Source of the DNA: Haladaptatus sp. DJG-WS-42
Lineage (GTDB): Archaea; Halobacteriota; Halobacteria; Halobacteriales; Halococcaceae
DNA: 64,000 bases
NCBI RefSeq assembly: GCF_037198285.1
Contig: NZ_CP147243.1
Coordinates: 1,302,001 to 1,366,000, forward strand
Direction: 5' to 3'
The position numbers and the translations under genes are program-made. Shown piece by piece: positions 1-64,000 of this stretch; the stretch's first letter is position 1, and every line of letters begins with the position of its first letter. Under the pieces are notes generated by a model, which worked only from the letters and a program-made list of their open reading frames with translations, had not been told where the DNA came from and did no database searches.

Positions 1-1
1 A

Positions 2-1006
2 CGGGTACTGCTCGCGATTCCGATCCTCGTGTTCTCGACCTCCATCACCTTCCTGATTATCCGGGTAGGGCCGGTCGACCCAGTCGCGTCGATTCTCGGG
101 CCGACAGGATCTGCAGAAGCATACCACGAGATTGCCGTCCGCCTCGGCCTCGAAACAGTAAGTGGTGAGCCGGTTCCCATCTGGGAGCAATACTTCCAGT
201 TCCTCTGGGACCTGTTTACCTTCAACCTCGGACAGTCCTGGGTTATCAGCCCTGACACCACCGTCTACGAGGTCATTGCCACCCGTGCACCACGCACCAT
301 CTGGCTTGGCTTCTGGTCTGTCCTGATTGCCATTTTCATTGGCATCCCACTCGGCTTCTACGCCGGGCTGCACCCCAACACGTGGAGCGACTACGTCGCT
401 TCGTTCGGGGGGATTGTCTGGCGAGCGATGCCGAACTTCTGGCTTGCCGTGATTCTGGTGAGCCTCCTCACCCAGTCACAGAAAGTCCTGTTCGGCTTCA
501 ACTGGAGTGCGTGGATCGTCGAAACGAACATCATCCGCTCTCCTGAGCTCACGAACCTCTCTGACCCGAACCGACTGCTCGCGGCGGTCAAGCAGATTCT
601 GCCCGCTGCCCTGGTTCTCGGGTCGTCCTCGATGGGTAACGAGATGCGTATTGGCCGAACAGCGGTGTTAGAGACCATCAACTCGAACTACGTCGAGACC
701 GCTCGCGCGAAGGGACTGCCCCGCCGCGCGATCGTCTGGAAGCACGTGTTCAGAAACGCGCTCATCCCGCTCGTCCCCATCATCACGGGTGAGGCGTTCT
801 TGCTCATCGGTGGTTCCGTGCTCGTCGAAACCGTCTTCGCCATCAACGGAATTGGCAAGCTGTTTTTCGACGCAACCGTTCAAGGCGACCTCCCACTCGT
901 GGGGTCGCTCATGTACATCTTCATCCTGCTCACGCTCTCCGTGAACATCCTGCAGGACTTCCTGTACACCGTCATCGACCCACGAGTCGGCTACGATAAC
1001 AACTAA
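2..1006 (+). CDS. Dipeptide/oligopeptide ABC transporter permease (DppB-like), 5' truncated
   Basis: First inner-membrane permease of a peptide/nickel-type ABC importer. The reading frame is open from the window edge, and the first codons already encode the family's N-terminal membrane helix (RVLLAIPILVF), so the true start lies upstream; 334 residues are visible. The cytoplasmic coupling loop of binding-protein-dependent permeases is present around nt 690-770 (ETARAKGLPRRAIVWK), which docks on the ATPases encoded downstream. Several membrane helices follow. Only 2 nt separate it from the second permease. A substrate-binding protein is not in the window and would be expected upstream. The substrate (peptide, nickel or sugar oligomer) cannot be told from sequence. 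Confidence 0.93.
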   Translation, partial: RVLLAIPILVFSTSITFLIIRVGPVDPVASILGPTGSAEAYHEIAVRLGLETVSGEPVPIWEQYFQFLWDLFTFNLGQSWVISPDTTVYEVIATRAPRTIWLGFWSVLIAIFIGIPLGFYAGLHPNTWSDYVASFGGIVWRAMPNFWLAVILVSLLTQSQKVLFGFNWSAWIVETNIIRSPELTNLSDPNRLLAAVKQILPAALVLGSSSMGNEMRIGRTAVLETINSNYVETARAKGLPRRAIVWKHVFRNALIPLVPIITGEAFLLIGGSVLVETVFAINGIGKLFFDATVQGDLPLVGSLMYIFILLTLSVNILQDFLYTVIDPRVGYDNN

Positions 1007-1008
1007 CA

Positions 1009-2487
1009 ATGAGCCAAAACAGTGTAACAGAAGACGTACCGCTTCTCCAGCGTATCAGGGAGAACCCGCGTCCTGCGCTCATCTGGGGTGGCATCATGGC
1101 ACTCTTGTTCATGCTCGAGTTCGGGGCGGTTGCGACGACCATCCTTGGCTTCATCTCGTCGGTGATTGCCGCGATTCCGGGCGACACCGGCGCGTCACTC
1201 GCCGCCGCGTTCAAAGACGCCGCGGCGAGTGCGGCACAGATTCCGACGCTCACCTCACGGGAACTCATCCCGAACCAGGGCTATCAGGAATCGGCAAACG
1301 GCCCGTGGGTGAACACCTTCCTTGGGCTCGAACCGAAGTGGGCGTGGCTCATCCGCGTGCTGCTCACCTACACCTACGCCTTCACGTTCCTCGCGTGGGT
1401 GCTCGTGGGCTACAAGGTGTTCCGCGACAACTACCGCTACGCAGACTGGACGCCACGCGACGACGTGGTGCGCCGAATGAAAAACCACCGCTGGGGTCAG
1501 TTCGGCTTCACCATCGTGTTCCTCTTCGTGATTATGGCGGTGTTCGCGCCGACGCTTGGACCAACCACGTTCGACGAGAACATCGACCGACCGTACGAAA
1601 ACCAGTTCAAGTACTTCAACGAGGACACCCAGTCCGTCCAAGAATCGTTCGTCGGTGACGCGAACCTGATGACTGCCTCACGCGGGGCAGGAAGTACGAA
1701 CATCCAGCCGTGGCAGTACGACGAGTACGGCCGGTTCCATCCGTTTGGCACCATGCCAACACCCGGACAAGACTTGTTTACCTTCATGGTACATGGGGCA
1801 CGGGTGTCGCTGTTCATCGGCCTCGTCTCCATCAGCCTGAGTACGTTCCTCGCGGCCGGCTTTGGCCTGCTCACGGCGTACTACAAGGGGCTGGTTGACC
1901 TCGCAACGGTTGTGGCGAGTGACTCCATCATGAGCCTGCCACAACTGCTCATCCTCATCTTGCTCTCAGTGGTGTTCTCAGACCACTGGCTGTCAAGCAT
2001 CTACAACGGGGGCTTGCTGATTGCGCTCATCTTCGCCGGGACGGGCTGGCCGTTCCTCTGGCGCGCCATCCGCGGGCCTGCGTTCCAGGTCTCAGAGCAA
2101 GAGTGGGTTGACGCCGCCCGCAGCTACGGGCAGCGCTCGACCGTGACGATGAAAAAACACATGCTGCCGTACATCCTCGGCTACCTGCTCATCTACGGCT
2201 CGATGACGCTCGGTGGCATCATCATCGGCACCTCCGCGCTGTCGTTCCTCGGCCTTGGCATCTCGCCGCCAACGCCCGAATGGGGCAGCGCCATCAGCGC
2301 CGGACAGAACTACGTGACCACCGACGCATGGCACGTTTCGCTCATCCCCGGCCTGCTCATCGTGCTCGTCGTGACGGCGTTCAACGCGCTCGGCGACGGC
2401 ATCCGCGACTCGCTCGACCCAAAGAGTGGTGTTGGTGACGACACTGGCGGTGAGGCTGCTGCTGCCGCCGGAGGTGGTGGTGGATGA
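1009..2487 (+). CDS. Dipeptide/oligopeptide ABC transporter permease (DppC-like)
   Basis: Second permease of the peptide-type ABC importer, partner of the DppB-like protein immediately upstream. At 492 aa it is clearly longer than the roughly 300 aa usual for DppC. The extra length is an N-terminal membrane region and a long extracytoplasmic stretch (about residues 60-230) before the conserved permease core. The coupling loop ([18 protein letters not shown]) is around nt 2110-2160. The C-terminus ends in an Ala/Gly-rich tail. The stop overlaps the start of the first ATPase gene by 4 nt, so translation is probably coupled. The long N-terminal extension is common in haloarchaeal homologues; its role is not known. 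Confidence 0.92.
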
Positions 2488-3566
2488 GTTCGATGGACGA
2501 ACTCGAACAGAGCCAGCAACGAGAGACGGGCGAACCCGTCCTCGACGTGAGCAGTCTGCGAACGGCCTTCTTCACTGACAAGGAGGTCATCCGCGCGGTC
2601 GACGGCATCAGCTTCGACATCCGCGAAGGCGAAACCGTCGGCATCGTCGGCGAGTCCGGATCCGGGAAGTCGGTGACCGCCCGCTCGATTATGGGCATCG
2701 TCGACTCACCCGGCCGAATCCTCGATGGCTCGTCGATTCGCTTCAAGGGCGAAGAGCTGGTCGGGAAATCGGAAGCTGAGTACCGCAAGATTCGCGGACC
2801 CGGCATCTCGATGATTTTCCAAGACCCGCTCACCTCGCTCAACCCGGTGTACACCGTCGGGAACCAGATTAAGGAAGTGCTCCGCCTGCACCGCGGGCTG
2901 CGCGGTCACGAGGCGACCGAAGAAGCCGTCCGCCTGCTCGAAGCCGTGAGCATCCCGGACGCTCGGCGTCGCGTTGACGAGTACCCTCACCAGTTCTCCG
3001 GTGGGATGCGCCAGCGCGCCGTCATCGCGATGGCACTGGCGAGTAAGCCAGAACTCATCATCGCAGACGAGCCAACGACGGCACTCGACGTGACGATTCA
3101 GGCCCAGATTCTCGAACTCTTAGAGGAGATTCAAGAAGAACGCGGCCTCTCGATCATGTTCATCACCCACGACATGGGTGTCATCGCGGAGATTGCAGAT
3201 CGCGTGAACGTGATGTACGCGGGCGAGATTATCGAGTCCGCACCGGTCGAAGAGCTGTTTGGCGACCCCAAGCACCCGTACACGGAGGGGCTGCTCGAAA
3301 GTATTCCCGGCCGCCATCCGGGCGAAGACCGGCTTCGCACCATCAAAGGCGAGGTGCCGACGCCGAACGAACCCGCAACGTACTGTCGGTTCGCACCGCG
3401 CTGTCCGAAGGCGTTTGACGAGTGTAATTCGGTCCACCCAGTGTCGGTACCGATACACGAATCGGCAGACAACCACACCGCCGCCTGTCTCCTGTATCCC
3501 GAGGACGGCACTCGGGAGGACGCAGTCGAGACCCACCGCGCGCGAAGCGGGGAGTATGAACAATGA
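2484..3566 (+). CDS. Peptide ABC transporter ATP-binding protein (DppD-like)
   Basis: First of two ATPases that energise the importer. Walker A is GESGSGKS (residues 56-63). The ABC signature is FSGGMRQR, Walker B is LIIADEPT, and the switch histidine follows in FITHDMG. The C-terminal oligopeptide/dipeptide extension with its conserved cysteines ([14 protein letters not shown]) is intact, which separates this family from other ABC ATPases and may bind an Fe-S cluster or zinc. At 360 aa it is slightly longer than average. It starts with ATGA overlap on the permease gene and ends in the same kind of overlap with the second ATPase, so one operon. Confidence 0.94.
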
Positions 3567-4948
3567 GCAGTGAAACAACAAGCGAGTTCGAGACGACCGT
3601 CGCAACGGGCCAGACGCTGGTCGAGGTGAACAACTTACAGACCTACTACGAGAGCAGTGGGCTGTTCAGCGGCAACCCCGTAAAAGCCGTTGATGGCGTC
3701 AACTTCGAGATCAAGAAGGGCGAAACGCTCGGCCTCGTCGGCGAGTCTGGCTGTGGGAAGACCACGCTTGGCCGCACGCTCGTTCGCTTAGAGAAGGCGA
3801 CCGGCGGCGAGGTCAAGTACAAGGGCACGGACATCACGAAGCTGTCCGGCGCCGACCTGAAAAACTGGCGGCGCAACGCCCAGATTGTCTTCCAAGACCC
3901 AGAGTCCAGCCTCAACGACCGCATGACGGTCGGGGAGATCATCCGCGAACCCCTCGACGTCCACGAGATTGGCGACCCACGCGAACGCCGCGACAAGGTG
4001 CGAAACCTGCTCGAAACCGTTGGCCTGCGCGAGGAGCACTACTACCGCTATCCCCACCAGTTCTCCGGGGGCCAGCGCCAGCGTATCGGGATTGCCCGTG
4101 CGCTCGCGCTCGAACCGGAGTTCGTCGTCTTAGACGAACCGGTGTCGGCACTCGACGTGTCCGTGCAGGCAAAAATCCTGAACCTGCTTGATGACTTACA
4201 ACAAGAGTTCGGGCTGACATATCTGTTCATCGCCCACGACCTCTCTGTGGTGCGCCACATCTGTGACCGAACCGCCGTGATGTACCTCGGACACATCATG
4301 GAGATTGGCGACACAGAAGAGCTGTTCACCGACCCGGCGAACCCGTATACGCTCTCGTTGCTGTCTGCGATTCCAGACCCGAACCCGACGGTCGAGCGCG
4401 AGCGTATTACGCTTCGTGGGACGCCACCGAGTCCGCGCGACCCGCCACAGGGCTGTCCGTTCAGCACGCGCTGTCCGGCGAAGATTCGCCCGCCGAAGTA
4501 CCAAGACGTAGACGTGGACGTGTGGAGTGGCGTTGAGTTACTCCGCGAAATCGTCCGTGAACGCACCCGCGCAGACAAGTCGATTGGCGAGCGTGCCCGC
4601 GAAGTGCTTGGCATGCAGACGCGCTTTTCGAACATCGAGGAGATCAACCGCGAGGTGTTTGGCGACCTCGATGTTCCGGCTGAGATTCGCACCCACCTCA
4701 CCGAAGCCGAGGAACTCGTCGCGAATGGCAGCGAGAAAGAGGCTGCGGCCTACCTCCGCAAGGAGTTCGGCAGCATCTGTGACGGCGTCGTTCCCGAGAA
4801 CGCACAGCGCGCAAACGGCGACGCAGACATCATCAAGCCCGAACAGCTTTCGGTGAGCGAGTCGGGTCGTCTGAGCCTCTGCCATCGCCACAACGCCGAG
4901 TACGAAGAGCCAGCTGAGTATCTCGACGAACACATCTTCGCTCGATGA
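3563..4948 (+). CDS. Peptide ABC transporter ATP-binding protein (DppF-like) with C-terminal insertion
   Basis: Second ATPase of the importer, forming a heterodimer with the DppD-like protein. Walker A GESGCGKT, signature FSGGQRQR, Walker B FVVLDEP and switch histidine FIAHDLS are all present. The protein has 461 aa against roughly 330 in typical DppF. About 120 residues, acidic and probably helical, are inserted inside the C-terminal oligopeptide-transport domain, between the [14 protein letters not shown] part and the final SLCHRHN part. The overlap with both neighbours shows translational coupling. The function of the insertion is unknown; it may be a regulatory or docking module. Confidence 0.93.
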
Positions 4949-5340
4949 GCGGCGAGTCGTCACTGCGAACCCAGCAAGCGGTCGATGCGCTTGCGTACAT
5001 CGGTGCGGTGACGCTCGTGTTATTCGCGGTTTCTGCGCTCGTGAGCTTCGGCGTCGGCGGCGGGTTACCCGGCGTGAAAAACATGCTGTTCGTACTCGGC
5101 TTTCTCGCATTCGGCGTTGCCGCCTTCCAGTTGCGGCCACGAGCGCCGTGGAACAAACAGTCCGACACGGGCCGGGACGAAACGCCGTTCGAACGCCTGC
5201 TCTACCGCGCCCTCCCGCTCAGCGGGACGACGCTCCCCGTAAACGACCGGATGCGGGGGTCGACGAAGCTGTTTCTCGCGAGTCTCCTTACGCTCTCCAT
5301 CTCGCTCGTGATGGAGTTTGGCTTGGGGATTGGTGCCTAA
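4945..5340 (+). CDS. Small membrane protein at end of peptide-transporter operon
   Basis: 131-aa protein with three predicted membrane helices (about residues 15-38, 45-60 and 108-128) and a polar, charged loop between the second and third. I do not recognise a characterised family. Its start overlaps the DppF stop by 4 nt, so it is the last gene of the transporter operon. Membership suggests a role in assembly or regulation of the transporter, or simply co-transcription; neither can be decided from sequence. Confidence 0.8.
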
Positions 5341-5380
5341 AGTCAACAACTTTTACCGGGAGTAGTGGTCTAGAGCGAGT

Positions 5381-6004
5381 ATGCCCGAACACGGAGACGA
5401 CCAACAGGAGTACGCAGACCGGCTGGCCCAGGATGCAGACGTGCTGAAAAACGGCTGGACGGCGACCATCGACGAGATGAAAGCCATGGCCGCAGAGTAC
5501 GAAGAGCAGGGCTGGAATGCGTATTACGTCGCCGCCGGACACACCGCGACCGAACCACCAGACGCCGGGCCAAAAGGTCGCTTTGGTCTCGTCCACGTCA
5601 TCCCCGGCAACTACGCAGACGACTTCGTCGCGGCGTTCGAAGCAGGCGAGTTCCCCACCTACGACGTGTTCCGCAACGAGATGGACGGCCACGTGTTTTT
5701 CGTCACCAAACTCCTTGACGAGCCCTCGAAAAATGCCATCTTCATCGCCGGGCAGTACGAACTCTGGAACGCGGGCAACCTCGTCTCCCACGCGATGGAC
5801 GAAGGCGAGATATACACCCACGTCCAGAAGCTCGACGGGACAGTGCTCGGCTCGTTCAAACACGACGACCCAGCCAAATTCTTCCCGCACGCAGCAGACT
5901 TCAAACAGCACTACGGCGCGATGGGCGACCCGCAATCGGACGTGAGCGGGAAAGCGTACAGTGCAGAAGAAGTCGAAGCGATGCAAGAGCAGTCTGAAGA
6001 ATAA
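5381..6004 (+). CDS. Conserved haloarchaeal protein of unknown function
   Basis: 207-aa soluble, very acidic protein. It has no signal peptide or membrane segment. The central part (about residues 45-180) alternates beta-strand-like and helical segments (FGLVHVIPGN, GHVFFVTKLL, NAIFIAGQYELW) and looks like a single alpha/beta domain. The C-terminus is Glu-rich. A TATA-like element (CTTTTACC) lies about 30 nt before the start codon, so it has its own promoter rather than reading from the transporter operon. I do not recognise the family and propose no function. Confidence 0.8.
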   Translation: MPEHGDDQQEYADRLAQDADVLKNGWTATIDEMKAMAAEYEEQGWNAYYVAAGHTATEPPDAGPKGRFGLVHVIPGNYADDFVAAFEAGEFPTYDVFRNEMDGHVFFVTKLLDEPSKNAIFIAGQYELWNAGNLVSHAMDEGEIYTHVQKLDGTVLGSFKHDDPAKFFPHAADFKQHYGAMGDPQSDVSGKAYSAEEVEAMQEQSEE

Positions 6005-6006
6005 GC

Positions 6007-6030
6007 GTTCCAGCGGAAACGAGGGGGTTT
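6007..6030 (+). other. ORB-like element outside the origin, overlapping a T-rich 3' end
   Basis: Two nt after the stop of the preceding gene lies GTTCCAGCGGAAACGAGGGG followed by GTTT. This matches the archaeal origin recognition box pattern (a TTCCA..GGAAAC core then a G-run) about as well as the boxes in the origin at 39-41 kb. It is followed by T5 (about nt 6028-6032), so it may also double as the transcript 3' end. Whether Orc1/Cdc6 binds here is inference. Confidence 0.5.
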
Positions 6031-6098
6031 TTCTGCGGGTGTGGGCTGCATGCTCAAGGTGGAAGTACTTAGTACCTGCATGGCGCAAGTAACAGACA

Positions 6099-6950
6099 AT
6101 GAAAGTCTCTGATGCGATGACGCCGCGTGACTCGCTCGTGACGGTGGAGTTACCCGGCACGCGAGATGACGTGCTCGAATATCTCCAGGAGCGCAAATTT
6201 TCGTCGGTTCCGGTCATCAAACAGACCGAGGACGGCGAGGAGTTCCGCGGCCTCGTCTCGCGTGAAGCCCTGATTGCAGACCCGGACGAAGACCAGCTTG
6301 CACTGCTCGTCGAAGAAGTGCCGACGACGCAAGCAGACGCAGAAATCACCGACGTTGCAGAAGTGATGATCGCAGAGGGTGCCCGCCGCGTACCCGTCGT
6401 GGACGGACAGTTAGAGGGCATCGTCACCGTGACCGACGTGGTCCGCGCCATTGCCGCCGGTGACGCCCCCGGTGAGATGGAAGTCGGCGACCTCTACGAA
6501 TACCGCGTCAACACCGTGTTTTCGGGTGCGCCACTGCGCGTCTGTGAGCGCGAACTGTCCTACGCTGACGAAGCCTACGGCGTCGTGTTAGACGACGAAG
6601 CCGAGGTTGCGGGCATCATCACCGAAGTCGATATCCTGAACGTCGCGCGCGTGGTTGAAGGCGAAGACGGCACGGGCGATTCCATCGCCAACGAGGACGA
6701 CGAGTGGATGTGGGAGGGCATCAAGGCAACGGGCAACCGCTACCTGCCCACCCGCAACGTCGAACTGCCATCCGGCCCGGTCAGCGAGTTCATGAGCGAC
6801 GACCTGAAAACGATTGGCCGACGGCGCACCGCACAGGACGCGGCGAAGCTGATGCGCAACGAAGACATCGAACAGATTCCGGTCATGAGCGGTGACGAAC
6901 TCATCGGCATCCTCCGCGACATGGACCTCCTCGTCGCCTGTCTCCAATGA
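6099..6950 (+). CDS. CBS-domain protein (four CBS motifs)
   Basis: 283-aa soluble protein made of two tandem CBS pairs. Repeats can be followed as MTPRDSLVTV / FSSVPVI, MIAEGARRVPVVDG, a third degenerate repeat in the middle (VVLDDEAEVAGIITEVDI), and MRNEDIEQIPVMSGDELIGI at the C-terminus. Such proteins bind adenosine nucleotides and act as energy or ligand sensors. There is no attached enzyme domain, so its target is unknown. The gene overlaps glyS by 4 nt, which suggests joint expression with translation. A TATA-like TACTTAGTA lies about 30 nt upstream of the start. Confidence 0.9.
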   Translation: MKVSDAMTPRDSLVTVELPGTRDDVLEYLQERKFSSVPVIKQTEDGEEFRGLVSREALIADPDEDQLALLVEEVPTTQADAEITDVAEVMIAEGARRVPVVDGQLEGIVTVTDVVRAIAAGDAPGEMEVGDLYEYRVNTVFSGAPLRVCERELSYADEAYGVVLDDEAEVAGIITEVDILNVARVVEGEDGTGDSIANEDDEWMWEGIKATGNRYLPTRNVELPSGPVSEFMSDDLKTIGRRRTAQDAAKLMRNEDIEQIPVMSGDELIGILRDMDLLVACLQ

Positions 6951-8686
6951 GCGCTGACGCAGAACGACTCTCGGAACTCGCAAAGCGCCGCGGCTTCTAC
7001 TTCCCCGCCTCGGGTGCCTACGGCGGCGTCGCTGGGTTCTACGTCTACGGCCCGCAGGGTGCCGCGCTGAAGCGCAACCTCGAAGACACCTGGCGCGACC
7101 AGTTCGTCGTCAAAGAAGGTCACGAGGAAATCGACGCGCCGACCATCATGCCAGAACCGGTATTCGAAGCGTCCGGCCATCTCGACGGCTTCGACGACAT
7201 GATCGTGGAGTGCCCGGAGTGTGGCGAAAACCACCGCGCAGACCACCTCGTCGAAGACAACACGGACATCGAAGAGGCAGAGAGCTACTCGCCCGAGGAG
7301 GTCGCAGACCTCATCGCGGAGTACGACCTCGAATGCCCAGCGTGTCACGCGAAACTCGCGGGTACCGCAGTCTCTGAGTTCAACCTCATGTTCGGCACGA
7401 ACATCGGTCCCGGCTCGTCGTCGCCGGGCTACCTGCGCCCCGAGACGGCACAGGGTATCTTCGTGGAGTTCCCCCGCCTCAAAGCGTACGCTCGCAACAC
7501 GCTCCCCTTTGGCGTTGCTCAGATTGGCACGGCCTACCGCAACGAGATTAGCCCCCGACGCGGCTTGATTCGCGTCCGTGAGTTCACGCAAGCCGAACTC
7601 GAACACTTCATCGACCCCGAAGAGGACGAACCGCCGCTCCACCGCGTCGCGGACGTGGAAGTGACGCTCTACCCGGCGGCCCAGCAGGAAGCAGACGGCC
7701 AGGAGTACGTCACTATGACCGTCGGCGATGCCGTCGAACAGGGCGTCATCGAGAGTCCGTGGGTCGGCTACTACCTTGGCGTCGCAACGGGCTGGTACGA
7801 GCGCATCGGCGTGGACATGAACCGATTCCGCTATCGCCAGCACCTCGCGGGCGAGCGCGCCCACTACGCGAGCGATTGCTGGGACGCAGAGGCCGAACTG
7901 GACGGCAACTGGGTCGAAATCACCGGCTTCGCCTACCGAGGCGACTACGACCTCTCGCACCACGGCGCGCACTCGGGCGAAGAGTTCACCATCTTCAAGC
8001 AGTACGACGAGCCAAAGACGGTCGAGCGCGCCGTTGTCGACCCTGATATGGCCTATCTCGGCCCCGAGTACGGTTCCGCGGCCGGGCAGATTGTCGAGGA
8101 ACTCGAAGCTCTCGCCGCCCGCGACCGCAGCGCGTTCGACGGCGATGAGGTGACGGTCGAAGTCGATGGCGAGGCGTACACGATTCCTGTCGAGAAGACC
8201 GGCTTTGCGGTCGAAGAACAGACCGAATCGGGCGAGCACATCACGCCCCACGTCGTCGAACCGTCGTTCGGTGTCGGCCGCATCGTTCACACCGTGCTCG
8301 AACACGCGCTGACCGAGGACGAAGTCGATGGCGAGGAACGAACCTTCCTCAAACTCGTGCCCGAACTCGCGCCGACGAACGTCGCCGTCTTCCCGCTGAT
8401 GGACCGCGACGGCATGGGCGAGCAGGCCAGAGAAATCGCAGACACGCTGCGTCAGTACGGCCTGTCCGCGGCCTACGACGACTCGGGCAACATCGGTCGC
8501 CGCTATCGCAGACAGGACGAAATCGGCACGCCATTTTGCGTGACCGTGGACTACGAATCGCTCGAAGACGGCACGGTGACCGTCCGTGAACGCGACACGA
8601 CCGCCCAAGCCCGCGTCGCCATTGCCGACCTCCCTGAACTCCTCCTTGCGCTCCGCGCAGGCGACCGTTCGTTTGACGACCTCTGA
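6947..8686 (+). CDS. glyS: Glycyl-tRNA synthetase
   Basis: Class II aminoacyl-tRNA synthetase of the archaeal/eukaryotic alpha2 type (579 aa), which charges tRNA-Gly. The N-terminus (RRGFYFPASGAYGGVAGFY) is diagnostic. A zinc-binding insertion is formed by CPEC (89-92) and CPAC (130-133). Class II motif 2 is in GTAYRNEISPRRGLIRVREF, motif 3 in the FGVGRIVH region, and the anticodon-binding domain occupies the last 110 or so residues. It overlaps the CBS-protein gene upstream and the dolichol-kinase-like gene downstream (stop and start share nt 8686). Confidence 0.97.
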   Translation: MSADAERLSELAKRRGFYFPASGAYGGVAGFYVYGPQGAALKRNLEDTWRDQFVVKEGHEEIDAPTIMPEPVFEASGHLDGFDDMIVECPECGENHRADHLVEDNTDIEEAESYSPEEVADLIAEYDLECPACHAKLAGTAVSEFNLMFGTNIGPGSSSPGYLRPETAQGIFVEFPRLKAYARNTLPFGVAQIGTAYRNEISPRRGLIRVREFTQAELEHFIDPEEDEPPLHRVADVEVTLYPAAQQEADGQEYVTMTVGDAVEQGVIESPWVGYYLGVATGWYERIGVDMNRFRYRQHLAGERAHYASDCWDAEAELDGNWVEITGFAYRGDYDLSHHGAHSGEEFTIFKQYDEPKTVERAVVDPDMAYLGPEYGSAAGQIVEELEALAARDRSAFDGDEVTVEVDGEAYTIPVEKTGFAVEEQTESGEHITPHVVEPSFGVGRIVHTVLEHALTEDEVDGEERTFLKLVPELAPTNVAVFPLMDRDGMGEQAREIADTLRQYGLSAAYDDSGNIGRRYRRQDEIGTPFCVTVDYESLEDGTVTVRERDTTAQARVAIADLPELLLALRAGDRSFDDL

Positions 8687-9282
8687 TGGACGACGAAATC
8701 GAACGCCGACTCATCCACGCCTCGGGCATTCTCGCCCCCCTTTCGTACTGGCTAGGCGTGCTCACATGGCAGCAGTTGGGCTACGCGCTCATCGCCGGGT
8801 CGGTGGTCGTGCTGTTTCTCGAAATCGTCCGCCTCATCATCGGCCTCGACTGGAAAATCTACGACGACCTGACCCGCGAATACGAGAAGGACAACCTCGC
8901 GGGCTACGCGCTCTACGTCTGGGGCGTCACCGCGGTTGCGCTCGTGTTCGAGCCACAGATTGCGATTCCCGCCATGTTGATGCTCTCGATTGGTGACCCA
9001 ATCAGCGGGATTCTCGGCTCGGGCGAGTTGCGGGCTGCAAAGCAGGCGTACGTCCTGCTTGCGATGTTTGGCGTGACGTTGTTCATCGCGACGTGGTTCG
9101 TCCCGTTCGTCGTCGCCGTTCTCGGTGCGCTTGCGGCGACCATCGCAGACGGCGTCAAGCCCATCATCGCGGGCTACGTCATCGACGACAACCTCACGAT
9201 TCCGCTCGGCTCTGCGGTGACGATGTACCTCGCGCTCACCTACCTGCCGAGTGCGGTGCAGAATCTGTCGTTCCTGTTCTAA
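8686..9282 (+). CDS. Dolichol kinase / CTP-dependent lipid kinase-like membrane protein
   Basis: 198-aa integral membrane protein with about five to six helices. The RRLIHASGILAPL start and the LSIGDPISGILG segment match the dolichol kinase / phytol kinase / SEC59 superfamily, whose members transfer phosphate from CTP to polyprenols. In haloarchaea this would feed dolichol phosphate to N-glycosylation. The start overlaps the glyS stop by one base (TGATG). The exact substrate is inferred from the family and not visible in the sequence. Confidence 0.75.
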   Translation: MDDEIERRLIHASGILAPLSYWLGVLTWQQLGYALIAGSVVVLFLEIVRLIIGLDWKIYDDLTREYEKDNLAGYALYVWGVTAVALVFEPQIAIPAMLMLSIGDPISGILGSGELRAAKQAYVLLAMFGVTLFIATWFVPFVVAVLGALAATIADGVKPIIAGYVIDDNLTIPLGSAVTMYLALTYLPSAVQNLSFLF

Positions 9283-9311
9283 AGGCGGCTTTGTAGAACG
9301 TTTGTGACGAG

Positions 9312-10514
9312 TTAGACGGCGACGCCCAGCCATCGCTCGACCGTCTTCGAGTAGCGCATCGCCATCGTCCCCAGAATGCTCATGACGAGGACGTAACCGA
9401 CGCCAATCGCGGGAATCGTCTCGCTCAGCACGAGCGATCCACCAGCAGTGGCGGCAATCGCGGCGACGACGAGCGAGAACTCGCCGCGGGCAATCATGGC
9501 AAGTGAGACGCGAACCGAGCGCCGCGGGCCGAGATTGTAACGCTGGCCGCTCACGTACCCTGAGAAGAGTTTGCTCGCGGTGGTCACGACGACGAGTACG
9601 AGGACGGGCACAGCGACCGTGACCAAGAGCCGGGGATTCGTGCTGAGGCCGATCGAGAAGAAGAATACGGCGGCGTAAATGTCGCGCTCAGAGGAGATGA
9701 TGCGCTCGATGCGGTGGGCGTGGGAGGTCGTGCCGAACGCTGCGCCGATAAAGAAGGCGGCAACGGCTTCGCTCACGCCAAAGGCGAGTGCAAGCCCGCC
9801 AACGAACACGATTGCGCCAACGATGCGGAGCAAGAACAGTTCGGACGATTGCACGTCTAAGAGGCGTTCAATCAGTGGTTGGCCGCGGGCGGCGAGGGCG
9901 ACGAGCACGACGAGGAATGCGCCTGACCGGGCGAGGGACGCTCCAATCTCAGCAAGGCCGCCGTCACCGAACGCGAGCGCAGTGAGGATGGCGAGGTAGA
10001 CGGCGAGGACGATGTCTTCGAACACGAGCACGCCGAGGATGGTCTCGCTCTCGGGGTCTGCAATCCACCCGAGGTCAACGAGCGTTTTCGTGATGATGGC
10101 GCTCGAAGACGCGTAGACGATACCAGCGAGGAAGAACGTCTCGAGCGGCGAGAAGCCGAGGGCGAAGCCCGCGAGAACGCCGATGCCGAAATTCACGACG
10201 AAATCGACGCCCCCGGCAATACCGAGCTTGCTCCCCGCCTGCAGCAGGCGGTCGAAGCTGAATTCGAGGCCGATGAAAAACAGCAAAAAGACGATACCGA
10301 GCTCCGCAAGCAGGTCGATGAACTCTCGCGTCTCGATGAGCGTGAGCGACTGTCCTGCGATTTCGGGCGCGAAGGGGCCGATGAGGATGCCAAAGAGGAT
10401 GTAGGCGGGAATCACCGACTGCCCGAGGCGGCTCGCAATGCTCCCGCTGATTGCGAGGACAGCGAACACGACGCCCGCTTCGAGGAGGAGATTTCCGGCT
10501 GGCCCAGCCGCCAT
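9312..10514 (-). CDS. Cation/proton antiporter (CPA2, KefB/KhtU-like)
   Basis: 400-aa membrane protein with about 12 helices of the Na+/H+ exchanger superfamily, CPA2 branch. Recognisable stretches are GILIGPFAPEI near the N-terminus, FFIGLEF, the GIVYASSSAIITKTL segment, and FFSIGLSTNP. It probably exports K+ or Na+ in exchange for protons across the cytoplasmic membrane. It lacks the C-terminal TrkA-N domain of KefB; the regulatory part is supplied by the separate TrkA-C protein encoded just upstream in the same operon (1 nt gap), as in the two-component KhtTU/AmhTM systems. Confidence 0.88.
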   Translation of the reverse strand: MAAGPAGNLLLEAGVVFAVLAISGSIASRLGQSVIPAYILFGILIGPFAPEIAGQSLTLIETREFIDLLAELGIVFLLFFIGLEFSFDRLLQAGSKLGIAGGVDFVVNFGIGVLAGFALGFSPLETFFLAGIVYASSSAIITKTLVDLGWIADPESETILGVLVFEDIVLAVYLAILTALAFGDGGLAEIGASLARSGAFLVVLVALAARGQPLIERLLDVQSSELFLLRIVGAIVFVGGLALAFGVSEAVAAFFIGAAFGTTSHAHRIERIISSERDIYAAVFFFSIGLSTNPRLLVTVAVPVLVLVVVTTASKLFSGYVSGQRYNLGPRRSVRVSLAMIARGEFSLVVAAIAATAGGSLVLSETIPAIGVGYVLVMSILGTMAMRYSKTVERWLGVAV

Positions 10515-10515
10515 C

Positions 10516-11001
10516 TCAGGCTCCAGACGAGAGCAGTTTGTTGAGCGCGGTAACCTGCTCGCGCGTGCCGAGGGCGACGAGATAGTCGCCGGGCTCGATG
10601 GTCGTCTCAGGGCCGGGGTTCGGGATGGTGTCTTCGCCGCGTTGGATGGCGATGACGGAGGCTCCCGTCGTTGCGCGAATGCCGGAGTCAGCGAGCGTTT
10701 TTCCGGCGAGCGGCGAGTATTCGGGAACCGACTCCCAGTTGATGATGGCGTTTCCGAGGGGGACAGAGAGGTTTTCGACGGCGACCGACTCGAAGTACGC
10801 GCCTTCGAGAATCGCGCCGAACTGGCGGGCGCGCTGGCTGTCTAAGTCGAACAGTTTTTGGCTATCAGCATCCGGATTCGGCCGATAGAACACCTCTCGG
10901 CGACCGTCGTGGTGGATAAGCGTGATGAGTCGCGCATCACCGCCAACCTCCAATTCGAATTTCCGTCCCACACCCGGGATATCAGATTCGTAAACCGTCA
11001 T
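10516..11001 (-). CDS. TrkA-C domain regulatory subunit of K+ antiporter (KhtT/AmhT-like)
   Basis: 161-aa soluble protein. The N-terminal half (residues 1-75: MTVYESDIPGVGRKFEL) matches the KhtT/AmhT N-terminal domain. The C-terminal half is a TrkA-C (RCK-C) domain ending IEPGDYLVALGTREQVTALN, which binds small ligands and gates transport. It is transcribed first and is followed after 1 nt by the antiporter gene, so the two form one regulated K+/H+ antiport system. The start is close to the divergent hef gene. Confidence 0.88.
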   Translation of the reverse strand: MTVYESDIPGVGRKFELEVGGDARLITLIHHDGRREVFYRPNPDADSQKLFDLDSQRARQFGAILEGAYFESVAVENLSVPLGNAIINWESVPEYSPLAGKTLADSGIRATTGASVIAIQRGEDTIPNPGPETTIEPGDYLVALGTREQVTALNKLLSSGA

Positions 11002-11094
11002 ACGAGAGCCTTCGCAGGAGAGACCAATAAGCAGTCGGCCACTTTCACCCCGCTACACGAACCCTTAACCGAGGGCACGCCAAATTTTCGTAAA

Positions 11095-13521
11095 ATGGCG
11101 GCGACCGACCAGCAAGCCTACGTAGACCACCCGATGCTCGTCCCGTCGGTCATCGAGCGCAGACTGTATCAAATCGAACTCGCGGGCGACGCCCAATCGG
11201 ACCATACGCTTGTGTGCCTGCCAACCGGCCTCGGGAAGACCACGGTGAGCCTCCTCGTCACCGCCCAACGCCTCCAGCAACACGGCGGCAAGTCCGTGTT
11301 GCTCGCGCCGACGAAGCCGCTCGTCCAGCAGCACGCCGAGTTCTATCGGATGGCCCTCGACATCCCCGACGAGGAGGTCGTCGTGTTCACGGGCGAGGTG
11401 CGCCCCGACGACCGCGTCTCCCTCTGGCAGGACGCAACAATCATCATCGCCACCCCACAGGTCATCGAAAACGACCTCGTCGGCAGTCGAATTTCACTCG
11501 CTGACGTAACCCACCTCACCTTCGACGAGTGCCACCGCGCGACCGGTGACTACGCCTACTGCTACATCGCAGAGCGGTATCACGCAGATGCCGATGAGCC
11601 ACTCGTGACGGGCATGAGCGCGTCGCCGGGCGGCGATTCAGAGGAAATCCTCACCGTCTGTCAGAACCTCGGCCTCTCGAATGTGGCCGTGAAAGGCGAG
11701 GGCGATTCTGACGTAGACGAGTACACCCACGACACGGAAGTCGAGTGGAAAAACGTCCAAGTGCCGAAGGAAATTTTGGAAATCCGCGACGGGATGAACG
11801 AGGTGGTCAAAGACCGTCTGGAGAAGCTGAAACAGCTTGGCGTCCTGAAATCCGCGCGTGTGGACATTTCGAGGAAGGAGCTGTTCGCCGCCCAAAAGGA
11901 ACTCCAGAAACTCATCCGCAACGACCAGTCTGAGGGGTACAAAGGGATGAGCGTTCACGCCGAGGTGATGAAGCTGAAACACGCCGTCGAAGTCGTCGAA
12001 TCCCAAGGCGTCGAATCGCTCATCGCCTACTTCGAACGGCTGCGTAACGAGGCGCGGTCGTCAGGCGCGTCGAAAGCCAGCCAGCGACTCGTCTCCGAGC
12101 CGAAAATCCGCGAGGCGATGCGGAAAGCCCGCGAGTACGACGGCCTGCACCCGAAACTCTCCCAAACGCGGATGCTGATAGCAGAGACTCTCGGTATCAA
12201 AGACGGCGAGCGCGTCATCGTGTTCACCGAGTACCGCGACACCGCAGAGACGCTCGTGGAGTTCCTCTCTGCGCACTTCTCGGTGCGAAAGTTCGTCGGC
12301 CAAGGTGACCGCGAGGGCTCCGACGGGATGACCCAAAAAGAGCAACAAGAGACGCTCGACGCCTTCCGCGGCGGCGAGTTCGAGGTGCTCGTCTCCACGT
12401 CCGTCGCAGAGGAAGGCTTAGACGTGCCGGAAGTCGACTTGGTGCTGTTCTACGAACCTGTTCCGAAGGGGATTCGCTCGATTCAGCGCAAAGGCCGGAC
12501 CGGGCGGCAGGCAGAGGGCCGCGTCGTCGTGCTCATCGCCAAGAACACGCGCGACGAGGCCTTTTTCTGGAAGTCTCGACAGGAAGAGTCGAAGATGCAA
12601 GACGAGTTGCAGAAGCTGAAAGGCATCGTCGCAGACATCGAAACGGAACTTGGCCAACACGCGCTGAGCGAGTTTGCGAGCGCGGAGACCGGCAAAGAGA
12701 GCGCGGCGGTGAAAGCCGAGGCAAACGGCGGGAGCGAGGCGAAAAAGAACGTGCAGCCCGCGCTGACTGACTTTGCAGAGGCAAAGAAAGAGGGCGGCGA
12801 AGACGACGAAGCCGAACCCGAGAAAGACGTGCCGCGGGCGGGCGGCATCGAAGACGAGGACGTGGTCGAAATCGTCGCCGACCAGCGCGAACTCGATTCG
12901 ACCATCGCCCGCGACCTCTCGAAGCGCGACGGCGTGAAAATCCGTTTAGAGACGCTCGAAGTCGGCGATTACGTGCTTTCAGACCGCGTCGTCGTCGAGC
13001 GAAAATCGGTCTCTGATTTCCTCGATACCCTGACCGGAGGCGACCGCTCGATGTTCGAGCAGGTGGGCGACGCGGCGCGCTACTACGGCCGCCCCGTCGT
13101 CATCATCGAAGGCGATAATTTGTACGGCGAGCGCAACGTCCACCCGAACGCGATTCGCGGCGCGCTTGCCTCGCTCGCCATCGATTTCGGCGCGAGCGTG
13201 CTGCGCACTGAAGACCAGAAAGACACGGCTGACCTGCTCCAAGTGATTGCCTCTCGCGAGCAGCAAACCGAACAGCGCGAGGTGCGCGTCCACGGCAAGA
13301 AGACGAAGAAAACGCTCACCGAACAACAGGAGTACGTCGTCGCGTCGATTGCCGACATCGGCCCGGTCACGTCGCGGGCGTTACTGGCTGACTTCGGGAC
13401 AGTCGAAGCCGTCATGGAAGCCACCGAAGCGGAGTTGATGGAAGTGAAGGGCGTTGGCAAGGTGACGGCCGAACGGATTCGAGAAGTGGTGGGCAGCGAC
13501 TACAAATCGAAGCAGAACTAG
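11095..13521 (+). CDS. hef: Hef helicase-nuclease (XPF/FANCM family)
   Basis: 808-aa structure-specific helicase-nuclease for stalled replication forks. The N-terminal superfamily 2 helicase has PTGLGKTT (residues 43-50) and the DECH box at 144-147, with the VSTSVAEEGLD and QRKGRTGR motifs in the second RecA lobe. A Lys/Glu-rich linker (about residues 540-600) leads to an ERCC4 nuclease with the ERKS catalytic motif at 635-638, and the end is a tandem helix-hairpin-helix (ADIGPVTSRALLADFG). The frame is open further upstream, but ATG 11095 begins the conserved protein and avoids overlap with the divergent gene. Gene dosage and fork rescue roles are known for haloarchaeal Hef. Confidence 0.95.
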   Translation: MAATDQQAYVDHPMLVPSVIERRLYQIELAGDAQSDHTLVCLPTGLGKTTVSLLVTAQRLQQHGGKSVLLAPTKPLVQQHAEFYRMALDIPDEEVVVFTGEVRPDDRVSLWQDATIIIATPQVIENDLVGSRISLADVTHLTFDECHRATGDYAYCYIAERYHADADEPLVTGMSASPGGDSEEILTVCQNLGLSNVAVKGEGDSDVDEYTHDTEVEWKNVQVPKEILEIRDGMNEVVKDRLEKLKQLGVLKSARVDISRKELFAAQKELQKLIRNDQSEGYKGMSVHAEVMKLKHAVEVVESQGVESLIAYFERLRNEARSSGASKASQRLVSEPKIREAMRKAREYDGLHPKLSQTRMLIAETLGIKDGERVIVFTEYRDTAETLVEFLSAHFSVRKFVGQGDREGSDGMTQKEQQETLDAFRGGEFEVLVSTSVAEEGLDVPEVDLVLFYEPVPKGIRSIQRKGRTGRQAEGRVVVLIAKNTRDEAFFWKSRQEESKMQDELQKLKGIVADIETELGQHALSEFASAETGKESAAVKAEANGGSEAKKNVQPALTDFAEAKKEGGEDDEAEPEKDVPRAGGIEDEDVVEIVADQRELDSTIARDLSKRDGVKIRLETLEVGDYVLSDRVVVERKSVSDFLDTLTGGDRSMFEQVGDAARYYGRPVVIIEGDNLYGERNVHPNAIRGALASLAIDFGASVLRTEDQKDTADLLQVIASREQQTEQREVRVHGKKTKKTLTEQQEYVVASIADIGPVTSRALLADFGTVEAVMEATEAELMEVKGVGKVTAERIREVVGSDYKSKQN

Positions 13522-14147
13522 CGGCCCGCTTTTTTGACGGCGGCGAGCGCATCTGCGGCTTCGTGGGCGGCTTCGAGATACTCTTTCGTACGCCCGACAT
13601 CGTCTTCCTGTTCTGCGGCTTCAGTGAGTTTCGTGAGCGTGCGGACGAGCGATTGTTGGGCCTGGGTGAGGTCTGCGGTTTGCGTGGCAGGTGAATTCTG
13701 TGGTGTTGACTGCGGGGGCGCACGGGCGATTTCGGTCGCCTGCTCGCCGAGGTCGTCCATCGCGGATTCGGCGGCTTGCTGGGCCGCTTCGAGCTCATTT
13801 GCTTTCGCCTCGGCGGCCGCCTGTTCGACGGGGTGTGCGCCGTTTTCGGCTTCAGGTTGTGGTTGGGTGGATTGGTCGGCTTGCGATTGTTGTGTCTGCT
13901 GGTTTTGTTGTGCCTGCTGCGCCTGTGCGTCGCGTGCGTCCTGTTTGTTGCCTTCGCAGGTGGCACAGAACTCTTGGCCCTGATAGCGGAAGATGGGGTC
14001 GCCACAGGTGTCACAGTGCTTGTTGGTCATCGTCGCGCCCTTGAGCAACAGCTCGCTCATGCGTTCGGTCTCTTTGCGGTTCGCCTCGTCCTTCTTGAAC
14101 TGTTCGCGGAGGCGTTGGCGTTCTGCCTCTTTGTCGAACCCACTCAT
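13518..14147 (-). CDS. Zinc-ribbon protein of the Sjogren's/scleroderma autoantigen 1 family
   Basis: 209 aa. A charged helical N-terminus ([16 protein letters not shown]) is followed by a zinc ribbon with cysteines 45, 48, 61 and 64 ([18 protein letters not shown]), then a long Gln/Ala-rich low-complexity linker (about 68-150) and a helical C-terminus. The N-terminal layout matches the archaeal proteins related to human autoantigen p27 (ZNRD2). The start at 14147 is chosen because upstream in-frame codons add an atypical segment. It converges on hef with a 4-nt overlap. Cellular role unknown. Confidence 0.82.
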
Positions 14148-14267
14148 ACTCGACTGCACGCACGCTATCTCAAAAAGGCCTCCGGCGAAGTTTGCGGCGA
14201 CATTTTCCCGCAAGAAGGCCACGGTTTCGAAGCGTTTAACCCGGAAACAGAGAGTGATTCAGGTATT

Positions 14268-15182
14268 ATGGCGAAAGTTAGCATAGTCGGTGCTGCTGGC
14301 ACGGTCGGCGCCGCCGCCGGGTACAACCTCGCGCTTCGTGACGTGGTAGACGAACTCGTCTTCGTGGACATCCCGAAGATGGAAGACAAGACGGTCGGGC
14401 AGGCGGCCGACACGAACCACGGCATCGCGTACGACTCGAACACGCGCGTCGTCCAGGGCGACTACGCGGCCACGGAAGGCTCCGACGTCGTCGTCGTTAC
14501 GGCTGGCATCCCACGCAAACCGGGCCAGACCCGCATCGACCTCGCGGGCGACAACGCGCCCATCATGGAGGACATCGGCTCCTCGCTCGCCGAGTACAAC
14601 GACGACTTCATCAGCGTCACCACGTCGAACCCGGTTGACCTGCTGAACCGCCACCTCTACGAGACCGGCGACCGCGCCCGCGAGCAAGTCATCGGCTTCG
14701 GTGGGCGCCTCGACTCCGCGCGCTTCCGCTACGTCCTCTCAGAGCGCTTCGACGTGCCCGTCAAAAACGTCGAAGCCACCATCCTCGGTGAGCACGGCGA
14801 CGCACAGGTTCCGGTTTTCTCGAAAGTCCGCATCAACGGCGCAGACCCCGAGTTCTCGAGCGACGAGAAAGACGAGATTCTCGCAGACTTAAAAGAGTCC
14901 GCGATGAACGTCATCGAGCGCAAGGGCGCAACCCAGTGGGGTCCCGCAACGGGCGTTGCCCACATGGTCGAAGCCATCCTCTACGACACTGGCGCAGTGC
15001 TCCCCGCGAGCGTCGCCCTCGACGGCGAGTACGGCCACGACGACGTCGGCCTCGGCGTGCCGGTCAAACTCGGCTCGAACGGCGTCGAAGAAATCGTCGA
15101 CTGGGACCTCAACGAGCTCGAACGCGAGCAGCTCGGTGCGGCCGCAGACAAGCTCTCTGAGCAGTACCAGAAAATCAGCTAA
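14268..15182 (+). CDS. mdh: Malate dehydrogenase (LDH-like)
   Basis: 304-aa NAD(P)-dependent malate dehydrogenase of the tetrameric lactate-dehydrogenase-like class, catalysing malate/oxaloacetate interconversion in the TCA cycle. The nucleotide-binding loop is GAAGTVGAA (residues 7-15). The substrate arginines fall in [10 protein letters not shown] and [14 protein letters not shown], and the catalytic histidine lies in [15 protein letters not shown] 14268 gives the family length; the longer open frame upstream is non-homologous. Surface acidity matches the well-studied haloarchaeal enzyme. Confidence 0.97.
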
Positions 15183-15233
15183 GCCGGTTTACCCTGCCAG
15201 TTTTTTCGCGCCCACGCCAGTGAGTGTCGACGC

Positions 15234-15341
15234 TCAAATCTGGCGCTGGTCGTCGGTTCTGGTGTGTGGCTCGTCCGGAACGGGCACGCCAATGAGCGCG
15301 GCCCATTCTTCGAGATGCCGGTGTTCGCGTCGCTGTGCCAT
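15234..15341 (-). CDS. Putative 35-aa protein convergent with mdh
   Basis: Short frame encoding MAQRREHRHLEEWAALIGVP followed by VPDEPHTRTDDQRQI. It has haloarchaeal composition and a plausible amphipathic helix. A TATA-like AATTATATTC lies about 36 nt before the ATG, and a GGTGG element complementary to the 16S 3' end lies about 9 nt before it. These signals support expression. No family is recognised, so the call rests on composition and signals only. Confidence 0.45.
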   Translation of the reverse strand: MAQRREHRHLEEWAALIGVPVPDEPHTRTDDQRQI

Positions 15342-15469
15342 TCTCCCACCTAGCCAAGGTACGTTCAGCCGAGAATATAATTGTTTTGTCAATTCACCCG
15401 AGACGAGTCTGACAGCCGTCGGTCACGGCGAGGAGAGAACGCCAAGACAAAGAGGGTGAAACCAGCGTC

Positions 15470-15718
15470 TCAGGGGATGAGCTGTTCGCCATCGTCGTCG
15501 TAAATTTTAATGGCGTCAACCGGACAGACGCGCGCGGCGAACTTGGCATCGAACTCTTCGCCTGCTGGTACGTCGCGGACAAAAATGTCCTCATCTTCTT
15601 CCTCACCCTCAAGCAGGTCTGCTTTGCCCGCCGTCTCGTCGCGGGCGAACCCTTCCTCCCACTCGGCAACGCACTGGAACATGCCAATGCAGGTATCGCG
15701 GTCGAACTCGACTTTCAT
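15470..15718 (-). CDS. Small [3Fe-4S]-type ferredoxin
   Basis: 82-aa electron carrier. Cysteines 10 and 16 (CIGMFQC) and Cys65 followed by Pro (VCPVDAI) match the single-cluster archaeal/actinobacterial ferredoxin pattern. The position that would carry a fourth ligand is Met13, so a [3Fe-4S] cluster is expected. The second ancestral cluster site is replaced by a very acidic insertion ([12 protein letters not shown]). It is divergent from hel308, sharing a palindromic TATA region. Confidence 0.88.
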
Positions 15719-15767
15719 GGCCTGCGCTTTGGCCGATTCGGTAATAGGGTTGACGGAGCGGGCGACA

Positions 15768-15775
15768 GTTTAAAC
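15768..15775. promoter_or_regulatory. Palindromic TATA element between ferredoxin and hel308
   Basis: GTTTAAAC is a perfect palindrome in the 81-nt divergent intergenic region. Its centre is about 28 nt upstream of the hel308 ATG, the classic distance for a leaderless archaeal transcript. On the other strand it sits about 53 nt from the ferredoxin ATG, which would give a leader of about 27 nt. It may act as a bidirectional promoter core. Confidence 0.5.
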
Positions 15776-15799
15776 GGCAAGACGCGAGAAAGGAGAGTA

Positions 15800-18058
15800 A
15801 TGGATGTCGCGGACCTCACTGGCGTACCCGAGTGGTTTCCCAGCCACTTACAGGACGCCGGAATCGAATCGCTCTACCCGCCACAGGGCGAGGCGGTCGA
15901 AGCAGGAATCACGGAGGGGCAGAGCATCGTCGCAAGCGTGCCAACGGCGAGTGGCAAGACGCTCATCGCCCAACTTGGCATGCTCGCAAGCGTCGAACGC
16001 GGCGGGAAAGCACTCTATATCGTTCCCCTGCGCGCGCTCGCAAGCGAGAAAAAAGCCGAGTTCGAGCAGTTCGAACAGTACGGCCTCTCGATTGGCGTCT
16101 CAACTGGAAATTACGAATCCGACGGCGAGTGGCTCGGCAAGTGCGACATCATCGTCGCCACCAGCGAGAAAGTGGACTCACTCGTCAGAAACGGCGCGCC
16201 GTGGATCGACGACCTGAGCTGTGCGGTCGCAGACGAAGTCCACCTCGTCGATGACCGCAGTCGCGGCCCGACGCTCGAAGTCACGCTCGCCAAACTCCGC
16301 CAGCGGAATCCCGGCCTGCAAACCGTCGCGCTCTCTGCAACTGTTGGCAACCCCGAAGACATCGCCGAGTGGCTTGACGCGACGCTCATCGACGCCGATT
16401 GGCGACCCATCGAACTCCAAAAAGGTGTCCACTACGGACAGGCGCTCCACTTAGAAGACGGCACACAGCGTTCCTTGCCAGTGAGAAACGGCGAGAAACC
16501 GACCGCCGCGATCGTCAAAGACACGCTCGCAGACGAGGGTTCGACGCTCGTGTTCGTCAACTCACGACGAAATGCCGAAGCCGCGGCGAGACGGCTCGCG
16601 GGCGCAGTCGAAGACTTCCTCGGCGCAGAAGAACGCCGGAAACTCGCGGAACTCGCCAAAGAGATTCGCGACATCTCCGACACTGAGACGAGCGACAACC
16701 TCGCAGACGCGGTGAAAAAAGGCGCGGCGTTCCACCACGCCGGGCTGACGAACGAACACCGGACGGCCGTCGAAGACGCCTTCCGCGATAGACTCATCAA
16801 GGTCGTCTCTGCGACGCCGACGCTCGCCGCCGGGGTGAACACACCGAGTCGTCGCGTCATCGTGCGTGACTGGCGACGCTACGACGGCACGCTCGGCGGG
16901 ATGAAACCGCTCTCGGTGCTCGAAGTCCACCAGATGTGTGGCCGTGCGGGCAGGCCGGGACTCGACCCCCACGGCGAAGCCGTCTTACTCGCAAACTCGC
17001 ACGACGAACTCGACGAGCTGTTCGACCGCTACATCTGGACGGGGCCGGAAAACGTGCGCTCGAAGTTGGCCGCCGAGCCCGCAATGCGCACCCACATCCT
17101 CGCCACCGTCGCCTCCGGGTTCGCAGACTCCTGGCAGGGCCTGCTCGACTTTTTAGACCAGACGCTGTACGCGACCCAGACGACAGAACAGGGGCGCATC
17201 GAGCAGGTGCTCGACAACGTCCTCGACTACCTCGAAGTGAACGGTTTTCTCGAACGCGAGGGCGACGATATGTTCGCCACGAGCATCGGCCACACCGTCT
17301 CGCGGCTGTACGTAGACCCGATGAGCGCCGCAGAAATCATCGACGGGCTTCGGGCGACCGACGAGCGCCCGACCGCCTTTGGGCTGTACCACCTCGTGAG
17401 CCGGACGCCAAACATGTACCAACTCTACTTGCGCTCGGGTGACCGCGAGCAGTACACAGAGGAGTCCTACGAGCGCGAACGCGAGTACCTCGGACGGATG
17501 CCAAGCGAGTTCGACGCCGGGGAGTTCGAGGACTGGCTCTCGGCGCACAAGACCGCCCGCATGATGGAAGATTGGGCGAGCGAGGAGGACGAAGACCGCA
17601 TCACCGACCGCTACGGCATCGGACCGGGTGACATTCGCGGGAAGGTCGAAACTGCGGATTGGTTGCTCGGCGCGGCGGAGCGGCTCGCGGGCGAACTCGA
17701 CTTACAGTGGGCCCCCGCCATCCGCGAGGCCAGAAAGCGCGTCCAGTACGGTGTGGGCGAAGAACTCCTCGACCTCGCGGGCGTTCGCGGCGTGGGGCGA
17801 AAACGCGCCCGGCGACTCTACGAGGCTGGAATCACGACGCGTGCTGAGTTGCGCAACGCCGACAAAGCCGTCGTGCTCGGAGCGCTTCGTGGGCGGCGCA
17901 AGACGGCCGAAAACATCCTCGAAAACGCGGGCCGACAGGACGCGTCGATGAACGGCGTTGACCCCGACGCCGAAGCGAAAGCCCGCGTGACGCGAGCCAC
18001 CGGCGGCGATGACACCGATGACACCGAAGAAGACCAAGCGACGTTTGGTGATTTCTGA
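15800..18058 (+). CDS. hel308: Hel308 (HelQ-type) superfamily 2 DNA helicase
   Basis: 752-aa ATP-dependent 3'-5' helicase acting at stalled forks and in recombination control. Walker A PTASGKT is at residues 48-54, the DEVH box at 145-148, and motif VI lies in [19 protein letters not shown] winged helix, a ratchet domain and a C-terminal helix-hairpin-helix ([20 protein letters not shown]) follow in the expected order. The start is 28 nt below a TATA box, so it is probably leaderless. It overlaps the Cgi121 gene by one base, a pairing common in haloarchaea. Confidence 0.96.
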
Positions 18059-18555
18059 TGCGGATAGTCGAAGGAACTGCAATCATTGATGACATCACCG
18101 GGTTCGTCACTCGACTCCAGGACATCGGCGCAGCAACCGGGTGTACGATTCAGGCGTTCGACGCGCGCTACGTCGTGAGCGAAGCCCATCTCCGGCGGGC
18201 GGTCGAACTCGCAGACCGAGCCTTCGACCGCGGCGAGAACGTCGCCGACGACCGAGCGGTCGAGATTCTGCTCTACGTCGCCGCACGACGCCAGATAAAT
18301 CGGGCGCTCGAAGTGGGCGCGAATGAAGGCGAGTGCGACCTCGTCGTTTTGGTGGTCGAAGACAGAACCGGTGACGAAACGGCCGCGGCAAGTGCGGTTG
18401 GCGAGTTACTCACCGCGAACGAGACGCTCGGACGCTACGACGAAACGCTCGTCTGCGACGTTTTCGACATCGGTGAGAAAGAGCGTGCTGCCTCGGACGC
18501 GTCGCTCGAAGCGCTCGTCCTTGAACGCGTCGCGCTGCTCGACGTGTCGAAGTAA
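18058..18555 (+). CDS. cgi121: KEOPS complex subunit Cgi121
   Basis: 165-aa protein resembling the archaeal Cgi121/TPRKB subunit of KEOPS, the complex that installs N6-threonylcarbamoyladenosine at tRNA position 37. Characteristic segments are IQAFDARYVVSEAHLRRAVELA and AVEILLYVAARRQINRALEVG, the second being the region contacting Bud32 and tRNA. It starts on the last base of the hel308 stop codon and is therefore translationally linked to it. Confidence 0.85.
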   Translation: MRIVEGTAIIDDITGFVTRLQDIGAATGCTIQAFDARYVVSEAHLRRAVELADRAFDRGENVADDRAVEILLYVAARRQINRALEVGANEGECDLVVLVVEDRTGDETAAASAVGELLTANETLGRYDETLVCDVFDIGEKERAASDASLEALVLERVALLDVSK

Positions 18556-18597
18556 CCGGAAAGCGCATTTTTACTGTCACACCGCATACTTGATGGT

Positions 18598-19893
18598 ATG
18601 CCAGCGCTCCACGACCCGGTGGCACTCGGAGGTGTCGAGCTACCGAACCGGCTGTATCGCGCGCCACTGCTCGAATGCGCCGGCAGTGGTTCGGACGCAC
18701 CAGCGATACTGCGCCGAAAGCTCGAACCAGCAGCCGCCTCTGGCGTCTCGCTCATCTTTCAGGGCGCGACAATCGTCCGGGGCGAGGGGGGGTGTGCAGC
18801 ACCGGGGATGACGCGCGTTCACAACCCGGCGTTCGTTTCGACGCTTTCTGCGGTGACCGACGCGGTTCACGACCACGATGCAAAGATATTCTTGCAACTC
18901 GAACACGGCGGCCTTCGGAGCATGGAGACGTGGCACGCGGGCTACCGCGCCAACCATCCGAATCTCACCCAACTCGCGGTGTCGAAGCCCCCACGACTGC
19001 TTCGAGCGCTCGACCGGATGGGCGTGTTGTCGTACACTCCACACATCCTTTCGACCGACGAGGTGTACGACTTGGCTCGCGATTTCGGCGAAGCAGCGGG
19101 CCACGCCGTCGATGCGGGATACGACGGCATCCACCTCGCCGGGGCGAATATGGGCATCATCCAGCAGTTCCTCTCGCCGTACTACAACCAACGAGACGAC
19201 GAGTTCGCAGACGGGGTTCGCTTCCTCGAGGCGATGTGCGACGAGATACGCACGCACGCGGGAGACGTGCCACTCGTGACGAAAATACCGGCGGAAACGG
19301 CAGCGCCGTGGTTTGTTCGGCGGAAGCTATCGTTCGAGGACGGTGTTGAAATGGCTCGAAAGGCGGCTGACCTCGGCTTTGACGCGCTCGTGCCAGTCGA
19401 GGTTTCGACGTTCTGGGACATGAGCATCGTTCGGGGACGGTTCCCGGCGCGAGCATGGCGGCTCGAACAACTCGAATCGGGCTACGAAGAAGCATTCGGC
19501 GGGCGCTTGCGGGCGCGGGGAGTCGAGCTTGGAAATCGGCTGCAAGCCCGTCGGTTTGCCGATGCAGAGGGGTGGAACGAATCGTTCTGTCGGGCGGTTC
19601 GTGCGGCGGTCGATGTGCCCGTGCTCATGGAAGGTGGCGTGCGAACGCGCCCACAGATCGACCGTCTGCTTTCTTCGGGTGCGTGTGACATGGTCGGGAT
19701 GGCGCGGCCGTTCTACGCAGAGCCGCGACTGGCGGCGCGCCTGCTTTCCGATGGGGAGAGCGCGGTGGTGTGTGAGAGTTGCAACAACTGTACCGTCCCG
19801 CAGGTGACGGGTGCGGACGGGGTGTGTCGGACGCCGAGCGTCCTCAGACGGCGCGGCGAATTCGAGCGGGCGGGCGCGTACGACCGAACATAG
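18598..19893 (+). CDS. NADH:flavin oxidoreductase (Old Yellow Enzyme family) with Fe-S linker
   Basis: 431 aa. A FMN-binding TIM barrel of the OYE / 2,4-dienoyl-CoA reductase family begins with LHDPVALGGVELPNRLYRAP; the FMN-phosphate region is LMEGGVRTRPQIDRLLSSGACDMVGMAR (about residues 342-369). After the barrel comes CESCNNC plus a fourth Cys eleven residues later, the 4Fe-4S motif of the dienoyl-CoA reductase branch. The C-terminal FAD/NAD domains of the full-length enzymes are absent, so it needs another electron donor. The natural substrate is unknown. Confidence 0.87.
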   Translation: MPALHDPVALGGVELPNRLYRAPLLECAGSGSDAPAILRRKLEPAAASGVSLIFQGATIVRGEGGCAAPGMTRVHNPAFVSTLSAVTDAVHDHDAKIFLQLEHGGLRSMETWHAGYRANHPNLTQLAVSKPPRLLRALDRMGVLSYTPHILSTDEVYDLARDFGEAAGHAVDAGYDGIHLAGANMGIIQQFLSPYYNQRDDEFADGVRFLEAMCDEIRTHAGDVPLVTKIPAETAAPWFVRRKLSFEDGVEMARKAADLGFDALVPVEVSTFWDMSIVRGRFPARAWRLEQLESGYEEAFGGRLRARGVELGNRLQARRFADAEGWNESFCRAVRAAVDVPVLMEGGVRTRPQIDRLLSSGACDMVGMARPFYAEPRLAARLLSDGESAVVCESCNNCTVPQVTGADGVCRTPSVLRRRGEFERAGAYDRT

Positions 19894-19939
19894 CCGCTTC
19901 CAAAAGCCTGATACCTCGTGGTTTCGGAGACCTCTTCAG

Positions 19940-20809
19940 ATGAATCTGTCTTCAGCGACAGCAAAGCGCGTCTCGCTTCCGGTCGAAGGCGAGCGCGTCG
20001 ATGTCCGATATTTCGAGGCTGGCGAGGGGCCACCGGTCGTGTTGCTCCACGGCATCGGCCTCGACGCCGCCGCCGTCTCGTGGCGACACACCCTCCCGGC
20101 GTTGGCAGCGACCCACCGCGTCTACGCGCTTGATTTCCCCGGTCACGGCGAGAGTGAAAAGCCGCGTCGGTGCTATACGACCGCGTACTACCGCGAGGTG
20201 CTGTCGGCGTTTTTAGATGACCTCGATATCGAGGCGCCGACGCTCGTCGGCATCTCGATGGGCGGGGCGGTGGCGCTCGGGCACGCGCTTGAAGAGGATG
20301 TCGAGAACCTCGTACTCGTGAACAGCCACGGGCTTGGCCGCGACGCACCATGGCGATTCTCAGCGTCGGTGGCGCTCTGGACACCCGGTTTTGGCCCGCT
20401 TTGGTGGGCCGGGACGACCGGCACGCGGCTGTCGGTTAGAGAGAGTCTGCGCCAGTTCACCAATAGCGCGTCCCCTGAGTTCGTCGAAGATGTGTACGAA
20501 GCAGCCAAAGACCCGGCTGTTGGCGAGACGCTGTCGAGTTGGCAGCGCAGTGAGTTCTTGATTACTGGGTTTCTCACGAATCACGTAGGCGAATTAGCCG
20601 AGGTTGACGTCCCAACGCTGGTGGTTCACGGCGAGGACGACCCGTTGTTTCCGGTGCGCTGGTCGGCGCGCGCAGCCGAGCAGATTCCGAAGAGTTCACT
20701 CTCGGTGTTCGAAGACTGTGGCCACTGGCCGCCCCGAGAGCGGCCAGCCGCGTTCAATGAAGTGATCCAGTCGTTTTTACAGGCAGAACCGGAAGCTGCC
20801 CCGAATTAG
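19940..20809 (+). CDS. Alpha/beta hydrolase
   Basis: 289-aa alpha/beta-hydrolase fold protein. The oxyanion segment is VVLLHGIGLDAAAVSW, the nucleophile elbow GISMGG gives the catalytic Ser, the acid is in VVHGEDDPLFP, and the His is in EDCGHWPPRERP. The ATG at 19940 gives the family's normal N-terminus; the upstream open frame is not conserved in character. It follows the OYE-like gene by 46 nt in the same direction. Family substrates include esters and C-C bonds; nothing here decides between them. Confidence 0.88.
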   Translation: MNLSSATAKRVSLPVEGERVDVRYFEAGEGPPVVLLHGIGLDAAAVSWRHTLPALAATHRVYALDFPGHGESEKPRRCYTTAYYREVLSAFLDDLDIEAPTLVGISMGGAVALGHALEEDVENLVLVNSHGLGRDAPWRFSASVALWTPGFGPLWWAGTTGTRLSVRESLRQFTNSASPEFVEDVYEAAKDPAVGETLSSWQRSEFLITGFLTNHVGELAEVDVPTLVVHGEDDPLFPVRWSARAAEQIPKSSLSVFEDCGHWPPRERPAAFNEVIQSFLQAEPEAAPN

Positions 20810-21429
20810 GCGTCTGGACGTTTATCGAGGAGGACGACGGCTTCGCCGTCGACGATGGTGTCGTCGTCGTCGGTGACGACGGTCGAGAGTCGGTAGCGGT
20901 AGTCGCCGAGGTCTTCGACGATTTCTACTTCCGCAGTGATGCGGTCGCCGATGCGGATTGGGTTGCGGAACTCAACGTCCTGTGAGAGATAGATGACCAG
21001 CCCGGGGAGGCGGGCAAGGGCGGCGCTGATGAGGCCCGCGGCGAGCGTCCCGTGGACGATGCGGCCCTTGAACCGTGTCTTCTCTGCGTAGGGTTTGTCG
21101 AGGTGGAGGCGGTTTGTGTCACCGCTCGCGCGAGCGAACTCGATAACATCGTTCTCCGAGATGGTTTTGGTGAAGCGAACTTTGTCACCGATGTCGAGGG
21201 CGTCGCGGTGGTCGGCGGTGACTTCGACGTCCCAGCCGTCGAGGTCTATCCCGGCGAGGGCGTGTACGTCTTCGTCGTCCGGTGTCGCTGTCGCGCCGTT
21301 GGTCGGCACGGTTGGAACCCCAAAGGCGGCGAGGGTGGCCCGGTTTGCCTCTAGCGCGCTGTTAAACAGTCGAGTAGATGTTTTCATCCACGTTTCAGCC
21401 AAAGACTGATGCCGCGGTTCAGAACTCAT
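20806..21429 (-). CDS. MaoC-like (R)-enoyl-CoA hydratase, divergent from the PHA cluster
   Basis: 207 aa from the preferred ATG (MSSEPRHQ). An in-frame ATG at 21459 would add 10 residues. The hot-dog domain has the hydratase-2 dyad D..H in ASGDTNRLHLD and the conserved GRIVHGTLAAGLIS. Family members hydrate trans-2-enoyl-CoA to (R)-3-hydroxyacyl-CoA, a polyhydroxyalkanoate monomer. A MaoC gene next to phaRPEC is also found in Haloferax mediterranei. Its divergent promoter region holds an inverted repeat shared with phaR. The stop overlaps the hydrolase stop by 4 nt. Confidence 0.85.
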   Translation of the reverse strand: MSSEPRHQSLAETWMKTSTRLFNSALEANRATLAAFGVPTVPTNGATATPDDEDVHALAGIDLDGWDVEVTADHRDALDIGDKVRFTKTISENDVIEFARASGDTNRLHLDKPYAEKTRFKGRIVHGTLAAGLISAALARLPGLVIYLSQDVEFRNPIRIGDRITAEVEIVEDLGDYRYRLSTVVTDDDDTIVDGEAVVLLDKRPDA

Positions 21430-21495
21430 TGATACTTGCGATTCGTTCTCACACATCATAAAGTATTGTGTTGAGATGCACAATTCAGACCACCC

Positions 21496-21524
21496 AATAC
21501 CATTTGATGGTACTGGATGGTATT
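21496..21524. promoter_or_regulatory. Inverted repeat in the maoC/phaR divergent promoter (candidate PhaR operator)
   Basis: AATACCAT and its exact reverse complement ATGGTATT bracket a central ATGGTA, giving three copies of a TACCAT/ATGGTA unit in 29 bp. It lies immediately upstream of the TATA-like TTTATC (about 21535-21540) that precedes phaR by about 30 nt. In Haloferax mediterranei PhaR, an AbrB-type protein, represses phaRP. This repeat is the obvious candidate site here; the assignment is inference. Confidence 0.55.
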
Positions 21525-21569
21525 GACAGTAATCTTTATCCCTTCGGAGGGTGTAGGTGGTGATGAGCA

Positions 21570-21878
21570 ATGACCGAGAATGACGAGATGATGTGGACGC
21601 CGGCGCAGTTTGCCCGGCAGTTCCAGCAGGCGAGCCAGCAGGCACTCGACCAACAGCAGGACTACGTACAGTCCATGTTCGGGTCGAGCACGGGGTCGGG
21701 GCTTTCCGGTCTTTCGCAGCTTGGCGCGATGAGTATGGGCATGGCGACGTTCAAGACCCGTGTCCAGAGCGGGGGGCGCATCAGCATCCCCGACGCGGAG
21801 CGCGAGGCGCTCGATATCCAAGAAGGCGACATCGTTCAAACCGTCGTCATTCCGGTCAAACGCAACAGAGAGGACTAA
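21570..21878 (+). CDS. phaR: PHA-granule-associated transcriptional regulator PhaR (AbrB/SpoVT fold)
   Basis: 102 aa. Residues 1-58 are Gln/Met/Ser-rich and amphipathic, suited to granule binding. Residues 59-102 form an AbrB-type swapped-hairpin DNA-binding domain (FKTRVQSGGRISIPDAEREA). It heads the phaR-phaP-phaE-phaC order known from Haloferax mediterranei, where PhaR represses phaRP and is titrated off by granules. Only 2 nt separate its stop from phaP. Confidence 0.85.
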   Translation: MTENDEMMWTPAQFARQFQQASQQALDQQQDYVQSMFGSSTGSGLSGLSQLGAMSMGMATFKTRVQSGGRISIPDAEREALDIQEGDIVQTVVIPVKRNRED

Positions 21879-21880
21879 TC

Positions 21881-22390
21881 ATGAGTCAATACACCACGCC
21901 CGTTTCGGCAGCATTCGAGATGCAGCGCACGATGATCAACCAGAGCCAGCGCATGGCAGAGCAGTCCGTTGCCTTCCAGAAGAGCATGGGTGAGCTCTTC
22001 CTCAACGGCTTAGAGAGCCAGAAGTCCGCCCAGCAGTCGGGCGTTGCCTTCACGAAGGCCGCACTCCACAGCTACTTCGACGCCATCGAGGCGACGATTC
22101 CTGGCTCCCGCGGCAACGTAGCGCAGGTCCGCGACATCGTTGACGAGCAGTTCGAGACGCTCACCGAAGGGCACTCCGAGCTCTACGACGGCGTCGAACA
22201 AGAGTTCGAGCGCAGCCTCGAAAACTACGATGAGCTCTCAGAAGAGTACCTGAACGCGCTCAACGAGCAGACGAAGCTCGTCCTCGAGAACGCAGAGGAC
22301 ATGGAGTCACAGACGGTCGAAGCCGTCGAACGCTTCGAGTCCCAAGCAGAAGAGTTCCAGGAGCAGGCGCGCGAGCAGCTCGACGCCTAA
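21881..22390 (+). CDS. phaP: Phasin PhaP, PHA granule structural protein
   Basis: 169-aa all-helical protein with heptad-like spacing and no cysteine (MSQYTTPVSAAFEMQRTMI...). It has the length and character of haloarchaeal phasins, which coat polyhydroxyalkanoate granules. The long Glu/Gln-rich coiled region covers about residues 80-165. Its place directly after phaR and before phaE-phaC supports the call. ATG 21881 is taken as the start because it follows phaR by 2 nt. Confidence 0.85.
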   Translation: MSQYTTPVSAAFEMQRTMINQSQRMAEQSVAFQKSMGELFLNGLESQKSAQQSGVAFTKAALHSYFDAIEATIPGSRGNVAQVRDIVDEQFETLTEGHSELYDGVEQEFERSLENYDELSEEYLNALNEQTKLVLENAEDMESQTVEAVERFESQAEEFQEQAREQLDA

Positions 22391-22432
22391 TTCGGCGAAT
22401 CACTTTTCACCGCGGTCACCCGATTATTTATC

Positions 22433-22978
22433 ATGAGTAACATGAGCCAAAACGACATGCAAGCACAGTGGAGTCAATTCGTAGAACAGTGGAACGAGAG
22501 CGTCTCGCGCTCGTTCGAGCAGAACATGGAAGCGCAGTCTGCGTTTATGGACGCCTGGGCCGACGCCTTCGAGGGCTCCGTCCCCGACGAAGACCAATTG
22601 AATCAGGGTATGAAAGGCTATACCCGGGCCTACGAGGTCTGGATGGACGCCGCAGAGCGCATGATGACCCGCGCAGGCGACGTCGCCGAAGGCGAAGACG
22701 TCGACGCGACCGAGTTCCGCGACATCTGGCTCCAGAGCGCGAACAAGGCGTTCAAAGAAGTCATGAGCACCTCGGCGTTCGCTGCTGGCACCGGCCAGTT
22801 CGTCGAGACGATGATGGAAGCGCGAAAGCAGGCAGACGCCGCGAGCGAAGAAGCCCTCCAAGAATGGGGCTTTGCTACCCGCAGTGACGTGATGGAAGTC
22901 GGCGAGCGCCTCGTCGAACTCGAACGCCGCCAACAGCGCGTCGAAGACAAGTTAGACCAGCTCCTAGAGGAGAACTGA
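22433..22978 (+). CDS. phaE: PHA synthase subunit PhaE (class III)
   Basis: 181-aa helical partner of PhaC in class III PHA synthases. The Trp-rich N-terminal segment ([20 protein letters not shown]) and the C-terminal coiled coil ([20 protein letters not shown]) agree with haloarchaeal PhaE. ATG 22442 (MSQND) is an alternative start 3 codons in. phaC begins 1 nt after its stop, so the subunits are made together. A TATTTATC just before the start is too close to serve this ATG unless initiation is internal. Confidence 0.87.
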
Positions 22979-22979
22979 G

Positions 22980-24431
22980 ATGGCCTATACGAACCCGCTC
23001 GCAGCGACACTCGACCTCCAGCGCCGCGCCTTCGAAGCCGCGACACAGGGGTTTGAAAAGGGCGAAATCGCCCCCGAACAGCTAGAGCGAATGCTCGAAG
23101 TGGACGTGGGCGAGACCCCGAGCGAGGTCGTCTACACGGAGAACAAACTCGAACTGCTCCACTACGAGTCGCGCACCGACGAACAGCACAAGGTGCCAAT
23201 CCTCATCGTGTACGCGCTCATCAACCGGCCGTACATCTTAGACCTCCAGCCAGACCGCAGCGTGGTTCGCCACCTGCTCGATGCAGGTCACGACGTGTAC
23301 CTCATCGACTGGAACGAACCGTCCCGGATGGACGCCCACCTGACGCTCGACGACTACGTCAACCGCTACATCGAAAACTGCGTGGACGTGGTGCGCGAGC
23401 GCGCCGAGCAAGACTCGATTAACATCCTCGGCTACTGCATGGGCGGCACCATGAGCGCGATGTACGCCGCACTCCACCCCGAAAAGGTGCGGAACCTCGG
23501 GCTGATGGCCGCGGGACTGTGCTTCCGCGACACCGGCGGCGTCCTCGAAATGTGGGGCGACGAGAAGTACTACTCGCCGTCTGACGTGACCGACACGTTT
23601 GGCAACATGCCAAGCGACATGCTCGACATCGGCTTCGCGCTGATGGACCCCGTTGACAACTACGTCAACAAGTACGTCCGCCTGTTCGATAATCTCGAAA
23701 ACGAAGACTTCATCGAGAACTTCGGCCGGATGGAGCAGTGGCTCTCTGACGGCATCGACGTTGCCGGAAAGACCTACGTCCAGTTCTTAGAGGATATCTA
23801 CCAGCAGAACAAGCTCTACAAAAACGAGCTTGAGCTGAACGGCACGCGCGTCAACTTAGAGAACATCGACATGCCCGTGCTCCAAATCATGGGCGAGTAC
23901 GACCACCTCATCCCACCGGAGTCCTCAAAACCGTTCAACGACGTCATCGGCAGCGACGACACCGAGACGTTCGAGTTCCCGACGGGCCACATCGGCCTCT
24001 CGGTCTCGGGCAGTTCGCACCGCGACCTCTGGCCGCGCGTGAGCGAGTGGTACCTTGAGCGCTCGCAGGTCGAAGAAGTCGACGACGAACCGGAAGCAGC
24101 CGAGCCGGAAGCTGAAGAACCTGTGGCTGAAGAATCGGACGCCGACGCAGAAGCAGAATCGGCAGACGAACCGATGGACGAAGACGAAGCAGCGACCATC
24201 GAAATCGAAGACACCGGAGACGCAGACACCCAGCAGTCGAGTCTCGTCGCCGAGGACGACGCAGCACCGGATGTCGAAACCGTAGACGGCATCGGCCCAA
24301 CGTACGCAGACCGCCTGCGCGCGGCCGGTATCACGACGGTGACCGACCTCGCCGTCGCAGACGTAGAGACGCTTGCGGAGATTGCAGAGGTCTCTGTCTC
24401 GCGGGCTGAGTCCTGGAAAGACCAACTCTAA
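22980..24431 (+). CDS. phaC: PHA synthase subunit PhaC (class III) with helix-hairpin-helix tail
   Basis: 483-aa polymerase of (R)-3-hydroxyacyl-CoA into polyhydroxyalkanoate. The lipase-like box GYCMGG places the nucleophile at Cys153; Asp308 (GEYDHLIPP) and His337 (GHIGLS) complete the triad. Residues 1-360 are the catalytic domain. An acidic linker (about 365-430) joins it to a C-terminal helix-hairpin-helix module ([17 protein letters not shown]). Haloarchaeal PhaC proteins are known to carry a longer C-terminus than bacterial class III enzymes. It works with PhaE encoded 1 nt upstream. Confidence 0.94.
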
Positions 24432-24467
24432 GCAATTCATTTCTTTTCTGCCCCCGAAGTGTGAGCT

Positions 24468-25208
24468 ATGCTCACAAACCAAACCTGTCTAGTGACGGGG
24501 AGCTCTCGGGGCATCGGTCGTGGGATTGCGCTCGATTTGGCGAGCCACGGCGCAACGGTCGTCGTGAACTATCGGTCGGGTGAGGCCGAGGCGGCGGGTG
24601 TGGTCGAGGAGATTGAAGCGAACGGCGGAACCGCCGTCGCGATGCAGTGTGACGTCTCTGCGTACGACGAGGTCGCCGCGTTGTGCAAGCGCGTCCACGA
24701 CCGCGTTGGCCCCATCGACGTGCTCGTGAACAACGCGGGCATCACCATCGACAAGACGTTCACCAACATGACCCGCGAAGACTGGGACCGCGTCATGGAC
24801 GTGAACTTAGGTGGAGTGTTCAACTGCACGAACTGCTTTTTCGACGACTTGCTCGATGCAGAGCACGGCCGACTCATCAACATCTCGAGCGTCGTTGGTC
24901 AGCAGGGGAACTACGGGCAGGCGAACTATGCGACGACCAAGAGTGGCCTGTTTGGGTTCACCCGGACGATTGCCCTCGAAATGGCGCGGTCTGGGTCGAC
25001 AGCAAACTGCGTTGCACCGGGCTTCGTCAAGACCGACATGCTCGACATCGTCCCGTCGGAGGTTCAAGAGAAAATCCTCACGCGCATCCCCTTGGGCCGG
25101 TTCGCCAGCGTCGAGGACATCACTGGAATGGTGAGCTACGTGGCGAGTCCGAAATCCTCGTACATGACCGGGCAGGTGCTCTCGGTCAACGGCGGCATGG
25201 ACTGGTAG
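24468..25208 (+). CDS. phaB: Acetoacetyl-CoA reductase-like SDR (PhaB/FabG)
   Basis: 246-aa short-chain dehydrogenase. The cofactor loop is TGSSRGIG (residues 10-17), NNAG is present, catalytic Ser lies in ISSVVGQQG, and YATTK supplies the Tyr/Lys pair. The C-terminus VNGGMDW is typical of FabG/PhaB. Located 36 nt behind phaC, it most likely makes (R)-3-hydroxybutyryl-CoA from acetoacetyl-CoA with NADPH. A general 3-oxoacyl reductase role cannot be excluded from sequence. Confidence 0.85.
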   Translation: MLTNQTCLVTGSSRGIGRGIALDLASHGATVVVNYRSGEAEAAGVVEEIEANGGTAVAMQCDVSAYDEVAALCKRVHDRVGPIDVLVNNAGITIDKTFTNMTREDWDRVMDVNLGGVFNCTNCFFDDLLDAEHGRLINISSVVGQQGNYGQANYATTKSGLFGFTRTIALEMARSGSTANCVAPGFVKTDMLDIVPSEVQEKILTRIPLGRFASVEDITGMVSYVASPKSSYMTGQVLSVNGGMDW

Positions 25209-25238
25209 TGGCGTTCGCGCGGTGGCTCACAGCGGAGC

Positions 25239-25244
25239 TTTTTT
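25239..25244 (+). terminator. T6 tract behind the pha operon
   Basis: A run of six T follows GC-rich sequence 31 nt after the phaB stop, the usual form of an archaeal intrinsic terminator. It separates the pha genes from the next gene. Confidence 0.4.
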
Positions 25245-25268
25245 GCGGGTGGTTGTCTCCACTAAGCC

Positions 25269-25712
25269 ATGCGAGTGAGTGTCATCGGCGGAAGCACGGT
25301 GGACGACGCGACCTACGAAGCCGCCGTCGAAGTCGGCAGAGAGCTCGGGCGACGCGGCCATACGGTCATCTGTGGTGGGCTCGGTGGCGTGATGGAAGCC
25401 GTCTGTCGCGGCGCGCGCGAGGAGGGTGGACACACGATTGGCATTCTCTCGGGGTCAGACCCGACCGCGGCAAACGAATACGTTGAAACAGCGCTCGCGA
25501 CGGGCTTGGGAAACGCCCGAAATGTCCTCGTTGTGATGAACGGGACGGGCGTCATCGCAATCGACGGTCATTACGGAACCCTGTCAGAAATCGCCCACGC
25601 GCTTGATTTCGGGAAACCCGTCTGTGGACTCAATACGCATGATATCGAGGGAATTGAATCGGTGGAGTCACCAGAACGGGTCGTTTCGCGCCTCGAACAG
25701 ATTGTCTTGTGA
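25269..25712 (+). CDS. TIGR00725/LOG-like Rossmann protein
   Basis: 147-aa single-domain protein. The N-terminus MRVSVIGGSTVDDATYEAAV and the GGLGGVMEAVCRGA segment are those of the small 'possible lysine decarboxylase'/LOG relatives, which bind nucleotides with a Rossmann-like fold. A Thr-rich IDGHYGTLSEIAHAL segment replaces the PGGxGTxxE motif of true LOG phosphoribohydrolases, so cytokinin-type activity should not be assumed. It stands alone with short intergenic regions on both sides. Confidence 0.75.
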   Translation: MRVSVIGGSTVDDATYEAAVEVGRELGRRGHTVICGGLGGVMEAVCRGAREEGGHTIGILSGSDPTAANEYVETALATGLGNARNVLVVMNGTGVIAIDGHYGTLSEIAHALDFGKPVCGLNTHDIEGIESVESPERVVSRLEQIVL

Positions 25713-25804
25713 TGGGAAGTCGAGAGAAAAAGGTAATGTATCTGTCCAGCAGAGTATACCAAAGGAGATGACTGTTCGGATTGGAAATGTGACAGAGGTG
25801 TGCA

Positions 25805-26581
25805 ATGAGCGGCAGTGAAAACGCCACTAGTGACGCAGATTTCCACGACGCCGTTGAGTCACTCGAGCAGTTGGGGCTGACGACCTACGAGGCAAAGGTG
25901 TTCATCACCCTCCAGCGCCTGCGGACGGGGACCGCCCGCGAGGTAAACGACGCGACGAGCGTGCCGCGCTCGCAGGTGTACGCCACCGCAGAGAGCCTCG
26001 AATCACAAGGACTCGTCGAGATTCAACAATCGAATCCGATTACGTACAAGCCCGTAGACATCACGCAGGCCCGCGAACTGCTCACCGAACGCTTCGAGCG
26101 CGAGCAAAATCGCGCGTTCAGCTACGTCGAGCAGGCGATTTCAGAGGGGACGGGCATCGAAGAGCGCGAAGACATCTGGACGATAAGCGGGGCGGCGCGC
26201 ATCAACAATCGCGCGGTGAATCTCATCGAGACGGCGGACGACCGCCTCATCCTCGGAACGGGCGACACCCGCCACTTCCCGCCTGAGGTGTGTGAAGCGC
26301 TCGCATCGGCCGCCGCACGCGGGGTTTCGGTCAGCGTACTCAGCGACGATGACGGCGTCAACGAGATTGCAAGCGACCTTGGCGTGAGCACGGAACCCGC
26401 GCGTGGCTATCGGCCAAGCGACGACCAGACCGGGCGGATCTTGCTCGGCGACGACGACATTATCCTACTCTCCGTGTCCGCCCACCGCTCGGGCGAAGAA
26501 GCGGGCCTCTGGAGTGCGGACACCGAGTTTGCGACTATTCTCATGCAGGTTGTCGAAGCCGGGCTGTACGAAGGGTTCTGA
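25805..26581 (+). CDS. TrmB-family transcriptional regulator
   Basis: 258 aa. The N-terminal winged helix (LEQLGLTTYEAKVFITLQRL ... TSVPRSQVYATAESLESQGL, about residues 17-75) is the TrmB type. The C-terminal part (about 105-255) resembles the PLD-like effector domain of short TrmB proteins rather than the sugar-binding domain. It probably regulates metabolism, possibly neighbouring enoyl-CoA or PHA genes, but no operator is identified. A GGAG element lies near the start. Confidence 0.85.
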   Translation: MSGSENATSDADFHDAVESLEQLGLTTYEAKVFITLQRLRTGTAREVNDATSVPRSQVYATAESLESQGLVEIQQSNPITYKPVDITQARELLTERFEREQNRAFSYVEQAISEGTGIEEREDIWTISGAARINNRAVNLIETADDRLILGTGDTRHFPPEVCEALASAAARGVSVSVLSDDDGVNEIASDLGVSTEPARGYRPSDDQTGRILLGDDDIILLSVSAHRSGEEAGLWSADTEFATILMQVVEAGLYEGF

Positions 26582-26649
26582 CGCTGGCCATCGCCAAAAA
26601 ATCCGCCATCGGCAACTACTTTGCACCGGAAACGAGTGACTGTGTACCA

Positions 26650-27411
26650 ATGGCATACGAGACGCTTCTCGTTGAGCGCGACGCTGGTCGTGTCACCGTA
26701 ACGCTGAACCGCCCAGAGAAACTGAACGCGATGACCGGCGAGATGTTCGTCGAGTTGCGCGCGCTGTTTCGGGAGTTAGCAGACGACGACGTAGACGTGG
26801 TGACGATTCGCGGCGCGGGTGAGCACTTCTCTGCGGGCGTGGACATGTCCGGCGTCCCCGAGTGGGCAGAGCAGAAGCCAATCGACGTGCGCGACAACCT
26901 CGAAGTCGTCCACGACGCGCTTAGAAGCTTAGAAGCGCTCGACGCGCCCATCATCGCCGCCATCGACGGCTACGCGCTCGGCGGCGGTCTCGAACTCACG
27001 CTTGCCTGTGACATCCGCGTGGCGAGCCACCGGGCACAGTTCGGCCTCCCCGAGGCGAACGTCGGCCTCGCGATGGACTTAGGCGGGTCACAGAAACTCC
27101 CCGGTATGATCGGCGAAGGGATGACCAAGTGGCTCATCATGACGGGCAAGAACATCGACGCAGACCGCGCCTTTGACGTTGGCCTCGTCGAACAGGTCGC
27201 CGAAGAAGGCGAGTTCGACGAAATGGTCGCAGAGTTAGAAGACACGCTCGCAGAAAAGCCGACGTACGTGCTTGGCATCGCAAAGCGCCAAGTCCACTCG
27301 GTGCGCCCGCTCAATCTCGATGAGTCGATGAATCAGGCGCTCCACCACGCGCTCACGGCGTATCAAGAAGACGAGACTCAGAAGCTGGTCACCGACTTCT
27401 TAGACCGTTAG
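26650..27411 (+). CDS. Enoyl-CoA hydratase/isomerase (crotonase family)
   Basis: 253 aa. The oxyanion-hole segments HFSAGVDMSG and ALGGGLELTLACD are intact. The two catalytic glutamates of classical enoyl-CoA hydratase correspond to the region around LPEANVGLAMDLG, where only part is retained, so isomerase or hydrolase activity is possible. It probably acts on CoA thioesters in fatty acid or polyester metabolism, given the nearby pha cluster. It converges with the next MaoC gene (4-nt overlap). Confidence 0.87.
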   Translation: MAYETLLVERDAGRVTVTLNRPEKLNAMTGEMFVELRALFRELADDDVDVVTIRGAGEHFSAGVDMSGVPEWAEQKPIDVRDNLEVVHDALRSLEALDAPIIAAIDGYALGGGLELTLACDIRVASHRAQFGLPEANVGLAMDLGGSQKLPGMIGEGMTKWLIMTGKNIDADRAFDVGLVEQVAEEGEFDEMVAELEDTLAEKPTYVLGIAKRQVHSVRPLNLDESMNQALHHALTAYQEDETQKLVTDFLDR

Positions 27412-27854
27412 GATTCGCGGCCAATCATTCCGAGGGCTTTCATCGACAGCACCTTTTCGTCGTCTTGGTTGTACGTCGAGATTTCGTAGTAGACGTCCCC
27501 ACGCGTCGGGTCGGTTTCTGCGGGCGAGGTTTCGAGCACCTCGATGCGCACGGAGAGGGTGTCGCCCGGCCTGACCGGGCGAAGCCAGCGCAGTTCATCG
27601 ACGCCCGCCGCGCCGAGGCTTGCGGTTTTGTTCATGAAGTTATCGACGAGCAGGCGCATCGTCACCGAACACGTCTGCCAGCCGCTTGCGATGAGGCCGC
27701 CGAACATCGTGTCTTCTGCAGCGGCGGCATCGACGTGGAACGGCTGGGGGTCGTACTCCGTAGCAAAGTCGACGATATCGGCTTCGGTGAGCGTGTAGCT
27801 GCCAAATGCAAAGGTTTGGCCCGGTTCGAACTCCTCGAAGGAGGCAGGAATCAT
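27408..27854 (-). CDS. MaoC-like dehydratase
   Basis: 148-aa single hot-dog domain. The hydratase dyad is in ATEYDPQPFHVD and the following GGLIASGWQTCSV fits MaoC dehydratases. It would act on acyl-CoA substrates. It is the second of three MaoC-type genes in the window. The stop overlaps the crotonase gene stop, and its upstream region contains an ORB-like pair. Confidence 0.85.
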   Translation of the reverse strand: MIPASFEEFEPGQTFAFGSYTLTEADIVDFATEYDPQPFHVDAAAAEDTMFGGLIASGWQTCSVTMRLLVDNFMNKTASLGAAGVDELRWLRPVRPGDTLSVRIEVLETSPAETDPTRGDVYYEISTYNQDDEKVLSMKALGMIGRES

Positions 27855-27907
27855 GGCACTCGCTTCTCGTCTCTGGCACCTAAAACTGCGGGATGTGGTA
27901 ACACACT

Positions 27908-27929
27908 ACCCCTTTGTTTCCACTGGAAC
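27908..27929 (-). other. ORB-like element (left member of an inverted pair)
   Basis: On the minus strand GTTCCAGTGGAAACAAAGGG followed by GT, essentially the consensus archaeal origin recognition box and nearly identical to the strongest boxes at the origin. It lies in the 173-nt intergenic region between the MaoC gene and the PH-domain gene. Confidence 0.6.
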
Positions 27930-27987
27930 AGAACGCGTTTCAGTCGATGAACCCTCGGAAAATGGCCAAAACACCCAAGTACGAGAA

Positions 27988-28010
27988 TCTGCAGTCGAAA
28001 CAGAGGGGTT
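27988..28010 (+). other. ORB-like element (right member of an inverted pair)
   Basis: TCTGCAGTCGAAACAGAGGG followed by GTT. Compared with the origin box at 40267-40288 it differs at about four positions. Opposite in orientation to the box 60 nt to its left, with both G-runs pointing outward. Confidence 0.5.
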
Positions 28011-28027
28011 CGAGAACGCATCCCATG

Positions 28028-28666
28028 TTAGATGAGTTCGCGGAGGTGGTCTGCGAAGCCGGTCGAATCGCGGACGTTGCGAAGGATGATTTCGAGATGC
28101 CCACTCCCGCCTGCGGCGATTTGGACGTTTCCAAGCCCGACGACGGTTTCGAGCACCGACCGATTCTCTTGAATCCCCCGAACCTTAGAAAGCGGGAGTT
28201 CCTTGCGGACGAGCGAGAGAAATCGGTACTCGCTGATTACCCGTTCGTTGGTCAGGTAGTAGCTCGTAAGCGAGTTCGCCCAGTACGTGAACAACCCCTG
28301 TGAAAACAACACGAGCCCGAGGATGAGCGCCACGAGCGGGTAGGCGAGTGGCTCTTGGGTGAAGTAGGTGAGATACGTCGCAATCGAGAGGAGGAGAAAG
28401 CCAACGGTGAGTCGGACGGTGGCGACGCGCTGGGTCGGGTGGCGGCGGTCGATGATGTACTCGTTGTCGCTGAGTTGTACCTCCGCTGGCGCCGTCCGCT
28501 GGACGTACGCGCCGATGACGATGACGATGAGACCGAAGATGATCAGCGCCCAGCCAAGCAGCTGTGGGTAGACAAGCGTCGTCATGCCGAGCAGAATCCG
28601 CCCGCCACCGATGAGAAACGGCAGGGAGATGAGCACGCTCCAGAGGAGCGGTGCGCCACGCGCCAT
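28028..28666 (-). CDS. Membrane protein with bacterial PH-like (bPH2) domain
   Basis: 212 aa. Four predicted membrane helices (about residues 8-30, 34-55, 84-102, 108-128) precede a C-terminal bPH2 / DUF304 domain (YYLTNERVISEYRFLSLV ... IQENRSVLETVVGLGNVQIA). Such proteins are membrane-associated with unknown ligand. The start shares its first base with the end of the secreted-protein gene upstream (nt 28666), so the two are one operon and probably work together in the envelope. Confidence 0.8.
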   Translation of the reverse strand: MARGAPLLWSVLISLPFLIGGGRILLGMTTLVYPQLLGWALIIFGLIVIVIGAYVQRTAPAEVQLSDNEYIIDRRHPTQRVATVRLTVGFLLLSIATYLTYFTQEPLAYPLVALILGLVLFSQGLFTYWANSLTSYYLTNERVISEYRFLSLVRKELPLSKVRGIQENRSVLETVVGLGNVQIAAGGSGHLEIILRNVRDSTGFADHLRELI

Positions 28667-29412
28667 CAGCGCCCCCTCGTGAGTTCAACGAGGACGCCGA
28701 TGATGGAGACGACCAGCCCGATGATGGCGAGCGTTTCGGGGTCGGTGAGCCCGCGGTCGCCGCTACTCAAGAAGCCACGGTCTTCTGCGAGGTCGTTCGA
28801 CGACCGGCTCGCGGTTGCCTCCGCGCCGAACGATTCAGTGGTCACGGCCTCGCTCGTGGGTTGGGGCGTATTCTGGCCCTCGGTCACGACGACGGTCGAC
28901 TGTTCGGTCGGAACCGTATCGGGGACGAACTCGACGTAAAACCAGATGTAGTCCACCGGTTCTGCCTGCTCTGTTGCGGCGTTCCAGCGGTACAGCGTGA
29001 GGTTGAACAGCTCTTCGCCCGTGCCAAAACTGTGTGGCGAAACGGTGTACCACGCGGTGTAGGAGTTGCCGTTGCTCACCGTGAGCCAGTCCGTACAGCT
29101 TTCTGCGTACGTGTCGGTCGCAAGACAGAGGAAGTAGTAGTCGTAGCCCGGGTCGCCCGCGAATTCGTAGATGAGGAAGAACTCTTCTGTCGAGTACACG
29201 TACGGGATGCCCTCGGCGCTCGTCGTGAACCCGCCGTTGTCCCGCACGAGCGCGTCACCAGAGAGCCACACCGTGAGGTGCGAACTCTGGTAGATGAACA
29301 ACACGTCATCATCCTGTGCGGCGACCGGCGCCACCACAACGCTGAGTGCCATTCCAACGACCAGTACACCTATCAGCGGACGATACAGTCGTCTCACCAC
29401 CCCTCGAAACAC
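28666..29412 (-). CDS. Exported membrane-anchored protein of unknown function
   Basis: 248 aa. A Sec-type signal sequence (about residues 12-37, ending VVAPVAAQ) is followed by an aromatic-rich, probably all-beta ectodomain with two cysteines (CLATDTYAESC) that could form a disulfide. A Thr/Ser-rich linker (about 165-215) leads to a C-terminal membrane helix (LAIIGLVVSIIGVLV). It would be displayed on the outer face of the cell membrane. No family recognised. Operon partner of the PH-domain protein. Confidence 0.75.
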   Translation of the reverse strand: MFRGVVRRLYRPLIGVLVVGMALSVVVAPVAAQDDDVLFIYQSSHLTVWLSGDALVRDNGGFTTSAEGIPYVYSTEEFFLIYEFAGDPGYDYYFLCLATDTYAESCTDWLTVSNGNSYTAWYTVSPHSFGTGEELFNLTLYRWNAATEQAEPVDYIWFYVEFVPDTVPTEQSTVVVTEGQNTPQPTSEAVTTESFGAEATASRSSNDLAEDRGFLSSGDRGLTDPETLAIIGLVVSIIGVLVELTRGR

Positions 29413-29488
29413 TGTAGTTCCCCAATAGATACGTCAGAACCATCGAAAACTGTTTGCGTGTGATAGTCACGCATTCTTGCGGAGAACT

Positions 29489-29508
29489 ACCCATGTTTTC
29501 GACTGCAC
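29489..29508 (-). other. Weak ORB-like element (left of second inverted pair)
   Basis: On the minus strand GTGCAGTCGAAAACATGGGT. It shares the CAGTCGAAA core with the boxes at 27988 and 45356 but has a shorter G-run than a consensus ORB. Confidence 0.35.
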
Positions 29509-29563
29509 AGCGTTACGCATTCACAAGCCACGAGAACACAGATGGGGCGCATTCAGGACGTTT

Positions 29564-29584
29564 TACACTCGAAAGAAGGGGGTT
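29564..29584 (+). other. ORB-like element (right of second inverted pair)
   Basis: TACACTCGAAAGAAGGGGGT followed by T. It matches CACTGGAAACAAAGGGGGT with one base missing and one substitution in the core, and points away from the box at 29489-29508. Confidence 0.42.
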
Positions 29585-29678
29585 CAAATTCGCGCGGGGA
29601 GGCCGCGGGCTCAGGGAGGTAAATTCGTGAGAAACGACCTTCGACGGCGAAGGGCGGGCGAGTCTCGAGAGAACGAGC

Positions 29679-29713
29679 GCGCGATTCGGTATAGTCCCAC
29701 GCAGATTCGAACT
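29679..29713 (+). repeat. Direct repeat copy 1: duplicated tRNA-Gln 3' end plus trailer
   Basis: A 35-bp sequence identical to 29755-29789. Read on the minus strand it is the last 22 nt of tRNA-Gln plus 13 nt of its 3' flank. Exact duplication of a tRNA 3' end is the classic mark of site-specific integration. Confidence 0.85.
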
Positions 29714-29754
29714 CAGTCGCAGTAAACTGCTCCTTGCTCGAATCGGACATGAGA

Positions 29755-29789
29755 GCGCGATTCGGTATAGTCCCACGCAGATTCGAACT
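29755..29789 (+). repeat. Direct repeat copy 2: intact tRNA-Gln 3' end plus trailer
   Basis: The copy belonging to the functional tRNA gene. Only 41 bp separate it from copy 1, so the intervening element has been lost almost completely or the event was a short duplication. Confidence 0.85.
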
Positions 29790-29840
29790 GCGGTCGTCAG
29801 CCCCAGAAGCTGACAGGATTGGCCACTACCCCATGGGACT
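29768..29840 (-). tRNA. tRNA-Gln (anticodon CTG)
   Basis: Folds as a 73-nt cloverleaf without encoded CCA. The acceptor stem is AGTCCCA/TGGGACT with discriminator A. The anticodon arm is TCAGC-TTCTGGG-GCTGA, giving anticodon CTG, which reads CAG. The T arm is CGCAG-TTCGAAT-CTGCG. The D arm is short but carries the conserved G/T positions. No intron. Its 3' end is duplicated 76 bp downstream. Confidence 0.93.
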
Positions 29841-29974
29841 CCTTGCTGCACACATCGGTAGACTGTGCCCCTTTGTAAGCGTTGCGCGTTCGCCCGCGGT
29901 GTGTCAGTGGGTTTCTCACGGACGAACGTGCATATATCGACGCCTACTTATGCCCAACCTATGCAGTACCGTGT

Positions 29975-30547
29975 ATGTACGTTGGACGATTTATCGTCAT
30001 CGGGCCAGACATCGGTGCGTATCGCGTTTCCTCCCGCTCGTTTCCGAACCGCAAGGTCGTAGACCGCGACGGCACGTTCACCGTCGCGCCGACCGCGGAC
30101 GCAGAGCCGACGGACAACCCGTACGTGTCGTACAACTGCCTGCGGATTGCGGGCGACACGGCCGTCATCGGCAACGGCTCGCACGTAGACCCCATCACCG
30201 AGAAAATCGAACGCGGCTACCCCGCCCGCGACGCGCTCGGTGAGGCACTGCTCGCGATGGACTACGAGAAAGACAGCTACAACACCCCGCGCATCGCCGG
30301 AACCGTGGGCGAAAAAAGCTACATCGGTACCGTCCGCAGCGATGCACTCATCGTGAACGAAGTGACCGAGCCAACGCTCGTCGCCACCTACGAGCGCGAC
30401 ACGCCCGAGGCCTACCCGCTCACCACCAACGCCGCGACCGAGGCTGCGAAAGCCGTCTACGATGCTGACTTTGAACACGCCGTCTGTGCCGCCGCCGTTT
30501 CCCGCACCGAGAGCGGCTTCGAGACGGCAATCGAGAACGGGAATTAA
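29975..30547 (+). CDS. purO: IMP cyclohydrolase, archaeal type
   Basis: 190-aa archaeal PurO, which closes FAICAR to IMP in the last step of purine synthesis. The start [11 protein letters not shown] and the internal YVSYNCLRI and SNTP-like [10 protein letters not shown] segments match the family, which has an Ntn-hydrolase-like fold and is unrelated to bacterial PurH. The upstream open frame is not conserved, so ATG 29975 is used. A TATA-like GCATATATCG lies about 40 nt upstream. Confidence 0.93.
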
Positions 30548-30561
30548 ACCCTCGCGTCGCC

Positions 30562-30567
30562 TTTTTT
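30562..30567 (+). terminator. T6 tract between purO and the phosphoesterase gene
   Basis: Six T after a GC-rich stretch, 14 nt behind the purO stop and 5 nt before the next start. Likely transcript end of purO. Confidence 0.35.
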
Positions 30568-30571
30568 CGGT

Positions 30572-31231
30572 ATGAAACTCGGCGTCATTGCTGACGTACA
30601 CGGGAATCTCGTCGCCTTAGAAGCCGTCATGGACGCGATGCCAGCGGTCGATGCGCTCGTCTGTGCGGGCGACGTGGTTGGCTACAACCCGTGGCCCGGC
30701 GAGTGCGTTGACACATTGAGAGAGACCGATTGTCTCTCGGTTATGGGAAACCACGACCGCGCCGTTGTGACCGGCACGACCGACCACTTCAACGGGATGG
30801 CCCGGGCGGGAGTGCGCTACGCTGAGCGCGTCCTGTCGAGCGCCCAGTTCGAGTGGCTCGCAGCCCTCCCAGCAACGCGCACCGAATTCGACGGGCGCGT
30901 GAAACTCGTCCACGGCCACCCTGACGACCCCGACCGCTACACCTACCCCGACCTGTTCGACCCCGCGATGCTCCGCGGCGAGGACGTGCTTGTGACCGGC
31001 CACACCCACGTCCAGGGCCACCGAACCTTTGAGGAAGGGATCGTGTTGAACCCCGGAAGCGTTGGCCAACCCCGCGACGGCGACCCGCGCGCCGCCTTCT
31101 CGGTGGTCGATGTGGATGCGATGAGCGTCGATGAACGGCGCGTCAGCTACGACATCGACGCGGTCGAACAGAAAGTGAACGCAGTCGGACTGCCAGAAGA
31201 CATCGCCAACCGACTGCGCCGTGGTCGGTAA
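30572..31231 (+). CDS. Metallophosphoesterase (YfcE/MJ0936-like)
   Basis: 219-aa calcineurin-like phosphoesterase. All metal-binding motifs are visible: DVHGN (residues 8-12), GDVVGYNPWP, MGNHDRA, VHGHPDD and GHTHVQG. The fold and length match MJ0936/YfcE phosphodiesterases, which are dimeric and use two metals. Natural substrate unknown. It converges with tnaA with directly adjacent ends. Confidence 0.9.
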   Translation: MKLGVIADVHGNLVALEAVMDAMPAVDALVCAGDVVGYNPWPGECVDTLRETDCLSVMGNHDRAVVTGTTDHFNGMARAGVRYAERVLSSAQFEWLAALPATRTEFDGRVKLVHGHPDDPDRYTYPDLFDPAMLRGEDVLVTGHTHVQGHRTFEEGIVLNPGSVGQPRDGDPRAAFSVVDVDAMSVDERRVSYDIDAVEQKVNAVGLPEDIANRLRRGR

Positions 31232-32572
31232 TCAGACCGGGCGGAGTTCCGCAGAGAAGTGGCGCAGTTCTTTCATCGGCGGTTCGGAGATGATTTCGAG
31301 CCCCGACACCGACTCACGGCGCGCGTAGACGCCGTCGACGGTGTCTGCGATGTGCTCTAGGTGTTCGCGGTGGTAGGTGCGCCGCGGGATGGCGAGGCGG
31401 ACGAGTTCGGGCCGGTTGGTTCCAGGGAAGGCAAAACTCCCAAGTTCGACGCCGCGGACGCCGCCTTCGCGGTAGAGTTCACAGGCGAGTGCCTGTCCGG
31501 GGAACTGGTCGAGCGGAATGTGTGGGAAAAAGCCCTCTGCGTCGAGGTAGACGGCGTGACCGCCTGCGGGGAGGTAGACGGGAAGGTTTGCCTCGTCGAG
31601 AAGGGCGGCAAGTTCTTGAACTTGGCCAACACGCGATTCGATGTACTCCTGCGTGACGGCTTCCCGAAGCCCCTGTGCCATCGCCTCGATGTCGCGTCCG
31701 GCGAGGCCACCGTAGGTCGAGAAGCCTTCGTACAGAATGGCGCGCTGGCGGGCGTGTTCGAACAGCGTTTCATCGCGGCAAGCGACGAAGCCGCCGATGT
31801 TCACGAGCGCGTCTTTCTTCCCGCTCATGACGAGCGCGTCGGCGTACGAGAGTTCCTCGCGGGCGATTTCTGCGACCGAGTGGTTCTCGTAATCGGCCTC
31901 ACGTTGCTGGATGAAGTAGGCGTTTTCGGCGAACCGGCAGGCGTCCATGACGAACGTGGCGTCGATGTCGTCTGCAAACGCACGGACGGCGCGGATGTTT
32001 TCCATGCTCACCGGCTGACCAGCCGTGGAGTTGTTGGTGATGGTGAGAATGACCACGGGAATGGCGTCTTCGCCGTGTTCGTCGACCACAGCCCAGCCTT
32101 TGTCGAGGTCGAAGTTGCCCTTGAACGGCTCGTCTGATTGCAGCTCCATCGCGCCGGAGACCGGGCAGTCAACGGCTTCGGCTCCCGCGTTTGCGACGTG
32201 GGCGCGCGTCGTGTCGAAGTGGGTGTTGTTCGGGACGACGTCACCGGCTTCGAGGAGCGTCCCGTAGAGAACGTTTTCTGCGCCCCGTCCTTGGTGGGTC
32301 GGGATGACGTAGTCAAAGCCCATCACGTCAGAGACGGCGTCTTGGAGGGTGTCGAAACTCCGACTTCCGGCGTAGGCTTCGTCGCCGAGCATCATGGCCG
32401 CCCACTGCTTTGCGCTCATCGTGCCCGTCCCCGAGTCGGTGAGTAGGTCGATAAACACGTCTTCTGAGGGGAGATTGAACATGTTGTAACCAGCGCGTTC
32501 GAGGTTTTCCTCCCGAACCTCGCGTGATGGCAGGTGAATCGGCTCGACCATCTTCGATTTGTACGCAGTCAT
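31232..32572 (-). CDS. tnaA: Tryptophanase
   Basis: 446-aa PLP-dependent beta-eliminating lyase giving indole, pyruvate and ammonia from tryptophan. Diagnostic segments are LLTDSGTGTMSAKQWAAM, THQGRGAENVLYG, and SGKKDALVNIGG with the PLP lysine. Tyrosine phenol-lyase is close, so substrate is assigned from the position: in Haloferax volcanii a tryptophan-inducible tnaA lies near the origin in the same order. The ATG 32572 (MTAYKSKMV) is chosen because a TATA-like element sits about 32 nt upstream. Confidence 0.88.
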   Translation of the reverse strand: MTAYKSKMVEPIHLPSREVREENLERAGYNMFNLPSEDVFIDLLTDSGTGTMSAKQWAAMMLGDEAYAGSRSFDTLQDAVSDVMGFDYVIPTHQGRGAENVLYGTLLEAGDVVPNNTHFDTTRAHVANAGAEAVDCPVSGAMELQSDEPFKGNFDLDKGWAVVDEHGEDAIPVVILTITNNSTAGQPVSMENIRAVRAFADDIDATFVMDACRFAENAYFIQQREADYENHSVAEIAREELSYADALVMSGKKDALVNIGGFVACRDETLFEHARQRAILYEGFSTYGGLAGRDIEAMAQGLREAVTQEYIESRVGQVQELAALLDEANLPVYLPAGGHAVYLDAEGFFPHIPLDQFPGQALACELYREGGVRGVELGSFAFPGTNRPELVRLAIPRRTYHREHLEHIADTVDGVYARRESVSGLEIISEPPMKELRHFSAELRPV

Positions 32573-32611
32573 TGAGAAGAATGGACACAAGGAGCACCAT
32601 AATTTCACGCA

Positions 32612-32623
32612 TTCAACAGTGAA
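32612..32623. promoter_or_regulatory. Small inverted repeat upstream of the tnaA TATA box
   Basis: TTCAACAGTGAA (TTCA, 4-nt spacer, TGAA) sits just upstream of the minus-strand TATA-like GAAATTATGG (about 32600-32609), where a regulator would contact TFB/TBP. The Haloferax tnaA promoter responds to tryptophan; this repeat is a candidate operator. Confidence 0.35.
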
Positions 32624-32689
32624 CACTCCCGCGTCTCGATGGGAGGCAATGCGCAAAATTGGGTACTGCTGTCTACAATTCGGAGCGAG

Positions 32690-33865
32690 TCAGAAGTCAG
32701 CCTGGATGGCCCTGAGCGCAGATTCTCGAACGTCCCAGTCAACGAACACGCCAACGGATGAGGCGCTCGTGATGATGTCGTGAATCGAGATGTGCGCATC
32801 CGCGAGCGGCCCGATGATGTCGCGGACGACGCCGGGTTCGCTCATCAGTCCGCCGGTGACGCGGATGACCGCGATGCCGTCTTCGACCGTCACGCTCGAC
32901 AAGAGTTCATCTTCGACAACGCACTCGTGGAGCACTTTTTCAGCCTCGGACGCCCGGTCTGCGGCGATGTAGAACGTCACCGAATCCATCCCGCTTGCGA
33001 CGGCGTCGATGTTGATGTCCGCCTCACCAAGCGTCTGCGAGAGCGTCGCGAGGATTCCCGGTTTGTTGCGAATGGACCGCCCGGCGACTGTGATACACGC
33101 GAGGCGCGTCTCGCGGAGGTCGATGATGTTCTCGAACTGGCCTTCGATGCTCGTCCCGCCCGAAAGGAGGTCACCGTGTTGGTAGTGGACGACGCGAACG
33201 TCTAAGTTCTCGTCTTTGTAGGTGAGCGCGCTCGGGGCGACGACTTCTGCGCCACGGAACGACAGGTCGCGCAGCTCGTCAACCGTGATTTGAGAGACGT
33301 TTCGCGCGCCTTCGACGACCCGTGGGTCCCCAGTCATGACGCCTTCGACGTCGGTGACGATGACGACCTGATCTGCGCCGGTGTACTTGCCGAGCATCAC
33401 CGCGGAGGTGTCGCTGCCACCGCGTCCGAGTGTGGTGACGTTGCCCTCGTTGTCTTGGGCGAGAAAGCCCGTGATGACGGGAACGACGTTCTCCATCGAC
33501 GCCGCTAACTCTGCGGCGTTTGCTTTCGTGGCTTCGACGTCCACTTCGCCGTGTTCGTCGGTGATGATTGGCCAGCCCTCGCTGCCGGGTTCGAGAAACA
33601 CCGCGTTGACGCCGCGAGCGGAGAGGGCGGCTTTCAACATGCGGACGCTGGTTCGCTCGCCCATGCTCACGATTTCTGCGCGGTCTGCCTCGCCTGCCTC
33701 GAACGTGATTTCATCGAGCAGGTCGTCCGTCGTAGACCCCATCGCGCTCGCGACGACGGCGATTTCGTGGCCCGCAGCCACTGCAGCGGCAATCGAATCG
33801 GCTGCTCGATTGATTCGGTCACCGCTGCCGAGGCTGGTTCCGCCGAACTTTGCAACTACGCGCAT
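32690..33865 (-). CDS. lysC: Aspartate kinase
   Basis: 391-aa kinase that phosphorylates aspartate at the entry to threonine, methionine and lysine synthesis. KFGGTSLG (residues 6-13) is the signature. The catalytic domain extends to about residue 240 (GRGGSDTSAVMLGKYTGADQ, VEGVMTGDPR). Two C-terminal ACT domains (ITVAGRSIRNKPGILATLSQ and VIRVTGGLMSEPGVVRDIIG) provide feedback control. It is a single-function enzyme with no homoserine dehydrogenase fused. Confidence 0.95.
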   Translation of the reverse strand: MRVVAKFGGTSLGSGDRINRAADSIAAAVAAGHEIAVVASAMGSTTDDLLDEITFEAGEADRAEIVSMGERTSVRMLKAALSARGVNAVFLEPGSEGWPIITDEHGEVDVEATKANAAELAASMENVVPVITGFLAQDNEGNVTTLGRGGSDTSAVMLGKYTGADQVVIVTDVEGVMTGDPRVVEGARNVSQITVDELRDLSFRGAEVVAPSALTYKDENLDVRVVHYQHGDLLSGGTSIEGQFENIIDLRETRLACITVAGRSIRNKPGILATLSQTLGEADINIDAVASGMDSVTFYIAADRASEAEKVLHECVVEDELLSSVTVEDGIAVIRVTGGLMSEPGVVRDIIGPLADAHISIHDIITSASSVGVFVDWDVRESALRAIQADF

Positions 33866-33958
33866 GCTACCACCGTATGCGTGTGAACGTGACTCATTGG
33901 CCCCTCTTTATGAGTCCCGCGAGATAACCTTGTTCATCCTCCGAATGCTTGCCGTCTG

Positions 33959-35038
33959 TCACATTTCGGCCGCATCGTCGGCGTGTTCGATGCGCTCCTC
34001 GTCTGTTTCGACGTCTGACTGGTCAGGCGCGGTTTCACCGTTCTCCGTCGCCTTTTCCTTGCTTTTCGCTTGCTCTTCTTCAGGGTCGAACGTCACCATT
34101 CCAAGGCCGGAGGTGTACTCGTAGGTGTGCCACTCGGGGATGACGAGCACGCCGTTCATCTTGCGGATACGAATTTGCTTCAGCAGGGTCTCTGGAACGA
34201 GCTTTTCGGTGAGCCGGAGGTCGATAACGCCATCGACGGCGTACGCTAAATCGTGGGGGAACAACGACTCTTCGGTGACGACCGTTGCCCCGGCGTAGAC
34301 GGGGACAAACCGGCCTTTGCACACGTCGGCCCGGATGGTGCGGACGAACTCGTAGGCTCTGACAGGTTGGACAAGCGCGCCGAACTCGGTGAGCGAGTCG
34401 ATGAGCACCATCCCCGCGTCAACGAGATGGTGGTCTTCGAGACAGTTGTCGAGTTTGTTCGTCACCTCATCGATGTCCGTCGGGTCGCGAATCGTCGTCG
34501 TCGCGTTCTCTGCAACGTGGTGGAGGTGCTGATTCCACTCGTTCATGCGCTCGTACATTCGTTTTCGCGTCGAGAGCCGGTAGGTGAAACAGTCGAGAAT
34601 GTGAAGTTGGTCGCGCTCTAAGTAGGGCAGGACGTTCCAGTCGAAGGTGAGAAACTGTTGGACAATCGAGCCGGGCGGTTCCTGAAAGCTCACGATAATC
34701 GCCGGTTCGCCTCGCTGTAAGGTTCGCCAGATGAGTTCTGCTTGCAACGCCCGGTCACGGGTGCCCGCAGGCCCCGACAGGAGGACGAAGGCGTTACGCG
34801 GCGCGCCCTGTGGGAGGCTCGTGTCGAGTGCAGACACGCCGGGATCGAACCACATGAAGCCGTGGTACTCGGTAAAAACGTACTCGCTCGTTTCAAGCGC
34901 CTCGCGACACGCCTGAGAGCAAAACTGGTACTCAGATTCCCCAACACTGGCTGCGACGGGTTTCTCGGGGATGGGGTGGCGACAGAAATCGCATCGCTCC
35001 TCCTGACTCGTATCGTGGTCAGTGGTATCATCCACCAT
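33959..35038 (-). CDS. KaiC/RecA-like protein with N-terminal zinc motif and degenerate P-loop
   Basis: 359 aa. Cysteines 16, 19, 40 and 44 (CDFCRHPIP ... FCSQAC) form a TRASH-like zinc module. A RecA/KaiC-like core follows from about residue 75; Walker A is reduced to GPAGTRDR (89-96) without the Gly-Lys-Ser/Thr, while the Walker B-like strand GMVLIDSLTEFG is kept. Haloarchaeal homologues are often named 'HTR-like'. The tail is acidic and probably disordered. ATP hydrolysis is doubtful; a sensory or scaffold role is inference. Start MVDDTT is chosen over an upstream in-frame codon. Confidence 0.72.
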   Translation of the reverse strand: MVDDTTDHDTSQEERCDFCRHPIPEKPVAASVGESEYQFCSQACREALETSEYVFTEYHGFMWFDPGVSALDTSLPQGAPRNAFVLLSGPAGTRDRALQAELIWRTLQRGEPAIIVSFQEPPGSIVQQFLTFDWNVLPYLERDQLHILDCFTYRLSTRKRMYERMNEWNQHLHHVAENATTTIRDPTDIDEVTNKLDNCLEDHHLVDAGMVLIDSLTEFGALVQPVRAYEFVRTIRADVCKGRFVPVYAGATVVTEESLFPHDLAYAVDGVIDLRLTEKLVPETLLKQIRIRKMNGVLVIPEWHTYEYTSGLGMVTFDPEEEQAKSKEKATENGETAPDQSDVETDEERIEHADDAAEM

Positions 35039-35113
35039 GACAGTTCTACGGAGCGAGTCGGGAAGAATCAACCGGGTCAGGGATTTAATGTATCTCCATG
35101 CGAAATGGGGGCT

Positions 35114-35500
35114 ATGGACGTGCGGGACGCTGTTGAAGATGATGCGGGCATACTGGCGGAAATGACCGGGTCACCGAGCGATGTCATGCGAAACCTGATT
35201 CACGACCGGAGCGTGCGCGTCGCGGAGGCAGAAGGCGACATCCTCGGCTTCGTGAGCTTCGACGCAGAACAACGAACCGTGTACGTCACCCAACTCTCGG
35301 GTGAGACGACCGTCGCTAAACGACTGCTCGACGAACCGCTCAGGTTCGCCACGAAAGAGCAGATGAGCGTCGAACTCCTCGTGCCGGAAGACGAAGACCC
35401 GATTCTCGATGCCGCAGACAGCGTCGGCTTCACTCGCGTCGGCAGAGGGCCACGATTCGACTCCATTCCGACCGTCAAATTCCGCAAAGACCCTACTTGA
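35114..35500 (+). CDS. GNAT-like small protein
   Basis: 128 aa from ATG 35114 (MDVRDAVEDDAGILAEM). The start resembles GNAT acetyltransferases, and the strand order VAEAEGDILGFVSFDAEQRTVYV fits, but the acetyl-CoA loop (Q/RxxGxG/A) is not clear, so activity is uncertain. A TATA-like TTTAAT (35083-35088) is about 28 nt upstream, which favours the leaderless start at 35114 over ATG 35105. It overlaps the convergent DP1 gene by 8 nt. Confidence 0.7.
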   Translation: MDVRDAVEDDAGILAEMTGSPSDVMRNLIHDRSVRVAEAEGDILGFVSFDAEQRTVYVTQLSGETTVAKRLLDEPLRFATKEQMSVELLVPEDEDPILDAADSVGFTRVGRGPRFDSIPTVKFRKDPT

Positions 35501-36998
35501 ACGAGCGAATCGTCATTTCGAGTGTGTCTAAGTCAACGATTGGCGCAAAGCCGGAATCGGGGTTGATGTTCACGCTTTTCTGGAAATCAGTCTGTGCCTG
35601 CCAACAGCCACTGTTGATGGCGAGCACGTTGTGGTACATCCCGTAGCCGAGTTTGTGGACGTGGCCAGTGTGGAAAATGTCGGGCACCTCGTCGATGACC
35701 AGATAGTCCTTCTCTTCGGGTGCAACCCGCGTGTGCCCGCCGTACTGGGGCGCGACGTGGCGCTTTTTGAGCAACTGATACATCGCCTTGTGTGGCTCCT
35801 CGTAGCTCGCTTTGTCCGCAGGCAACTCGGCGATGACCTCGTCGAGCGAGACGCCGTGGTACATCAGTACAGACACGCCTTCGAGCGTGACGACGGAGGG
35901 ATTCGACGCGATTTGGGCGTCGTGGGCGGTCATAATATCTCGGAGTTCGTCAGAAAAGCCCGGCTGGGGTTCTGCGAGGCGCACCGCATCGTGGTTGCCC
36001 GGAATCATCACGATTTCTAAGTCGCCGGGCACCTCCTTCAGGTACTCTGAGAACTCCTCGTACTGGTCGTAAATGTCGATGATGGTGAGTTCCTCGTCCT
36101 GATTCGGGTAGATGCCAACGCCCTCCACCATATCCCCCGCGATACACAGGTATTCGACGTGTTCTGCCTCCTCGGTGTGGAGCCAGTGGGCAAAATCGCT
36201 CCACGCGTCGGCCATGAATTCTTGGCTGCCGACGTGCACGTCGCTGATGAGCGCCGCCTGTACGTGGCGGTCTGCGGTCGAGGGGTTGTGGGTACGCGGG
36301 ATGTCCGGGAAGTAGAGCGATTCGACGAACAGGATGCCCGCGTCGTCAGAAAGCGTCCCATCTACGGCGATAACCTCATCGAGGAGGATTTCGTCCACGA
36401 GGTCTGCGAGCGGCCGGTCTTTCATCACGAGACACGGGAACACGCCGTTCGTGTCCTCTAACTCGATTATCCAGTGACCGTTGGCCGTCGAACGCACGTC
36501 GCTGACCATTCCGATGATGCCCGCCTCGCTGTTGCCGGGCATGGAGTTGAGCGCCCGCGTCGTCCGGTGGTTCACCCGCGAGCGGAGTTTTGCGGACAGG
36601 CGCTCGTACCGGTCTCGGAACACGGCGACGAAATCCTCGTAGCGGCCCGTTCCGGTGCTCTCGCCGGTCATATCGTTCGCAATCTGGAGCGAGCGAAGCG
36701 AGTGGTCAACCGTCCGCTCGAACTCCGCGGGCGCGGTTTCGACTGGAGTTGAATCCGGGATATTATCGGTCGCTGTCTGCATATCTGCAGTGGAAGGAGG
36801 GGGGTCTTGTTGGTCGAGAACGCTCCGGACGTGGGCGGCGGTGAGTTTGAGCGCATCCGCGGGCAGGGTGTCGAGCGCGAGAGAGAGGGTGCGCGCCGGG
36901 TCGGAGGAACTCGCGATGAGGGTGACTGCTTCGCGTTCAGCGTTGTATCCTCGACTGACGAGTTCGCTGACAACGCGAGCGTCACTCTCTAAAGGCAC
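35493..36998 (-). CDS. polB: DNA polymerase D small subunit DP1 (3'-5' exonuclease)
   Basis: 501-aa small subunit of archaeal family D polymerase. An N-terminal helical region (1-60) and linker precede an OB-fold (about 155-235) and a calcineurin-like phosphodiesterase with DVHVGS (253-258), GDMVEG (288-293), GNHD (334-337), YHGVS and GHVHKLG. The intact metal ligands indicate an active Mre11-like proofreading nuclease. GTG 36998 is taken as start because the upstream frame is non-homologous. The large subunit DP2 is not in this window. Confidence 0.94.
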   Translation of the reverse strand: MPLESDARVVSELVSRGYNAEREAVTLIASSSDPARTLSLALDTLPADALKLTAAHVRSVLDQQDPPPSTADMQTATDNIPDSTPVETAPAEFERTVDHSLRSLQIANDMTGESTGTGRYEDFVAVFRDRYERLSAKLRSRVNHRTTRALNSMPGNSEAGIIGMVSDVRSTANGHWIIELEDTNGVFPCLVMKDRPLADLVDEILLDEVIAVDGTLSDDAGILFVESLYFPDIPRTHNPSTADRHVQAALISDVHVGSQEFMADAWSDFAHWLHTEEAEHVEYLCIAGDMVEGVGIYPNQDEELTIIDIYDQYEEFSEYLKEVPGDLEIVMIPGNHDAVRLAEPQPGFSDELRDIMTAHDAQIASNPSVVTLEGVSVLMYHGVSLDEVIAELPADKASYEEPHKAMYQLLKKRHVAPQYGGHTRVAPEEKDYLVIDEVPDIFHTGHVHKLGYGMYHNVLAINSGCWQAQTDFQKSVNINPDSGFAPIVDLDTLEMTIRSFK

Positions 36999-37079
36999 AC
37001 CTGTCTGTCTTCGGGGAGTGGCAAAAGTATAGCGAACCAAAGCCAAACGTTGAAACGAGCACCCTGCGAAGGGCCGCCA

Positions 37080-37787
37080 ATGAGTGTCCCGGGTGACCGA
37101 CCCGACGAAGAGCCGTCCGGATTCGTTGGATGGCTCCAATGGCTTGCGACCACCGACCACGAGGGGGTCGCCTACGCCCGCGAACTACTCGTAAGCGTGG
37201 GAGCCGTCGTCCTTGTCGGGCTCATCTTATTCAGCGTGAGCGGCATCTGGCCGCCGATGGTCGCCGTCGAAAGCGGTAGCATGGAGCCGAACATGATGAC
37301 GGGTGACCTCGTGTTCGTCATGGAAGAACACCGATTCGCCGCTGGTGAAGCCTACGAAGACACGGGGGTCGTGACCAACGCTATCGGTGCGAATTCGGAG
37401 TACGTCAAATTCAACAACTACGGCGACGTCATCGTGTTCCAACCGAACGGAGACGCTGGGACGACCCCGATTATCCACCGGGCGATGTTCCACGTAAACG
37501 AGAGCGAAAACTGGTACGACAAGGCGAATCCTGACTACATCCAGGGCGCACAAAACTGCGAACAGCTCGCCCACTGCCCCGCTCCAAACGATGGCTTCGT
37601 CACCAAAGGTGACGCAAACAGCATCTACGACCAAGCCGGCAACCAGAACCCCGTCCACCCGTCGTGGGTGATTGGCACCGCGGAGTTCCGCATCCCGATT
37701 CTCGGCAACATCCGGCTATGGGTCTCTGAGACCTTCTCGCTGTTCAGTGGGATGGTCATCTTTGGACGGCCACGGCTGTTCGCCTAA
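37080..37787 (+). CDS. sec11: Signal peptidase I (archaeal Sec11 type)
   Basis: 235-aa membrane-bound signal peptidase that removes Sec signal peptides. A cytoplasmic N-terminus is followed by one membrane helix (about residues 38-58) and the box SGSMEPNM with catalytic Ser67. His133 (IIHRAM) replaces lysine as in all archaeal/ER enzymes, and FVTKGDAN supplies the conserved aspartate. An acidic loop (140-190) with two cysteines is a haloarchaeal addition. It is divergent from polB with an 81-nt gap. Confidence 0.93.
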   Translation: MSVPGDRPDEEPSGFVGWLQWLATTDHEGVAYARELLVSVGAVVLVGLILFSVSGIWPPMVAVESGSMEPNMMTGDLVFVMEEHRFAAGEAYEDTGVVTNAIGANSEYVKFNNYGDVIVFQPNGDAGTTPIIHRAMFHVNESENWYDKANPDYIQGAQNCEQLAHCPAPNDGFVTKGDANSIYDQAGNQNPVHPSWVIGTAEFRIPILGNIRLWVSETFSLFSGMVIFGRPRLFA

Positions 37788-37814
37788 CGGTCGCAGAAGT
37801 CAGTTTTTCACCAC

Positions 37815-39320
37815 TCAGTTGTCGAAGCGCGCTTGGACGAACGGCTGGACGTCACCAATCTCGCTGAGGCGTGAATCTGAAAGGAGGACGGCTTCTGTCT
37901 CATCGATTGGCACGGAGAGGCTGATCTCTTTCGTGCGCCCGTAGCGACCCTTGCTCACGACGACTGCGTTTACGATGCCGAGCATGTCGAGTTCGCTGAT
38001 AAGGTCGGTGACCCGACGCTGCGTGAGGATGTCGGCGTCGATTTCGCCACACAGGCGCTTGTAGATGTTGTACACCTCGCCCGTGTTGATGTTGTGGACA
38101 CCGTTTTTCTCCAGCATGATGGTCGAAAAGAGCACGAGTTTCGACTGCGTTGGAAGCGTCCTGACGACCTCGACCACCCGGTCGAGTTCGATTTTGTCCT
38201 GTGCTTTGCGTACGTGTTTTTCTTCGACGCAGTCTATCTGGTCGCGTTCTGCGAGTTCGCCCGCCGTCCGAAGCAAGTCGAGCGCGCGCCGAGCGTCACC
38301 GTGTTCTTGGGCGGCGAACGCCGCACACAGCGGGATCACGTCGTCCGTGAGCGAATCAGGTTTGAACGACACGTCGGCGCGGTGTTGGAGGATGTCGCGC
38401 AGTTGGTTCGCGTCGTACGGCGGGAAGACGATTTCCTCTTCGCCAAGCGATGATTTGACGCGCGGATCGAGGAAGTCGGTGAATTTGAGGTCGTTCGAGA
38501 TGCCGATGATCGAGATGCGGGAGTTGTCGAGTTCCGAGTTCATCCGCGAGAGGTTGTAGAGGGTGTCGTCACCAGATTTTTCGACGAGTTTGTCGATTTC
38601 GTCGAGCATGATGACGACGACGCGCTCGTTGTAATCGACGGCTTCGAAAAAGGTCGTGTAGACGCGGTCGGTTGGCCACCCGGTCATCGGGACAGGTTCG
38701 AACGACGCAAGGTCGTCTTCGAGCACGGACAGGCGCTCGTCAAGCGCGTCGAGTGAGGCGAACTGGGTCTCTTCGAGTGCAGTTGAGTCATCGGCCGCGC
38801 GCTCGCGAAGCGAGCCAAGGCGGTCGAGTTTGTCCTCGATGACCTGCTCGTTTTTCTCGATAAACTTGTTCGCGAGCTGTGCGAGGACGCGATACTGGGT
38901 GTCGGTGACTTCGCAGTTGATGTACTCGACCTCACACGGCACTTCGTACTTCTGTGAGGTGGTTTCGAGTTCTTTGGAGACGAACTTCGCACTCGCCGTC
39001 TTGCCGGTCCCGGTCTTGCCGTAGATGAGGATGTTAGAAGGCGTCTCGCCGCGGAGCGCAGCGACAAGAATCGTCGCCATGTTGTTGATCTGCTCTACGC
39101 GATGGGGGAGTTTGTGTGGCGTATACGAGGGGCGGAGCACTTCCTTGTTCTCGAAGATGGGCTCACCGCTCAGGAGGTCGTCAAACAGCCCTTGCGAAGC
39201 TTCCTCTGGGTCTTCGAGACCGTGGTCGTCTAAGACGACGTCGTCTAAGTCCACGTCGAACGCTCGACTGGTGTCTGTGTCGTCAGTACCGCCATCCGTG
39301 TGTGTGTCGTCAGGTGCCAT
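37815..39320 (-). CDS. orc1: Orc1/Cdc6 origin-binding initiator
   Basis: 501-aa AAA+ replication initiator. Walker A is GKTGTGKT (101-108), Walker B is VVIMLDEID (Asp240-Glu241), and the C-terminal winged helix starts near residue 400 (LCGEIDADILTQRRVTDLIS). About 50 residues of charged helix (155-205) are inserted in the AAA+ domain. The gene is adjacent to an origin-like region with ORB elements, and one ORB lies 10 nt before its start codon. It should bind these boxes and load MCM. Confidence 0.96.
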   Translation of the reverse strand: MAPDDTHTDGGTDDTDTSRAFDVDLDDVVLDDHGLEDPEEASQGLFDDLLSGEPIFENKEVLRPSYTPHKLPHRVEQINNMATILVAALRGETPSNILIYGKTGTGKTASAKFVSKELETTSQKYEVPCEVEYINCEVTDTQYRVLAQLANKFIEKNEQVIEDKLDRLGSLRERAADDSTALEETQFASLDALDERLSVLEDDLASFEPVPMTGWPTDRVYTTFFEAVDYNERVVVIMLDEIDKLVEKSGDDTLYNLSRMNSELDNSRISIIGISNDLKFTDFLDPRVKSSLGEEEIVFPPYDANQLRDILQHRADVSFKPDSLTDDVIPLCAAFAAQEHGDARRALDLLRTAGELAERDQIDCVEEKHVRKAQDKIELDRVVEVVRTLPTQSKLVLFSTIMLEKNGVHNINTGEVYNIYKRLCGEIDADILTQRRVTDLISELDMLGIVNAVVVSKGRYGRTKEISLSVPIDETEAVLLSDSRLSEIGDVQPFVQARFDN

Positions 39321-39329
39321 CGATTAAAT

Positions 39330-39350
39330 CCCCTATCTTTCGGGTGGAAC
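39330..39350 (-). other. ORB A, at the orc1 promoter
   Basis: Minus strand GTTCCACCCGAAAGATAGGG plus G. It starts 10 nt upstream of the orc1 start codon and so overlaps the likely initiation site of orc1 transcription, which would let the initiator control its own gene. Confidence 0.7.
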
Positions 39351-39850
39351 TGATACGACGGCCCGGGAGAGAAGCCCGCAACCGCCCTAGAGACGCCTTT
39401 TCGGCGAGTAGATTCGTGTTCGCACGTCCACTTGATGCAGACGAACCAGAGGTAGAATGTCTATTAAAGGTTGTGTTTTGTGGAGGGGTTTGCAACGCGG
39501 AACCAACGCAAATCGAGAGACTGCGACCCACTCTGGAGGAATTTCGCAGTGCGGTGGTCGCCGCACCAGAAAGGGTGGTGTTTCGACTCGAACGAACTGC
39601 GTATGGGTTGTGAGCTGTCTACCGCTGGCTCACGACACGAGAGGATGAAATAGACGGATAGATGCAAACAGAATCGACGGTTGAAAATCTTTGACGACAC
39701 CCTTGCTCGAGAGTTGGAGTTGAAACAAAGGTGGTGGCCGGAATAGGGTGATTTCCACCGGCCGATGATGGATCGAGACTCGCGTTACCCAGTCGGTTGC
39801 GAAGTGGCATCGCGACCGCGCACCCGAAAAATGTCTCCGAGAACGCCATG

Positions 39851-39873
39851 GTTCGACCGGAAACGGAGGGGGT
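39851..39873 (+). other. ORB B
   Basis: GTTCGACCGGAAACGGAGGG followed by GGT. One change from the core TTCCACCGGAAAC and a full G-run. Confidence 0.75.
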
Positions 39874-40073
39874 GTGACTGAAATATCTCTAGTGATACTA
39901 GGTTGCACTAGAACAAAAGGGGTTGAGTACCGCAGTGCTAGAAGAGAATCTAGGATAAACCACCATGTGTGGGTTGTTGGCACGCAAGGTTCGGGCGACG
40001 GCTAGCGGTTCTTCTGTGAGGAGTTCTGCGAAGCTGGTTCTTCGAGTGTATGATGTGTGTACCGGGAGAGGGT

Positions 40074-40102
40074 GCCCCCCACCCCTTTGTTTCCGGTGGA
40101 AC
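40074..40102 (-). other. ORB C, left arm of the origin core inverted repeat
   Basis: Minus strand GTTCCACCGGAAACAAAGGG followed by GTGGGGGGC. Nucleotides 40074-40094 are the exact reverse complement of 40275-40295 in ORB D (21 of 21). The extended G-run is a haloarchaeal feature of origin boxes. Confidence 0.9.
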
Positions 40103-40266
40103 GAGAAATTGGAGGGGAGGGGGGCGCAAAGGAGTCTCTGTAAAGAGGTATCTTTATACCATAGATAGTTCAACCACAACCGTAGTAGAGAACGAAACGC
40201 TGTTTGTTGTGTTGTTGCTAGTGGAATTAACTTGAGCTCGCCAATCCACCCTCCCTCTCTCACGGC
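40103..40266. other. Putative duplex-unwinding region between ORB C and ORB D
   Basis: About 165 bp. The middle (40140-40235) is AT-rich with TAAAGAGGTATCTTTATACC, containing the inverted repeat GGTAT/ATACC. It is flanked by a G-run (about 40111-40126) and a matching C-rich run (about 40246-40262). This is the position where haloarchaeal origins melt. Confidence 0.6.
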
Positions 40267-40295
40267 TCTCCACTGGAAACAAAGGGGTGGGGGGC
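40267..40295 (+). other. ORB D, right arm of the origin core inverted repeat
   Basis: TCTCCACTGGAAACAAAGGG followed by GTGGGGGGC. A strong ORB oriented opposite to ORB C, G-runs pointing outward. Confidence 0.9.
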
Positions 40296-40429
40296 TAGAA
40301 CCTCGTCGGACTCTCGTTCTCCGTTCGTCTAATGTCCAGAAATCACACTGGAGACACCCTCTATTCCAAGAACCCAATCTCACTATTCTGCACCCCTCCA
40401 TTAACAATCGCTAGAAATCCTAATTCTAA

Positions 40430-40451
40430 CCCCGTCTAGTTCAGGTGGAAC
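40430..40451 (-). other. ORB E (degenerate)
   Basis: Minus strand GTTCCACCTGAACTAGACGG plus GG. The left half is perfect and the right half diverged. Confidence 0.5.
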
Positions 40452-40597
40452 GGGAGATTCTCCGAACGCACGATTGCGAGGGTCGCTCAACCCAACCACC
40501 AGCTTGCACAAATACTGGCGGTTCCTCTCGCCCTGCTCATCCACGACAAACAGTTCAAAAACCAATCAAAACAGACTGTGGACACATCCTTCGCAGA

Positions 40598-40620
40598 ACC
40601 CCCTTGTTTCGGGTGGAGAC
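40598..40620 (-). other. ORB F
   Basis: Minus strand GTCTCCACCCGAAACAAGGG plus GGT, a good match on both halves. Confidence 0.75.
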
Positions 40621-40760
40621 CCGACCGAGAGGCAATTTCTCCCGGTAGCGTGGCCAATGCGTCGATCTCGTTCGCGACACCGAAACATCCTTGTGACCAC
40701 CGTCCGTCGATTGTCTATAAATCCAGACACATGTCTGACGCACGCTTAAGTGAGTTCAGA

Positions 40761-40782
40761 GTGCTTCTATGTTCAGAAGCAC
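40761..40782. promoter_or_regulatory. Perfect 8-bp inverted repeat upstream of the oapA TATA box
   Basis: GTGCTTCT and AGAAGCAC are exact complements separated by ATGTTC. The element ends about 10 nt before the TATA-like GATATATT (40793-40800), which itself is about 26 nt before the oapA ATG. It could be an operator for the oap operon or a boundary hairpin. Confidence 0.45.
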
Positions 40783-40821
40783 CCTTGACTACGATATATT
40801 CCGAGGGAGCGGGAGAATAGG

Positions 40822-41463
40822 ATGGGTATATTCGCTGAATTACGAGATAGCATCTCACGAGTTACAGATAAGTTGTTCTCCGGCTCTGAGCCGAAACGAA
40901 TTGGCATCTATGGGCCGCCAAACGCGGGCAAGACGACGCTCGCAAATCGCATCGCTCGCGATTGGACTGGCGACGCCATCGGGCCGGAGAGTCACATTCC
41001 ACACGAAACGCGCCGCGCACGCAGGAAAGAAAACGTCGAGATAAAGCGCAACGGGAAATCCGTGACCATCGATATCGTGGACACGCCGGGTGTCACGACG
41101 AAGGTCGATTACAAGGAGTTCTTAGAGCACGACATGGAGAAAGACGACGCGGTTCGTCGCTCCCGCGAGGCCACCGAAGGCGTCGCAGAGGCCATGCACT
41201 GGCTCCGCGAGGACGTCGATGGCGTCATCTACGTTCTCGACAGTTCGACGGACCCGTTCACGCAGGTGAACACGATGCTGATCGGTATCATCGAGAGTCA
41301 GAAGCTCCCCGTGCTCATCCTCGCGAACAAGACGGACTTAGACGAATCGAACGTCCAGCGCATTCGCAATGCGTTCCCCCAACACGAGACGATTCCATTA
41401 TCGGCACTCGAAGGGGCGAACATGGACGAAGTGTACGACAAGATTTCGGCCTACTTCGGGTGA
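40822..41463 (+). CDS. oapA: Origin-associated GTPase OapA (Era-like)
   Basis: 213-aa GTP-binding protein. G1 is GPPNAGKT (31-38), G3 is DTPG (87-90), G4 is NKTD (169-172) and G5 is PLSALEG. The switch region around HETRRARRKE is unusually basic. Genes of this family sit beside replication origins in many archaea, which gave the name. Biochemical role unknown; a link to initiation or ribosome assembly (as for Era) has been proposed. A TATA box 26 nt upstream predicts a leaderless transcript covering oapABC. Confidence 0.92.
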   Translation: MGIFAELRDSISRVTDKLFSGSEPKRIGIYGPPNAGKTTLANRIARDWTGDAIGPESHIPHETRRARRKENVEIKRNGKSVTIDIVDTPGVTTKVDYKEFLEHDMEKDDAVRRSREATEGVAEAMHWLREDVDGVIYVLDSSTDPFTQVNTMLIGIIESQKLPVLILANKTDLDESNVQRIRNAFPQHETIPLSALEGANMDEVYDKISAYFG

Positions 41464-41469
41464 TATCGT

Positions 41470-41850
41470 ATGGCAGAAGCAACTAACAAAGACGGCGTGC
41501 AAATCGACCTGTTCAGCGGCGAGCGCATGGACAGGCTCACGAGCATGGAGAAAATTCGGACCATCTTAGATGGCGTTCATGCGGGAAACATTGTGATTCT
41601 CGAAGAGGGACTCTCGCCCGCAGAGGAGTCGAAACTCATTGAGGTGACGATGACTGAGATCAGTCCCGATGAGTTCAACGGCATCGAAATCGAGACGTAT
41701 CCGAAACAGGACGCCTCCGACGGCAGCCTGTTAGACCGGCTCATGGGGCGGCGTTCGACGGCAAAGCTCACGGTCATCGGCCCAGCGAACCGCATCGAAA
41801 CGCTGCACAAAGACGAGAGTCTCATCAGCGCCCTCGTCACTCGGCAATAA
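41470..41850 (+). CDS. oapB: Origin-associated protein OapB (DUF2073)
   Basis: 126-aa small protein of the DUF2073 family (GVQIDLFSGERMDRLTSMEK; NIVILEEGLSPAEESKLIEV). OapB-type proteins from methanogens and Sulfolobales have been reported to bind a small RNA, but the haloarchaeal function is not established. It follows oapA by 6 nt and shares its last base with the oapC start. Confidence 0.9.
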   Translation: MAEATNKDGVQIDLFSGERMDRLTSMEKIRTILDGVHAGNIVILEEGLSPAEESKLIEVTMTEISPDEFNGIEIETYPKQDASDGSLLDRLMGRRSTAKLTVIGPANRIETLHKDESLISALVTRQ

Positions 41851-42464
41851 TGCCACACCAGTGTACGGCCTGTGGCCACGAGTTCAGTGACGGCTCGAAA
41901 GAGATGCTCTCTGGGTGTCCAGACTGTGGCGGCAACAAGTTCCAGTTCTACCCAGCAGGCGCTGCGCCCGACCCGGAAGAGAAACCACCGGAACGCGAAT
42001 CCTCGGTGACCGAATCGGTCGGCAAGGCCACCACGAAAGTCCGCGACTGGGTGCGTGGAGACGAGCGACCCGCTGGCCCCGCCACGGCTTCGAGTGCAGA
42101 CGAAGATGACAACATCATCGAAGCACCTGCTGAGTCAAATCCCGACCGCGAAGACCGCGCGCAGGCAAGCGCTCGCGGCGAGATGGTGACACCCGACGAA
42201 CTTCCGAAGAAACCAGAGCAACCGCCCGCAGAGGGCCGCGTCGTTGGCAGTCCCAAAGAAGAACAGCCGTCGATGGAACAGCTCCGCGAGGAGCTAAACG
42301 ACCAGTTCGAGAGCATCAAGATTCTCGAACCCGGGCAGTACGAACTCAACTTGATGGAACTCTACGACCGCGACGAGTACATCATTGCCCTCCAAGAAAA
42401 CGGTCGGTACATCATCGAAGTGCCAGAGACCTGGATTGGCGGGCGCGACGAAGACGAGACGTAA
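41850..42464 (+). CDS. oapC: Origin-associated zinc-ribbon protein OapC
   Basis: 204 aa. An N-terminal zinc ribbon with cysteines 5, 8, 23 and 26 (QCTACGHEFSDGSKE ... GCPDCGG) is followed by a long acidic, Pro-rich, disordered middle (about 40-135). The C-terminus is conserved (LNDQFESIKILEPGQYELNL). Its start overlaps the oapB stop by one base. It completes the oapABC set next to the origin. Confidence 0.9.
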   Translation: MPHQCTACGHEFSDGSKEMLSGCPDCGGNKFQFYPAGAAPDPEEKPPERESSVTESVGKATTKVRDWVRGDERPAGPATASSADEDDNIIEAPAESNPDREDRAQASARGEMVTPDELPKKPEQPPAEGRVVGSPKEEQPSMEQLREELNDQFESIKILEPGQYELNLMELYDRDEYIIALQENGRYIIEVPETWIGGRDEDET

Positions 42465-42624
42465 ACTCACCCATCCGCTTCCACCCGAAACACTCCCCTT
42501 TCTTCCTCCTTTTTCTCCACCTTCGCGCGGGACAGCCTCGCGTCTTGCGTGTCCGTCGCAGAATCGGCGTCAGTCGTCGCCGCGAACTGAAGGTTTTAAC
42601 CGCTCGCACGGAAACAGACGCGGT

Positions 42625-42714
42625 ATGAGTCAGGCAACCAAGATTGTGGTCACGACCGTTGGCGTTTCAGCACTTCTTGCACTCGGTCTTATCGCGAGTC
42701 TCGCGCTTGCGTAA
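42625..42714 (+). CDS. 29-aa single-span membrane peptide
   Basis: Encodes MSQATKIVVTTVGVSALLAL followed by GLIASLALA, an almost ideal single membrane helix after a short polar N-terminus. The TAATG overlap with the next gene means translation is coupled, which supports a real product. It is too short for most gene finders. It may anchor or regulate a membrane partner; no family recognised. Confidence 0.7.
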   Translation: MSQATKIVVTTVGVSALLALGLIASLALA

Positions 42715-43499
42715 TGTTCGACGAGCGAGACCTTTCCCGGGCGCTCGCGGCCGTTCGTGACGAGTACGCCCCCGGAGCGATAGTGCTCGACTGTGAGCAA
42801 GACTTCGAGACGCTGGCCCCCGACCAGGCAGAAAGTCTCGGACTGCTCGTCGATTCGCTGTCTCCGACGAGCTATCCGAGCGACTGGCTTCCCGACGACG
42901 CTCCGCACTTGCTCTCCCAGTACGCGAGTACCACGTTCACCATCGGGATGCCGGGCGACGGCAGCGTCGTCTGGACGCGCCAGACCGAGCCACCGCTCGT
43001 GTTCGTCAAAGCGCGCACACAGGGCTCGCCCGAGGCGTTCATCGACTTCCTCATCGCCGAAGCGTTCGTCGAGCTCAGTACAGGAGAGCCAGAACATTTC
43101 CTCCCGTTTTTCGGAGCGTCCTACCGCGACCTCGACGAAGCGCTTGACCTCGGCCCCGTTGACACCTACCAGATTGCGGCGGCGTTGTACGACGCCTATC
43201 TCGGGCTCCAGACGCGCGAGGTGTTCGCCTCGTGGGAGGACACCCAACCCGAATTGTTCGACGCGTGGAAAGACGCGGGCGAGCGAATGGAACCGCGGCT
43301 TTCAGGGCTTTCTCGCGACGTGGCTCTCGGAAAAACCGATTTCGCGGCGGCGACCGAATACGCCTGTAGCGCGGTGAAACACGAACTCTCACTCCCAGCG
43401 CCATTTGGCGCGCTCGATACGCAGGCGTACCGAGAACACGGTGCGCCGTACGCCGTGAAGTGGGCTGAAAAAACGCTTGCGCGACTGCGCGAGGACTAA
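42714..43499 (+). CDS. Conserved haloarchaeal protein of unknown function
   Basis: 261-aa soluble acidic protein, largely alpha-helical from about residue 110 onward. A beta-rich N-terminal part contains STTFTIGMPGDGSVVWTRQT. It has several conserved-looking Trp/Tyr residues but no recognisable catalytic motif. Start overlaps the 29-aa membrane peptide. It is convergent with the next gene with 1 nt between the stops. Confidence 0.8.
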   Translation: MFDERDLSRALAAVRDEYAPGAIVLDCEQDFETLAPDQAESLGLLVDSLSPTSYPSDWLPDDAPHLLSQYASTTFTIGMPGDGSVVWTRQTEPPLVFVKARTQGSPEAFIDFLIAEAFVELSTGEPEHFLPFFGASYRDLDEALDLGPVDTYQIAAALYDAYLGLQTREVFASWEDTQPELFDAWKDAGERMEPRLSGLSRDVALGKTDFAAATEYACSAVKHELSLPAPFGALDTQAYREHGAPYAVKWAEKTLARLRED

Positions 43500-43500
43500 G

Positions 43501-44082
43501 TTAGAACTCGCCTGCGACGTTGCCGTCTTCGTCGAGCGTGATGATGCCGTCGAACAGGTCGCGGTAGGCAGTGACCACGTCTTCGTCGTGGACTTCCTCT
43601 GCGAGGTGGAACAGGCCAACGGCGTCGTGTTGTTCGAGTAGAGAGAGCAGTTCTTTGACGGCTTCACGGGCGCGTTCTTCGTCTGCGTAGTAGGCCATCT
43701 CAGTGACCGAATCGACGCTCACGCGGAGTTTGTTGCCGTCGTGGCGCTCTAAGAATTTGCGGGTTTCGCGGACGATACCGTCCAAATCGTCAGGCGAGGA
43801 GACGTAGTGAATGCCCTTCCCGCTGCGTCGGGAGTAGCCGCGTTCGATGGAAAGCGCGTCTAGAATCTCTGTTTTCCCGCGGTCGACGCCGTAGTATTCG
43901 AGTTTCTGCTCAACCTCGCGTGCGGTGGTGCGCGTGGAGATGACGAGGATGTAGTCGGTGTCGGTGTTGAGAAAGTCGGTGTCGATGCGGTCTGTTTCAC
44001 CCGTGCTCGGGTGTAAAAGTAAGAGGCCTGTGCCGCCCGGGATGGAGTCTGGTGTGTTCTCGACTGCGAGGGCGTAATCCAT
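43501..44082 (-). CDS. RecA-superfamily-like protein lacking a P-loop
   Basis: 193 aa from ATG 44082 (MDYALAVENTP). A TTAAG-type TATA about 29 nt upstream supports this start over a TTG five codons earlier. Strand pattern resembles the KaiC/RecA-like proteins of haloarchaea (GTGLLLLHPS, DYILVISTRT, KLRVSVDSVTEMAYYADEE, AVGLFHLAEEV), but no Walker A is present. Possibly a regulatory relative of KaiC-type proteins; function unknown. Confidence 0.65.
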   Translation of the reverse strand: MDYALAVENTPDSIPGGTGLLLLHPSTGETDRIDTDFLNTDTDYILVISTRTTAREVEQKLEYYGVDRGKTEILDALSIERGYSRRSGKGIHYVSSPDDLDGIVRETRKFLERHDGNKLRVSVDSVTEMAYYADEERAREAVKELLSLLEQHDAVGLFHLAEEVHDEDVVTAYRDLFDGIITLDEDGNVAGEF

Positions 44083-44138
44083 ATCGCCAAAAAGCAACCG
44101 GCGATACCTTAAGCCTGCGGGTGTGGCCGACCTGTCGT

Positions 44139-44573
44139 CTAGAACACACTGTCTGCGGTGGCCGCGCCGACGACGCTGAAGATTGCGCCGACAGAGACGG
44201 CTTTTGCCGTCACTTCGTAGCGAGCGTTCACCGACAAGTCAGAGAGGAACGTCTGTGGGGCGGCGAACGCCATCGCGAGGATGATGACCGAGCCAAAGGC
44301 GACGAGCATGAGCGAGAGAAAGCGCAGCGGGATACCCGCCACGTCGGCTTCGCGGTCAGGGTCGCGGCCGTCGTCTGCCTTGTAGAGCGCGCCGTAGCCA
44401 ATCGCAAAGACGAGCGAGAGCGTCACGATGCCGTGCCAAACCGTCATGTTTCTCGCGAGCACCCACACCTCCTCGGTGACGACGAACGGGCCTGCGAGCA
44501 GGAACCCACCCACCAGTTGTTGCGCCGAATCGGCGAGGGCGTATCGGCGCTTTTTCCCGACCATGTGCTCCAT
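44139..44573 (-). CDS. DUF2391-like integral membrane protein
   Basis: 144 aa with four predicted helices (about residues 20-40, 46-66, 84-105, 120-140). The segment LVGGFLLAGPFVVTEEVWVL is typical of the DUF2391 / TIGR02587 membrane proteins, whose role is unknown. Separate promoter, no operon partner. Confidence 0.75.
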   Translation of the reverse strand: MEHMVGKKRRYALADSAQQLVGGFLLAGPFVVTEEVWVLARNMTVWHGIVTLSLVFAIGYGALYKADDGRDPDREADVAGIPLRFLSLMLVAFGSVIILAMAFAAPQTFLSDLSVNARYEVTAKAVSVGAIFSVVGAATADSVF

Positions 44574-44645
44574 CGGCGTCGAAGCCGGTTAAACGCCCGG
44601 GCATGACGTCGAATCCGTTTAGGTTCCACACTCCATTGGTGGTGT

Positions 44646-45326
44646 ATGAGCATTCGCCAAGAGTTCGACACCTGGGCCACAGACGGCCGCGACAAAGGGA
44701 TGGAAGACCGCCACTGGCACACGGCGAAACACGCACTCGCTCGTATGCCGGTCGAGCCGGGTGACACGATTCTCGACCTCGGCACGGGCAGCGGGTACGC
44801 CGTTCGCGCGCTGCGCGAGACGAAATGCGCGGGGCGAACCTACGGTCTCGACGGCTCGCCGGAGATGGCGCGAAACGCCCGCGACTACACCGACTCGCTC
44901 GATTCTGGGTACGTCGTTGGCGACTTCGACGACCTCCCCTTTGCTGACAACAGCGTTGACCACGTCTGGACGATGGAGGCGTTTTATTACGCGAAAGACC
45001 CGCACAACACCCTCCGCGAGGTCGCGCGCGTCCTCAAACCCGGCGGGACGTTCTACTGTGCGGTGAACTACTACGAAGAGAACGTCCACTCCCACCACTG
45101 GCAGGACAACATCACAGTCGAGATGACTCGCTGGACGCGCGAGCAGTACCGCGACGCCTTCCACGAGGCGGGGCTTTCCGTCGCAGCACAAGACCACATC
45201 GGCGACTTCGACGTGGAAATCCCCGACGAAGACGCCTTCCCGTACGAGGGATTCGACACCCGCGAGGACATGGTCGAACGCTACCGCGAACTCGGGACGC
45301 TCCTGACGGTCGGCGTCGCCCACTGA
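44646..45326 (+). CDS. SAM-dependent methyltransferase
   Basis: 226-aa class I methyltransferase. Motif I is ILDLGTGSGYAVRAL (about residues 41-55), the acidic residue of motif post-I is in YGLDGSPEM, and motif II-III spans DLPFADNSVDHVWTMEAFYY. The acceptor is not predictable; family members include ubiquinone/menaquinone-type and small-molecule methyltransferases. Stand-alone gene. Confidence 0.87.
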   Translation: MSIRQEFDTWATDGRDKGMEDRHWHTAKHALARMPVEPGDTILDLGTGSGYAVRALRETKCAGRTYGLDGSPEMARNARDYTDSLDSGYVVGDFDDLPFADNSVDHVWTMEAFYYAKDPHNTLREVARVLKPGGTFYCAVNYYEENVHSHHWQDNITVEMTRWTREQYRDAFHEAGLSVAAQDHIGDFDVEIPDEDAFPYEGFDTREDMVERYRELGTLLTVGVAH

Positions 45327-45355
45327 ACCAATAAATCCGACAGTTCACCCGGATG

Positions 45356-45377
45356 AACCCCTTCATTTCGACTGCAA
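45356..45377 (-). other. ORB-like element upstream of the AI-2E gene
   Basis: Minus strand TTGCAGTCGAAATGAAGGGG plus TT, about 16 of 20 core positions as in CCAGTGGAAACAAAGGGGTT. It abuts a small inverted repeat GTTCA/TGAAC (45343-45358). Confidence 0.42.
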
Positions 45378-45460
45378 ATCTGCCACGACAGTTCGCGTCT
45401 ATCCGACGGAAACAGCCCAATTGTGCCAAGTACTTTATCACTTGCCGACTGACTGATGCT

Positions 45461-46465
45461 GTGTCAAACAACGGCCAACGCCAGTACGTTCTCGCCGGGT
45501 TAGTTGCGGTCATCGCGTTGCTTGCGGCGTTCTTGTTGGCCGACGTTGTCGCGACCGTCTTTTTCGCTATCACGGTCGCGTACGTCTTGTTTCCCTTCCG
45601 CGAATATCTCGTGACCCACCACCTCAAGCCACGCTATGCGAGCGCTCTCGCGACGGTTGTGGCCTTCTTGAGCCTTGCTGGACTGCTCGCGCCAATTGGT
45701 ATCGTCATCTATCTCCGTCGGCTGCAACTCGCCGAGTTCATCCAGAATCTCCCGCCTGAAATCGTGCTTCGGTACAGTGGGTTCTTCTACGTCATTCGCA
45801 CCGAAGACGCGATTCTCTACGCGAACAATACGCTGACTCAAATCGCTATTTCCGGCGTGCAAGCTGCGCCGGTACTCGCGCTCAAAGCCGCGCTGTTTAC
45901 GTTCCTCGTGTTCGCCATCCTCCTCGAGCCTCGCGGCGTCGCTGCCGCCATTTTCCGCCCGATTCCGCGCCCGTACCACGACATCGCCATCGCCCTCCAC
46001 GAGCGCATCCGCGACACGCTGTTTGCGATTTACGTCCTGCAAGCAGCGACCGCGCTCGGCACGTTCGTCCTCGCGCTTGCGGTGTTTTTCATACTCGGCT
46101 ATGAGTCGTTCTTCGCGCTCGCCGTCATCGCAGGTATCTTCCAGTTCATTCCCATTCTCGGACCGAGCGTTCTGGTGGTCGCCTTGGCTGGCTATCAAGT
46201 GAGTATCGGTGATGTGAACGCGGCGGCTGCCGTTCTCATCCTCGGCCTCATCGTCATCGCGTTCGTCCCCGACGCGCTCATCCGCCCGCGACTCGCAGAA
46301 CAGACCGCAGACCTCCCGGGAAGTCTCTACTTCATTGGGTTCGTTGGCGGTATCCTCAGCGTGGGTGTGATGGGCTTTATCGCTGGCCCGCTCATCATCG
46401 CGCTGTTCGTCGAGGCCATTGACCTGCTCTCAGACCGCCAGATGCGACAGGGCTCGCTGTTTTAG
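45461..46465 (+). CDS. AI-2E (PerM/TqsA) family transporter
   Basis: 334-aa membrane protein with about eight helices. Family segments are FAITVAYVLFPFREYLV near the N-terminus, LEPRGVAAAIFRPIPRPYHD in the cytosolic linker, FILGYESFFALAVIAGIFQFIP, and a C-terminal GILSVGVMGFIAGPLI. Members export signalling molecules or exchange ions. GTG 45461 is preferred because a TTTATC TATA lies about 24 nt upstream; the open frame extends to an ATG at 45353. Confidence 0.87.
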   Translation: MSNNGQRQYVLAGLVAVIALLAAFLLADVVATVFFAITVAYVLFPFREYLVTHHLKPRYASALATVVAFLSLAGLLAPIGIVIYLRRLQLAEFIQNLPPEIVLRYSGFFYVIRTEDAILYANNTLTQIAISGVQAAPVLALKAALFTFLVFAILLEPRGVAAAIFRPIPRPYHDIAIALHERIRDTLFAIYVLQAATALGTFVLALAVFFILGYESFFALAVIAGIFQFIPILGPSVLVVALAGYQVSIGDVNAAAAVLILGLIVIAFVPDALIRPRLAEQTADLPGSLYFIGFVGGILSVGVMGFIAGPLIIALFVEAIDLLSDRQMRQGSLF

Positions 46466-47244
46466 GTGTCGGATTCGATGTTCATGCCGCGGGCTTCCCA
46501 CTCGGTGAGGCTCCCCTCATAGAACGAGACGTCGGAGAAGCCGAGCCATTTGAGCACGAGGTAGGTGTGACTGATGCGTCGGGCGGTGTTGCAATAGAGG
46601 ATGACGGGAGTTTCGGGGATGATGCCTTTCGCTTCGAGAATCGCTGTTGCCGTCTCGGGGTCTTTGATACCGCGCGTTTCGTCGTCTACGAGTTCGCGCC
46701 AGTCGAGTTGTACCGCGCCTTCGATGTGGCCGTCTTCGAACTCCGATTGTTCGCGCGTGTCGATGATGACGGTGTCCGTCCCGATGGCGGCGGCCACCTC
46801 GTCTGCGCCAATCAGTGGGCGGTCGTCGGGGATGGTCGCCTCGTAGTCGCTCGATTCTTGTTCGCTTGTCTCGCTCGTCGTTTCGTAGTCGAGTTGCCAC
46901 GCGCTGAAGTCACCAGAAAGGAGATGGAGCTTTGCGGGGTCGTGGCCGTAGAGTGCTGCGGTCACGAGAAAGCGGGCGGCGAATACGCCGTGGGTGTCGT
47001 CGTAGGCGACGAGGTGGTCGTCGCGGGAGATGCCTGCGTCCTGCATGAGCGCAGCAAACGTGTCCGCGCCGGGGAGCATGCCTTCGTCGCCGCCGTCTTC
47101 GTCGCGGAAGCTGTCGTAGGGGATGTTCACCGCGCCGGGGAGGTGGCCAATCCCGCCGAACTCCCACGCGTCGCGCACGTCCACGAGGGCGACGTCGGCC
47201 AGTCGTTCGGCAACCCACGCCGCCGAAACGATGGTTTCGTCCAT
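46462..47244 (-). CDS. Two-domain rhodanese (thiosulfate/3-mercaptopyruvate sulfurtransferase), copy 1
   Basis: 260 aa, tandem rhodanese domains. The N-terminal domain (1-120) is catalytically silent. The second domain has IIDTREQSEFEDGHIEGAVQ and the active cysteine Cys218 (LYCNTARR). It transfers sulfur from thiosulfate or mercaptopyruvate to cyanide or thiols. The start gives a leaderless gene, with GGTTAAAG about 30 nt upstream. It is divergent from a second rhodanese; the two share about half of their plan but differ in the active loop. Confidence 0.9.
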   Translation of the reverse strand: MDETIVSAAWVAERLADVALVDVRDAWEFGGIGHLPGAVNIPYDSFRDEDGGDEGMLPGADTFAALMQDAGISRDDHLVAYDDTHGVFAARFLVTAALYGHDPAKLHLLSGDFSAWQLDYETTSETSEQESSDYEATIPDDRPLIGADEVAAAIGTDTVIIDTREQSEFEDGHIEGAVQLDWRELVDDETRGIKDPETATAILEAKGIIPETPVILYCNTARRISHTYLVLKWLGFSDVSFYEGSLTEWEARGMNIESDT

Positions 47245-47737
47245 ACAGAGTGGCACGCGGGGTCACGCTTTAACCTTCGTCCTGCGTGCGAATTGCCCGC
47301 GAAGTCGGAGTTGCGGAGAATGTTGCTTCACCCACTCGCTCGACTGGCTGCCAGCCACTACCGATGGGTTGCTCACTCGAATCGCGAGAAGCTGGAGTAC
47401 CCCAACTACAACCAGCAATCCCCCACAGACCGGCCGAAACTCCATGTGTGGTCCCTGTTTGTCGGCGTGAGTTAATCATCATGGGCCGACCCGTGACAGG
47501 GTGTCGGCGTCTCTGAACGCCGCGACCAGCGTGCGGTACCGGCAGTGTGTTCCGCTGTGTGATCACCGAACGACCATCATCTCGTCGGAGAACCGGTCAA
47601 TGCGTGCGTTCCCCCGGAGTCGTTCTCTCACCCGTGTCTCACTTACCGGTAATAATTGTAGATACGCAGGAGGAGGGGCCGGACCTGCCTTAAGTGGTAC
47701 TACTATGTGCGTTGCTGGCCTACGTATAGGCGCAATC
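47245..47737. other. 493-nt divergent region between two rhodanese genes
   Basis: No convincing coding frame. It holds the promoter of copy 1 at the left edge and a CTTAAG TATA (about 47690) for copy 2 at the right. In the middle are two overlapping hairpins that share bases: CCGACCC with GGGTGTCGG (47486-47507) and CGGCGT with ACGCCG (47505-47522). This may be an RNA or a regulatory site; otherwise nothing recognised. Confidence 0.4.
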
Positions 47738-48592
47738 ATGAGCGATTACGCAAAAGACGTCCTTGTTTCCGCGGACTGGGTGGAGAGCCACCTTGATGAG
47801 TTCCAGAGCGACGACCCCGACTATCGACTGGTCGAGGTCGACGTAGACACGGAAGCCTACGAAGACGCCCACGCACCGGGCGCGATTGGCTTCAACTGGG
47901 AGACCGAACTCCAAGACCAGCTCCAGCGAGACATCCTCGAGAAGGAAGACTTCGAGAGCCTGCTCGGCAGCCACGGCATCACCGAGGATTCGACGGTCGT
48001 CCTCTATGGCGACAACTCGAACTGGTTCGCCGCCTACACCTACTGGCAGTTCAAGTACTACGGTCACGAAGACGTGCGCCTCCTGAACGGTGGCCGCGAC
48101 TACTGGGTCGAAAACGACTACCCAACCACGACCGATGCTCCCGAGTTCACCGCCCGCGACTACACCGCACGCGGCCCGTTCGAGGGCATCCGCGCCTACC
48201 GCACGGACGTACAGAAGGCCATCGACCGCGGCGTTCCGCTCGTCGACGTTCGCAGCCCAGAAGAGTTCTCCGGCGAGATTCTCGCCCCACCAGGCCTCCA
48301 GGAGACCGCCCAGCGCGGCGGCCACATCCCCGGTGCGTCGAACATCTCGTGGGCCGCCACGGTCACCGACGACGGCACGTTCAAGTCCGCAGACGAACTC
48401 CGCGAACTCTACGAAAGTCAGGGCATCAAAAACGACCAGGAGGTCGTCACCTACTGCCGTATCGGTGAGCGCTCCTCGATTGCGTGGTTCGCCCTCTCCG
48501 AACTCCTCGGCTACGACAGCGTCGTGAACTACGACGGTTCGTGGACCGAATGGGGCAACCTCGTGGACGCCCCAATCGAGCGCGGCAACTGA
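47738..48592 (+). CDS. Two-domain rhodanese (sulfurtransferase), copy 2
   Basis: 284 aa. An inactive N-terminal domain (LVEVDVDTEAYEDAHAPGAI) and an active C-terminal domain with PLVDVRSPEEFSGEI and Cys240 in TYCRIGERSS, the six-residue loop typical of thiosulfate sulfurtransferase. The ATG gives family length. Divergent from copy 1 and probably with a different substrate preference because the active loops differ (CNTARR versus CRIGER). Confidence 0.92.
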   Translation: MSDYAKDVLVSADWVESHLDEFQSDDPDYRLVEVDVDTEAYEDAHAPGAIGFNWETELQDQLQRDILEKEDFESLLGSHGITEDSTVVLYGDNSNWFAAYTYWQFKYYGHEDVRLLNGGRDYWVENDYPTTTDAPEFTARDYTARGPFEGIRAYRTDVQKAIDRGVPLVDVRSPEEFSGEILAPPGLQETAQRGGHIPGASNISWAATVTDDGTFKSADELRELYESQGIKNDQEVVTYCRIGERSSIAWFALSELLGYDSVVNYDGSWTEWGNLVDAPIERGN

Positions 48593-48662
48593 GCACATCC
48601 CCTTTTTCGCTGACCCTACCGCGACCGATGGATAAATCCGAGGAGCACCCCAATACGTGGCT

Positions 48663-49292
48663 ATGACTCCGGAGGATTTCCTCGACACCGTCCGTGAGGA
48701 GAACAAGACCCCACTCTCGCGGCTTGGCTCCTCGAAGGCGCTCTATGCCGACACCCACGGCGAACTCGACAAGACACCCGTCTTGAACGCTGCTGCGACC
48801 GCAGAACTCGCCGCCGCAGAAACCTTCGAGACGTGGGCCGACTCAGAGGAGAACGACACCGCTCGCGCCGTCTTCGAGGCTGCCGCCGCAGACGAACGCG
48901 ACCACTACGAGCAGGTCGCCGCAAAGCTTGGCGACGAAGACGGTGGCGACCGCGTGCCAGCGATTCAGGCGTACCTCCGCGATCTCGATGCCTCGATTCC
49001 CCGCCTCGGGGGCTTCTGTGGCCGCGTTCTCGCCGCTCGGGCGTCGAAAAAGCAGTTGGTTGGCTTCTTCGTCGGCAAGGCAGACCCGAAAACGTCGCAG
49101 TTGTTCCGCGACCTTGCGAGCGACTTAGACGAGCAAGAACAACAGGCGGTGGCCGCCCTCGGTGATCTCTGTGAGTCAGACGAAGACTGGGCGGTCGCCC
49201 TTGACGCCGCGAGCGAGGCGCTACAGGCTGCCTACCGCGAGTACACCGAAGCGCTCGAAAGCATGGGTGTGAACCCGAAACCGGTCTGTTGA
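48663..49292 (+). CDS. Ferritin-like/rubrerythrin-type protein
   Basis: 211-aa four-helix protein. Helix 1 holds AAETFETWAD and helix 2 AAADERDHYEQV, consistent with the ExxH-type metal ligands of rubrerythrin-like proteins; later helices contain DLDEQEQQAVAAL. It lacks a rubredoxin domain. Possible role in metal binding or oxidative stress; activity uncertain because ligand spacing in the second pair is unclear. Confidence 0.65.
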   Translation: MTPEDFLDTVREENKTPLSRLGSSKALYADTHGELDKTPVLNAAATAELAAAETFETWADSEENDTARAVFEAAAADERDHYEQVAAKLGDEDGGDRVPAIQAYLRDLDASIPRLGGFCGRVLAARASKKQLVGFFVGKADPKTSQLFRDLASDLDEQEQQAVAALGDLCESDEDWAVALDAASEALQAAYREYTEALESMGVNPKPVC

Positions 49293-49347
49293 ACGTTCAG
49301 CCCCGACAGAATACAGCTTCATTTTCGTTGGCGTCGTTTGGGCTAGT

Positions 49348-49503
49348 ATGCCACACAACAACCATCACCGATGTTCGCGCTGTGGCCGCGACTTCTCGAA
49401 CCGCCTGCTGCTCGACGACCACGTCAAACGCCGCCATCCACGCGAGGACGCGCTGTGGTGGGTGGCCGCAGAACGCCCGAACGACCTGCCGTTCGAGTAC
49501 TGA
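49348..49503 (+). CDS. 51-aa C2H2 zinc-finger small protein
   Basis: MPHNNHHRCSRCGRDFSNRL continuing to a 51-residue product. Cys9, Cys12, His25 and His30 give C-x2-C-x12-H-x4-H, a complete classical C2H2 finger, followed by a Trp-rich acidic tail. Very small zinc-finger proteins are known in haloarchaea and some affect motility and biofilms. It stands between the ferritin-like and MFS genes on the same strand. Confidence 0.8.
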   Translation: MPHNNHHRCSRCGRDFSNRLLLDDHVKRRHPREDALWWVAAERPNDLPFEY

Positions 49504-49539
49504 TGCCTGCCGCTTCGTGAACGTTTTTTACGACACTCT

Positions 49540-50850
49540 GTGACCCACCTACGTGTGAGTCTCTGGTCTGACCCGTCACGACGCCGCTGGCTGGTGTGGG
49601 GTGCTCTTGCGGTCGCATTCCTCCTTGTGAGTCTCTACCGTCTCTCGACTGCCGTACTCGCAGATGAGCTGATGCGCGCGTTCGACACGACGGGCGCGAG
49701 TCTCGGCACCTTACACGCCGCATTTTTCTACATCTACGCTGCCCTTCAGTTACCTTCAGGAGTGCTCGTAGACCGCGTCGGCATCAGAAAAACCGCCACG
49801 CTTGCCGTCCTCATAATGAGCGTTGGCGCGCTTGCCTTCTCGGTTGCAGACACCTACCTGCTGGCGTTTGCGAGTCGCGCACTGCTCGGCTTTGGTGCGT
49901 CGGTCATCTACATCTCCATCCTCCGATTCGTTGCAAACTGGTTCCGACCGACCGAGTTCGCCACGATGAACGGCCTCACGGTAGGCGTCTCCGGCCTCGG
50001 CGGAATTCTCGCAACCACGCCGCTCGCGGTTGCCGTCGCCACCGTTGGTTGGCGTGAGACTATTATCTTCCTCGGTCTCCTTGGTTTCGCCCTCGCGGTT
50101 GCCATCTACGTGTTCGCCCGCGACACGCCAAAACAGGCAGCCCTCGACCCAATTGACGGTGTTCCGTCCTCGCCCTCGCTCTCGCTCGCTGACGTCACGA
50201 CGAACCTGAAAGGTGTGCTCGGTGAACGTGAGACGTGGCTCGCGGGCACGCTCTTGTTCTGCATCGTCGGCATCAACATCACGCTGCTTGGCTTGTGGGG
50301 CGTCCCGTTCGTCGTCCAGCAGTACGACGTTTCCGTGACCGAAGCCTCGACATACACGCTCCTCGGGAGCGTTGGCCTCGTCCTCGGCCCGCCCGTGTTC
50401 GGCTGGATTTCAGACCGCCTCGAAAACCGCACGGCGATTCTCGTCATCGCGACGCTGGTCTACACGGCCGTCGTCGGTGGCGTCGTGCTGACGGGTACGC
50501 CGCCGCTCTTCTACGTCGCCTTCATGTTCTTCCTCATCGGCTTCCTGATGGGTGGCACCGCGCTCGCCTACACGGTTATCAAAGAGCGCCACGATAGTGC
50601 CGCGAGCGGTGTCTCGACCGGTACGGTGAACACCATTGCCTATACGGGCGCGGCGTTGTTTCCGACCGTGTTGGGGGTTGCGCTCGACGTCTACTGGACG
50701 GGCGAGACAGTCGCCGGGTCGCGCATCTACACCGACGTGGGCTACCGCGTCGCCTTCGCCATCGCCACGATGGCGGGCGTGGTTGCATTGGTGTGTGCCC
50801 TCTCGCTGCACGTCAGAACCCACGGTTGGTCGTCGCTCACGCCCTCCTAG
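49540..50850 (+). CDS. MFS transporter
   Basis: 436-aa major facilitator with 12 helices. The loop 2-3 motif appears as GVLVDRVGIRKTATL, and a second copy in the C-terminal half as GWISDRLENRTAIL. The class resembles oxalate/nitrate-like and sugar-acid MFS antiporters; substrate unknown. An alternative GTG at 49555 (MSLWSDPS) fits the TATA-like TTTTTTACG better and would shorten it by five residues. Confidence 0.88.
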   Translation: MTHLRVSLWSDPSRRRWLVWGALAVAFLLVSLYRLSTAVLADELMRAFDTTGASLGTLHAAFFYIYAALQLPSGVLVDRVGIRKTATLAVLIMSVGALAFSVADTYLLAFASRALLGFGASVIYISILRFVANWFRPTEFATMNGLTVGVSGLGGILATTPLAVAVATVGWRETIIFLGLLGFALAVAIYVFARDTPKQAALDPIDGVPSSPSLSLADVTTNLKGVLGERETWLAGTLLFCIVGINITLLGLWGVPFVVQQYDVSVTEASTYTLLGSVGLVLGPPVFGWISDRLENRTAILVIATLVYTAVVGGVVLTGTPPLFYVAFMFFLIGFLMGGTALAYTVIKERHDSAASGVSTGTVNTIAYTGAALFPTVLGVALDVYWTGETVAGSRIYTDVGYRVAFAIATMAGVVALVCALSLHVRTHGWSSLTPS

Positions 50851-50906
50851 GCGGCGTGCTCTGAGCGGGCACACAGGTCAAGTGGCTCGGGGTCTAACAG
50901 CCGTCA

Positions 50907-52952
50907 ATGAGTGATTCCGGCCCGCTTTCTCCCGACAAACCGGGAAAAGGGCGACCGTTTCGGGTGGACGCGCCGTTCGACCCCGCGGGTGACCAACCCG
51001 AGGCAATCGAGCAACTCGCCGCGGGCTTTCGAGAGGGAATGGACCGCCAGACCCTGCTCGGGGTGACTGGCTCCGGGAAAACCAACACCGTGAGTTGGGT
51101 CGTAGAAGAAATCCAAAAACCCACGCTCGTCATCGCCCACAACAAGACGCTCGCCGCCCAGTTGTACGAGGAGTTCAAGAACCTGTTTCCGGACAACGCG
51201 GTGGAGTACTTCGTCTCCTATTACGACTACTACCAGCCCGAAGCGTACATCGAGCAGACCGACACCTACATCGACAAAGACGCCTCCATTAACGAGGAAA
51301 TCGACCGGTTGCGCCACTCCGCGACGCGCTCGCTGCTCACGCGCGACGACGTGATTGTGGTCGCGTCGGTCTCTGCGATTTACGGCCTTGGTGACCCGCG
51401 CAACTACGAGTCGATGGCGCTTCGTTTAGAGGAGGGCCAGCAGTTAGACCGCGACGAGGTTCTGAAGCGACTGGTTGACCTGAACTACGACCGCAACGAC
51501 GTCGACTTCACGAACGGGACGTTCCGGGTGCGCGGCGACACCCTCGAAGTGTTCCCGATGTACGGTCGCTACGCCGTCCGTATCGAGTTCTGGGGCGACG
51601 AAATCGACCGCATGCTCAAGGTGGACACCGTAGAGGGTGAGGTCAAGAGCACGGAGCCAGCCGTCCTCATCCACCCTGCAGAGCACTACTCGATTCCAGA
51701 AGAACGCTTAGAACAGGCGATTGGTGAAATCGAGGACCTCCTCGCAGACCGCATCAGCTACTTCCAGCGCAAAGGCGACCTCATCGCCGCCCAGCGCATC
51801 GAAGAGCGCACCACCTTTGACCTTGAGATGATGCGCGAAACGGGCTACTGCTCCGGTATCGAGAACTACTCGGTGCACCTCGACAACCGCTCTATCGGCG
51901 ACCCGCCGTACACCTTACTCGACTACTTCCCCGACGACTTCCTCACCGTCATCGACGAATCGCACGTTACGCTCCCACAAATCAAGGGGCAGTTCGCGGG
52001 CGACAAATCGCGCAAAGACTCGCTCGTCGGGAACGGGTTTCGCCTGCCGACGGCCTACGACAACCGTCCCCTGACGTTCGAGGAGTTCCAGGAAAAGACG
52101 GCGAAAACGCTGTTCGTGAGCGCGACGCCTGCGGATTACGAGCGCGAGCACTCTGAACAGATTGTCGAACAAATCGTCCGGCCGACCCACCTCGTTGACC
52201 CGAAGGTGGAGATTTCACCTGCGGAGGGGCAGGTCGAAGACCTGCTCAACCGCATCGCAGCACGCACTGAACGCGACGAGCGCGTACTCGTGACAACCCT
52301 CACGAAGCGGATGGCCGAAGACCTGACCGAGTACTTCGAGGAGGCGGGCGTGGCCGTCGAGTACATGCACGACGAGACGGACACCTTAGAGCGCCACGAG
52401 TTGATTCGCGGGCTTCGCCTCGGCGAGTTCGACGTACTGGTAGGAATCAACCTCTTGCGCGAGGGCCTCGACATTCCCGAGGTGTCGTTGGTGGCCGTCC
52501 TCGACGCAGACCAACAGGGCTTCCTGCGGTCTTCGACCACGCTCATCCAAACGATGGGGCGGGCCGCCCGCAACGTCCACGGCGAGGTCATTCTCTATGC
52601 GGACAACACAACCGACGCGATGCGCACGGCCATCGACGAGACCCAGCGCCGCCGCGAGATTCAGACGCGCTTCAACGAGGAGAACGGGTTCGAGCCAAAA
52701 ACCATCGAGAAGGACGTCGGGAAGACGAGTCTACCCGGAAGCAAGAAAAAACAGCGCAACGTCGCTCGCGTCACACCCGAGACCGACGACGAGGCGCTCG
52801 ACCTCATCTTCGAACTCGAAGACCGGATGCAGGAGGCGGCGGACAATCTGGAGTTCGAGTTGGCTGCAGACATCCGCGACCGGATTCACAAACTCAGAAA
52901 GGAGTTCGACTTAGGTGCCGACGACGGCGTGCCCGCACCCGGCGAAGTTTAG
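50907..52952 (+). CDS. uvrB: Excinuclease ABC subunit B
   Basis: 681-aa damage-verifying helicase of UvrABC nucleotide excision repair, a bacterial system acquired by haloarchaea. Walker A GVTGSGKT (52-59), the beta-hairpin [10 protein letters not shown] that clamps DNA, the DESH box (VIDESHVTL), helicase motif VI ([12 protein letters not shown]) and a C-terminal UVR domain that contacts UvrC are all present. uvrC lies 3 kb downstream on the other strand; uvrA is not in the window. Confidence 0.97.
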
Positions 52953-53167
52953 TTCAGCGCCTGCACTTCGTCGCTCAGGTCGCTCGGCTCATCGACCGGC
53001 CCGTTTACGAACAGCGCATGGCCCATTATTCCGATGGCGACCAGCCCCGAGAGCGTCACGCTCGTGGTGAGTGCGACCGACGTGAACACACCAATCGAGA
53101 TACCGACCACCATCGCCAGTGCGATACCTGTGAGCACGAGGTCGTAGTACTGCCACGTGTAGTCCAT
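52949..53167 (-). CDS. 72-aa membrane protein
   Basis: From ATG 53167 ([10 protein letters not shown]) the product has two predicted helices (about residues 9-30 and 36-55) and an acidic C-terminus. It converges with uvrB with a 4-nt overlap. Family not recognised. Confidence 0.7.
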
Positions 53168-53268
53168 GCGAGCCGGTAGCGACGCGACAAAGGAAAATGC
53201 TGGGGCTGTCAGTACAGCAGGACTTGCACTCACACCACCCTAGAACAAATTTACTTGTATTAGTGAAA

Positions 53269-53289
53269 CCAATATTGGAAAGGTTTAAC
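53269..53289 (+). promoter_or_regulatory. Palindrome plus TATA box of the RNR-like gene
   Basis: CCAATATTGG (53269-53278) is a perfect 10-bp palindrome nested in AAACC ... GGTTT, directly followed by the TATA-like GGTTTAAC (53282-53289). Expected start of transcription is near 53312, about 96 nt before the ATG. Likely operator and promoter core. Confidence 0.5.
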
Positions 53290-53319
53290 CGTCCTGCGAG
53301 GGCACCACAGCATACACTA

Positions 53320-53397
53320 CAGCCGCGGCCGCTCACGGTTTCGAGCGGCGGGTAGCCCGTGCTCTAGAGTGGCGACGCTCGACTGACACCGCGGCTG
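53320..53397 (+). ncRNA. Structured 5' leader (or small RNA) before the RNR-like gene
   Basis: CAGCCGCGG (53320-53328) pairs perfectly with CCGCGGCTG (53389-53397), closing 60 nt. Inside are CCGCT/AGCGG (53329-53348) and CGGG/CCCG (53349-53359). A TTTT follows the closing stem. Most haloarchaeal mRNAs lack leaders, so a folded 90-nt leader is unusual. It does not match tRNA or cobalamin-riboswitch features. Confidence 0.5.
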
Positions 53398-53407
53398 GTT
53401 TTGACAC

Positions 53408-54013
53408 ATGAGTCACCAACACTCCCACACCGACGCCGATTCGATTCGCTCGATACTCGACCACCCACGTCTCGGAGACCGACTCCCGACCGACGTGCGC
53501 GACGACCTTGCCGACGAAGCCGACCGCAAACTCTCGCCGGACGCCGACCGCAAGGACGTTTTCGAGTTTCTCATCCAGTCGCTTCTCGCCCGCAGCGAGC
53601 GCGAATCGGGGTTTGAATCGCTTGCAGCCACCCTGTTTCGAGACCGATACTACGAGCAGTTACTCGGCGAAACGGTCGGAAGCGACACCTTCAGCGAAGC
53701 CTACCGTACCCACTTCAGAGACAGCATCCGAGCGGGCGTCGCACGCGGTGTCTTCGATGAACGCCTCGGTGAGTACAACTTGCGGGAACTCGCAGACTGC
53801 CTCGTTCCGGCTCGCGACGCAGCCCTCGGCTACCGGGCGCTCGAAACGCTCACGAGCGACTCCTTCCTGCGGTCGAGAGCCGGACAACCCCGCGAACTTC
53901 CCCAGACCTGCTGGATGCGCGTGGCGATGACGCTCGCGCTCACCGAAGACGAACAGCGCAGAATCGACCACGCCATCGATTACTACGACGTGCTCTCGAT
54001 GCTCGACTGGTAA
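53408..54013 (+). CDS. Stand-alone ribonucleotide-reductase large-subunit N-terminal domain
   Basis: 201 aa. From about residue 50 it follows the N-terminal helical domain (lgN) of NrdA-type reductases: FEFLIQSLLARSE, GVARGVFDERLGEYNLREL, LGYRALETL, then LPQTCWMRVAMTLALTED and IDYYDVLSMLDW. In a complete reductase the catalytic barrel begins right after this point, but here a stop codon follows. There are no catalytic cysteines. It could be a regulator or partner of the genuine reductase, or a decayed copy, although the reading frame is intact. Confidence 0.65.
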   Translation: MSHQHSHTDADSIRSILDHPRLGDRLPTDVRDDLADEADRKLSPDADRKDVFEFLIQSLLARSERESGFESLAATLFRDRYYEQLLGETVGSDTFSEAYRTHFRDSIRAGVARGVFDERLGEYNLRELADCLVPARDAALGYRALETLTSDSFLRSRAGQPRELPQTCWMRVAMTLALTEDEQRRIDHAIDYYDVLSMLDW

Positions 54014-54496
54014 TCAAATCGCCCGCGAATAGACGATTTCGCCCACTGTCTCGTCACCCATTTTCACGCTGCCAGACCCCGATTCCGTAAAGCCCATTCG
54101 GGTGAACAGCGTTCGTGCCATCTCGTCGCTTTCGACCACGATGGCCTTCATCTCTGGTACGTTCGAGTCGCGCATGTCGTCGCGGAGGCGTTCGTAGAGC
54201 CGGTAGCCAATCCCTTCGTCCCAGCGGTCGGGGTGGGTGTAGAGCCGGACGATGTCGCCTTCGCCGTCGTGACCGACGCCATGGCAAAAGCCGACGACGC
54301 CCCCATTGTCAGCGACGAGAAAGTCTGTTTCTGGTTGGTCGAGAATACGCTGGAGCGACGCTTCGGAATACCACTCATCGACGGTTCGGGAAATGGTTTC
54401 TCCGGCGAGAGCGTCCGCGTAGGCAGCCGTCCACGCGGCGTGAGCCACGGCCTTGATGTCCGCGAAATCGTCGGTGGTTGCGGGTCGCATCTCCAT
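54014..54496 (-). CDS. GNAT N-acetyltransferase
   Basis: 160-aa GNAT fold. The start MEMRPATTDDFADIKAV, the acetyl-CoA motif A region (VRLYTHPDRWDEGIGYRLYE) and the C-terminal TLFTRMGFTESGS are in the expected order. The usual Q/RxxGxG/A appears as RWDEGIG. Substrate unknown. It converges with the RNR-like gene, with directly adjacent stops. Confidence 0.87.
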   Translation of the reverse strand: MEMRPATTDDFADIKAVAHAAWTAAYADALAGETISRTVDEWYSEASLQRILDQPETDFLVADNGGVVGFCHGVGHDGEGDIVRLYTHPDRWDEGIGYRLYERLRDDMRDSNVPEMKAIVVESDEMARTLFTRMGFTESGSGSVKMGDETVGEIVYSRAI

Positions 54497-54590
54497 ACAG
54501 TCCTGTCGCTCCGTGTGGGCTTGAGTTAGGTTTGAAACGCCAGTTCAGTGGGGCTACCGACAGTTTGGTTGTGGTTCGACCAGACTCAGG

Positions 54591-55712
54591 CTACTCTGCT
54601 TCCACGTTTTCTACCTGCACCGCTTCGTCCACTTCCTCGACCTGTTTGAGAATCTCGTCGATGTCGTCCAAGCCGAGCAGCTCGCGGGTTTCGGCGTCGA
54701 ACGCCTGGCTCAGCAACTCTTCATCACCTTCGCTCACATCGCTCCCGGTGAGGTGTTTGCCGTAGCGCCCGACGAGCGAGGTGAGTTCTTGGGGCATGAT
54801 GTAGGTGGTCGAGGGACTCGTCCCGATGGCTTCGAGCGACTCTAAGCCCTTGTCGAGGACGGCGCGTTCGCCCATCGACTCTGCGGCGCGCGCCCGGAGC
54901 GTCGTCGCAATCGAGTCGCCTTGGGCTTCGAGCATCTGGGCCTGTTTTTCACCCTGTGCGCGGATAATCGAGGAGCTTTTCTCCCCCTGTGCGCGTTCGA
55001 TGGAACTCCGGCGTTCCCCCTGCGCTTCGAGAATCATCGCCCGACGACGGCGCTCTGCGGAGGTCTGTTCTTCCATCGCGTCGACCACGTCTTGGCTCGG
55101 CTGGATGGCTTGCACCTCGACGGCTTCGACGCGGATGCCCCACGCGTCGGTCGGCCCCTCCAACTCGCGGCGAATGCGGTCGTTGATTTCGCGCCGCCGG
55201 GAGAGCGTGTCGTCGAGTTCCATGTCTCCGAGGACGGCACGGAGCGTCGTTTGAGCCAGATTCGACGTGGCGCGCATGTAGTCGTCCACTTCGAGGAACG
55301 CCCGTTTCGCGTCGGTCACGCGGAGGTAGATGACGGCGTTCGCGACGACCGGGGAGTTGTCACGCGTGATGGCCTCCTGTGAGGGAACGTCCATCGTCTG
55401 GGTGCGCATGTCGAAGGCGTAGGTCTGTGAGACAAAGGGCGGGACGAAGCGGATGCCGGGGCCGAGCAGTTCGCGGAACTCACCGAAGATGGTGAGCGCG
55501 CGTTTCTCGTAGGCTTGGACGATGACGACCGACTTTGCGACGACGACCGCCGCCGCGCCGAGGGCGAGGATGCCGAGAATTGCGGTCGTATCGAGGACGC
55601 TGAGAAAGCCGAGGATGAAAAACGCGGCAATAACGAGCGCTACGATTCGCCCCACCCCGCTCAGGTCGGGGCCGCTCGACCGCTTCCCGAGTTCGTAGAA
55701 GAAGCTGTCCAT
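54591..55712 (-). CDS. SPFH/band 7 (stomatin-like) membrane protein
   Basis: 373 aa. Two N-terminal membrane segments (about residues 20-42 and 45-65) are followed by a band 7 domain (YEKRALTIFGEFRELLGPGI ... DVPSQEAITRDNSPVVANAV) and a long coiled coil (about 215-290) with repeated QGE motifs such as AQGEKSSSIIRAQGEK. It probably forms membrane scaffolds or controls a protease. A NfeD partner is not adjacent. Confidence 0.9.
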   Translation of the reverse strand: MDSFFYELGKRSSGPDLSGVGRIVALVIAAFFILGFLSVLDTTAILGILALGAAAVVVAKSVVIVQAYEKRALTIFGEFRELLGPGIRFVPPFVSQTYAFDMRTQTMDVPSQEAITRDNSPVVANAVIYLRVTDAKRAFLEVDDYMRATSNLAQTTLRAVLGDMELDDTLSRRREINDRIRRELEGPTDAWGIRVEAVEVQAIQPSQDVVDAMEEQTSAERRRRAMILEAQGERRSSIERAQGEKSSSIIRAQGEKQAQMLEAQGDSIATTLRARAAESMGERAVLDKGLESLEAIGTSPSTTYIMPQELTSLVGRYGKHLTGSDVSEGDEELLSQAFDAETRELLGLDDIDEILKQVEEVDEAVQVENVEAE

Positions 55713-55752
55713 ACCGTTGCTTCTCGTGTCACTGAGTTAATTGTTGGCCCGA

Positions 55753-57489
55753 CTACTGCAGGCGGCGTTTGATGGTTTCTGCCCGCGATTTCCCGACGCC
55801 TGACACCGTCTGCAACTCGCCCACCGAGGCGGCTTTGATGCCATCGACGCTCCCGAAGCGCCGGAGCAGGCGCTTTCGCAACGCGGGGCCGACGCCCGGA
55901 ATGTCATCGAGCACGGTTTTCACCTCGTCGCGGAGGGTTTGGTGGTACTGCACCGCAAAGCGATGGGACTCATCTCGCACGCGCTGGAGGAGGTGGAGGT
56001 GGGGCGCGTTCGACGGCCAGTCGAAGGTTCCATCGGGCGTTATCACCAGTTCATCCGCCTTTGCGAGCGCGATTGCCGGAACGTCCCACCCGACTGCTGA
56101 AAGTGCGTCGCGAGCGGCGTTCAACTGCCCATCGCCGCCGTCGATGAGCAGGAGGTCGGGGTCTGGTCGGTCGTCTCTGCCCGAGACGGCGCGCTCGGCC
56201 CGCCACCTGACGAGGTCGCGCATGTTCGCGTAATCGTCGTTCGTGTCGGTGAGTTTTTTCCGCCGATAATCCGATTTTTCGGGAGAGCCATCAACGAACG
56301 TGACGTTGCTCCCGACGACGGCTTTGCCCTGTGCGTGGCTCACGTCGAACCCTTCGATGCGGCGGATGCGCCCGAGTGAGAGGGCGTCACCGAGCGCCCG
56401 ACCTTCGTCGGTTGCAGGCGACCGCCGCGCATTTTTGAGAGCCAAATCCACGAGCGTCGCCTCTCTGCCCGCGCCCGGTACCCGAACCGAGACGCCTTCT
56501 GTATCCAGCCAGCGGTCGATTTCCGCGTCTTCGTGGCGTTCGGGGAGGAGAATCGCATCCGGCAACTCGCGTTCGGCGTAGAACTGCGGGATGAACGCGG
56601 CGAGGACGGCCGCCACCCGTTCTTCGCCACCCTCGGGGGCGTTCATGGTGTACTGTTTTCGGTCGACCAACTGGCCACGCTCGCTGTGGAGGCGTGCGAC
56701 CGTCGCCGTCTCGCCTTCGATGACCACGCCGAGCACGTCCACGACCATCTCGCTGCCCGACTTGGCGACGACCTCGCCGCCCCCGCCGTGGAAGCGCTGG
56801 GCGGCTTCGAGGCGGTCTCTGAGATTTGCAGCCCGTTCGAACTCTTGGTTCACCGAGGCGCGCTCCATCTCGGCTTCGAGCGGTTCGGTCAGAATCCCAC
56901 TCTCGCCTTCGAAAAACCGGATGACTGCGTCCACGTCCCCAATGTACGCTTCAGCGCCGATTTCGCCGGTGCACGGCGCGGTGCATAGCCCGATATTGAA
57001 GTCGATACACGGGCGGGTGCGTCCCGCGAACTTGTGGTCTGAACACCCGCGGATGCCGTAGGTTTCGCGGATGGCCTTGACCACGGCATCGACGCGCCGT
57101 CGGTCGGTGTACGGCCCGAAAACGGTTGCGCCTGCCTCGGGGTCGCGGGTAACTTCGATGCGCGGAAATTCGTGACCGGTGAGCTGTACCAGTGGATAGG
57201 ATTTGTCGTCTTTCAGCCGGACGTTGTACTTCGGCTGATGGCGCTTGATGAGGTTCGCTTCGAGCAGTAACGCCTGCGTCTCGGTATCGGTGACGGCGTA
57301 GTCGATGCGCTCTGCGCGCTCGACCATCTGTCCGATGCGGTAGCTTCGGGGGTCTGCGTACGACCGCACGCGACTGCGCAGGTTGACCGCTTTTCCGACG
57401 TAGAGTGTGGTGTCGCCCTCCAGAAATTGGTACACGCCCGGCTCGTGTGGCAGTGTTGCAGCCTGCTCGCGGAGGGCGGCCACGTCCAT
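55753..57489 (-). CDS. uvrC: Excinuclease ABC subunit C
   Basis: 578-aa dual-incision nuclease of nucleotide excision repair. GIY-YIG nuclease near the N-terminus ([20 protein letters not shown], from residue 18), a Cys-containing linker, UVR domain ([24 protein letters not shown]), the RNase H-like endonuclease ([14 protein letters not shown] ... [13 protein letters not shown]) and C-terminal tandem HhH ([20 protein letters not shown]). ATG 57489 gives family length; the long upstream extension of the frame is antisense to the neighbouring genes. Confidence 0.96.
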
Positions 57490-57567
57490 ATCTGAATCGA
57501 ACACCTCGAAGCGTTTCAACCGTTCGCTACCGTGGGATACAAGCACAGGGCGGCCCGACCACCGGGC

Positions 57568-57831
57568 ATGACCGATTCGCTGCGCCTGTGGCTCGTCCAC
57601 CGAACCTACGACGACAAGGGACTCATCTCGCTCGTGTACGCCACCGAAGACGGCACCCAGTATCTCCCGAAAGAGCGCGCGGCGACGACGCTTAGCCGGA
57701 TTCCGGTGACCGCGGCCATCGACGTAGACGCGAGCGACGTGTATCCCGTCGAAGACGCAGAGACGCGCGAGCGATACGAGAACGAAGCGACGCGAATGAG
57801 CGAGCGTCACAACCCCACAGACGAAGTGTGA
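57568..57831 (+). CDS. 87-aa conserved protein of unknown function
   Basis: A small beta-rich protein ([37 protein letters not shown]) with an acidic helical tail. Divergent from uvrC with 78 nt between starts. No recognisable motif. Confidence 0.7.
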
Positions 57832-57867
57832 CACAAAATTTTTCACTCGCTCAACACATGAGCCACT

Positions 57868-58776
57868 ATGGCCGCTATTGAATTGGCCGATGTCACCAAA
57901 CGATTCGGTGACACGGTCGCCCTGAAACAACTCTCGCTGAGTGTCGAGCAAGGCGAAATTTACGGCTTTCTCGGCCCGAACGGCGCGGGGAAGTCGACGA
58001 CCATCAATCTCTTGCTCGACTTCATCCGCCCAACGGCCGGCACGGTTCGCGTGCTCGGCCACGACGCCCAACAAGAGAGCCTCACCGTCCGGCAGAACAC
58101 GGGCGTCCTCCCCGAAGGCTTCTCCGTGTACAACCGCCTCACCGGGCGCAAACACGTCGAGTTCGCCATCGAGTCGAAAAACGCCACCGACGACCCAGAC
58201 ACCCTCTTAGAACGCGTCGGCCTCGCGGGCGACGGCGACCGCAAAGCAGGCGGCTACTCGAAAGGGATGCGCCAGCGTCTTGCCCTCGCTATGGCCATCG
58301 CGGGCAGCCCAGACCTCCTCATTCTGGACGAACCCTCCACTGGCCTCGACCCGAACGGGGCCCGCGAGATGCGCCGCATCATCACCGAAGAACGCGACCG
58401 CGGTGCGACCGTGTTCTTCTCCAGTCACATCCTCGAACAGGTCGAAGCAATCTGCGACCGCGTTGGGATTCTCAGACAGGGGGAACTCGTCGCCGAAGAC
58501 ACCCTCGACGCCCTGCGCGACGAGACCGACGCCGGCACGACGCTCGTCATCACGGTCGGCGCGCTCCCCGACGACGCACTCGCCGCCGTGCGCGACCTCT
58601 CGGGCGTTCTCGACGTGACCCACGACGAGGACACGCTCACCGTCTCGTGTGAAGACGGGAGCAAAACGCGCGTCCTCACGACGCTCGAAAACAACGGCGC
58701 AACCGTCTCTGACTTCTCCACCAAAGAAGCCTCGCTCGAAGATCTGTTCGCTTCCTACACGGAGGTGTCCGCATGA
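57868..58776 (+). CDS. ABC-2 type exporter ATP-binding protein
   Basis: 302-aa ATPase of the CcmA/NatA/NosF class. Walker A is GPNGAGKS followed by T, the signature region [15 protein letters not shown], Walker [14 protein letters not shown] and switch FSSHILEQ. The C-terminal 80 residues are the regulatory region of DRA-type exporters. It overlaps the permease gene by 4 nt; together they make an exporter of unknown substrate. Confidence 0.93.
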
Positions 58777-59603
58777 GCGTCGTCACCGTCGCCAAGAAGG
58801 ACTTCCAAGACGCCATCCGCTCGAAGGTGTTGCTCGCCCTCGCCACGCTGTTCGTCCTCTTTGCGGGCGGTGCAGCCTACATCTTTGCTGAGTTCTTTAG
58901 TGGAGCAAACGATACCCTCTCGACGATTGGCCTCATCGTGTTCTTGCTCGGGCCGGTCGGCACGCTCGTCCCGCTTACCGGCCTCATCGTCGGCTACAAA
59001 GCCATCGTTGGCGAGCGAGAGAGCGGGAGCCTCAAGTTCCTGCTCGCGCTGCCTCACACCCGCCGCGACGTGGTGCTCGGCAAAGTGCTTGGTCGCTCTG
59101 GCGTGCTCGCCACGGCGATTCTCGCTGGCTTCGCGCTCGCCGCCGTCATCGCCGTTGCGCTCTACAGTTCGTTCTCGCCAGCGGCGTTCCTCGGGTTTAC
59201 CGCCCTCACGCTCCTGTTCGGCGCCGTGTTCGTGAGCGTGGGCGTTGGCATCTCCGCTTCGACGGGTTCGTCTTCGAAGGCAACCGCCGCCGTCATCGGC
59301 TTTTTCCTCCTGTTCGAGTTCCTCTGGGGACTCATCCCAACTCTCCTCAACTACGCCCTTACCGGCAGTTTCGGCTTCCAAGGGCCGCCGCCGAGTTGGT
59401 ATCAGTTCCTCACGAACATTAGCCCGAGCGCGGCGTTCGGCAACGCAATCACGCTCGTGCTCCCGGCCAATGCCGGACTCACGATGCCCGGTCAGGTCCA
59501 ATCAATCTTCGTCGAAGGCTGGTTCGGCCTGCTCGTCCTCCTCGCGTGGGCGCTCATCCCGCTCGCCCTCGGCTACGCCCGCTTCGAACGCGCAGACCTC
59601 TAA
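58773..59603 (+). CDS. ABC-2 type exporter permease (NosY-like)
   Basis: 276-aa membrane protein with six helices. The N-terminal VAKKDFQDAIRSKVLLALAT and the loop IVGERESGSLKFLLALPHTRRDVVLGKVLG are characteristic of the NosY/GldF-type ABC-2 permeases. Partner of the overlapping ATPase gene. Substrate unknown. Confidence 0.9.
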   Translation: MSVVTVAKKDFQDAIRSKVLLALATLFVLFAGGAAYIFAEFFSGANDTLSTIGLIVFLLGPVGTLVPLTGLIVGYKAIVGERESGSLKFLLALPHTRRDVVLGKVLGRSGVLATAILAGFALAAVIAVALYSSFSPAAFLGFTALTLLFGAVFVSVGVGISASTGSSSKATAAVIGFFLLFEFLWGLIPTLLNYALTGSFGFQGPPPSWYQFLTNISPSAAFGNAITLVLPANAGLTMPGQVQSIFVEGWFGLLVLLAWALIPLALGYARFERADL

Positions 59604-59641
59604 GCCACACACCTTTTGTTTCGGCCGGAGAACACGTTTCA

Positions 59642-62093
<2,452 letters not shown>

Positions 62094-62483
62094 TTAAAAT
62101 CTCGGGGAGAGGGTTTCGATGGGTTCGAGTTCGTCGGCACACCGCTCTGCGAAGGCGAGCAGGTCGAGGTCTGCGTCTGGTTCCATCGAGACGGTGACGC
62201 CCGTGTTTTCTTGGAAATAAAACCGTAAGATGAGCGCGTCGTCGAATCGGGCAACGCTCCAGTGGACGGCTCCGAGGCCGAAGGTGTCTTCGACCGAGAT
62301 GGTTTGCTCGCCGCTTTCGGTGAGATACGACGAAATCTTCGGGACGTACTCCGCACGGCTGTCTCGCACGTCTCTGCGGGCAATGAGGAGATGGTGTGTC
62401 TCGTCGTGGTGGTAGCGTGCGATGCGAAGCTGGTCGCCCAATTCAGTTTCTAAAAACGAGATGAAACCATCGAAATTGCCCAT
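62094..62483 (-). CDS. Conserved haloarchaeal protein of unknown function
   Basis: 129-aa soluble acidic protein with a mixed alpha/beta pattern (LRIARYHHDETHHLLIARRD; DALILRFYFQENTGVTVSME). I know homologous small proteins only from haloarchaea. It is directly upstream of ligA on the same strand (24-nt gap) and may be co-transcribed with it. Confidence 0.75.
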   Translation of the reverse strand: MGNFDGFISFLETELGDQLRIARYHHDETHHLLIARRDVRDSRAEYVPKISSYLTESGEQTISVEDTFGLGAVHWSVARFDDALILRFYFQENTGVTVSMEPDADLDLLAFAERCADELEPIETLSPRF

Positions 62484-62616
62484 TGCGTGCGGTTTTTACA
62501 CTGACAATATCTTACATCTTTCGGAGGTGTCGGGCTTCGTGTGTGAACACGGACTGACACTGGCGACACTTGGTCAGACCCACAGGCGTTATCTGTTGGG
62601 CCTCGAACGGAGAAGT

Positions 62617-63789
62617 ATGTCGGAGGAGTTCCTCCTGTTGAATCCAGGACCAGTTCCGATCACCGATGCGGTACGCAGAGCCATGGACGGGTCGATGGTT
62701 TCTCACCGCTCGGCCGAATTCGAAGCCACCTACGCTCGCGCACAGGACGGCCTTTCGTACATCTTCGAGTGTTCGACACTCGACGGGTCGTCTACGTCCT
62801 CGGGAGGAACCAGCCTCATCCTGAACGGCACGGCCACGATGGGGATGGAAGCCGCTGTGGCGAACCTCACGGACGACGACAGCGAGGTCGTCGCGCTCGT
62901 AAACGGGAAATTCGGCCGTCGGTTCAAGCGCATCGCAGACCGCCACGCACAGGTCTCGGCCGTCGAAATCGAGTGGGGCGAGTCGTTCGACCTTGACGAC
63001 GTTGCAGACGCCATCACCGACGACACGGACGTCGTCACGATGGTCCACAACGAGACCTCGACGGGTGTGTTGAACCCGGTCGAACAGGTCGGCGAACTCG
63101 CTGCCGCCGCGGACGCTCGCTTCGTCGTAGACGGCGTCACCAGCATCGGCGGTGACGTGTTCAAAATCGACGACTGGAACGTTGACATCGCCATCACCGA
63201 CTCCCAGAAGGCGCTCGCCGCGCCACCGGGCGTGAGCGCGATGTACGTCGCAGACCGCGCTGTTGAGTACATCGACGGCGAGGGCGCGCCGTTCTACGAA
63301 GACTTAGACTGGCATCTGCGCAAAGCCGAGTCCCATCAGACGCCGTTTACGAGCGCCGTACCGTTGTTCCGCTCGCTCGCGGTCGCCGTCGAACAAATCG
63401 AAGACGAGACGATGGAAACGCGCATCGCCCGCCACCGCCGCCAGTCCGCGGCGTTCCGCGCTGGTTTCGAGGCAATGGGCCTCTCGCTGTTCGCGTCGCT
63501 CAACGAGGATTCGGCCTATTCGAACACGCTCACGTCGGTTGCGCTTCCTGAGTCGGTCACAGCATCGCCATCCGACTTCTTCGATGCGGTCAAAGCACGA
63601 AACGTCTCCATCAGTGGCGGACAGGCCCACCTTGGTGGGCACATTTTCCGCGTCTCAAACATGGGCAACCTCGAAGCCGACCAGATCCTTCGCGGGATTC
63701 GGACGATTGGCGAGGCCATGACCGACGTCGGTGTGGATGCGGATACCGAAGCCGCACTCACCGCCGCGCGCGCCGAACTGGACGACTAA
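62617..63789 (+). CDS. Class V aminotransferase (alanine/serine--glyoxylate type)
   Basis: 390-aa PLP enzyme. The start FLLLNPGPVPITDAVRRAMD, the SHRSAEFEATYARAQ segment, the MVHNETSTGVLNP segment and ITDSQKALAAPPG with the PLP lysine place it with alanine-glyoxylate / serine-pyruvate aminotransferases. A soluble cytoplasmic enzyme of glycine/serine metabolism. ATG 62617 gives family length; the frame is open further upstream without homology. Confidence 0.92.
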   Translation: MSEEFLLLNPGPVPITDAVRRAMDGSMVSHRSAEFEATYARAQDGLSYIFECSTLDGSSTSSGGTSLILNGTATMGMEAAVANLTDDDSEVVALVNGKFGRRFKRIADRHAQVSAVEIEWGESFDLDDVADAITDDTDVVTMVHNETSTGVLNPVEQVGELAAAADARFVVDGVTSIGGDVFKIDDWNVDIAITDSQKALAAPPGVSAMYVADRAVEYIDGEGAPFYEDLDWHLRKAESHQTPFTSAVPLFRSLAVAVEQIEDETMETRIARHRRQSAAFRAGFEAMGLSLFASLNEDSAYSNTLTSVALPESVTASPSDFFDAVKARNVSISGGQAHLGGHIFRVSNMGNLEADQILRGIRTIGEAMTDVGVDADTEAALTAARAELDD

Positions 63790-63797
63790 TAGCGACC

Positions 63798-63803
63798 TTT
63801 TTT
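63798..63803 (+). terminator. T6 tract after the aminotransferase gene
   Basis: Six T, 8 nt after the stop codon, preceded by GCGACC. Likely intrinsic terminator. Confidence 0.4.
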
Positions 63804-63884
63804 GCGACGTCTTTCGCGCCTGTGTAGTCGCGCCGTCAAACCGCCTGCCACTTACGTGTCTCTCGTCCACAGAATCGGACGCAA

Positions 63885-64000
63885 ATGGCCGAAAAGAAAT
63901 TCGCAATCCTCCTGAACGCAGACAAGACGAGTGTCGGCCCCGCGGCGAACGGGCTTGAGTACGCGCTTGACTTAGACGACGCTGGCTACACCGCGGAAGT
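63885..64000 (+). CDS. DsrE-family-like protein, 3' truncated by window end
   Basis: The first 38 codons (MAEKKFAILLNADKTSVGPA) resemble the start of small DsrE/peroxiredoxin-like proteins, with a strand followed by a helix carrying GLEYALDLDDAGYTAEV. Too short for certainty; the rest lies outside the window. Confidence 0.5.
   Translation, partial: MAEKKFAILLNADKTSVGPAANGLEYALDLDDAGYTAE

Follow-up and report, generated by a model that had tools for sequence, protein, structure and literature searches.

Putative oriC1 of Haladaptatus sp. DJG-WS-42 and an origin-centred set of Orc1 boxes that may buffer the initiator

The closest described systems are the oriC1 origins of other haloarchaea. 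In Haloarcula hispanica (PMC3936714), the minimal oriC1 is an AT-rich region flanked by two inverted ORBs. Autonomous replication depends on both ORBs and on both of their extended G-strings, and a G-rich inverted repeat on the inner side, half-repeats of which occur in some species, acts as an enhancer. oriC1 is the origin conserved in all haloarchaea analyzed in PMC3528665. The ORB-rich region oriC2D restrains oriC2 in H. hispanica (PMC3936714), and DnaA boxes accumulate near oriC in Escherichia coli and titrate DnaA (PMC12371093).

The window, the whole stretch of 64,000 nucleotides that we analyzed, corresponds to bases 1302001-1366000 of the 2.78-Mb single-contig genome, which contains three Orc/Cdc6-type genes. 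The gap at 39321-40821, between orc1 and oapABC, had been read in the initial annotation as a replication origin. The gap and its flanking genes contain the following features.

37815-39320, minus strand: orc1/cdc6 initiator gene (NF001625 equivalog, 652.6 bits against a cut-off of 501)
39330-39350, plus strand: ORB just upstream of the orc1 start codon, without the extended G-string (21.3 bits)
39851-39871, minus strand: additional ORB without the extended G-string (23.9 bits)
40074-40102, plus strand: left main ORB with the extended G-string, origin class (box at 40082(+), 32.3 bits; GTGCCCCCCA precedes the box)
40103-40266, no strand: core between the main ORBs, presumed from its AT content to be the duplex-unwinding element
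40111-40124, plus strand: inner G-rich stretch GGAGGGGAGGGGGG, at the position of the H. hispanica oriC1 enhancer repeat (PMC3936714)
40246-40259, minus strand: inner G-rich stretch, imperfect inverted partner of 40111-40124 (matched by eye), reading CCACCCTCCCTCTC on the plus strand
40267-40295, minus strand: right main ORB with the extended G-string, origin class (30.0 bits; TAGCCCCCCA precedes the box on its own strand)
40431-40451, plus strand: weak ORB-like site (5 of 21 positions mismatched against the 40082 box; 76% identity in repeat family D1)
40599-40619, plus strand: additional ORB on the oapABC side, without the extended G-string (28.1 bits)
40822-41463, plus strand: oapA, small Era-like GTPase (MMR_HSR1 and small_GTP matches; adjoins oapB and oapC)
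41470-41850, plus strand: oapB (DUF2073; PF09846 OapB, 139.5 bits)
41850-42464, plus strand: oapC (zinc ribbon; PF09845 OapC, 102.9 bits)

The inverted repeat with outward G-runs was recovered at 40074-40100 and 40269-40295 (27 nt, 96% complementary), and the perfect 21-nt inverted stretch claimed for the main pair was located at 40074-40094 and 40275-40295. Both main ORBs carry the extended halophile G-string, with CCCCCC ahead of each box, and the inner G-rich repeat is inverted only imperfectly (40111-40124 against 40246-40259, by eye). ORBs were scored with a weight matrix trained on 100 sites from oriC1 regions of relatives; the training set consists of origin sites, and the related genomes are not independent. 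Across the whole window, nine sites reached at least 20 bits, compared with 0 in 60 dinucleotide shuffles, whose top score was 13.3 bits. The gap had been credited with at least six ORBs, of which five are clear (each above 20 bits), but the sixth, at 40431(+), is only weak and was absent among the matrix sites of at least 11 bits. Similarly, the core described as AT-rich and 165 bp long measures 164 bp and is AT-enriched, but only moderately so (52% AT against 39% for the window); its most AT-rich 60 nt start at 40149 and reach 63% AT. The box near the orc1 start recurs in one orientation upstream of orc1 across many genera (loci L007-L043) and could have a role in autoregulation.

Profile matches agreed with the flanking genes that had been named, namely Orc1/Cdc6 on one side and OapB, OapC and an Era-like GTPase in the OapA position on the other. 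An orc1 orthologue was present in all 106 of the 106 Halobacteria genomes searched. OapA drives extracellular-vesicle formation in Haloferax volcanii (PMC10927574), and we regard oapABC as a positional marker rather than as evidence for a replication function. The statement that genes head away from the site held only within approximately 12 kb (9 of 11 genes on the left, 10 of 13 on the right); over the full window, the left-side genes mostly face it (23 of 34). The cumulative GC skew ran against the prediction of a minimum at the site, as a maximum was found in the window instead. Over 464 kb, the skew showed a broad maximum at 1340-1424 kb, with its top at 1416 kb, 75 kb from oriC1, and no minimum at oriC1.

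The reading of the gap as an origin is nevertheless supported by an adjacent orc1/cdc6A gene, inverted ORBs with extended G-strings, an AT-enriched core, inner G-rich stretches and oapABC. The region has all the sequence features by which a haloarchaeal oriC1 is recognised in the literature, its inner repeat being imperfect, and relatives have a matching layout at the corresponding place; on these grounds we called the region oriC1. Judged from its sequence, 39321-40821 is the canonical haloarchaeal oriC1 of the chromosome, an already-known type of origin. That this copy fires is an inference, in which we have very high confidence.

Separately, we noted a second candidate origin approximately 1.2 Mb from oriC1 (L150:5731-7748, approximately G000:C1:2540730-2542750), where five to six direct CACACCGCGTTTCCGGTGAAA-like boxes and three inverted ones lie beside an orc gene (lid domain at 2542153). 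No box family was found beside the remaining third Orc gene.

ORBs are not confined to oriC1. The sites outside it, together with the gene for the small subunit of DNA polymerase D (DP1), are placed in the window as follows.

6007-6027, minus strand: solo ORB at a distance of 34 kb from oriC1, immediately following the stop codon of gene 5381-6004 (26.8 bits)
27909-27929, plus strand: left arm of an intergenic satellite inverted ORB pair, 12 kb from oriC1 (31.2 bits)
27988-28008, minus strand: right arm of this pair, with 79 bp between the starts of the two arms (20.3 bits)
35493-36995, minus strand: DP1 gene of this genome (NF003116, 933.6 bits; probable GTG start at 36995)
36729-36749, minus strand: decayed right DP1 arm, ACTCCAGTCGAAACCGCGCCC, exactly 55 bp downstream in gene sense (-14.9 bits; GGGG replaced)
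36784-36804, minus strand: decayed left DP1 arm, CCCCCCTCCTTCCACTGCAGA in gene sense (-5.6 bits, yet the best plus-type site of the DP1 gene)
45358-45378, plus strand: weaker solo ORB at the start of gene 45353-46465 (22.3 bits)

The intergenic pair is flanked by a MaoC-like gene and the gene that follows. Both other species of the genus (G001 and G002) have it in synteny, with its 79-bp spacing kept, and its arms remain in G002 even though the intergenic region there has largely diverged. The pair lacks the extended G-string, with TAACACACTA and CGTTCTCGAA preceding its boxes.

In other haloarchaea, an inverted ORB pair lies downstream of orc1, within the coding sequence of DP1, usually with a spacing of 55 bp from start to start and otherwise of 52, 67, 70 or 73 bp. 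A whole-genome search for exact matches to the pair pattern found it in 155 of 392 Halobacteria genomes and 51 of 85 genera, a genome count that takes in the intergenic pair of this genus, and the reversed control gave 0. All 30 of the pattern matches that were fetched fall inside DP1. Wherever a DP1 gene has a clear pair, the arms share one reading frame, and the DP1 spacings are frame-compatible. A fixed helical phase, considered for the satellite pair, was dropped, as spacings of 52, 55, 67, 70, 73 and 79 bp share none. A one-arm test, which avoids selecting genes by the pair itself, was based on 33 DP1 genes fetched via orc1, 26 of them with a right arm; the left arm was found at the expected offset in 20 of these 26 genes, compared with 0 of 8887 in-frame control windows.

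The DP1 arms are written in rare codons. Among 57 DP1 genes, chosen by score, the arms use GTT for Val in 56 of 56 cases (3.9 expected), GGA for Gly in 53 of 53 (3.5 expected) and CCA for Pro in 54 of 55 (3.5 expected), and one codon has a third-base T in 57 of 57 (4.6 expected) though the encoded amino acid varies. Both arms survived in 2 of 22,800 synonymous recoding trials. In the alignment, the arms encode two small islands, DPSVSTG and PVETKG, in an otherwise poorly alignable variable linker. Therefore, given the rare codons, the loss upon recoding and the islands in a variable linker, the constraint in DP1 acts on the DNA, and we observe selection on the DNA sequence itself at the DP1 pair.

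The DP1 gene of this genome, whose start was chosen from an alignment of 12 DP1 proteins, retains a degraded version of the pair, with the left arm at the homologous position and in the homologous frame and with both islands broken (DPPPSTAD and PVETAP). No working DP1 pair was found in the other two species of the genus, and the pair is present in other genera of the same family. On this comparison of sequences, the DP1 pair has decayed in this genus. The pair at 27909-28008 may be the relocated site or an independent pair that existed already, and we could not decide between the two. Elsewhere, pairs survive in relocated DP1 genes at 10-17 kb from orc1, and one genome (G073) keeps a strong pair in DP1 (G073:C1:238011-238086) although 194 kb separate this gene from orc1; G073 yielded no main pair within about 400 kb. 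One arm is kept where DP1 lies at 15-60 kb, and most of these genomes belong to a clade with one arm anyway. Considered as a natural experiment, the relocated genes did not settle the importance of origin proximity.

Single boxes form a further set. We defined a solo box as an exact box that lies outside DP1 and over 5 kb away from the main pair, and the intergenic pair of this genome was counted as one cluster. Among 54 solo-box clusters in 37 genomes, 51 lie within 200 kb of oriC1, where 6.9 would be expected under a uniform distribution, and 43 lie within 100 kb; the median distance is 32 kb. Congeneric genomes are not independent, so the formal p value of approximately 1e-42 is overstated, but the pattern is also seen within individual genomes. 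Sites of at least 15 bits span -146 to +188 kb from oriC1 in the present genome, and none was found in sixteen 20-kb samples taken elsewhere in it. The orientation of solo boxes relative to the origin showed no clear bias in a hand count (approximately 29 away, 21 towards).

Some solo boxes are common to congeners and many are not shared between genera. The box at 6007-6027 is unchanged in G001, where the sequence beyond it has diverged. In 14 of 30 genomes, an ORB follows the Cgi121 stop codon, at 5-33 nt in 12 of them (L305, L306, L307, L315, L319, L321, L322, L324, L326, L327, L333 and L334) and at 94 nt in two. This box has the plus orientation in one family and the minus orientation in another, which rules out simple inheritance and suggests turnover at favoured places. 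A candidate conserved site inside the Hef gene was rejected, being weak or absent in most genomes.

Several isolated observations were made along with these searches. Rare ORB matches lie more than 400 kb from oriC1 (G020:C1:1987993, G066:C1:1651562, G072:C1:465147 and G126:C1:2787123). At L303:1523-1543 (G095:C1:1793522), a solo ORB stands 23 nt past the stop codon of a gene resembling the large subunit of polymerase D (DP2), which appears to contain an intein (both by eye). In one complete genome (G039), a distance of 160 kb separates orc1 from the main ORB pair (G039:C1:1726289 and 1885604-1885959).

The boxes fall into two classes. An extended G-string, scored as a C-run of at least 4 before the box, precedes 95% of 86 main ORBs. 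The figure falls to 6% for the 88 DP1 arms and to 3% for the 32 solo boxes; of the remaining boxes, 12% of the 42 upstream of orc1 and 19% of the 27 downstream ones have it. Because mutation of the extended G-string abolishes oriC1 activity in H. hispanica (PMC3936714), the satellites are expected to bind Orc1 without firing. They should do so, although this is an inference without binding data. We are highly confident that the locus is an origin with two classes of box, a judgement that does not cover the buffering step discussed below.

Overall, we propose a putative mechanism for this arrangement. Orc1 from the adjacent gene would bind the two inverted main ORBs, with its winged helix on the TTTC..TGGAA part and its AAA+ domain on the G-string, and would load MCM onto the intervening core. 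Boxes that are able to fire would be marked by the extended G-string. Boxes without it, that is, those at the orc1 start, in the intergenic flanks, in the inverted pair 12 kb away and in the solos to approximately 190 kb, may bind Orc1 without firing, and the box at the orc1 start may bring about autorepression. Together with the DP1 pair of other haloarchaea, the satellites would act as a buffer close to the origin. Being copied shortly after initiation, these boxes would lower free Orc1 and limit re-initiation.

The satellite sites themselves are well supported, and it is their function that is in doubt. Intact initiator boxes outside the origin are present according to both matrix and pattern searches; for solo boxes, DNA-level selection was examined only in part, by setting the kept box against its diverged flank. 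Without binding data, the inference that the satellites bind Orc1 and buffer it stays tentative, and we put its chances somewhat below even. We give slightly less than an even chance to the joint reading, in which an origin-centred set of non-firing Orc1 boxes, made up of an ancient DP1 pair with a fixed frame and near-fixed spacing and of solo boxes, buffers free Orc1 after initiation. The same hesitation applies to its further part, that the satellite set turns over in place yet persists, with the DP1 pair decayed here and an intergenic pair 12 kb from the origin. Two points weigh against buffering. Two to 10 boxes are maybe few against the copy number of Orc1, and G073 keeps its DP1 pair 194 kb from orc1, so the pair does not strictly need to be near the origin.

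The DP1 pair travels with DP1 when DP1 relocates, and this would fit satellites that serve as operators, with Orc1 regulating replication and repair genes near the origin by promoter occlusion or an intragenic road-block. We consider this unlikely but not negligible. Boxes occur inside DP1 and at the orc1 start, and in single genomes they adjoin genes that we take to encode UvrB, DP2, Hel308 and an XPD-like helicase, recognised from sequence without family searches. However, many solo boxes lie just past stop codons and not at promoters (after Cgi121 in 14 of 30 genomes, and at 6007 in the window), and the pair in this genus is upstream of a MaoC-like gene and not in DP1. Operators would also leave unexplained why boxes cluster around oriC1 even where the neighbouring genes differ between genomes. 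Additionally, Orc1-2 of Saccharolobus is a DNA-damage regulator (PMC9738581), which lends the operator reading a precedent.

The clustering, the placement both within and between genes and the occurrence of both orientations would also suit a role in organising or segregating the origin region similar to that of parS or SegB sites, the latter of which cluster near segAB and oriC1 in Sulfolobales and are mostly intragenic (PMC12284271). However, the boxes match the ORB of the initiator itself and not the site of a separate partition protein. We know of no partition role for Orc1 and consider this explanation improbable. Hardly better than remote is the chance that inversions scattered pieces of older origins around oriC1 and that the solo boxes are their decaying remains. 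Rearrangements do occur, as in the 160-kb separation of orc1 and the main pair in G039, and clustering near the origin would follow from them. However, the solo boxes are intact and lack the extended G-string that such relics should carry, some are kept between species despite a diverged flank, and the DP1 pair retains its rare codons in 57 genes.

An alternative of another kind concerns the main site, which might be dormant or lost, with the chromosome starting elsewhere, for example at the second orc gene (G000:C1:2542153) with its own repeated boxes. A distinct box family, CACACCGCGTTTCCGGTGAAA, stands beside that gene in direct and inverted copies, the skew signal at oriC1 is weak, and dormant haloarchaeal origins are known (PMC4595724). 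However, every defining oriC1 element is intact here and oriC1 is reported to be conserved across haloarchaea, and we find dormancy very unlikely. Finally, the intergenic satellite pair (27909-28008), like the DP1 pair, resembles the main pair in its inverted ORBs with outward CCCC, but as a second, auxiliary origin it is barely credible, since the extended G-string that is essential in H. hispanica is missing, merely 34-58 bp separate the boxes and no initiator gene adjoins the pair in this genus.

Buffering of Orc1 by non-firing satellites therefore remains the reading that we carry forward, with the reservations given above. In the literature searched, which left out most subscription journals and supplements, we found no description of ORBs in the DP1 coding sequence, of an intergenic pair 12 kb from oriC1 alongside a decayed DP1 pair or of origin-centred solo ORBs. 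The DP1 pair, the genus-specific pair with decayed DP1 arms and the solo clustering are thus apparently undescribed, although absence from a search is no proof. Published origin predictions covered only intergenic regions next to orc genes and would miss the satellite boxes for this reason; searches restricted in this way overlook initiator sites.

Haloarchaea are polyploid and often have several origins, and to our knowledge, how initiation is limited at each of these origins is poorly understood. Conserved non-firing Orc1 boxes, one set of which can be recoded without changing the protein, make archaeal initiator buffering directly testable. If true, such buffering would parallel bacterial DnaA titration with an unrelated origin architecture.

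Compared with known systems, the main locus is closest to haloarchaeal oriC1-cdc6A of H. hispanica and H. volcanii (PMC3936714, PMC3528665), with which it shares an adjacent orc1/cdc6A, inverted ORBs with extended G-strings, an AT-enriched core and inner G-rich stretches; unlike in H. hispanica, the inner G-rich repeat is imperfect in the window. The SegB sites of Sulfolobales (PMC12284271) are likewise clustered near oriC1 and many are intragenic, but their binder is a partition protein with its own motif and not an initiator. In H. hispanica, the ORB-rich oriC2D downstream of cdc6E (PMC3936714) similarly places initiator boxes outside the origin, and titration was proposed for it. However, oriC2D is an intergenic cluster of 11 boxes for another initiator, Cdc6E, whereas the satellites described here match the oriC1 ORB and comprise one fixed-spacing pair in DP1 and solo boxes. 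In E. coli, the DnaA boxes near oriC, datA and DARS (PMC12371093, PMC4585315) also lie outside the origin and are denser near it, with titration proposed or shown. In contrast, the haloarchaeal set involves a different initiator in another domain of life, has far fewer boxes and includes a conserved pair in a polymerase gene.
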